A DNA stretch of 33,502 nt. It comes from Desulfotomaculum sp. Its GTDB lineage: Bacteria > Bacillota > Desulfotomaculia > Desulfotomaculales > Desulfohalotomaculaceae. The stretch is taken from NCBI GenBank assembly GCA_017656165.1, contig JACDOL010000017.1, positions 1 to 33,502 on the forward strand, written 5' to 3'. A program made the position numbers and the translations under genes. Under the pieces are notes generated by a model. The model made no database searches and was not told the DNA's origin. It saw only the letters and a list, made by a program, of their open reading frames with translations. Of this stretch, positions 1-33,502 are shown piece after piece; positions within the stretch are counted from its first letter, which is position 1; every line of letters starts with the position of its first letter.

Positions 1-126
1 CTGAAGGGCTTGGAAGATACGAATCAGTTCAGGGATGCTGCGGCCAGCCGGGCCGGGGTAAACCGAATAATACTGGATTATTCCATTGGGGTCAATAAAA
101 AAAGCCGCATGCTTTTTAAACTGCAT
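1..126 (-). pseudogene. Peroxiredoxin C-terminal remnant, cut by window edge
   Basis: Reading the minus strand from an ATG at 126 gives an open frame that runs off the left edge. It contains FFIDPNGIIQYYSVYPGPAG followed by RSIPELIRIFQALQ. This resembles the C-terminal part of AhpC/Prx-type peroxiredoxins (F-I-I-D-P-x-G-I-I...GR..DE..R...ALQ). The roughly 120 residues that normally precede it, including the peroxidatic cysteine, are absent, because the sequence upstream is the end of the next gene. No Shine-Dalgarno site precedes the ATG, and the first codons lie inside a terminator hairpin. I infer a decayed gene. A short gene that is still expressed cannot be excluded, since the last residues lie outside the window. 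Confidence 0.6.
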
Positions 127-132
127 GCGGCT
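97..132 (-). terminator. Rho-independent terminator of the acs/BioD-like operon
   Basis: A perfect 10-bp stem (AGCCGCATGC at 103-112 with GCATGCGGCT at 123-132) and a 10-nt loop are followed on the minus strand by seven T residues. It lies just past the stop codon at 138 and would end the minus-strand transcript. The plus-strand side is also T-rich, so it may work in both directions. Confidence 0.85.
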
Positions 133-137
133 CTATT

Positions 138-1190
138 TTATTTTAATGAATTTATGATTGACTGCCAATCTATGTACTGCTCCACGTTCTCTAAAGCCAT
201 CTTAATTTGTTCTTCATCCCCGGGCTTAATACGGTTGGATACTTCTGTCATGCGTTCGATGGTTGTAAAAGTATCATAATGAACGAGAATTACCGGTACA
301 CCTTTTTCGCTGGCTTTAGCAATCACCTTTACATCGGGGTACAGCCCGCCGGTAAGAATTAACACAGATGTATCAGTTTCCAAGGCTGCCAGCGCAATAT
401 CAGCACGGTCACCACCGGTTACTACTGCTTTGTTGGGGGCACGCCGCAGGTAAGCCAGTGCGCTTTCAATTGTCATGGCACCAACCACGGAATCTTCAAC
501 CGGGCGGTCTAATTTATCCTCACCGGTGAGAATTTCACCGCCAAGAATTTGATAATACTGCTCTACGGTTGGAACTGTTAGTTCGGAACGGTGGGGTACA
601 ATACCAAGTGTTTTAAAACCGTTATCGGATAATATTGCTTTGTAGACTCCTTCAGTCTTAGCCATAATCTGCCTTGGTACATTATAAAAAACATTTCCTA
701 CCACCGGTATATTGTGGCACTGAAAATAGCGATTAAAAAATACTGTTTGATCAAGGCTGAAATCATTTTTGACTTTTATCATATGCAGAACAGCGGCATT
801 AAACTGCTTGGCTAAGGAGGCAACATCAAATTTCATACTGGCCATGGCATGAGGGAAAATTGCCCCGTCAATTATAACCACATCGGCATCCTCTGATACT
901 TGACTATAGGCGGAAGTTATTTTGCTTAATATTTCTTCGTTTTGATGATAGCGGGTCAGGTAAAAGGGACTGGTATGACAAGGCACTATTGTTTCAATAG
1001 CATGTTTAATACCCAGGACCTTTTGCATTAATAAGCCGTCTTCATCCACATTGTACCCTGTAGCAGTTGTAATACCTATGGGCTTAAAATAACTTACCTT
1101 GTAACCTTCCTGCTGCAGTTTTAGTCCCAGCCCAACTGCCATGGCTGTTTTAGCACTGCCGGCAGTGCCTGTGATATAGAGGTTTTGCAT
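138..1190 (-). CDS. BioD-like P-loop/DRTGG-domain protein (phosphotransacetylase N-terminal-like)
   Basis: This 350-residue protein resembles the non-catalytic N-terminal part of long phosphotransacetylases. It has a dethiobiotin-synthetase-like P-loop domain (residues about 1-200, with GTAGSAKT at 8-15) and a DRTGG-type domain (about 205-310, containing GGDRAD). There is no Pta catalytic domain, so it is more likely a nucleotide-sensing or regulatory partner than an enzyme that makes acetyl phosphate. I chose the ATG at 1190 because GAGGTG lies 7 nt upstream. A GTG at 1205 overlaps the upstream stop codon but has no Shine-Dalgarno site. It is translationally linked to the acyl-CoA synthetase gene and ends at a strong terminator. 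The P-loop departs slightly from GxxGxGK[ST]. The ligand is unknown. Confidence 0.8.
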   Translation of the reverse strand: MQNLYITGTAGSAKTAMAVGLGLKLQQEGYKVSYFKPIGITTATGYNVDEDGLLMQKVLGIKHAIETIVPCHTSPFYLTRYHQNEEILSKITSAYSQVSEDADVVIIDGAIFPHAMASMKFDVASLAKQFNAAVLHMIKVKNDFSLDQTVFFNRYFQCHNIPVVGNVFYNVPRQIMAKTEGVYKAILSDNGFKTLGIVPHRSELTVPTVEQYYQILGGEILTGEDKLDRPVEDSVVGAMTIESALAYLRRAPNKAVVTGGDRADIALAALETDTSVLILTGGLYPDVKVIAKASEKGVPVILVHYDTFTTIERMTEVSNRIKPGDEEQIKMALENVEQYIDWQSIINSLK

Positions 1191-1201
1191 TGAAGAACAC
1201 C

Positions 1202-3319
1202 TCACGATATAGTTATTTTAATATCTATTGCAGACAAACCGTCTTCATAGGCAAACAGCGGGTTAATATCCATTTCAGCTATTTCCGGGAAGTCTAGAAC
1301 CAGTTTTGCTGCTCGAGCGATGACATCAATTACAGCGCCAAGATCAGCTGGTTTTTTCCCGCGATAGCCTTTTAATAAAGTGTATGCTTTAGTTTCTCCG
1401 ATCATTGATGTTATTTCGGCAATGGTAAGATTGCTGGCCAGGCGGAAGGAAACATCCTTGAGAAGGTTTACATATATTCCACCTAGGCCAAATGCAATCA
1501 TGGGGCCGAACTGAACATCCCGGGACATCCCAATTATTAATTCAGTGCCCTCGGGCTCCATTTTTTGAACTTCGATACCGTAAGGCAGTACCTGGGGCAA
1601 ATACCTCTGGACACTTTCCATAATCTGAAAGTAGCCTTCCCGGACCTTTTCTGGAGAATCTACATTAAGAAGAACTCCACCCACGTCAGTTTTATGCAAA
1701 ATCTTAGGTGAAGCAACTTTCATCACTACAGGGAAACCGATTTCTTCAGCCAGTTTAACCGCTTCATCGGCAGAAGCAGCCAGCTTCACCGGCGATGCAG
1801 GAATACCGTAAGCCTTAGCTACTTCATAAGTTTCACTGCCCAGCAGTACCCGGCGTTTATCTCTGAACACGTCGTAAAAAACTGCCTTTACAGTCCTTGA
1901 ATCCACATCTGTATAGTTCAGTGCCGAATCTTCACTTTTTTCTAAATGATCTTTTGCGTGTGCATATTTTATCATCCCTTTAATGCAGTGAATGGCAGGT
2001 TCCGGAAAAGTAAAGTTAGGTATGCCGGCTTTAGAAACAATTTTAACTCCTTCTTCTACGGTTGAACCGCCCATAAAAGACGTGAATAGGGGTTTTTCTG
2101 GATAGGTTTTGTTTACCTTAACTATGGCATTGGCGATGGCTACCGGGTCTGTAATAGCTGTTGGGCAGAGCAGCACCACTGCACAGTCGACGTTTGGGTC
2201 AGCCAGTACTTTGTCCAGGGCAAATTCAAACCTGTCTTCATTTGCATCGCCTAGAACATCCACCGGGTTATAAATATTTGCTTCAGCTGGCAGATTTTTG
2301 CGAAGGGCTTCAATGGTATTCTTGGAAAAACGGGCCATGTTTAAACCGTTATTTTCAATGGCATCGGTTGTGATGATACCGGGACCGCCGGCGTTGGTAA
2401 TGACTGCCACACGGCTGCTTTTGGGAATAGGTTGCTTGGAAAATGCCGCTGCTAGATTAAGCAGTTCAGTGATACTGCGGGCACGAATGACACCGCAGTG
2501 TTCAAAGGCAGTTTCATAAGCTAAATCGCTCCCTGCCAGGGCACCGGTATGAGATGAGGCGGCTTGTGCACCGGCCTGGCTGGTACCAGATTTAAAAACA
2601 ATAACTGGTTTTTTAGAAGCAGCTTTTTTTGCTGCTTCTAAAAATTTTTTGCCGTCAGTGACGTCTTCAATGTATGCCAGGATAACGCTGGTGTTAGGAT
2701 CATCAGCAGTGGCGTTAATAAAGTCAGCTTCGTTTAGAAGAGCTTTATTGCCAAGACTGATAACCCTTGAAAATCCCAAACCTGTTTCTTGACTCCAATC
2801 CACCAGTGATACAAGCATGGCTCCGCTTTGAGATATAAAGGCAATGTTGCCTTTATTTGGGGAAACAGAAGAAAAGGATGCATTTATGGGTGTAATTGTG
2901 TCCATAATTCCTACACAGTTGGGACCCAGCATATTCATATTGTTTTTCTTTACTATTTCAACCAGCTTTTTTTCCAGCTCCATACCGTCGCTGCCAGTTT
3001 CTTTAAAACCAGCAGATAAAATTACCAGGTTTTTGATACCTAGACCGGCTGCTTCTTCAACAACACTAATACAAATTTTTGCTGGGACCGAAATGACTAC
3101 CATATCAACAGGTTTACCGATCTCGGAAAGTGAACGATACGTTTTAATCCCTTCAATATACCCGCCCTTGGGGTTTATGGGATAAATTTCACCTTTAAAT
3201 TTACTGGAGATAATATTTTTCATTACCGCATTCCCAATTTTACCGGGAGCAGCGGAGGCCCCGACGACAGCTACTGAATTAGGATTAAAGAAGGTTTTCA
3301 GGTCGGCCAACTTTTTCAC
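1202..3319 (-). CDS. Acyl-CoA synthetase (ADP-forming), fused alpha-beta subunits
   Basis: This enzyme converts acetyl-CoA or another acyl-CoA, ADP and phosphate to the acid, CoA and ATP in the cytoplasm. The 705 residues show a CoA-binding Rossmann domain (1-130, VAVVGASAAPGKIGN), succinyl-CoA-ligase-like flavodoxin domains (about 150-450) with the phospho-histidine at H257 in SSHTGALAGSD, and a C-terminal ATP-grasp domain (about 495-705). This is the alpha-beta fusion form; no GNAT acetyltransferase domain is attached, so it is not a Pat protein. The start is GTG, preceded only by a weak AAAGTAGG. It has its own near-consensus promoter and overlaps the next gene's possible GTG start by 4 nt. 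Substrate range (acetate, propionate, branched or aryl acids) cannot be read from sequence. Confidence 0.92.
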   Translation of the reverse strand: MKKLADLKTFFNPNSVAVVGASAAPGKIGNAVMKNIISSKFKGEIYPINPKGGYIEGIKTYRSLSEIGKPVDMVVISVPAKICISVVEEAAGLGIKNLVILSAGFKETGSDGMELEKKLVEIVKKNNMNMLGPNCVGIMDTITPINASFSSVSPNKGNIAFISQSGAMLVSLVDWSQETGLGFSRVISLGNKALLNEADFINATADDPNTSVILAYIEDVTDGKKFLEAAKKAASKKPVIVFKSGTSQAGAQAASSHTGALAGSDLAYETAFEHCGVIRARSITELLNLAAAFSKQPIPKSSRVAVITNAGGPGIITTDAIENNGLNMARFSKNTIEALRKNLPAEANIYNPVDVLGDANEDRFEFALDKVLADPNVDCAVVLLCPTAITDPVAIANAIVKVNKTYPEKPLFTSFMGGSTVEEGVKIVSKAGIPNFTFPEPAIHCIKGMIKYAHAKDHLEKSEDSALNYTDVDSRTVKAVFYDVFRDKRRVLLGSETYEVAKAYGIPASPVKLAASADEAVKLAEEIGFPVVMKVASPKILHKTDVGGVLLNVDSPEKVREGYFQIMESVQRYLPQVLPYGIEVQKMEPEGTELIIGMSRDVQFGPMIAFGLGGIYVNLLKDVSFRLASNLTIAEITSMIGETKAYTLLKGYRGKKPADLGAVIDVIARAAKLVLDFPEIAEMDINPLFAYEDGLSAIDIKITIS

Positions 3320-3351
3320 CTACTTTGCCCAGTTATGGATAGCTTTACCCC

Positions 3352-3381
3352 ATTATATTAGTTTATTTGTTTGCATGTCAA
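3352..3381 (-). promoter_or_regulatory. Sigma-A promoter of the acyl-CoA synthetase operon
   Basis: On the minus strand, TTGACA (3381-3376) and TATAAT (3357-3352) are separated by 18 bp. Both hexamers are perfect consensus. The start of transcription should be near 3345, about 25 nt before the GTG start. The promoter lies just after the ackA terminator, so the two transcripts are separate. Confidence 0.85.
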
Positions 3382-3382
3382 T

Positions 3383-3412
3383 TAAAAGAAAAAGGGCTCT
3401 AAATAGAGCCCT
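3383..3412 (-). terminator. Rho-independent terminator of ackA
   Basis: The 8-bp stem AGGGCTCT/AGAGCCCT (3393-3412) has a 4-nt loop and is followed on the minus strand by TTTTCTTTT. It lies 15 nt past the ackA stop codon. Confidence 0.88.
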
Positions 3413-3426
3413 AATATAAAAAACCT

Positions 3427-4623
3427 TTATTTTATTACCAGTGCCTGTGTTTCTTTGGCAATCATTAACTCTTCATTGGTGGGGACAACCATAGCCACTG
3501 TGCTGCAGCCTTCTTTAGTAATTATTGCTTCCTTGCCTCTTACATTGTTTCTATCTGAATCCACTTCTATACCCAAGTAGGACATATCTGCCAGCACTTT
3601 TGCCCGGAGGTCAATAGCATTCTCACCAATGCCGCCGGTGAATACCACAACATCTAATCCACCCATTGCAGCACTGAATGCTCCTATCCACTTCTTAACA
3701 TGGTAAATAAACATATTTAATGCCAGCTCAGCCCTTTTATTTCCTTCAGCCTGGGCATTTTCCAGGTCGCGGAAGTCACTGCTGATACCGGATACACCTA
3801 AAACGCCGCTTTTTTTGTTCATTATATTGCTGACTTCTTCAGGACTTAGATTTTCTTTTTCCATAAGGAAGGGTACTATAGCCGGGTCAATATCACCGGA
3901 ACGGGTACCCATTGGCAGACCGGCCAGGGGAGTAAAGCCCATGGTTGTATCTACAGATTGACCGTTCTTAACAGCAGTGATGCTGGAGCCGTTACCCAGG
4001 TGGCAGACGATCACTTTAAGATCAGTCAGCGGTTTACCCAGGATAGCTGCTGCCCGCCCGGATACATATTTGTGTGATGTTCCGTGGAAACCGTACTTCC
4101 GAATGCCATATTTTTCATAGTACTCATATGGCAGCGCATAATTAAAAGCGTAATCAGGAATTGTTTGATGGAATGCTGTATCAAAAACCCCAACCTGTGG
4201 AGCATGGGGCATTAACTCCTGGCATGTTTTAATACCAAGAACATTGGGCGGATTGTGCAGTGGTGCCAGTTCATAGAGAGATTCCAGCGTGTCTATTAAT
4301 TCTTCGTTAATTAAAACAGCCTTGTTGAACTTTTCGCCGCCGTGTACTACCCGGTGACCTACAGCTGCTATTTCAGAAATATCATTTACGGCCCCGTATT
4401 CCTTGTCAGTAATACATTCAATAATTTTTTCCAGGGCTGCCTTGTGGTCGGGCAGGTCCTGCTCCAACTGCAGTTCTTTACCGTCGTTTTTCTTGTGCTT
4501 AATTCTGGAACCTGGCAGGCCGATTCTTTCTGCCAAACCTGACAGCAGAGCTTTTTCTTCTTTCATGTCCATCAACTTGTACTTCACAGATGAGCTTCCG
4601 CAGTTTACCACTAAAATAAGCAA
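3427..4623 (-). CDS. ackA: Acetate kinase
   Basis: Acetate kinase converts acetyl phosphate and ADP to acetate and ATP in the cytoplasm and works in both directions. The 398-residue length is typical. Visible motifs are NCGSSSVKYKL at the N-terminus, GHRVVHGGEKF, the phosphate-binding CHLGNGSS, PMGTRSGDIDP and FTGGIGEN. The start is TTG with AGGAGG 8 nt upstream; there is no nearby ATG. It lies downstream of pduL on the same strand but has its own likely promoter and a tandem palindrome. With PduL it forms a complete acetyl-CoA to acetate route giving one ATP. Confidence 0.97.
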   Translation of the reverse strand: MLILVVNCGSSSVKYKLMDMKEEKALLSGLAERIGLPGSRIKHKKNDGKELQLEQDLPDHKAALEKIIECITDKEYGAVNDISEIAAVGHRVVHGGEKFNKAVLINEELIDTLESLYELAPLHNPPNVLGIKTCQELMPHAPQVGVFDTAFHQTIPDYAFNYALPYEYYEKYGIRKYGFHGTSHKYVSGRAAAILGKPLTDLKVIVCHLGNGSSITAVKNGQSVDTTMGFTPLAGLPMGTRSGDIDPAIVPFLMEKENLSPEEVSNIMNKKSGVLGVSGISSDFRDLENAQAEGNKRAELALNMFIYHVKKWIGAFSAAMGGLDVVVFTGGIGENAIDLRAKVLADMSYLGIEVDSDRNNVRGKEAIITKEGCSTVAMVVPTNEELMIAKETQALVIK

Positions 4624-4688
4624 CGATGTTTCCTCCTTTGTAATATGTATATTTACTTAAATATTTAACTTTAATTTTTGCGGGATTG

Positions 4689-4717
4689 ATTATAAAAAGT
4701 TATACCCAATGAATTAA
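4689..4717 (-). promoter_or_regulatory. Likely promoter of ackA
   Basis: On the minus strand a perfect TATAAT (4694-4689) sits 17 bp after TTAATT (4717-4712), which matches the -35 consensus only partly. It lies about 65 nt before the ackA start codon. The weak -35 overlaps the edge of a tandem palindrome, which suggests regulated initiation. Confidence 0.5.
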
Positions 4718-4745
4718 CCCGGGTTATTTATAACCCAGGTTAATT
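4712..4745. repeat. Tandem 12-bp palindromes / long inverted repeat upstream of ackA
   Basis: TAACCCGGGTTA (4715-4726) is a perfect palindrome. TAACCCAGGTTA (4731-4742) is a second copy with one changed base, 16 bp away centre to centre. Together they can fold into a 15-bp stem with one mismatch and a TTTA loop. No T-run follows on either strand, so a terminator is unlikely. The position against the ackA -35 element suggests a paired regulator-binding site, but an RNA hairpin between pduL and ackA is an alternative. Confidence 0.55.
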
Positions 4746-4794
4746 TCAAGGATTATTATATATTTTTTACAATTTACTGCAATAAATTACACAC

Positions 4795-5493
4795 TTACTT
4801 ACTTAAAATTTCGGAAATATGTCCCTGGTGGATGTAGGCAGTCAGAATATCTCCATTTCTGAGTCCCACTGCATTTGCCTCGTCAGTATCAACATGCATT
4901 TCCAGCTTAAATTTATCGCTAACGCGGATTAGTACGTCTCCAAAGATGATGCCCCGGGGGCCTTTTGCTCTTACACTTACTTTGTCTCCATCCTTTAAGC
5001 CCAGTTCTTCTGCTTCTGAAGTGTGCATGTGAATATGACGGGCAGCAATGATTGCACCTTCTTCCAGGGACAGGGTTCCTTTAGGACCAACCAGGGTAAT
5101 GGGGGCTGAACCTTCCAGGTCACCGGAATCTCTCAACGGGGCTTTTACACCCAGCTTAAAGCTGTCTGTGACAGTAATTTCTACCTGGGACTGCTTGCGA
5201 GCGGGGCCCAGTACTCTTACTTTTTCAATTACACCCTTAGGACCTACCAGCATAACTGTTTCTTCACAGGCATACTGTCCTGGTTGAGACAGGTCCTTTA
5301 ATTTAGTTAATTGGTAGCCGGGGCCGAACAGTTTTTCAATATGTTCTTCTGAAAGGTGAACGTGGCGGTTAGAGATTCCTACAGGCACTTGAAAGGTCCG
5401 GGGTTGGATCACAGTCAGGCGATCTTTTTGCTCTTCCTTGCTTTCCGGCATTTGGTTGACGGTAACATTGTTATTGGATTTTTCATTTAACAT
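4795..5493 (-). CDS. pduL: Phosphate propanoyltransferase (PduL-type phosphotransacylase)
   Basis: PduL exchanges CoA for phosphate on acetyl- or propionyl-CoA. It is unrelated to Pta and binds zinc through histidines. The 232-residue protein has VPVGISNRHVHLS (H44, H46), the EETVMLVGPKG and GSAPITLVGPKG beta-barrel repeats, and ARHIHMHTSEAEELGL in the second domain. I chose the ATG at 5493, with GGGAG 8 nt upstream; a longer open frame upstream covers the promoter region and has no Shine-Dalgarno site. About 35 polar residues precede the first domain. They do not look like the amphipathic helix that targets microcompartment enzymes, and no shell genes are nearby, so this is probably a free cytoplasmic enzyme acting with AckA. 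Confidence 0.93.
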   Translation of the reverse strand: MLNEKSNNNVTVNQMPESKEEQKDRLTVIQPRTFQVPVGISNRHVHLSEEHIEKLFGPGYQLTKLKDLSQPGQYACEETVMLVGPKGVIEKVRVLGPARKQSQVEITVTDSFKLGVKAPLRDSGDLEGSAPITLVGPKGTLSLEEGAIIAARHIHMHTSEAEELGLKDGDKVSVRAKGPRGIIFGDVLIRVSDKFKLEMHVDTDEANAVGLRNGDILTAYIHQGHISEILSK

Positions 5494-5583
5494 GAATATC
5501 ACTCCCTTTAAGGTAATCTTTAACAAACTTAGCCAGGGGCCATGTATACAATTAACATAAGTTGGGTAATATGTATTATGTAT

Positions 5584-5612
5584 ATTATATAATGGCTGGG
5601 TGGTCAGACCAC
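5584..5612 (-). promoter_or_regulatory. Probable pduL promoter with FadR/GntR-like operator
   Basis: On the minus strand a TATAAT lies at 5589-5584, about 90 nt before the pduL start. The 13-bp perfect palindrome GTGGTCAGACCAC (5600-5612) occupies the -35 position, where the hexamer (GTGGTC) is far from consensus. Its core TGGTCnGACCA is the site type recognised by FadR-subfamily GntR regulators. Regulation by such a protein is inferred; no regulator gene of this family is in the window. Confidence 0.5.
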
Positions 5613-5819
5613 TAATATAAAAAAACAAGACAAATTGTATAGAGACTAAATATTTAAAGTGTATTGTTTCACAATTCCATTATGCAATAGGATAGGAATA
5701 CTGTCAACAACTGTATAAAATGTTAGAATCTTTTGTTTAAACAGTTATTTCTGTATTTATTATCTCATCTTGCTGGAAAGATTATAAAAGCACTATTTGG
5801 TAGTATTGTTAATTAAAGA
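5613..5819. other. AT-rich intergenic stretch between ylbJ and pduL
   Basis: Together with the pduL leader this gives about 326 bp without a gene. It is AT-rich, with only weak inverted repeats such as ATTGT-TTC-ACAAT near 5663. I see no clear terminator for ylbJ, no small gene with a ribosome-binding site and no RNA gene. Confidence 0.5.
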
Positions 5820-7112
5820 TTAATTAGTTAGATTTCGTAGTTTCTTAAGAACCGTTAACATTAATTGATATAATAATCCTGCCAAGATTAGGATTGCCAT
5901 TATAATAAGGAAGATTTTAAAGGTGTTCAGGTTGTAAGACCACCATGAAATTTCAGCAGTCCCGGGAGCCAGGGTGGGAATGTTTGACCAACCCGCCGCT
6001 GCAGGATCATAGTATTTCCAAAATAAGTATGTATATGTTCCTGCCAAGCAGGCATGAGCAAACCTGGCCATTATAAAAGGATAAATTCTAATGTCTGTGT
6101 CTGCAATTAAGCTGGCAACCTGGGCATGTATAGATAAACCGCTCCAGGCTAAAATGACGGATACAGCAATTAACTGCTGGAGCAGGGGGGCGGGTGTTTC
6201 GCTGGCCAGCTTGGCCCCCAGGGTGATTTCAAAAATCCCGCTGGCTATGGCATTATATATTTCTGGCTCCAAACCCAGCGGAGAGAGTAGAAATGCAAAA
6301 ATGCTGGCCATGGCATTAATAAAACCAGCATGAGTAAGCAGGCGGATAATTACAGCAAAAAGAATCATAAAGCCCCCAATTTTTAAAAGGGTAGTTATTG
6401 AACTGCCAATGGCATCTCCCATAAGTTTTCCCAGGGGCCGGTTTTCTTCCCGGTGGATACGTGATAATTCCTTTAAGGCCCGGGTAAGTATTTGACCTTT
6501 GTTTTCATAACCTGTGCGTTCTTGGTCTCCTTTTTTATAAAATCTCAGCAGAAGGCCAAGAGTTAAATTAGCCAGGTAATGTGTACCAGCAATCAGCACT
6601 CCCAATTTAGGATTGCCGAACATCCCCACTGATACTGCCACCAGCATAAAAAGTGGGCTGGAGTTATTGGTAAAACTCATTAATCTTTCAGCTTCAACCC
6701 TAGTACACATTCCGCTGCGCCTCAAATTTGCTGTAACCAGTGATCCAATTGGGCATCCTGAAGTAAAACCAACTACCATTACAAAAGAACCGCATCCAGG
6801 GACGTTAAATACTGGGCGCATAATAGGTTCCAGCAGCACTCCCATAAAATGTACAATACCCAAATTCATCAGCAGTTCTGAAGCGATAAAAAAAGGCAGC
6901 AGTGATGGAAATACTATTTCCCACCATGCTTTTAAGCCCACGGAAGCTCCCTCAAAGACTATTTTTGGCTGTGTTATCATACTAAAAACAAAAAATATAA
7001 CAAAAGCTGAGCACAGCAGTTTAGAAAAACTAATTCTGAAATCTCTTAAGTACCTTTCTAAATTTAGCCTGAATATTGCTGCTGCACAGATGAAGAGTAT
7101 AATTAAAGTCAT
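5820..7112 (-). CDS. ylbJ: Sporulation integral membrane protein YlbJ
   Basis: This polytopic membrane protein of about 430 residues belongs to the YlbJ family, which contains nucleoside-recognition/gate domains. In Bacillus subtilis ylbJ is a sporulation gene transcribed in the mother cell. Hydrophobic segments include the N-terminus (MTLIILFICAAAIF), FVIFFVFSMI, WWEIVFPSLLPFFIASELLM, two glycine-rich gate regions (GFTSGCPIGS, ITLGAKLASE) and a C-terminal helix. AAGGAG lies 14 nt before the ATG at 7112. A GTG at 7127 directly abuts the same AAGGAG, too close for normal initiation, so I prefer the ATG, with some doubt. It is transcribed away from yceD as a single gene. The transported or sensed molecule is unknown. 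Confidence 0.85.
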   Translation of the reverse strand: MTLIILFICAAAIFRLNLERYLRDFRISFSKLLCSAFVIFFVFSMITQPKIVFEGASVGLKAWWEIVFPSLLPFFIASELLMNLGIVHFMGVLLEPIMRPVFNVPGCGSFVMVVGFTSGCPIGSLVTANLRRSGMCTRVEAERLMSFTNNSSPLFMLVAVSVGMFGNPKLGVLIAGTHYLANLTLGLLLRFYKKGDQERTGYENKGQILTRALKELSRIHREENRPLGKLMGDAIGSSITTLLKIGGFMILFAVIIRLLTHAGFINAMASIFAFLLSPLGLEPEIYNAIASGIFEITLGAKLASETPAPLLQQLIAVSVILAWSGLSIHAQVASLIADTDIRIYPFIMARFAHACLAGTYTYLFWKYYDPAAAGWSNIPTLAPGTAEISWWSYNLNTFKIFLIIMAILILAGLLYQLMLTVLKKLRNLTN

Positions 7113-7275
7113 GGAAAAAACTTTCACTCCTTTTTAACACTATAAGAAAGTATAAGTTTTGACGCTGTTAAAAAACGTTCATTTGATATATACAACTTAG
7201 GGCAGCTGATTAGACCATTATGTTAGACTTAGACAGCAACCGTTAAATTTCATAAAGGGTTTCAAATTAAATACC

Positions 7276-7304
7276 TTGACAAATATAGGGGTAGTGAATA
7301 TAAT
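7276..7304 (+). promoter_or_regulatory. Consensus sigma-A promoter of yceD-rpmF
   Basis: TTGACA (7276-7281), a 17-bp spacer and TATAAT (7299-7304) match consensus perfectly. Transcription should begin near 7311, a few bases before the Shine-Dalgarno site of the first gene. Confidence 0.92.
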
Positions 7305-7333
7305 GATTTTTGTTAATAATGGGGTGTTTTGGT

Positions 7334-7852
7334 ATGAAAATTAATGTGAAAGGACTAAGACACGCATTAGGAAACAGAGAGCATTTTGATCTGCAGGAAA
7401 ACTTTCCACCTTTAAAATTTCAAGATGAAACCATTGAGTTTAATAAACCGGTGAAGGTTTCGCTTGATATAACAAATGCCGGGGATTTTCTTGATGCCAG
7501 GGGTAAAATAACTACTGCAGTCCGTTTAAACTGCGGCCGCTGTTTGGAATCTTTTGTTTACCCGCTGGAAACTAATTTTGAAGAACACTATTACCCGGTG
7601 GAAGAAGGACAGGAACTAGAAGGACCTGATGATGAGGATGCAGTTTCTTTTACCGGTGAAACATTAAACATTGAACCTGAGGTTATTAATACTATTCAGC
7701 TGGCAATACCCATGAGGCAGATATGCAGTGAAGAATGCCGGGGATTATGCCCACAGTGTGGGACGAACCTTAATAAAGAAGAGTGCAGCTGTAAAAATGA
7801 TAATATCGATCCTAGGATGGCTGTACTGAAGGAATTACTTGAAGAAAAATAA
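7334..7852 (+). CDS. yceD: YceD/DUF177 family zinc-ribbon protein
   Basis: This 172-residue protein is the DUF177/YceD protein usually found directly before rpmF; homologues have been linked to 23S rRNA accumulation. It has an N-terminal beta-rich domain and two cysteine groups: NCGRC in the middle and CSEECRGLCPQCGTNLN near the C-terminus, which may bind metal. The ATG at 7334 has GGGGTG 7 nt upstream. An earlier in-frame start at 7310 lies upstream of that site and is unlikely. It is the first gene of a two-gene transcript with rpmF. Confidence 0.88.
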   Translation: MKINVKGLRHALGNREHFDLQENFPPLKFQDETIEFNKPVKVSLDITNAGDFLDARGKITTAVRLNCGRCLESFVYPLETNFEEHYYPVEEGQELEGPDDEDAVSFTGETLNIEPEVINTIQLAIPMRQICSEECRGLCPQCGTNLNKEECSCKNDNIDPRMAVLKELLEEK

Positions 7853-7886
7853 TTAATTCTTTACCTTTTTAAAGGGGGTGTAATAA

Positions 7887-8072
7887 GTGGGTGTTCCGAA
7901 GCGTAAAAGATCTAAGATGAGAAACAGGCGCCGTCGGGCTGTAGTGATGAAGCTGAAAGCACCCAATCTGGTGCGTTGTCCTCAATGCCAGGCCTTGATC
8001 AAACCACACCACATGTGCAAGGAATGTGGTTACTATAAGGATAGAGAAGTTAAAACAGTTGAAGAAGCATAG
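7887..8072 (+). CDS. rpmF: Ribosomal protein bL32
   Basis: This 61-residue protein of the large ribosomal subunit starts with GVPKRKRSKMRNRRRRA, the typical basic bL32 N-terminus. It keeps the zinc-ribbon cysteines CPQC and CKEC. The start is GTG, with GGGGGTG 6 nt upstream. It lies 34 nt after yceD, and a strong terminator follows at once. Confidence 0.97.
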   Translation: MGVPKRKRSKMRNRRRRAVVMKLKAPNLVRCPQCQALIKPHHMCKECGYYKDREVKTVEEA

Positions 8073-8079
8073 AAAAGCC

Positions 8080-8111
8080 ATGCCCGGGAATGCCCCGGGC
8101 ATAATTTTTAT
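8080..8111 (+). terminator. Terminator after rpmF
   Basis: The 9-bp stem ATGCCCGGG/CCCGGGCAT (8080-8102) with a 5-nt loop is followed by AATTTTTATA. It separates yceD-rpmF from the FapR-controlled operon. Confidence 0.85.
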
Positions 8112-8118
8112 AGGTGAC

Positions 8119-8146
8119 TTGAATTTTTTAGAAGAATAGGTATAAT
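8119..8146 (+). promoter_or_regulatory. Sigma-A promoter of the fapR operon
   Basis: TTGAAT (8119-8124), a 16-bp spacer and TATAAT (8141-8146) place the transcription start at about 8153, inside the FapR operator that follows. This geometry suits repression by blocking RNA polymerase. Confidence 0.75.
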
Positions 8147-8149
8147 TTA

Positions 8150-8168
8150 ATTAGTACCTGGTACTAAT
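8150..8168 (+). promoter_or_regulatory. FapR operator (fatty acid/phospholipid repressor site)
   Basis: ATTAGTACCTGGTACTAAT is a perfect 9+9 palindrome around a central T and matches the known FapR box (TTAGTACCTnnTACTAA type). It overlaps the predicted transcription start of fapR-plsX-fab. By analogy with Bacillus, FapR binds here and is released by malonyl-CoA. Confidence 0.9.
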
Positions 8169-8182
8169 AACAGGTGATAATA

Positions 8183-8749
8183 ATGACTAGAAAAAGTACA
8201 GCTAAAAAAGAACGGCATCAAAAACTTGTAAAATTTATAAAAACCAACCCTTTTCTCACTGATGAAGAATTGGCGGAACTGCTGGGAGTAAGTATCCAGA
8301 CAATCCGCCTTGACCGGTTGGAACTTAAAATACCCGAGTACAGAGAGCGTTTAAAGTATGTGGCAAAAGGCGATACTTGCCAGGTGAAGTCCCTTTCTTA
8401 TGGTGAACTGGTGGGGGAACTGGTGGATATACAAGTAGGGAAGTCCGGCAGTTCTATACTTACCATAAATAGAGATATGGTATTTAAAAAAAATAAGGTA
8501 GCCCGGGGACACCATTTATTTGCCCAGGCCAACTCCCTGGCAGTGGCTTTAATAGACGCGGCGGTAGCGTTAACTGGCAGTGCGAAGGTAACCTTTCGCC
8601 AACCGGTGAAGCTTGGCGACCGGGTGGTTGCCGAGGCAGTTATTGTAGATAATCACGACAAAAAATACAGGGTATCTGTAATATCTAAGGTAAAAGACCA
8701 GGTGGTATTTGAAGGCCTGTTTACAGTATTTGCAGTAGAGGAGGCTTGA
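8183..8749 (+). CDS. fapR: Transcription factor FapR
   Basis: FapR represses fatty acid and phospholipid synthesis genes and is relieved by malonyl-CoA. The 188-residue protein has an N-terminal helix-turn-helix (about 25-50, LTDEELAELLGVSIQTIRLD) joined by a linker helix to a C-terminal hot-dog domain (about 70-185, with GHHLFAQANSLAVALIDA and a VTFRQPVKLGDRVVAEA strand pair). The ATG at 8183 follows AGGTGA. It is the first gene after its own operator, so autoregulation is expected. It lies 3 nt before plsX. Confidence 0.95.
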   Translation: MTRKSTAKKERHQKLVKFIKTNPFLTDEELAELLGVSIQTIRLDRLELKIPEYRERLKYVAKGDTCQVKSLSYGELVGELVDIQVGKSGSSILTINRDMVFKKNKVARGHHLFAQANSLAVALIDAAVALTGSAKVTFRQPVKLGDRVVAEAVIVDNHDKKYRVSVISKVKDQVVFEGLFTVFAVEEA

Positions 8750-8752
8750 AAA

Positions 8753-9757
8753 ATGAGAATTGCACTGGATGCCATGGGAGGGGATTACGCTCCTAGGGAA
8801 ATTGTAAAGGGGGCTTTATTGGCAGCTGAAGAACTCCAGGTAGAAATAATACTTGTGGGTGATCAGGATTCCATAAAAAGAGAGTTAAATGGTAATGATG
8901 CTGGGGGATTAATTACCATTAAACATGCTGATGAAGTTATAAATATGAATGAACATCCTGCCACTGCAGTAAGGAGAAAACGGAATTCCAGTATTGTTGT
9001 TGCTGCAGCATTGGTTAAAGAGGGTGCTGCTGATGCAGTTGTTTCTGCAGGCAATACCGGGGCCGCTATGACTGCTTCATTGTTTGCCCTTGGTCGTATT
9101 GAAGGTATTGAAAGGCCTGCCATAGGTACTCTTCTTCCAACTGCACGGGGCATGATGGTACTTTTAGATGCTGGAGCCAATGTTGACTGTAAGCCCAAGC
9201 ACCTGCAGCAGTTTGCAGTGATGGGTTCAGTTTATGCCCAGAAGTTAATAGGCATAGAAAACCCAAGGGTAGGATTAATTAATATTGGGGCCGAAGAAAC
9301 TAAAGGAAATGAATTAACCCAGGCAGTCTACCCATTGCTAAAGGCGACAGGCTGCATAAACTTTGCTGGTAATGTTGAAGGGCGTGAACTGCTGCTGGGA
9401 GAAGTTGATGTGGCAGTTTGCGATGGTTTTGTCGGCAATGTGGTACTGAAAACTGTTGAGGGGTGCGGAATGGCTTTAATGGAGCTTATAAAAAAAGGCT
9501 TGGAACCCATGGCAGCTAAGGGTGGGTTGGAGCAGGTAAGCGGCACGCTGGCTGAATTAAAGCAGAAGATGGATTACAGCAATTATGGTGGTGCACCGCT
9601 GCTGGGATTAAACGGTGTAAGCATTATAAGTCACGGCAGTTCAAATGCCCAGGCCATAAAAAATGCCGTACGTGTGGCCAGGGATTCTGTAAAAAGAGAA
9701 CTGGTAAATGCCATAGCAGGTAATATCGCTCCGGTGACAAAGGAGGAACGAAACTAA
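8753..9757 (+). CDS. plsX: Phosphate acyltransferase PlsX
   Basis: PlsX converts acyl-ACP to acyl phosphate, the donor used by PlsY for the first acylation of glycerol 3-phosphate. It is a peripheral membrane protein. The 334 residues begin with the diagnostic RIALDAMGGDYAPREIVKGA. They also contain SAGNTGAAMTA, GANVDCKP and VCDGFVGNVVLKT, all typical of the family. AGGAGG stands 8 nt before the ATG. It overlaps closely with fapR and fabH in the FapR-controlled operon. The usual length and intact motifs indicate a working enzyme. Confidence 0.97.
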   Translation: MRIALDAMGGDYAPREIVKGALLAAEELQVEIILVGDQDSIKRELNGNDAGGLITIKHADEVINMNEHPATAVRRKRNSSIVVAAALVKEGAADAVVSAGNTGAAMTASLFALGRIEGIERPAIGTLLPTARGMMVLLDAGANVDCKPKHLQQFAVMGSVYAQKLIGIENPRVGLINIGAEETKGNELTQAVYPLLKATGCINFAGNVEGRELLLGEVDVAVCDGFVGNVVLKTVEGCGMALMELIKKGLEPMAAKGGLEQVSGTLAELKQKMDYSNYGGAPLLGLNGVSIISHGSSNAQAIKNAVRVARDSVKRELVNAIAGNIAPVTKEERN

Positions 9758-9758
9758 A

Positions 9759-10751
9759 ATGACATGTCAAGGGGTTCAGGCACAAATACTTGGAGTTGGG
9801 AGTTATGTGCCTGAAAAAGTGTTATCCAATAAAGATCTTGAACAAATGGTGGATACTAATGACGAGTGGATTACAAGTAGAACTGGTATAAAAGAACGCA
9901 GAATTGCTGCAGAAAACCAGGCATCATCGGATCTGGGAGCAGAAGCAGGGAAAATTGCTGTAAAAAATGCTGGTATATCACCTGAAGACATAGACTTAAT
10001 TATTGTAGCCACCAGTACCCCTGATATGTATTTTCCGTCCACAGCCTGCCTTATTCAGGATAAGCTGGGCTGCACCAATGCTGCAGCTTTTGATTTGGCA
10101 GCTGGTTGTACTGGATTTATATATGCCATGGTAGCGGCTGAACAATTTATTAAGTCCGGAACTGCCCGGTACGCCCTTGTAATTGGTGCAGAAGTTCTTT
10201 CACGAATTGTTAACTGGGAAGATAGGTCAACGTGTGTTTTATTTGGTGACGGCGCTGGGGCGGTGGTTTTAGGTGCTGGACCGGAAGGTGAAGGCATAAT
10301 TGCTTCTCACCTGGCAGCTGAGGGTTCCGGCAGCCAGCTGCTTACCCTTCCCTGTTCCGGTTCAAGAATATCTTCTAATGAAGAAGCGGCGGCTAATAAA
10401 GCATATATAAGTATGCAGGGTAGAGAGGTATTTAAATTTGCAGTTCGGGTTATGGAAGAAGGAACTAAAAAAGTTTTGGAGAAAGCAGGCTTAAGCAAAG
10501 AAGATGTTAACCTAGTTATTCCACACCAGGCAAATATAAGAATTATTGAACACTATGCCAAAAAAATGAAAATACCTAAAGAAAAAATAGTAGCCAATGT
10601 AGACAAATACGGTAATACCAGTGCAGCATCAATTCCGCTGGCACTTGATGAAGCACTTCAGCAGGGCAGGATTAAACCTGGGTACGATATCTTAATGATT
10701 GGATTTGGTGCTGGATTAACCTGGGGAGCTGCAGTTGTGAGATGGGCTTAA
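9759..10751 (+). CDS. fabH: 3-oxoacyl-ACP synthase III (FabH)
   Basis: FabH starts fatty acid synthesis by condensing an acyl-CoA primer with malonyl-ACP. The 330-residue protein has the catalytic triad: Cys117 in AAGCTGF, His in VIPHQANIRI and Asn in YGNTSAASIP. The motif TNDEWITSRTGIKERRI near the N-terminus is also typical. A GGAGG is 12 nt upstream of the ATG and begins inside plsX, one nt separating the genes. Whether it prefers acetyl-CoA or branched primers cannot be told from sequence by eye. Confidence 0.97.
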   Translation: MTCQGVQAQILGVGSYVPEKVLSNKDLEQMVDTNDEWITSRTGIKERRIAAENQASSDLGAEAGKIAVKNAGISPEDIDLIIVATSTPDMYFPSTACLIQDKLGCTNAAAFDLAAGCTGFIYAMVAAEQFIKSGTARYALVIGAEVLSRIVNWEDRSTCVLFGDGAGAVVLGAGPEGEGIIASHLAAEGSGSQLLTLPCSGSRISSNEEAAANKAYISMQGREVFKFAVRVMEEGTKKVLEKAGLSKEDVNLVIPHQANIRIIEHYAKKMKIPKEKIVANVDKYGNTSAASIPLALDEALQQGRIKPGYDILMIGFGAGLTWGAAVVRWA

Positions 10752-10780
10752 AATTACTCGGTACGATGGGAGGGGTATTT

Positions 10781-11719
10781 ATGCGAACAGAATTATGTGA
10801 TTTGCTGGGTATTGATTATCCAGTTCTGCAGGGTGGCATGGCCTGGGTGTCTACCGCTGAATTAGTTGCTGCGGTGTCGGAAGCCGGGGGTCTAGGTATT
10901 TTAGGTTCTGGTAATGCTCCCCCGGAGTGGCTGGAGGAACAGGTGGCTAAGATAAGAACATTAACCGATAAGCCCTTTGGTGTTAATGTAATGTTGATGT
11001 CCCCTTATGCTGATCAAATTATGGATATTGTTGTAAAAGAGCGCATTCCAGTTGTAACTACCGGGGCAGGAAATCCTGGCAAATACGTATCAAAGTTAAA
11101 AGAAATTGGTACAAAAGTGATTCCCGTTGTACCGTCAGTAGCCTTAGCTAAAAGAATGGAACGGTCTGGTGTTGATGCTGTAATTGCCGAAGGAGGAGAA
11201 TCTGGAGGACACGTTGGGGAACAAAATACCATGCCTCTGGTACCCCAAGTGGTAGATGCTGTAAGCATTCCTGTGATTGCTGCCGGGGGAATATTTGACG
11301 GGCGGGGGTTGGTAGCTGCCCTGGCTCTAGGAGCGGTAGGTGTGCAGATGGGTACCAGGTTTATGTCTGCAGAAGAGTGTGTGATTCACGAGAATGTTAA
11401 AAAGTTATTATTAAAAGCTAAAGACCGTGATACTGTTATAACCGGGCGAAGTACCGGCCACCCTGTACGAGTAATAAAAAATAAGCTGGCCAAGCGCTTT
11501 CAAGAGCTGGAAAGTTTATGCACTCCCCCGGAGGAATTGGAAAAACTGGGAGTTGGAAAATTAAAGGCTGCTATGGTAGACGGTGATGTGGAATACGGAT
11601 CGGTAATGGCCGGACAAGTATGCGGCATGATTGAGAAAATACAACCTGCCAGGGAGATTATAGAAGAGATAGTAAGCGAAGCTGAAAAAATTATTGAGAA
11701 ATTATCCCAGGGGAGGTAG
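10781..11719 (+). CDS. fabK: Enoyl-ACP reductase II (FabK, FMN-dependent)
   Basis: FabK reduces enoyl-ACP in the last step of each elongation cycle with NAD(P)H and FMN. It replaces FabI, which is not seen here. The 312-residue TIM-barrel protein of the nitronate monooxygenase/FabK family shows DYPVLQGGMAWVS at the N-terminus, the flavin-phosphate loops GGESGGHVG and GGIFDGRGLVAALALGA, and GVQMGTRF. The ATG at 10781 follows GGGAGGGG. An earlier in-frame ATG at 10742 overlaps fabH and lacks a site. FabK organisms are typically insensitive to triclosan. Confidence 0.94.
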   Translation: MRTELCDLLGIDYPVLQGGMAWVSTAELVAAVSEAGGLGILGSGNAPPEWLEEQVAKIRTLTDKPFGVNVMLMSPYADQIMDIVVKERIPVVTTGAGNPGKYVSKLKEIGTKVIPVVPSVALAKRMERSGVDAVIAEGGESGGHVGEQNTMPLVPQVVDAVSIPVIAAGGIFDGRGLVAALALGAVGVQMGTRFMSAEECVIHENVKKLLLKAKDRDTVITGRSTGHPVRVIKNKLAKRFQELESLCTPPEELEKLGVGKLKAAMVDGDVEYGSVMAGQVCGMIEKIQPAREIIEEIVSEAEKIIEKLSQGR

Positions 11720-11726
11720 TTTATAA

Positions 11727-12665
11727 TTGTCATTGGTCTTCGTATTTCCCGGACAGGGCTCACAATATGTGGGTATGGGAAAGAACCTTTATGAGAATTA
11801 CCCTGAAGCCAGGAAAATATTTGAAGAAGCTAACGATACACTGGGCATTGATATAACAAGATTATGTTTTGAAGGTCCCGAGGATCAGCTGAATTTAACA
11901 GTCAATACACAACCCGCGCTGCTCACAACCAGCATGGCGGCTCTGGCAGTTTTAAAAGCAAATGGGATTGAGGCAAAAGCTGCTGCTGGCCACAGCCTGG
12001 GTGAATATTCAGCTCTCGTTTGTGCTGGGGTAGTTAAATTTGCTGATGCAGTGCGCTTGGTTCAGTTGAGAGGCAAATTTATGCAGGAAGCCGCGGAGGG
12101 AAAGGGCGGAATGGCTGCTGTTTTAGGATTAGATGCAGCTGTAATTGAGGATGTCTGTGTTAAGGCCTCTGCCAATGGACAGACTGTTGAGGCTGTAAAT
12201 TATAACTGTCCTGGTCAGGTAGTAATTGCGGGAACACAGCCTGGTTTAGAGGCAGCAGTGAGATTGGCAAAAGAAGCCGGTGCCCGCCGCTGTGTGCCGT
12301 TGGCTGTAAGCGGTCCTTTTCATTCCAGCTTCATGCGTCCAGCAGGAGAAAAATTAGCCGAAGTTTTAGAGCAAATTGAATTCAACGATGTCAAAATTCC
12401 AGTGGTATCTAACGTTACTGCAGATTTTGTGCACTCAGCCTCAGAAATTAAAGAAAAATTATACCAGCAGGTATTTAGCCCTGTAAGATGGGAAGAAAGT
12501 GTAAAACGGCTGTATGATGAAGGGTACGACAAATTTTTAGAAGTGGGACCTGGTAAAGTCTTGTGCGGGCTAATTAGAAAAACGGTAAAAGGTGTAAAAA
12601 CCCTAAATGTAGAAGACAGGGACTCATTAGAAAAAGTCCTTGCACAACTTGGGGAGGTTGGCTAA
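11727..12665 (+). CDS. fabD: Malonyl-CoA:ACP transacylase
   Basis: FabD moves malonyl from CoA to acyl carrier protein, which supplies the extender unit. The 312-residue protein shows [13 protein letters not shown] at the N-terminus, the nucleophile Ser90 in [10 protein letters not shown], the arginine in [12 protein letters not shown], and the catalytic His in GPFHSSFM. The start is TTG with GGAGG 10 nt upstream. It is one nt from fabG and 7 nt from fabK, so it is translated within the same transcript. Confidence 0.96.
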
Positions 12666-12666
12666 A

Positions 12667-13419
12667 ATGATTCTAGATGGAATGGTGGCCCTGGTAACAG
12701 GATCTTCCCGGGGCATAGGGCGGGCCATTGCGGTTGCCTTGGCTAAAGCTGGTGCAAACGTGGTGGTAAATTACGCCGGCCGGGAAGATGCTGCCCGTGA
12801 GACTGCAGATATGATTGAAGAAATAGGGAGAAAGGCACTGGTAATAAAAGCAGATGTATCTGATCCCGAGCAGGTTAAAGCAATGGTAGATAAAACGGTA
12901 AAAGAATTAGGCCGCCTGGATATACTGGTCAATAATGCAGGAATAACCAGGGACAATTTATTAATGCGAATGAAGGATGAGGAATGGGATACAGTAGTCA
13001 ATACAAATTTAAAGGGTGCTTTTAACTGCTGCCGTGCAGCTGCACGACCAATGCTAAAAGCACGGGGCGGTCGTATTATAAATGTTAGCTCGGTGGTGGG
13101 GTTAAGTGGAAATCCGGGTCAAGTAAATTACTCAGCTGCAAAGGCAGGTTTAATAGGTTTAACTAGAACACTGGCCGGGGAGCTTGGTTCCCGTGGGATA
13201 ACGGTTAATGCAGTAGCCCCTGGATTTATTACTACTGATATGACTGAAAAGCTGCCGGATGATGTTAAGGAGCGTTTAAAAGAACGTATCCCGCTGGGGC
13301 GTTTAGGGACACCGGAAGAAATTGCTGATGTGGTAACGTTCCTTTGCAGTCCCTCTGCTGGTTACATAACCGGCCAGGTCATCGCCGTTGACGGGGGCAT
13401 GACTTCTGTTTTGAAATAA
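12667..13419 (+). CDS. fabG: 3-oxoacyl-ACP reductase
   Basis: FabG is the NADPH-dependent short-chain dehydrogenase that reduces beta-ketoacyl-ACP. The 250-residue protein has the cofactor loop [14 protein letters not shown], and the catalytic Ser, Tyr and Lys (NVSSVVG...VNYSAAKAG). It ends with [10 protein letters not shown]. The ATG at 12667 follows GGAGG by 9 nt; the longer frame from 12640 runs into fabD without its own site. The next gene, acpP, encodes its carrier substrate. Confidence 0.96.
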
Positions 13420-13466
13420 TACTGCCTTCGGAACATAATTTATATTTTGGAAGGGGGTGAATAGGG

Positions 13467-13700
13467 TTGGCAGATACCTTTGAAAAAGTAAAAGAAATTA
13501 TAATAGATCAGCTGGGGGTTGATGAGGAGCAGGTTACCCTGAACAGCTCATTTGTTGATGACTTAGGTGCAGATTCCCTGGATATAGTTGAGTTGGTAAT
13601 GGCTTTAGAAGAGGAATTTGACATGCAGATTCCTGATGAAGAAGCCGAAAAAATCCGCACAGTTGGTGATGCTGTTAAATATATCAATGAGAACCAATAA
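13467..13700 (+). CDS. acpP: Acyl carrier protein
   Basis: This 77-residue acidic protein carries acyl chains on a 4'-phosphopantetheine arm at Ser37 in [19 protein letters not shown]. The start is TTG after AAGGGGGTG. It sits 47 nt after fabG. A terminator follows, so acpP probably ends one transcript and fabF depends on readthrough or another start. Confidence 0.98.
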
Positions 13701-13710
13701 AATGTGCACA

Positions 13711-13743
13711 AAGTCCCGGGGAGTATCCACGGGACTTTTTTAA
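13711..13743 (+). terminator. Terminator between acpP and fabF
   Basis: An 8-bp stem AAGTCCCG/CGGGACTT (13711-13737) with an 11-nt loop is followed by a T-run. It lies inside the fatty acid cluster and could lower fabF-rnc expression relative to acpP. Confidence 0.8.
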
Positions 13744-13744
13744 A

Positions 13745-13761
13745 AATATACCTGGTAATAA
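13745..13761 (+). promoter_or_regulatory. Possible degenerate FapR site before fabF
   Basis: The core TACCTGGTA (13749-13757) is identical to the core of the FapR box at 8150-8168. The right flank matches at three of four bases but the left flank does not match. No clear promoter is visible, so this is a weak candidate. Confidence 0.25.
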
Positions 13762-13816
13762 AGCTTTTTATTCCCTACAGCGGATACGGTTTCAGTCAAA
13801 CTTAGGAGGTGCAATT

Positions 13817-15058
13817 TTGAATAAACGGGTAGTTATTACTGGCATGGGTGCTATTACACCGGTTGGTACCGGTGTGGAAAAATTCTGGGAAAATTTGATC
13901 AGTGGGGTCTGCGGGATTGACAAAATTAGCAGATTTGACCCTTCTGAATACAATACTCAAATAGCCGGGGAAGTTAATGATTTTAATGCTACCGACTTTA
14001 TAGATAAAAAGGAAGCCCGCCGGATGGACCGTTTTACTCAGTTTGCAGTAGCTGCCACTGGTATGGCCCTTAAAGATGCCGGCCTTGACTTGGAAAAGGA
14101 AAAAAGAGATCGTATTGGTGTTATAATTGGGTCCGGTATTGGTGGAATGGAAACTTTGTGGCAGCAGGCCCAAACATTAATTAATCGTGGGCCGAAACGG
14201 ATCAGTCCGTTTTTTGTGCCAATGATGATTGCCAACATGGGGGCAGGACAGGTAGCCATATCATACGGTCTGCAGGGCCCCAATCTTACGGCCGTCAGTG
14301 CTTGTGCATCCAGCAATAATGCCGTTGGTGATGCTTTTAAACTTCTGCAGCGTGGTGATGCGGATGTAATGATTACCGGCGGCTCTGAGGCACCAATAAC
14401 TCAATTAAGCGTTGCTGGTTTCTGTGCCATGAAAGCAATGAGCACTCGCAATGATGAACCCCAAAAAGCCAGCCGGCCCTTTGATGCTGAACGGGATGGT
14501 TTTATAATGGGAGAAGGTGCCGGTATCCTGGTAATGGAAACACTGGAACATGCGCAGGCACGGGGGGCCAGAATATATGCTGAAATAGTTGGTTACGGCA
14601 GCACTTGTGATGCTTATCATATTACTGCTCCTGACCCTGAGGGCGAAGGGGCAGCACGAGCTATGCAAATAGCTCTTCAAGATGCCGGTTTGAGACCAGA
14701 GGACGTAGATTATATTAATGCCCATGGTACATCTACACCGTTAAATGACAAGTTGGAAACTAAAGCTATTAAACGAGTATTTGGAGACCATGCCAAAAAG
14801 CTGCTGGTAAGTTCTACCAAGTCAATGACTGGGCACCTATTGGGTGCAGCAGGTGCTGTAGAAGCACTGGTATGTGTGTTATCGATAATAAATGGGGTTG
14901 TTCCCCCTACCATAAATTATGAAGTGCCGGATCCGGAATGTGATCTTGATTATGTTCCTAATAAGGCCAGGAAGAAAGAAGTAAAAGTAGCCATGTCTAA
15001 TTCCCTTGGTTTTGGTGGTCATAACGTCACCACTGTATTTAAAAAATATGAGGAATAA
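13817..15058 (+). CDS. fabF: 3-oxoacyl-ACP synthase II
   Basis: FabF condenses malonyl-ACP with growing acyl-ACP chains. The 413-residue length matches the family. The catalytic residues are Cys163 in [14 protein letters not shown], His in [11 protein letters not shown] and His in [17 protein letters not shown]. The C-terminal glycine-rich NSLGFGGHN is also present. The start is TTG with AGGAGGTG 7 nt upstream. It follows a terminator 74 nt away and lies 16 nt before rnc. Confidence 0.97.
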
Positions 15059-15074
15059 AGTAAGGTGATAAACA

Positions 15075-15827
15075 TTGTATAAATCCAGTATATATATTGC
15101 CCGGCTGCAGCAGCGGCTGGGCATAAACTGGAGCGATCCTGGCTTATTTTACCAGGCCCTTACACACAGTTCGTGTGCCCATGAAAATAGAAGTATGGGA
15201 CTTCCTCATAACCAACGCCTTGAATTTTTAGGGGATGCAGTTTTAGAACTGGTAATCAGCGATTATTTATACCGCAAATTTCCTCACAGTGCGGAGGGAG
15301 AGCTGACAAAATTAAGGGCGGCAGTTGTCTGTGAGCCTTCCCTGGCAAAAGCAGCTAAAGAGCTGGGATTGGGATACTGCCTTCGTATGGGCCGGGGCGA
15401 AGAACGTTCGGGAGGTAGAGAAAGGCCAAGCATTTTAGCTGATGCTTTTGAGGCAGTGCTCGGAGCGATTTATCTTGATAAAGGCTTGGAGGCTGCCAGA
15501 AAAGTAATACTGCAGGAACTAGAACCGGTTATCAAGGATGTTTTAGAAGGACGGCTGGAGAAAGATTATAAAACTGAACTGCAGGAAATGCTGCAGCAGT
15601 ATTCTTCAGAACCAGTAAATTATGTAATATTGAAAGAAGAAGGGCCGGATCACGATAAAACTTTTACTGCTGGAGTAATTTACCAGGGCAAAGAGGTTGG
15701 CCGGGGCACAGGTCATTCCAAGAAGGAAGCCGAGCAAAAGGCGGCCAAAAAAGCTCTGGCTCATATGTCATTAAAACTGCGCCGGCCTGCAGGCAGCCGC
15801 AGGCGCAGGCAGGTGCACAAGAAATAA
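15075..15827 (+). CDS. rnc: Ribonuclease III
   Basis: RNase III cleaves double-stranded RNA in rRNA maturation and mRNA turnover. The 250-residue protein has the signature NQRLEFLGDAVLELVISDYL with the catalytic acidic residues, a second acidic site in LADAFEAVLGAIYLD, and a C-terminal double-stranded RNA-binding domain (about 160-230, DYKTELQEMLQQ...SKKEAEQKAAKKAL). A very basic tail (RRPAGSRRRRQVHKK) follows. The start is TTG after AAGGTG. Its place between fabF and smc is the usual Firmicute order. Confidence 0.97.
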   Translation: MYKSSIYIARLQQRLGINWSDPGLFYQALTHSSCAHENRSMGLPHNQRLEFLGDAVLELVISDYLYRKFPHSAEGELTKLRAAVVCEPSLAKAAKELGLGYCLRMGRGEERSGGRERPSILADAFEAVLGAIYLDKGLEAARKVILQELEPVIKDVLEGRLEKDYKTELQEMLQQYSSEPVNYVILKEEGPDHDKTFTAGVIYQGKEVGRGTGHSKKEAEQKAAKKALAHMSLKLRRPAGSRRRRQVHKK

Positions 15828-15837
15828 TCAGAACTTA

Positions 15838-15861
15838 GGGCGCTTAAAAGCATAAGCGCCC
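15838..15861 (+). other. Stable hairpin between rnc and smc
   Basis: The 9-bp stem GGGCGCTTA/TAAGCGCCC with a 6-nt loop lies just after the rnc stop. The following bases (ATAAACATTTTG) do not form a T-run, so it is at best a weak terminator. It could be an RNA processing or stability element, possibly cleaved by RNase III itself. Confidence 0.5.
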
Positions 15862-15904
15862 ATAAACATTTTGAGAGAACAAAACTTTTAAAGGAGCAGT
15901 GATT

Positions 15905-18900
15905 GTGCTCAAAAGGCTTGATATACAAGGTTTTAAATCCTTTGCCAATAAAGTTCAAATTGAGTTTAATCCTGGACTCACTGTTGTTGTAGGGCCTAAT
16001 GGGAGCGGCAAAAGCAATATTGCCGATGCAATTAACTGGGCACTGGGGGAACAGCGTGCCAGTGCACTGCGTGGGTCCAGGATGGATGAAGTGATTTTTG
16101 CCGGCAGTGAGCACCACCGCCGGATGGGAATGTGTGAGGTATCGCTGGTGCTGGACAATTCTAAAAATATTTTCCCCCTGGACTATTCTGAAATTACCAT
16201 TACCCGCCGAATCTTTCGTTCAGGTGAAAGCCAGTATATGATTAATAAGGTCCCCTGCCGTTTAAAAGACATTCATAATTTGTTAATGGATACCGGTATA
16301 GGCAGAGGGGCTTATGCCATCATCGGCCAGGGTAAGGTTGAGGAAATATTACACAGCCGGCCTGAAGAACGGCGCTTTGTAATTGAAGAAGCGGCAGGTA
16401 TAGTTAAGTACCGGAGACGAAAAGAAGAAGCGCAGCGTAAGCTGGCCAGCACAGAACAGGATTTAGCCAGGTTGGGAGATATTATAAATGAGCTGTCTGA
16501 AAGACTTAAACCCCTTGAGGTAGAAGCAAAAAAAGCAGAACAGTGGAAAAAATACGTAAAAGAACGCAGGCAGCTTGAATTAGAGGTTCTGGGCCGGGAA
16601 TTGGTCGGAATACAAAGAAAACTTTTTAATCTAAATGAGCAGCTGAAAAGTATTAGCCAAAATGAAAATAAAGAATGCAATCAGCAGGTTAGTGCTGAAG
16701 CTGAGAGGTTGAATAACAAACTAAAGGAAAAAAATAGACAAATAGACGAACACACTGCCCAACTGGAAAAGCTCCGCTCGGAAATACAAGCTGAGGAAAG
16801 CCGGCTGCTTTTAATCAGAGACAGGTATCAAAATAACCAGCAGGAGTATAAACGGACTAAGGAAAAAAGAGAAGAGGCAGAAAAAAAGCTTCAAAAATTA
16901 AAAAATGATATAAACCAGCAGAAAGATAGCCTTAATAAGCTGAGGGCTTCGGTTAACCCCAACCAGTCTAAATTACAAGAGATGGAACAAAGTCTTAAGC
17001 AGCTGGAAAATGAAATAAAAGTTAAAGAATCTGCCTTGGAAGAAGACAAAGCACAAATAATAGAGCTGATGAATCTGGCTGCACAGGGAAAAGCACAGCT
17101 GCAGCGGGCTGAAGAACGAAAAAATACTGCTGAGCGAAGGCTGACACAGCTGCGCCAAGCGGCGCAGGATGCTTCTTTAGAACAGGTTAGACTAAAAGAA
17201 AAGTTAAAGGAAGTTAGGAAAGAAATTAAATTATTAAGTGAGTCAATAAGCAGCCGGCAGAAGGAACTTACATCTGCTGAACAGCAGCGCAGAAAACTAA
17301 ACCAAGAATTATACCGGCACCAGGATAATCTGCACAGGTTAAGAGAGCAGCTGGCTGAGGCCAGGTCCAGGTACCGGGTTCTGGAAGAAAGCCAGGAAAA
17401 TTACGCCGGTTATCAGCGCGGTGTTAAAGAAGTTCTGCTGGCCCTAAAAATGGGCAAAGTGAACTTAAAAGGTATTTGCGGCACAGTGGCCGAACTGCTT
17501 AAAGTACCTGCTCACTTGGAAGTGGCGGTAGAAACCGCATTGGGAGCAGCAGTACAAAACATTGTAACAAAGACAGATATTGATGCACGTAATGTTATAG
17601 ATTATTTAAAGAAAAATAAGCTGGGCCGGGTTACCTTTTTGCCTCTTAATACACTTCGTCCGCTGAAAAGACATGTCATAGAAACCCAGGCTTTAAGTAT
17701 GCCCGGGGTTATAGGAATAGCTGCTGATTTAGTTCAATGCCCACCGGAGTACAGCGTTGTAAAGGAATTTTTATTAGGAAAGGTGTTAATTGTAGAAAAT
17801 ATTGACTTCGGGCTGGAAGTTGCCCGGGCGACCAACCATCGTGTCCGCCTGGTGACCTTGGACGGTGAACTTCTACACCCGGGAGGATCCATCACCGGTG
17901 GCAGTTCTTCCCAACAAAGCCGGGGACTATTAAAAGCGAAGCGGCAAAAAAATGAATATGCGCAAAAAGTAGAAAAGCTTAAGGAGATGGAAGAGGAATA
18001 CAAGGAGACAGAGAAAAACTTACAAAAGGAAATAAATCTTGTGGAACAGCAGATAGATGAACTGAGGGATATGCTTGTAAAGCAGCAGGTTTTCCTGGCG
18101 GGTAAGGAGCAAGAACAAGTTCAGTTAGAAGACGCAGTGGCACGGTATGGTTACCGCAGTCAAGAGAATAGTTATGAAATTAATAACTTGGAAGAAGAAA
18201 TAAAACACCAGGACCAGGTACAGGAGAAAGCTGCCCGGCAGGTAGCCGAAGCAGATAATAAACTCGATCTTCTTAAGAAGGAAATTGAAGAAAAACAGCA
18301 TATTTTAACAAAATTAAAAGGGCAGCAGCATGAACTCCAGCAGAAAATCACTTCATTTAGGGTTGAGTTGGCAGGAGTGGAGCAGCAGGAAGCAGGCATA
18401 TTAAGCTTGTTAGAACGGTTAAACTTGGAAATCAGCAGCTGCCGTAAAGAAATTAAAACAATAGATAATGAACTGATAAGCATTAAGAAGAGAGAAGAGC
18501 AGCTGAGGGAAGAGAAAAATAATAGAGAAGAACAGCTGAATAATTTAAAAATACAAAAGGATGAGCTTGATAAAATACTGCAGAATGAAAAAAAGGAACA
18601 GCAGGAAATTACGCGCCGGGTAGAGGAGATTCAGCTGAAGTTAAAAGAAATTGAAAAAGAAGAGCGGGAATACCGCGAGAAGATACACAAAATACAGCTT
18701 CAGCAGGCAAGGCTGGAAACGGAAAAACAAGCACTTGTAGAGAGACTGGAGCGGGACTATAATGTTAAAGATTTATCAAAGCTGAGACCGGCTGAAAATT
18801 TGCTTGTTTGTAAAAACAGGATAGAAGAACTAAAAAACCTTATAGATGAACTGGGACCTGTAAACCATACTGCTGAAGAAGAATATAAAAAAGTTTATGA

Positions 18901-19468
18901 AAGGTATAACTACCTGCTGCATCAAAAGGAAGATCTGGACAGCAGCAAACATTCGCTGCAGAATATAATTAAAGAAATGGACTCATTAATGTCCAGCAGA
19001 TTTCAAAAGTCATTGAAAAAAATTCAGGAAGAATTCAGCGTCATATTTAAAGAACTTTTTGGCGGTGGTACAGCATCAATACATATGCTTGGAGACGATC
19101 CACTTACAGCCGGGATAGACATTGAAGCTAGGCCCCCGGGTAAAAAACTGCAAAATATCAGTTTGCTGTCCGGGGGAGAGCGTTCACTTACTGCAATTGC
19201 TCTTTTGTTCGCTGTATTGAAAGTAAGTCCAAGCCCTTTTTGTGTGCTGGATGAAATAGATGCTGCCCTAGATGAGTCAAACGTGGATCGATTTGCAGAA
19301 TTTTTACTAAAATTCAGCCAAAATACTCAATTTGTAGTTATCAGTCACCGTAAAGGGACTATGGAAAGGGCTGAAACGTTATACGGGGTTACAATGGGAA
19401 ATACTGGAGTTTCCAAAGTTTTTTCTATAGAGTTATCAAAAGCGGAGGCAGCAATATCGAAAAGCTAA
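15905..19468 (+). CDS. smc: Chromosome segregation protein SMC
   Basis: SMC is the ATPase of the bacterial condensin, working with ScpA and ScpB in chromosome compaction and segregation. The 1187-residue protein has an N-terminal head (Walker A GPNGSGKSN at 30-38, KSNIADAINWALGEQ), a long coiled coil, a hinge at about 500-670 (GYQRGVKEV...GGSITGGSSS), a second coiled coil, and a C-terminal head with the ABC signature LLSGGERSLTA (about 1086) and Walker B FCVLDEIDAALDE. I chose GTG at 15905, 8 nt after AAGGAG; the GTG at 15899 is only 2 nt from it. Confidence 0.97.
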   Translation: MLKRLDIQGFKSFANKVQIEFNPGLTVVVGPNGSGKSNIADAINWALGEQRASALRGSRMDEVIFAGSEHHRRMGMCEVSLVLDNSKNIFPLDYSEITITRRIFRSGESQYMINKVPCRLKDIHNLLMDTGIGRGAYAIIGQGKVEEILHSRPEERRFVIEEAAGIVKYRRRKEEAQRKLASTEQDLARLGDIINELSERLKPLEVEAKKAEQWKKYVKERRQLELEVLGRELVGIQRKLFNLNEQLKSISQNENKECNQQVSAEAERLNNKLKEKNRQIDEHTAQLEKLRSEIQAEESRLLLIRDRYQNNQQEYKRTKEKREEAEKKLQKLKNDINQQKDSLNKLRASVNPNQSKLQEMEQSLKQLENEIKVKESALEEDKAQIIELMNLAAQGKAQLQRAEERKNTAERRLTQLRQAAQDASLEQVRLKEKLKEVRKEIKLLSESISSRQKELTSAEQQRRKLNQELYRHQDNLHRLREQLAEARSRYRVLEESQENYAGYQRGVKEVLLALKMGKVNLKGICGTVAELLKVPAHLEVAVETALGAAVQNIVTKTDIDARNVIDYLKKNKLGRVTFLPLNTLRPLKRHVIETQALSMPGVIGIAADLVQCPPEYSVVKEFLLGKVLIVENIDFGLEVARATNHRVRLVTLDGELLHPGGSITGGSSSQQSRGLLKAKRQKNEYAQKVEKLKEMEEEYKETEKNLQKEINLVEQQIDELRDMLVKQQVFLAGKEQEQVQLEDAVARYGYRSQENSYEINNLEEEIKHQDQVQEKAARQVAEADNKLDLLKKEIEEKQHILTKLKGQQHELQQKITSFRVELAGVEQQEAGILSLLERLNLEISSCRKEIKTIDNELISIKKREEQLREEKNNREEQLNNLKIQKDELDKILQNEKKEQQEITRRVEEIQLKLKEIEKEEREYREKIHKIQLQQARLETEKQALVERLERDYNVKDLSKLRPAENLLVCKNRIEELKNLIDELGPVNHTAEEEYKKVYERYNYLLHQKEDLDSSKHSLQNIIKEMDSLMSSRFQKSLKKIQEEFSVIFKELFGGGTASIHMLGDDPLTAGIDIEARPPGKKLQNISLLSGGERSLTAIALLFAVLKVSPSPFCVLDEIDAALDESNVDRFAEFLLKFSQNTQFVVISHRKGTMERAETLYGVTMGNTGVSKVFSIELSKAEAAISKS

Positions 19469-19482
19469 GGAGGTTATAACAG

Positions 19483-20415
19483 GTGGGCTTTTTTGATCGA
19501 TTGAAAAAGGGGTTAGCTAAAACCAGAAAAAATTTTGTAGAAAAATTTGAAGAGGTAGTGATAGGTAGAAAAGATATTGATGAAGACCTGTATGAAGAGT
19601 TAGAAGAAGTCCTGATCCAGGCTGATGTAGGAGTAAATACTGCTCTGGAACTGATGGAACGGGTAAGAGAAGGGGTAAGACTGCGCAATATCAGCGACCC
19701 GGCCAGGCTGAAAGATATTTTTATAGAAGAAGTTGAATATCTAATTGGAGATAAGATAGAGCCTATAAACATTAATCCTGAGGGTTTAACTGTTGTTTTA
19801 GTGGTAGGAGTAAATGGCACTGGCAAAACTACTACCATAGGGAAACTGGCACATTATTTTAAGAAGCAGGGTAAAAAAGTAATTCTTGCGGCAGGAGATA
19901 CATTCAGGGCTGCAGCAATAGACCAACTGGAAATATGGGGGGAGCGGGTTGGTGCTGATGTAATAAAACATTCAGAGGGAGCTGACCCAGGAGCGGTGGT
20001 TTATGATGCTGTACAAGCTGCTCGTTCCAGGAAAGCAGATATATTATTAATTGATACTGCCGGCAGGCTGCACAACAAGAGCAATTTAATGGACGAGCTG
20101 AAAAAGATCCGCCGGGTGGTACAAAGAGAAATTCCCGATGCTCCCCATGAAACCCTCCTTGTACTGGATGCCACCACCGGGCAAAATGCTGTAAACCAGG
20201 CTAAAATGTTTGGTGAAGCGGTAAATGTTACCGGTATTGTATTAACTAAACTGGACGGTACCGCCAAGGGTGGGGTAGTAATTGGTATTAAAACTACCCT
20301 GCATGTCCCTGTGAAGATGATTGGAGTTGGAGAGGAAATAGAAGACTTACAGCCTTTTAATCCCAGGGAATTTGTAGCGGCGTTATACAACTTAAACATT
20401 GATGAGAAACAATAG
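19483..20415 (+). CDS. ftsY: Signal recognition particle receptor FtsY
   Basis: FtsY is the GTPase that docks the signal recognition particle at the membrane for co-translational protein insertion. The 310-residue form is short: a basic N-terminal helix ([17 protein letters not shown]), no long acidic A domain, then the N domain and the G domain. The G domain has the P-loop [10 protein letters not shown] at 109-118, [30 protein letters not shown] and [12 protein letters not shown]. The start is GTG with AAGGAGG 9 nt upstream. It is the last gene of the plus-strand block, 14 nt after smc. Confidence 0.97.
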
Positions 20416-20418
20416 TTT

Positions 20419-20458
20419 AAGAAGGGGCTGTCTCATGAGTCTGAGACAGCCCCTTCTT
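20419..20458. terminator. Bidirectional terminator between ftsY and the permease gene
   Basis: A perfect 17-bp stem (AAGAAGGGGCTGTCTCA at 20419-20435 with its complement at 20442-20458) and a 6-nt loop separates two convergent genes. The flanks are A/T-rich but have no long T-run. Position and stability support termination of both transcripts. Confidence 0.8.
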
Positions 20459-20465
20459 ATAATGT

Positions 20466-21842
20466 TTAATGCTCCATATCACGGAAAACTGGCGGTTTTT
20501 CTTTAAAACCTTTTGTTTTATAAGCTGAATATAGCAAACCGATAGCTAACCATATGAAGCCAAGGGTTTTTGCTTCCGGTTGAAGGCTGATCCATACATA
20601 AAAGATTATAGCAAAACCACAGCCAGGCAATACTAGATACTTGAATATGGAAGCTGCGTCTCTTCGTTTTTGACGAATTATGTAGTATGAAAATACTGAT
20701 AAATGCAGAAATAAAAATCCTGTTAATGCACCAAAGTTAACTAGTGAAGTTAACTTGTCCATTGAAATAACTACACCAATTGTAATAGCAATTACCGCCA
20801 CAACAATGGTACTTACATATGGTGTCTGATATTTAGGGTGAACTTTACTTAATACTGATGGCATCATTTTGTCTCTAGACATACTGTAGAGCAGACGAGA
20901 TATGGCTGCTTGTGCCACAAGACCATCGCCAACACCCCAAGCAATGGCGGTAGCCAGTGCAACCAGCATCTTCAACCATTCGCCACCAGCAGCTTGGGCA
21001 ACTGAATAAAATGCTGTATCGGGATTGTTAAAAGTGGTGTGATCCGGCCAAACTAATCCTGCTAAATAAGTCTGCACTACAAATAAACTACCAACCAGCA
21101 CAAGAGCAGTAACAGTGGCGCGAGGTACCATCCGTTTAGGATCTTTAGTTTCCTCTGCTAAGGTACTGATAGCATCAAAACCTAAAAAGCTTAATACTGC
21201 CAATGATGTGGCTGCCATAACCATGTCTATATTAAAACCTTCTGGTTTCCAAATTGGATCTATAGTAAATGTACCAGCACCAACACCTTTTATGATTGCT
21301 GCAAAGGCAACCACACAAAAAGCGACCAGTGTAAATAACTCAAAAATTAATAGAGTAATGTTAGTTTTGGCTGTCAATTCAATGCCGCGCAGGTTAACTA
21401 CAGTATTTACAATAACAAACATGGCAATCCATCCCCAGTAGGGCAAAATGGGGAACATCTCTTGTAGAGCGTAACCGGCAACTAGGTACACCAAGGCGGG
21501 GGTAAGGATATAGTCAAGCAGCATTGCCCATCCGGCGAAGAACCCCACATAAGGGTTAATACCCCTAGATGCATATGAATACACTGAGCCGGAAATAGGA
21601 AAGGCTTCGGACATGCGAGCATAACTCAAAGCAGTAAAAGTCATGGCAATAATACCAATAATGTAAGCCAGCGGCGCCATACCATTGGATACTTCAGTTA
21701 CATAACCGTAAATACCCATAGGGGCGATGGGGACCATAAATATCATTCCATAAAATAATAAGTCCTTAAATGTTAACGCCCTTTTCAATTCCTGTTTATA
21801 TCCAAATTCTTCTATAGAGGCGTTTGTTTTTACTTCTCCCAA
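20466..21842 (-). CDS. APC-family amino acid/polyamine permease
   Basis: This 458-residue cytoplasmic-membrane transporter belongs to the APC superfamily, with about 12 hydrophobic segments. The first contains MIFMVPIAPMGIYGYVTEVS, and the region around SYARMSEAFPISGSVYSYAS fits the substrate/ion-binding helix of the family. FLGFDAISTLAEETKDPKRMVPRA is a conserved APC loop. The start is TTG at 21842 with GGAG 7 nt upstream; the TTG at 21866 has no site. It lies downstream of a formamidase-family gene and a broken glutamine synthetase, which suggests a former amine- or amide-use operon. The substrate is not known. Confidence 0.9.
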   Translation of the reverse strand: MGEVKTNASIEEFGYKQELKRALTFKDLLFYGMIFMVPIAPMGIYGYVTEVSNGMAPLAYIIGIIAMTFTALSYARMSEAFPISGSVYSYASRGINPYVGFFAGWAMLLDYILTPALVYLVAGYALQEMFPILPYWGWIAMFVIVNTVVNLRGIELTAKTNITLLIFELFTLVAFCVVAFAAIIKGVGAGTFTIDPIWKPEGFNIDMVMAATSLAVLSFLGFDAISTLAEETKDPKRMVPRATVTALVLVGSLFVVQTYLAGLVWPDHTTFNNPDTAFYSVAQAAGGEWLKMLVALATAIAWGVGDGLVAQAAISRLLYSMSRDKMMPSVLSKVHPKYQTPYVSTIVVAVIAITIGVVISMDKLTSLVNFGALTGFLFLHLSVFSYYIIRQKRRDAASIFKYLVLPGCGFAIIFYVWISLQPEAKTLGFIWLAIGLLYSAYKTKGFKEKPPVFRDMEH

Positions 21843-21894
21843 GTTACCTCTCCCTTTCTTTTCCAATCTAAGCTAATTTGTTAATAAGATAATT

Positions 21895-22791
21895 CTAAAA
21901 CGCTAAGCCCACCCCTAATTTCTTCATTACATTGCGGGGCATGGAAAAACGAGCGGTTTTTAATGGATCCACCACTTGTGAAATTTCTACATTTCCGCAG
22001 GCACTCATCAACATGCCTGCTTCATTTAATGTTAAATCGGTGTTTTGTTCTAGAAATTTTGCCATTTCTTTAGTAGCGATTTCTACTGCTTCATCTAAAT
22101 CTTCTGCAGAAACGATGATAGATACTTTGTTTTCGGTCACTACCATTGGATTAACTAAGCTCAGCTCTTTTGCTTTTTCAACTGTTACTTCCACTTCACC
22201 TCCTACTTCTACTCCACTGACCATAATTTCACCATTACCCATAGCAGCGTGTAAATCTCCTATGGCCAGCAGAGCGCCTTCAACTTGAACTGGCAGGTAT
22301 AAAGTGCTGCCAGGACAAATCAAGGTTGTATCCATATTACCACCGTGATTGCCTGGTGTGCCGCAAGGAACAGGTTCCCCTGCCGGTGCTACACCTATAA
22401 CTCCAATCATTGGGGTAAGGGGCAGTTCAATATCCTTAAATTTAGCTACCCCGTTTTCAATATTAACCATTAATGTTTGTGATTGAGATACCATATCACC
22501 AAGTACCCCTGCTCCAGGAGCTGCCACCATTATCCCGGGAGATTTTACTTTTATGTCTCTGATATGCACTGCTATTACATCACCTGGTTTAACCCCGTTT
22601 AGGTAAACAGGTCCTGTTGCGGGATTTACTTTATTAAAATCTAAAGTCTCCAGGGTATCATTTTCGCATTTAATCTGACCGCCAAAACAATCTTTTGTTT
22701 TAAATGAAAGACGGGCAGGAAGGTCTGTTTTCGCTGCCGGTTTGTTATTTTTGTCCATGCTGTAAACTGCATTCTTATCTTCAATACGCAT
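21895..22791 (-). CDS. Acetamidase/formamidase family protein
   Basis: Members of this family hydrolyse short amides such as formamide or acetamide to ammonia and acid. The 298-residue protein has typical features: GDVIAVHIRDIKVKSPG, TPMIGVIGVAPAGEPVPCGT, PGNHGGNMDTTLICPGSTLYLPV and LLAIGDLHAAMGNGEIMVSGVEV with acidic and histidine residues expected at the metal site. The ATG follows AAGGAG by 10 nt. It lies 22 nt after the glutamine synthetase remnant and 52 nt before the permease, on one likely transcript. The true substrate is uncertain because few homologues have been tested. Confidence 0.88.
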   Translation of the reverse strand: MRIEDKNAVYSMDKNNKPAAKTDLPARLSFKTKDCFGGQIKCENDTLETLDFNKVNPATGPVYLNGVKPGDVIAVHIRDIKVKSPGIMVAAPGAGVLGDMVSQSQTLMVNIENGVAKFKDIELPLTPMIGVIGVAPAGEPVPCGTPGNHGGNMDTTLICPGSTLYLPVQVEGALLAIGDLHAAMGNGEIMVSGVEVGGEVEVTVEKAKELSLVNPMVVTENKVSIIVSAEDLDEAVEIATKEMAKFLEQNTDLTLNEAGMLMSACGNVEISQVVDPLKTARFSMPRNVMKKLGVGLAF

Positions 22792-22813
22792 AAATTTTCC
22801 ACTCCTTTTTTAT

Positions 22814-23176
22814 TTAAAATAGTTCAAAATACTCATCTAATTCCCAATTAGTAACATACGTTTGAAACCGTTCCCATTCTGCCATCAGCAGTGATGTATA
22901 GTTGGTTATAAACTCTTCACCTAAATATTTCACCAATACTTCATCCTGCTTCAGTGTTTCCAAAGCTTCTGGTAGGTTTCGGGGTAGTGGAGCTAATTGT
23001 TGCTGTTCATAAGGGTTTTTGCCATCACTGCTGGCAGGTGGTTCAATTTTATTGATTATGTCATCAAGAGATGCCGCCAGCACTGCCGAAGCTGCCAAGT
23101 AAGGGTTTGTGTCAGCACCAGGCATTCTGTTTTCTAGACGAGTATTGTCTTCTCACTGGTTGGGCACTCTTATCAT
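22814..23176 (-). pseudogene. C-terminal fragment of a glutamine synthetase-family enzyme
   Basis: The frame reads IRVPNQ, then a TGA stop at 23155-23153, then EDNTRLENRMPGADTNPYLA. This is the conserved R-x-E-N-R-x-PGADxNPYLA region of glutamine synthetases and gamma-glutamylpolyamine synthetases. It continues to a C-terminus ending in YVTNWELDEYFELF. Only about 115 of roughly 440 residues remain; the ATP-grasp core and the whole N-terminal part are missing. Sequence similarity continues upstream across the TGA and stops where the bactofilin gene ends, 6 nt away, so a deletion junction is likely. A shorter ORF starts at the ATG at 23125. No catalytic activity is possible. Confidence 0.85.
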
Positions 23177-23182
23177 CCCCTT

Positions 23183-23584
23183 TTAACCCACTTTTTTCTT
23201 TTTATCTTTTTTAAATTTACTGATTTCATCTTCATTCTCTGTGTTCATTTTACTTTGACCTTTAAAAACTGCACCTTCATTAACAATTAATTTGCTGACT
23301 TCAATGTCACCGTAGAGCTTGGCGGTGCTGTGGAGTTCCAGTTTTCCTTTTAATATTAAGTTCCCGTGAACATCTCCAGAAGCTGTAACATTTTCTGCCT
23401 TGATATCAGCATATACCTGACCTGTTTTTCCAATAATTACGTCGCCTTCAATTTCAATTTGCCCGTTGAACTTTCCGTCAATCCGCAGAGTTCCCTTTGC
23501 TTTGAGTTCACCGCTAAACTGGGTCCCGTCCCCGATGATGGTATCAACATTCCTGTTGAATGATTCCTCTTTTTTACCAAACAA
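23183..23584 (-). CDS. Bactofilin
   Basis: Bactofilins form nucleotide-free polymers on the membrane and often position cell-wall enzymes. This 133-residue protein has the central beta-helix domain (about 15-110), visible as repeated strand pairs (GTLRIDGKFNGQIEIEG, GDVIIGKTGQVYADIKAENV, ASGDVHGNLILKGKLELHST, AKLYGDIEVSKLIVNEGAVF). A lysine-rich tail (KFKKDKKKKVG) follows. The start is TTG with AGGAG 8 nt upstream. It is 18 nt downstream of an M23 peptidase gene, a pairing common in bacteria. Confidence 0.93.
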   Translation of the reverse strand: MFGKKEESFNRNVDTIIGDGTQFSGELKAKGTLRIDGKFNGQIEIEGDVIIGKTGQVYADIKAENVTASGDVHGNLILKGKLELHSTAKLYGDIEVSKLIVNEGAVFKGQSKMNTENEDEISKFKKDKKKKVG

Positions 23585-23602
23585 TTTAATCTCTCCTTTT
23601 AC

Positions 23603-24583
23603 CTATTGAATGTAATCAGCAGGATCAACTCTTACACCGTTTTTTATAACCTCGTAATGCAGATGAGGCCCAGTGGAACTTCCTGTGCTGCCTACTAGGG
23701 CAATGCATTCTCCCCTGGTGACAGTATCTCCCACTTCAACCTTAATTTTTGAATTATGAGCATATACTGTTCTAAATCCAAACGAGTGATCAATAATAAC
23801 TGTTTTTCCATATCCGGCTTTATAACCAACAAATACAACTTTTCCCTTTCCAGTGGCAACAACAGGTTCTCCGTACGGAGCAGCAATGTCTATTCCGGGA
23901 TGAAAATCTTTGCGACCAGTAAAGGGAGAACGTCGATAGCCGTAGCCGGAACTAATTCTACCCCTGGCCGGCAGACCGGATGGTCTAGCTGCCAGGTATG
24001 CTTTTCTTGCAGCAACGTCCTTTTTTAAGAGTTCTAGACTTCTTTTAACTTCGCCAGTTTCCGCCAGCAATGACCGGCTAATGCTGGCAGCTGTTAAGTA
24101 TCTTTTATCCCATTCCAGCTTTTTCTCCCGGTATGATTTACGGTTAATGAGATCCAGCAGGGGTATTTTCTCAGCATTATCACCGGGATGGTAAGAAGAA
24201 GTTTCAACAATTTTACGGGAATTTAACGGCCTTGATCTGCTGGAAACACTTTCTCTACCTATCATTTCACGAACATCTTTTTCTAAATTTTTTAGCTCTG
24301 TCATTTGTTCTTTAAGTTTCATTGTTTCGGATTCTATAGTTTTAAGTTTAGCTGCCTGGATGGTATTAATTTTGCGTAAATCCTTTAATTCCACCAATTC
24401 TTCTTTCATCTGCAGGTATCTTACAGAAAAATAAATTGTTAACGCAGTAATGCAGGCAAACAAAACTAAGCATATTTTAATAAGTACCGGGGGAATACGA
24501 AACTTATATATTTGATGATCTGAGTGCGGCACCAGCATCAAAGTAAAAGATGGCAATCTTTTTTTCAATTTACCCTTACTCAA
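23603..24583 (-). CDS. M23 family metallopeptidase with membrane anchor
   Basis: This 326-residue protein likely cleaves peptidoglycan cross-links outside the cell. A basic N-terminus precedes one membrane helix (about 32-54, IKICLVLFACITALTIYFSV). A coiled coil follows (about 55-110), then a linker, then a LytM/M23 domain (about 215-326). The zinc ligands are in HPGIDIAAP (H and D) and HLHYEV, with YAHNSKI also conserved, so the enzyme looks active. The start is TTG, 10 nt after GGAG. It is the promoter-proximal gene with bactofilin; the bactofilin may localise it during growth or sporulation. Confidence 0.92.
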   Translation of the reverse strand: MSKGKLKKRLPSFTLMLVPHSDHQIYKFRIPPVLIKICLVLFACITALTIYFSVRYLQMKEELVELKDLRKINTIQAAKLKTIESETMKLKEQMTELKNLEKDVREMIGRESVSSRSRPLNSRKIVETSSYHPGDNAEKIPLLDLINRKSYREKKLEWDKRYLTAASISRSLLAETGEVKRSLELLKKDVAARKAYLAARPSGLPARGRISSGYGYRRSPFTGRKDFHPGIDIAAPYGEPVVATGKGKVVFVGYKAGYGKTVIIDHSFGFRTVYAHNSKIKVEVGDTVTRGECIALVGSTGSSTGPHLHYEVIKNGVRVDPADYIQ

Positions 24584-24810
24584 TTACTATCAGCTCCAAA
24601 TACATATATAAATGCTGCAATATTGCGGCAGTATTGGATTTATTAATTTCCAGTAGTACCAATTAGACACTTGCTGCAAAATTCCTTTATTTTTATATTT
24701 GGATAGTCATAAAGACATATTTTAAGACTATTTTCTATGTCTTATTTCCCGGCAGGACTTTACCGGTAAAAAATAGAAAAAAACATTAAAATCACCCGGG
24801 GGATGGAAAA
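24584..24810. other. Divergent intergenic region with small inverted repeats
   Basis: This region must hold the promoters of the M23/bactofilin genes (minus) and the pentapeptide cassette (plus), but I see no consensus promoter for either. It contains GCAATATTGC (24617-24626), an inverted pair AAGACATA/TATGTCTT (24712-24719 and 24736-24743) and the 12-bp palindrome TTTACCGGTAAA (24759-24770). Any of these could bind a regulator. Confidence 0.4.
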
Positions 24811-25629
24811 ATGGACTTTGGTTTTGTAGAGTTAAATAACTTAACGCACAATAGTGATTACTATATCCCCTGCACCTTAAACGGTCTTCCTGTAACCCTG
24901 CACAAGCATCGTTTCACCATGTATATCAGTGGGGAGGCGGCTCTAAAGGCGTTTTCTGGCTGTGCTGAATTCAATGCTTGGCGGAACAAACCGGTAGTTA
25001 TTAATGAGGGGAGAGAACTAAAACTTCCCCAGGTTTCTTTGGAGTTTAATGAGTGTGATTTAAGCTTTAAAAGTTTAGCCGGTTATAATTTATCTACCTC
25101 GCGCTTTAAAAGTGTTTATCTTAAGGGAGCTAACCTAACCAGCACAGATTTGTCCGGAGTTCATTTTGAGAATGTTGATTTTAATGGGGCAGACTTATCT
25201 GGTGCCAGGCTAAACCGGTACAGTCAATTTATAAACTGCATATTTGAAAATGCCAATGTCAGGAACACCGCCCTGCCAGGCTTATTGTCGGGTGCTGTGA
25301 TTGGATCATTTAAGCGGTTTAAATTTGAAAACTGCCGGGTGCTGCCGGGAGTAGAAATGTCTCTTCCCAGGGATACCGGAAAGCAGAAAATGCTAATTCA
25401 AAAGGTGAGAAAACTAACATCTGCATTAAAGCCGGTGGATAATACATGGATTTTTATAACGGCAGCCCAGCTGCTGCACTGTGAAGATGCGTTTAATATT
25501 CCCGATCCCCACACTAAATTTTTGGAAGAACTGGGGAAGTCATATCCTTCATGGGATGGTATAGAAAATATAGAAAAAATAGTGGCAGAAATATCAGCAG
25601 AACTAGTTTTTAAAAAGCTTCGTGCTTAG
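24811..25629 (+). CDS. Pentapeptide-repeat protein of a MoxR/VWA cassette
   Basis: This 272-residue protein has a central run of pentapeptide repeats (about 85-150; e.g. NLSTSRF, YLKGANLTSTDLSGVHFENVDFNGADLSGARL). This predicts a short right-handed beta-helix of perhaps three coils. The N-terminal 80 residues (with a basic HKHRF) and the C-terminal helical part (about 185-272) match nothing I recognise. There is no signal peptide or membrane segment. The ATG follows GGGGGA. It lies 12 nt before a MoxR-like ATPase, so the protein is probably a partner or substrate adaptor of that ATPase. The repeat block is too short to resemble the gyrase-binding Qnr type closely. Confidence 0.75.
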   Translation: MDFGFVELNNLTHNSDYYIPCTLNGLPVTLHKHRFTMYISGEAALKAFSGCAEFNAWRNKPVVINEGRELKLPQVSLEFNECDLSFKSLAGYNLSTSRFKSVYLKGANLTSTDLSGVHFENVDFNGADLSGARLNRYSQFINCIFENANVRNTALPGLLSGAVIGSFKRFKFENCRVLPGVEMSLPRDTGKQKMLIQKVRKLTSALKPVDNTWIFITAAQLLHCEDAFNIPDPHTKFLEELGKSYPSWDGIENIEKIVAEISAELVFKKLRA

Positions 25630-25641
25630 AGGTGATGTCAG

Positions 25642-26712
25642 TTGAAGGTTAATGAAGTTATTGAGGTGATAAGTACTATCTACCAGCTGGGGGAAAAAGC
25701 CCCGGCTGTAAATTTAATAGGCAAACCGGGTATAGGTAAATCGGCAGCAGTTTACCAGGCGGCAGAAAAAATAGGATACCAGTTGGGATTAAGCGGTCCC
25801 ATTCCAGTGGTTGACATTAGATTAATTCATGTAAATCCTGTTGATCTCCGGGGACTGCCCTACCCTGATGTGGAGCGGGGACTGGCAGTGTGGCTTCAGT
25901 CGGGGCTTTTGCCTGCTGTAGAGCAGTACGGAGAACACTTAATATTATTTTGGGACGAGCTTACCTCAGCGCCACCTACTGTTCAAGCAGCGGCTTACCA
26001 GGTAATCTGGGAAAGAAGATTGGGAGATTGGAAGATGGCTCCTAACTGGATACAGGTGGTGGCTGGGAACCGCCTTACTGACAGGGGAGTAACATATAAA
26101 ATGCCTACCCCACTGGCCAACCGTATGATTCATCTGCCGGTGGAAGAGGACTTAGATGACTGGAAAAAATGGGCGCTGGAAAATGGCATTGACTCCAGGA
26201 TAATTGCTTTTTTAAATTTCAGGCCCCAGCTTCTGTGCACTTTTGATTCCAATAATGATAACATTGTTTTTGCCAGTCCCCGTTCCTGGGAGATGCTTTC
26301 CAATGTGCTGAAATGCTATCCCGATCCTAACACTTCCAGTACCGCAGCTGAGGTGGTTAAAGGCACAGTGGGAGAAGGAGCGGCGTCGGAGTTTTTAGCG
26401 TTCTGCAGGGCAGTTAAGAAACTGCCTGATATAGATGAAATTCTGCAGGGACAAGCTGTGGATGTACCCAGTGAACCAGACATATTGTACGCGCTGAGCA
26501 GTGCACTGGCAGCACGGCTGGTAAAAGAAGCTGAACATGGAGAAATTCAAGAACGATTGAGAAATTTTATTATGTATACCATGAAAATGCCGGATGAGTT
26601 CTCAGTTTTAACAGTTAGAGATGCTCTTAGATCAGAACTGGTAGCCCAAAAACTCCAGGCGCTGCCCGAATGGGTGGAATGGGCTGCAAAATACCGTAAA
26701 TTTATTTTATAA
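25642..26712 (+). CDS. MoxR-like AAA+ ATPase
   Basis: The 356-residue protein is an AAA+ ATPase of the MoxR/AAA_5 type, which usually acts as a chaperone that remodels a target with a VWA partner. Walker A is GKPGIGKS at 27-34. Walker B is ILFWDELTSAP, sensor 1 is in VVAGNR, and an arginine finger candidate is in PLANRMIHLPV. A helical lid follows. The start is TTG with AGAGGTGA upstream; the nearby ATG is in another frame. It sits between the pentapeptide gene and the VWA gene with gaps of 12 and 18 nt, so the three are co-transcribed. Confidence 0.9.
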   Translation: MKVNEVIEVISTIYQLGEKAPAVNLIGKPGIGKSAAVYQAAEKIGYQLGLSGPIPVVDIRLIHVNPVDLRGLPYPDVERGLAVWLQSGLLPAVEQYGEHLILFWDELTSAPPTVQAAAYQVIWERRLGDWKMAPNWIQVVAGNRLTDRGVTYKMPTPLANRMIHLPVEEDLDDWKKWALENGIDSRIIAFLNFRPQLLCTFDSNNDNIVFASPRSWEMLSNVLKCYPDPNTSSTAAEVVKGTVGEGAASEFLAFCRAVKKLPDIDEILQGQAVDVPSEPDILYALSSALAARLVKEAEHGEIQERLRNFIMYTMKMPDEFSVLTVRDALRSELVAQKLQALPEWVEWAAKYRKFIL

Positions 26713-26730
26713 ATACGGGAGTATTTGAGA

Positions 26731-27897
26731 ATGAGTAATGAGGATAAAGCTAAAGATAAATTAACCAGGGCAAAAATAAAGGTCCTCTTAAAAAATCCCT
26801 TTTTTGGAACCCTGCTTATGTACCTTCAGCCTGTTTCTGAACAGTCAGTAAACCGGGTGGATACTGATGGAGAAAACCTGTATTATAACCCGGGCTGGTT
26901 TATTAACTTAACTGAAGATGAGATTGCAGCAGCTATTTGTCATACAGTACTGCACTGCGCCCTGGGGCACCTGTGGCGCAGGGGTTCCAGAGAACCTCAA
27001 CGATGGAATAAGGCGTGTGACCATGTTGTTAATTTAATACTTGCTGATGAGGGATATAAGATTCCGGGTGATATGCCGGCGGACAAGCTGTACCGGGGGA
27101 AGAGTGCAGAAGAAGTTTACAATTTACTGGGTACCAAAGAAACAGGGGGCATAAAAAAGAATAACCTTCAAGGTGACAGCGGCAGCGATGACAGAAGCGC
27201 AGGAAAAGATTATGAGCCCGTTGATCAGCACCATCGTTGGGAAGCTAAGAGACACGATTTTAAATTCCGGGGCGGCGCTGTGGATCAGCTGTGGAAAGAA
27301 AGGGTAGCCCGGGCGGTTCAGACAGCACGCAGCAGGGGTGATATGCCCGGCGCTTTAGAAAGGGCTGTGGGAGGTTTTTTGTACCCGGAAAAAAACTGGC
27401 GGGTTGTGCTGGCGGAGTTTTTAACCAAGATAAAATCTGATTACAGCTGGCTGCCGCCTGACCGAAGGCTGGTACCTTATAATATACTGGTACCGGACCT
27501 GGGTGAAGAGGAAGAAAGGCTGGAAGATATTGTAGTGGCAGTGGATACCTCCGGGTCGGTAGATAACAGTCAGCTGCAGAGATTTTTATCTGAGGTCCGG
27601 GCTATTACTGCATCTTTTCCCACTATAAATGGTCACCTGGTTTTTTGTGATTCTAAAATTCAGGGATGGTATAACTTGACGGATTTTAATAACATTATTC
27701 CCAGGGGTGGTGGGGGTACTGATACCCACCCCGTTTTTAGAGAAGTTGAAAAAAGAAGATTAAACCCATCAGCGCTAATTTATTTTACAGACGGGATGAC
27801 ATTATATCCTGTGATTGAACCGGATTATCCTGTTTTGTGGGTTCTTACATCTGAAAACAAAACCCCTCCATGGGGCAGGAAGATAATTTTTAAGTGA
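26731..27897 (+). CDS. VWA-like protein with putative metallopeptidase domain (DUF2201 type)
   Basis: The 388-residue protein has an N-terminal putative metallopeptidase-like domain (about 1-200) and a C-terminal VWA domain (about 260-388). The VWA domain keeps the metal-ion site: DTSGS, the threonine in GGGGTDTHP, and the aspartate in YFTDGM. The peptidase motif, normally HExxH, reads HTVLH (71-75) with H80 downstream and WNKACDHVVN, so the catalytic Glu is missing. A polar, low-complexity linker (about 140-175) separates the domains. I chose the ATG at 26731, with GGGAG 9 nt upstream, over a TTG 6 nt earlier. Proteins of this type pair with MoxR ATPases; the target is unknown. Confidence 0.88.
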   Translation: MSNEDKAKDKLTRAKIKVLLKNPFFGTLLMYLQPVSEQSVNRVDTDGENLYYNPGWFINLTEDEIAAAICHTVLHCALGHLWRRGSREPQRWNKACDHVVNLILADEGYKIPGDMPADKLYRGKSAEEVYNLLGTKETGGIKKNNLQGDSGSDDRSAGKDYEPVDQHHRWEAKRHDFKFRGGAVDQLWKERVARAVQTARSRGDMPGALERAVGGFLYPEKNWRVVLAEFLTKIKSDYSWLPPDRRLVPYNILVPDLGEEEERLEDIVVAVDTSGSVDNSQLQRFLSEVRAITASFPTINGHLVFCDSKIQGWYNLTDFNNIIPRGGGGTDTHPVFREVEKRRLNPSALIYFTDGMTLYPVIEPDYPVLWVLTSENKTPPWGRKIIFK

Positions 27898-28022
27898 TGT
27901 AATTTAATTAAGTTCCCTACATATTTTTGATATCTGTTACCAGGATATTATCACCAGCAGGGCGAATATTTGCTTTTTGTGCACGTCAATATAGCTCTAA
28001 CATGCTGAATGGAGGGATGATG

Positions 28023-28826
28023 ATGAGTGTAAGGATAGCCATTATTGGGGGAACAGGAGTATATGATCCTAATATCCTGTCAAATATTCGAGAAGAAAAA
28101 ATCAGTACACCTTTTGGGGAAACGGCGGTGAAAATTGGCCAATACCAGGGCAAAGATGTGGCATTTTTAAACAGGCATGGGGCCGGTCACAGTGTACCGC
28201 CTCACCTGGTAAATTACAGGGCAAACATTGCGGGATTAAAGAAACTAGGTGTAAAAACCATTATTGCTACTGCTGCGGTTGGGTCTATTAATGAAAAGAT
28301 GAAGCCGGGAGATTTTGTTTTCTGTGACCAGTTTTTAGATTTTACTAAATCTCGTCCTTCTACTTTTTTTGAAGGAGGCGAGAACGGTGTAGTGCATGTG
28401 GATGTAACTGATCCTTACTGCCCGGGGCTGCGAAAAGTAATGGCTCAGGTGGCTGATGAGTTGAAATTATCTTACCACCAGGGTGGTGTTTATGTAACGA
28501 CAGAGGGACCCCGGTATGAGACACCAGCCGAGATAAAGATGTTCAAAAAACTGGGTGGTGACTTGGTAGGTATGACCAGCGTGCCTGAAGTGGTGCTGGC
28601 CAGGGAAGCAGGAATATGTTATGCTACCGTCTGCATGGTTACAAATTTTGGTGCTGGGATTTCTGAAAACCCCTTAACACATGAGGAAGTACTGGAAGTA
28701 ATGGATAAAAATGCAGAAAATCTGCGCAAACTGGCCATGGGTACAATATCAAAACTTTCTCTTGATCGGGAATGCGGCTGTCATACTGCCGTAAGCGGTC
28801 CCATGCATGAACTGTTGAAAGGGTGA
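28023..28826 (+). CDS. mtnP: MTAP-family phosphorylase, likely for methylthioinosine/6-oxopurine nucleosides
   Basis: This 267-residue enzyme phosphorolyses a 5'-methylthio-purine nucleoside to base and methylthioribose 1-phosphate. Family motifs are IIGGTGVYD (phosphate loop), FLNRHGAGHSVPPHLVNYRANI, GSINEKMKPGDFV and MTSVPEVVLAREAGICYA. The base pocket, however, has E166 (GPRYETPAE) and N208 (MVTNFGAG). Adenine-specific MTAP has Ser and Asp there, while 6-oxopurine enzymes have this Glu/Asn pair. I therefore expect methylthioinosine or inosine as substrate. Of three successive ATG codons, the third has GGAGG at 7 nt. It is the first gene of the salvage operon, 6 nt before mtnA. Confidence 0.88.
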   Translation: MSVRIAIIGGTGVYDPNILSNIREEKISTPFGETAVKIGQYQGKDVAFLNRHGAGHSVPPHLVNYRANIAGLKKLGVKTIIATAAVGSINEKMKPGDFVFCDQFLDFTKSRPSTFFEGGENGVVHVDVTDPYCPGLRKVMAQVADELKLSYHQGGVYVTTEGPRYETPAEIKMFKKLGGDLVGMTSVPEVVLAREAGICYATVCMVTNFGAGISENPLTHEEVLEVMDKNAENLRKLAMGTISKLSLDRECGCHTAVSGPMHELLKG

Positions 28827-28832
28827 TAAGCT

Positions 28833-29912
28833 GTGAAGACCATGATTTGGGAAGATGGGATACTAAAAATATTAGACCAGACGAAACTGCCGGAAAAAAT
28901 AGAGTATATTGAAGCAAAAGATGTAGAAACAGTTGCCGGTGCAATCAGAAGGCTTAGTGTACGCGGTGCACCTGCCATAGGTGCCGCTGCTGCTTATGGA
29001 ATGGTTTTGGGGGCCAACAGTATAAACGAAAATGACAGGGAAAAATTTTTAGCTGAGCTGAACAGTATAGGTAATAAGCTGGCTTCCACCCGGCCCACTG
29101 CTGTAAACCTTCGCTGGGCTGTTGACCGGGTGCTGAACAAGGTAAAGAACCGGGACGATTTAAATGTAGAAGAAATAAAGGCGCTGCTTCTAGAAGAAGC
29201 ACACAAAATTTTCTGTGAAGACCTGGAAGCAAACCGGAAGATGGGTGAATACGGGCAGAGTTTAATACCGGAAAATGCCCGCATCATAACTCACTGCAAT
29301 GCCGGTGCACTGGCCACTGCAGGATTTGGTACTGCACTGGGTGTTATTAGAGCTGCTCACCGGGCCAATAAAAACATCGAGGTCTTTGCCGATGAAACAC
29401 GCCCGCTCCTCCAGGGAGCAAGGCTCACAGCCTGGGAAATGATGCAGGAAAAAATACCTGTTACATTAATTACTGACAATATGGCAGGATATTTAATGGC
29501 TGTAGGGAAAGCTGACCTGGTTATTGTTGGAGCTGACCGGATAGCAGCAAATGGGGATGTGGCTAACAAAATTGGTACATACGGCCTGGCAGTGCTGGCC
29601 AAGGCCCATGGACTGCCATTTTATGTTGCAGCTCCAACATCAACCCTGGACTTAAGTTTATCATCTGGAAGCCAGATTCCCATTGAAGAAAGGGATGAAA
29701 CTGAGGTTACCACTATTGGCGGTACAAGTGTAGCTCCAACCGGGGTTAAAGTCTGGAACCCGGCCTTTGACGTAACACCGCACGAACTGGTTACTGCAAT
29801 TATTACAGAACGCGGAGTGGTTAAACCCCCTTATACTGAGAACCTGCGCAAAATAATGGAAAAGGATACTGAAACCAGTGAAGTCTGCCGGGGACAAAAT
29901 CCTTCCCGGTAA
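28833..29912 (+). CDS. mtnA: S-methyl-5-thioribose-1-phosphate isomerase
   Basis: MtnA converts methylthioribose 1-phosphate to methylthioribulose 1-phosphate. It is related to eIF2B subunits. The 359-residue protein keeps RGAPAIGAAAAYG, catalytic Cys155 in THCNAGALATAGFGTALG, Asp235 in GADRIAANGDVANKIGTY, and NPAFDVTPHELVTAIITERG. The start is GTG with AAGGGTG 7 nt upstream. It takes the product of the preceding phosphorylase and supplies the class II aldolase encoded two genes later. The C-terminal tail after KIMEKD is not conserved in my memory of the family. Confidence 0.96.
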   Translation: MKTMIWEDGILKILDQTKLPEKIEYIEAKDVETVAGAIRRLSVRGAPAIGAAAAYGMVLGANSINENDREKFLAELNSIGNKLASTRPTAVNLRWAVDRVLNKVKNRDDLNVEEIKALLLEEAHKIFCEDLEANRKMGEYGQSLIPENARIITHCNAGALATAGFGTALGVIRAAHRANKNIEVFADETRPLLQGARLTAWEMMQEKIPVTLITDNMAGYLMAVGKADLVIVGADRIAANGDVANKIGTYGLAVLAKAHGLPFYVAAPTSTLDLSLSSGSQIPIEERDETEVTTIGGTSVAPTGVKVWNPAFDVTPHELVTAIITERGVVKPPYTENLRKIMEKDTETSEVCRGQNPSR

Positions 29913-29927
29913 AAGGAGGAGATGCTG

Positions 29928-31184
29928 ATGCCGGATTATTTAATTAAAGATATAAATTTAGCACCGGAAGGCCGTTTAAAAATTGATTGGGTAAGCAAAC
30001 ACATGCCGGTCTTGAACTCCATTAAGAAAGAATTTGAAAAGGAAAAACCTTTTAAGGGGATAAAAATAGCAGTCAGCATTCACCTGGAGGCCAAAACAGC
30101 ATATCTTGCTGAGGTGTTGGCCGCAGGAGGGGCAGATGTGTCCATTTCAGGTTCTAACCCGCTATCCACCCAGGATGATGTTGCCGCTGCTCTAGCTAAG
30201 GCGGGTATTAAAGTATATTCCTGGTATAATGCTACTCCTGAAGAATACAAGGACCACCTGCTGCATGTACTGGAAAATAACCCTGACATAGTTATAGATG
30301 ATGGCGGTGACCTGGTTCATCTGCTTCACTCTGAGCGACAGGACCTTGCTGGTAATGTTAAAGGCGGCTGTGAGGAAACTACCACCGGGGTGCTGAGGCT
30401 GCGTGCACTAGAAAAAGAAGGTGGCCTTAAGTTTCCAATGATTGCAGTTAATGATGCCATGTGCAAGTACCTGTTTGACAACCGTTACGGGACCGGGGAA
30501 TCGGTTTGGACCGGCATCATGCGCACCACTAATTTGATTGTTGCCGGAAAAACCGTTGTGGTTATGGGCTACGGTTGGTGCGGTAAGGGTATAGCAATGA
30601 GGGCAAAAGGTTTGGGGGCCAAAGTTGTAGTTACTGAAGTAGACCCTGTTAAAGCCATAGAAGCTCATATGGACGGATTTGCAGTAATGCACAGCCTGGA
30701 AGCAGCAAAACGCGGGGATATCTTTATTACTGTTACAGGCTGTAAAGATGTACTGGTAGAAGAACATTATAAACTGATGAAAGACGGGGCTATAATGTGC
30801 AACGCCGGTCATTTTGACGTGGAAGTAAACAAGCCTGATCTGTACCGGCTGGCCAGTGATGTGCGTACTGTTCGGAAAGACATTGAGGAATTTACCATGC
30901 CTGACGGGAGAAAGCTGTACCTTTTGGCCGAGGGCAGGTTGGTAAATTTGGCTGCAGGTGATGGGCACCCGGCAGAAATAATGGATATGTCATTTGCCCT
31001 ACAGGCCCTGTCAGCCAAGTATGTGCTCGAAAATGCTGGAAAACTTGAGAGGCGTGTGTATAACGTTCCAGGTCACATTGATGGCCGGGTAGCAAACATC
31101 AAACTGCAGTCCATGGGTATCGATATTGACAAACTTACTCCTGAACAGGAGAAATATATTAATTCCTGGAATCATGCTGAATAA
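29928..31184 (+). CDS. ahcY: AhcY-family hydrolase (S-adenosyl- or S-inosyl-homocysteine)
   Basis: This 418-residue NAD-dependent hydrolase recycles the by-product of SAM-dependent methylation to homocysteine and a nucleoside. It has [20 protein letters not shown], the NAD loop [26 protein letters not shown] and NAGHFDVEV. It is the short archaeal-like form: it ends at [13 protein letters not shown], without the C-terminal KPxxYRY of eukaryotic enzymes. The adenine-contacting Thr57 and Glu59 of the human enzyme align with E54 and K56 (HLEAKTA). This fits an S-inosylhomocysteine hydrolase such as that described in Methanocaldococcus, but the assignment is open. The ATG at 29928 has GGAGG 8 nt upstream. 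Confidence 0.92.
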
Positions 31185-31199
31185 ACCGGTGGGTGGTGA

Positions 31200-31865
31200 A
31201 TGCCTGTGAAGTTCAAGCTGACAGTAGAAAAGGCCAGGGAACGTGTAGCTAAGTTCTGCCAAAAAATAGCTGATTCAAATTTGAACTTAAGTACCTGGGG
31301 GAATATATCCTGCTACCTCCCTGATGAAGAACAGGTTGTAATCACTCCCAGTGGTATGAGCTATAAAGAACTCAGACCTAATATGCAGGTGGTTGTAGAT
31401 ATGAAAGGTGAAGTGCTGGAAGGAGAGTTGAAACCTTCCAGTGAATTAAAGGTGCACCTGGCCATTTATACTCACCGCAGCGACGTTAGAGCAGTGGTGC
31501 ATACTCACAGCGCCTATGCCAGTGCCCTGGCGGTATCTGGTATCCCAATACCGCCGATATTGGAGGATATGGCTGCTCTTATTGGCGGTGAAGTATCGGT
31601 GGCGGAATATGCTATGGCTGGCAGTGAGCAGCTGGCAGAAAATACAATTAAGGCGCTGGGTGATAAAAATGCCGTTCTGCTGGCCAACCACGGTGTAGTT
31701 GGAGTAGGAAGGAATTTAGAAGAAGCCTTTGATGTGTGCATGATGGTAGAGCGGTGTGCACAAATTTATATATTGGCTAGGCTTGCCGGAGATCCCAAAA
31801 TACTTTGCCCAGAAGATGTGTCTGCATTAAGAGAGTTTTATCTTTATAAGTATGGGCAAAGATAA
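31200..31865 (+). CDS. Class II aldolase, probable methylthioribulose-1-phosphate aldolase
   Basis: This 221-residue protein is a zinc-dependent class II (fuculose-phosphate type) aldolase. It has LSTWGNISC in the phosphate loop, VITPSGMSYKEL, the acidic residue and metal histidines in SSELKVHLAIYTHR and VVHTHSAYASALA, and LLANHGVVGVG. In Rhodospirillum rubrum a related aldolase cleaves methylthioribulose 1-phosphate to dihydroxyacetone phosphate and methylthioacetaldehyde, and the operon here supplies exactly that substrate. The loop is closer to aldolases than to the dehydratase MtnB. The ATG at 31200 is close to its Shine-Dalgarno site (GGTGG); a GTG 6 nt later is an alternative start. Confidence 0.85.
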   Translation: MPVKFKLTVEKARERVAKFCQKIADSNLNLSTWGNISCYLPDEEQVVITPSGMSYKELRPNMQVVVDMKGEVLEGELKPSSELKVHLAIYTHRSDVRAVVHTHSAYASALAVSGIPIPPILEDMAALIGGEVSVAEYAMAGSEQLAENTIKALGDKNAVLLANHGVVGVGRNLEEAFDVCMMVERCAQIYILARLAGDPKILCPEDVSALREFYLYKYGQR

Positions 31866-31879
31866 TTGGAGGTATAATC

Positions 31880-33178
31880 ATGTCCCAAATACTGGTTCGC
31901 AATATAAATATTCTCACCATGGCAGGACCTGAAAATATAATTGAAAACGGGGAAATTGCCATTTCTGGAGATAAAATTCTTTCTGTTGGCACCAGTGGAT
32001 CAGCTCCCAAGGATTTTAAACCGGAATTAGAAATAGAAGGCGAAGGCATGGTGGCCATGCCCGGTTTTATCAACTGCCATACCCATGCTGCCATGACCCT
32101 CTTACGGGGATATGCTGATGATATGCCGTTGATGGAGTGGTTAAATAAGAGAATTTGGCCGTTGGAGGCCAAAATGGGAGAAGAAGACATATATTACGGA
32201 ACCCTGCTGGCCTGCCTGGAAATGATAAAATCAGGCACTACCACTTTTAATGATATGTATGCATATATGGACAAAGCGGCTGATGCTGTTTCAGAAAGCG
32301 GCATGAGGGCAGTGCTGTCAAGGGGATTGATAGGAGCTGCTCCCAATGGCAGTGAAGCATTAAAAGATGGAATTAACTTTGTGGAAAAATATCAAGGTGC
32401 TGCTGGGGGGCGCATTACCACTATGCTTGGTCCCCATGCCCCCTATACCTGTCCGCCCGAATACTTGGAAAAGGTTATGGAAGCAGCAGAAGATCTAGGC
32501 GTGGGAATACACATACACCTGGCGGAAACACTGGATGAACACCGGGATATTGTTAAACAGTATGGTAAAACACCGGTACAGCACTTGGAAAGCTTAGGTC
32601 TCTTTAATTATCGTACTCTGGCAGCTCATTGTGTGCATGTAGATGAAACTGACATAAAGATACTGGCAGAAAATCATGTGGGTGTGGCCCATAACCCTGA
32701 AAGCAATATGAAGCTTGCCAGCGGCATTGCACCGGTACAAAAGATGATTGAGACCGGTGTTAAGGTAGGACTAGGTACTGATGGTGCTTCCAGCAACAAT
32801 AACCTGGATATGCTGGAAGAAATGCGCACCGCTGCTTTATTACAAAAAGTATCGAACATGGACCCCACGGTGATGCCGGCATACAAGGCACTGGAGATGG
32901 CCACTGCAGGCGGGGCCAGGGCACTAGGCATGGAAGGCATAATTGGCCAGTTAAAACCAGGAATGAAAGCAGATCTAATACTGGTAGACTTTAGTGCTCC
33001 CCATTTAATGCCCCAGCATGACTATTATGCTCATATGGTTTACTCGGCACACAGTGCGGATGTTAAGACCGTAATAATTGATGGGGAACTGGTAATGCAG
33101 AACCGTAAGGTACTGACCATAGAGGAAGAAGAAGTTATTAAGCATGTGAAAAGATGTGTAAAAAAGCTGCTCAGTTAA
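31880..33178 (+). CDS. mtaD: 5-methylthioadenosine/S-adenosylhomocysteine deaminase
   Basis: MtaD deaminates methylthioadenosine and S-adenosylhomocysteine to their inosine forms. It is an amidohydrolase-family protein of 432 residues. Metal ligands are H67 and H69 (NCHTHAAM), the His in HIHLAET, the following His in AAHCVHV, and the Asp in GLGTDGASSNNNLDM. HNPESNMKLASG is also typical. GGAGG lies 8 nt before the ATG. It is the last gene in the operon, yet its products are the expected substrates of the two upstream hydrolytic/phosphorolytic enzymes. Confidence 0.95.
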   Translation: MSQILVRNINILTMAGPENIIENGEIAISGDKILSVGTSGSAPKDFKPELEIEGEGMVAMPGFINCHTHAAMTLLRGYADDMPLMEWLNKRIWPLEAKMGEEDIYYGTLLACLEMIKSGTTTFNDMYAYMDKAADAVSESGMRAVLSRGLIGAAPNGSEALKDGINFVEKYQGAAGGRITTMLGPHAPYTCPPEYLEKVMEAAEDLGVGIHIHLAETLDEHRDIVKQYGKTPVQHLESLGLFNYRTLAAHCVHVDETDIKILAENHVGVAHNPESNMKLASGIAPVQKMIETGVKVGLGTDGASSNNNLDMLEEMRTAALLQKVSNMDPTVMPAYKALEMATAGGARALGMEGIIGQLKPGMKADLILVDFSAPHLMPQHDYYAHMVYSAHSADVKTVIIDGELVMQNRKVLTIEEEEVIKHVKRCVKKLLS

Positions 33179-33185
33179 CCGAAAA

Positions 33186-33206
33186 GCCCGAGGCTAAGCC
33201 TTGGGC
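33186..33206 (+). terminator. Possible terminator after mtaD
   Basis: GCCCGAGGC/GCCTTGGGC forms a 9-bp stem with one G-U pair and a 3-nt loop, directly after mtaD. The sequence after it on the plus strand (ATTAAATATGTTT) has only a weak T content; the minus-strand side has TTTT. Confidence 0.5.
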
Positions 33207-33327
33207 ATTAAATATGTTTGGATAAAAATTACAAAAGGAAGTGCATTTTTTTGCTAGAAGACATATAACCTGTTAGGTCATAAATAAAGGGAAATGTGTG
33301 ATGCTGCATGACTAACAACAGTTATAT

Positions 33328-33502
33328 ATGCTATTATTATTTAACGGCATTTTTATACTGGCTGTCCTGGTCTGGGTTTTTTATGCCTTAAAATTAAAAA
33401 GTATACAAAATTACTCTACTTCTTTAAGCATACACATAATAGGAGTAATGATACTGGCAGTGGGTGCAGTTTTAACTCTTGCTGAAGAATTAAATATTAT
33501 TA
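33328..33502 (+). CDS. Possible membrane protein, truncated by the window edge
   Basis: An open frame of 58 codons starts at ATG 33328 and runs off the right edge without a stop. It has two hydrophobic segments (residues about 4-20, FNGIFILAVLVWVFYAL; about 37-55, IHIIGVMILAVGAVLTLAEE) with a polar stretch between them. No Shine-Dalgarno site precedes the ATG, and an in-frame stop lies five codons upstream. The function is not recognised. The start may be wrong, or the frame may not be a gene. Confidence 0.35.
   Translation, partial: MLLLFNGIFILAVLVWVFYALKLKSIQNYSTSLSIHIIGVMILAVGAVLTLAEELNII

Follow-up and report, generated by a model that had tools for sequence, protein, structure and literature searches.

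The window analyzed here, a 33,502-nucleotide stretch of a Desulfotomaculum sp. genome, carries a gene for a phosphorylase which probably cleaves 6-oxopurine 5'-deoxy-5'-substituted nucleosides, mainly 5'-methylthioinosine (MTI) and probably also 5'-deoxyinosine and inosine, rather than methylthioadenosine (MTA), in a route where deamination comes first. As the base pocket is of the inosine type and a matching deaminase gene adjoins, the phosphorylase most likely acts after deamination. The gene is the first in a run of five on the same strand, with gaps of 6-15 bases, in the order MTIP, MtnA, AhcY, class II aldolase and MtaD:

28023-28826 (+): putative 6-oxopurine (MTI-type) phosphorylase of the MTAP/PNP family, 267 aa (TIGR01694, NF006599, Pfam PNP_UDP_1, AlphaFold2 model)
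28833-29912 (+): MtnA, S-methyl-5-thioribose-1-phosphate isomerase (TIGR00512, 465.4 bits, cut-off 279)
29922-31184 (+): AhcY, adenosylhomocysteinase (TIGR00936, 637.2 bits, cut-off 497.6)
31200-31865 (+): class II aldolase, probably of the DHAP-shunt type (Ald2/DrdA-like; Pfam Aldolase_II; best solved relative 6btd, 1.3e-45)
31880-33178 (+): MtaD, probable MTA/SAH deaminase-type amidohydrolase (Pfam Amidohydro_1; best solved relative 4f0r, an MTA/SAH deaminase, 1.3e-97)

Reading frame and overall relationship

The open reading frame of the phosphorylase spans 27927-28826 (+), and ATG codons at 28017, 28020, and 28023 could serve as internal starts. The last of these is the best; it follows GGAGG by about 6 bases, gives 267 aa, and fits the residue numbers of the initial annotation. 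Over its full length, the protein has the MTAPs 2a8y and 1v4n as its nearest PDB relatives (2.4e-70). An AlphaFold2 model (33 sequences, pLDDT 84, pTM 0.87) gave VIA Z values of 33.9 for 1v4n, 33.2 for human MTAP, 30.6 for 3OZB, and about 25 for PNPs, and the identity in the structure alignments was 35-46% to MTAPs versus 22-32% to the PNPs listed. Among viral contigs, no relative was found.

Base pocket

Two short segments hold the residues that would distinguish the purine base:

28515-28523 (+): Tyr165-Glu166-Thr167; Glu166 falls on Glu201 of human PNP and Ser178 of MTAP
28641-28652 (+): Thr207-Asn208-Phe209-Gly210; Asn208 aligns with PNP Asn243 and MTAP Asp220, and Gly210 with MTAP Asp222

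The codons of E166 (28518-28520) and N208 (28644-28646) are 42 residues apart. When the pocket segment (residues 150-236) was run by phmmer against PDB chains, query positions 4-60 fell on 188-244 of the 289-residue PNP chains 2a0w, 2a0x, and 2a0y with unchanged length, and positions 4-84 fell on 188-270 of 1pf7_E, so that E166 lies on PNP 201 and N208 on PNP 243. The claim of the initial annotation that the pair has the spacing of human PNP Glu201/Asn243 is thereby borne out. Searched by itself, this segment is closest to PNPs among PDB chains (1vmk, 6.4e-20), unlike the full protein.

Human MTAP (1CB0) shares the fold of the window protein at about 40% identity, but its aligned chain has S and D/D in place of Glu166 and Asn208/Gly210. 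These residues (S178, D220, and D222) belong to the active site and are common to three compared MTAPs but not shared by human PNP (PMC5738077), in agreement with what the initial annotation had stated for human MTAP. The P. aeruginosa MTIP (3ozb), with GPRLET and VVN at the two places, has the same Glu/Asn pair; the comparison with MTAP, PNP, and the Pseudomonas enzyme, suggested earlier as a check, thus puts E166 and N208 in the base pocket. Previous studies showed that the human PNP double mutant E201Q:N243D cleaves adenosine-type substrates (PMC2799393), and that the Asn to Asp exchange alone raises the catalytic efficiency for adenosine about 4,000-fold (PMC6128611). The pair is no chance match, since it is present in all 59 readable primary copies of the order (58 loci, L033-L090, plus the window).

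5' site and substrate range

28680-28682 (+): His220 of THEEV, in line with the 5'-hydroxyl histidine of PNPs

His220 stands where PNPs have the histidine contacting the 5'-hydroxyl, and it is kept in 159 of the 180 family proteins with Glu/Asn and in 25 of the 35 with Ser/Asp. The MTIP of P. aeruginosa, whose kcat/Km for inosine is far below that for MTI, has Met there instead. As His220 resembles PNPs and not the Pseudomonas MTIP, the window phosphorylase may accept inosine and 5'-deoxyinosine as well, and a strict specificity for MTI becomes less credible. The Pseudomonas enzyme (PA3004, 3OZB) shares the fold (VIA Z 30.6, 36% identity) and the Glu/Asn pocket of the window protein, and MTA deamination precedes it, as proposed here (PMC6302742). 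Methanocaldococcus jannaschii MtiP, which is likened by description, carries out phosphorolysis of MTI and 5'-deoxyinosine, is reported to be active on six purine nucleosides, and is accompanied by a 5'-deoxyadenosine deaminase in the same organism (PMC6302742). MTI-type phosphorylases are already known from these two organisms.

It is rather unlikely that the enzyme is an ordinary PNP acting mainly on inosine and guanosine, with MTI cleavage as a side reaction. The pocket and His220 are PNP-like, no other PNP-class gene was found in the own genome, and Glu/Asn copies without MtaD occur; however, MtnA, the aldolase, and MtaD are adjacent, and the full-length protein is closer to MTAPs than to the PNPs listed. 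The 6-oxopurine reading of the initial annotation is retained, supported by the pocket, by MtaD in the run, and by the finding of no other MTA-splitting enzyme in the genome, while MTI as the single substrate is made less certain by the PNP-like His220 and by the Glu/Asn relatives that lack the deaminase.

Proposed route and own genome content

MtaD would deaminate MTA and 5'-deoxyadenosine, and the phosphorylase, presumably a trimer working in the phosphorolytic direction, would then yield hypoxanthine and MTR-1-phosphate. MtnA would turn the latter into MTRu-1-phosphate, which the class II aldolase would split into DHAP and an aldehyde. S-adenosylhomocysteine would be dealt with by AhcY of the same run, and hypoxanthine could be reused by Hpt, encoded elsewhere in the genome. 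If true, MTA salvage would run through hypoxanthine and not adenine in many anaerobes.

The names of MtaD and the aldolase rest on their nearest relatives, because neither reaches the cut-off of any NCBIfam model listed, the aldolase scoring 76.5 with the MtnB model (cut-off 137.05). The five genes are presumably co-transcribed. A promoter scan of 27700-33502 returned 9 promoter-like sites, fewer than in shuffles (mean 11.3), and 9 terminator-like sites were counted in the same interval versus a mean of 5.7 in shuffles. Rfam gave no match at the gathering score over the window, and no SAM or SAH riboswitch was seen. Just 5' of the run, 24811-27897 (+) encodes three proteins: one with pentapeptide repeats, one whose match to AAA ATPase is weak, and one that is DUF2201 metallopeptidase/VWA-like.

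The own genome is 99.9% complete according to the tool used. PNP_UDP_1 occurs in two genes, the window phosphorylase and L003, and the latter is a futalosine hydrolase (NF006087, 325.7 bits, cut-off 213); no MTA nucleosidase and no hexameric PNP were therefore found, and MTR kinase had no match in this genome. Hpt and Apt have one match each over cut-off, and the presence of Apt, which would reuse adenine, is a point against the MTI-type reading. As the genome holds one MtaD match together with the futalosine hydrolase, MtaD could also deaminate aminofutalosine. At L003, 255-1762 (-), the futalosine hydrolase gene adjoins an ORF which resembles MqnD by eye and has no NCBIfam match.

The best solved relative of the aldolase, 6btd, is presumably the B. 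thuringiensis 5-deoxyribulose-1-phosphate aldolase of PMC6079011. This relationship, and the phosphorylase-isomerase-aldolase clusters predicted for 5'-deoxyadenosine (PMC6079011), would fit a run whose main role is the disposal of 5'-deoxyadenosine via 5'-deoxyinosine and not MTA salvage. We regard this as rather unlikely; the enzymes are reported to be promiscuous for both substrates, and the two roles are not separated by the present data.

For the DHAP shunt, two entries have been named, namely a nucleosidase plus a kinase (MtnN and MtnK) or MtnP, followed by MtnA and Ald2 (PMC10986504). The window shares MtnA and a class II aldolase with this shunt, whereas its entry would consist of a deaminase and an MTI-type phosphorylase. 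In those parts of the literature that were consulted, no description of the combined operon (MtaD, MTI-type phosphorylase, and DHAP shunt) was found, though one may well have been published. We tentatively suggest, at nearly even chances, a third, deamination-first entry that is common in the order. In it, MtaD and a single 6-oxopurine 5'-deoxynucleoside phosphorylase of broad range would take the place of MTA nucleosidase, MTR kinase, MTA phosphorylase, and PNP and, together with AhcY, would serve the salvage of MTA, 5'-deoxyadenosine, and adenosine; the deaminase is often missing from lineages with a Ser/Asp MTAP, which sometimes stands beside apt.

Distribution in the order and phylum

All 60 order genomes have a match to the phosphorylase family, that of G057 being a fragment without the pocket. 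MtaD is present in 56 of the 60, being absent from G057 and from the g27 genomes G026, G036, and G045, and it lies within the fetched locus in 51 of the 58 order loci. In four genomes (G013, G026, G036, and G045) the cluster holds a second copy that has Ser and, where the sequence extends far enough (L061 ends before this position), Asp. The Ser/Asp copy of L052 adjoins an adenine phosphoribosyltransferase (NF002636, TIGR01090), and ORFs similar to it were read by eye at the same place in L059 and L061. G013 has MtaD and the Ser/Asp copy side by side. A different second copy, 32-34% identical, whose Glu/Asn pair sits in a modified motif (DGRHFES, VVNYAEG), was seen in the close relative G019 (L091, 4493-5314 (-)); the own genome has none of this kind.

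In the phylum, 103 of 149 genomes have a family copy. With an E threshold of 1e-80, MtaD was present in 77 of the 82 family-bearing genomes without a Ser/Asp copy versus 7 of the 21 with one, and by taxonomic family the split was 41/44 versus 7/14. G078 was counted as MtaD-negative, its neighboring MtaD match (51% identity) being under the threshold. MtaD is not tied to the phosphorylase, since 29 of the 46 genomes that have no family copy contain it as well. Conversely, Glu/Asn enzymes also exist without MtaD, as seen in two settings. Eleven genomes carry both copies but yield no MtaD match that reaches the threshold (G203, G071, G132, G091, G112, G066, G183, G150, G026, G036, and G045), and in several of them MtnA adjoins the Glu/Asn copy. 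In family f72, all three genomes have the Glu/Asn type alone and likewise yield no MtaD at this threshold; the two loci examined place the gene next to diaminopimelate dehydrogenase and gltX instead of salvage genes. Such enzymes are perhaps general 6-oxopurine phosphorylases.

Pocket classes in the family

The survey comprised 239 loci, of which 59 came from the order, 80 were named genome contigs, and 100 came from the phylum, and loci with the gene cut or out of size range were left out before the pocket count. The 221 complete ORFs of 230-310 aa gave 215 distinct proteins, which were aligned with the window protein. Among these 216, the pocket pairs were bimodal, with 180 Glu/Asn, 35 Ser/Asp, and 1 Glu/Met, proportions which are not those of all life because the sample was drawn with queries from the phosphorylase family. 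At position 210, Glu/Asn proteins have Ala, Gly, or Cys, and Ser/Asp proteins invariably have Asp. Positions 166 and 208, with 210, assign 215 of the 216 proteins cleanly to one class or the other, which provides a simple testable rule. The single Glu/Met member (L270, 5962-6768 (+); EGPRKET, VTMYS) fits neither class.

A same-strand MtaD gene occurs within 6 kb of 130 of 180 Glu/Asn genes versus 2 of 35 Ser/Asp genes (loci L052 and L174), or 110/144 versus 1/20 when only full flanks are considered, while Apt is a neighbor in 6/180 versus 8/35. However, on a FastTree tree built without the pocket columns, the pocket type changes once and the MtaD neighborhood 16 times, leaving one independent pair. 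The neighborhood counts are therefore not independent, and a Fisher test on them (p 1.2e-7) provides no independent evidence. The pocket marks one deep split, and its association with MtaD is not replicated in the tree.

Names given by profile models

The highest NCBIfam score of the phosphorylase is that of the MTAP equivalog TIGR01694 (318.9 bits, cut-off 274.85), but it also passes the NCBI MTI phosphorylase model NF006599 (263.7 bits, cut-off 223), and it falls under the cut-offs of the PNP models NF006054 (162.4 vs. 218) and TIGR01697 (148.6 vs. 197.1). Among eight relatives scanned, NF006599 was passed by 5/5 Glu/Asn and 0/3 Ser/Asp proteins, so that, in this small set, an NCBI model already separates the pocket classes, whereas both types pass TIGR01694. 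Annotation pipelines can thus give the gene a name for the wrong purine, as had been anticipated; yet with both models over cut-off, the name is ambiguous and not uniformly wrong. That the protein is a true MTA phosphorylase, as the top-scoring TIGR01694 would name it, is very improbable, given that its pocket lacks Ser/Asp/Asp, which forms a separate, fully linked set (35/216, none mixed with Glu/Asn), that the neighboring deaminase would use up the substrate, and that mutations at the equivalent PNP residues have been published.

Other genes of the window

Elsewhere in the window, 138-5628 (-) holds together an acyl-CoA synthetase-like ATP-grasp protein, a DRTGG protein, an acetate kinase (by eye), and a PduL-type phosphotransacylase, which suggests acetate or acyl-CoA energy metabolism. 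Finally, a 103-aa ORF at 22814-23125 (-) matches glutamine synthetase only at the end of its catalytic domain (positions 242-344 of the 344 in the profile) and is probably a gene remnant; the 3' end of a bactofilin gene lies 57 bases upstream of it.
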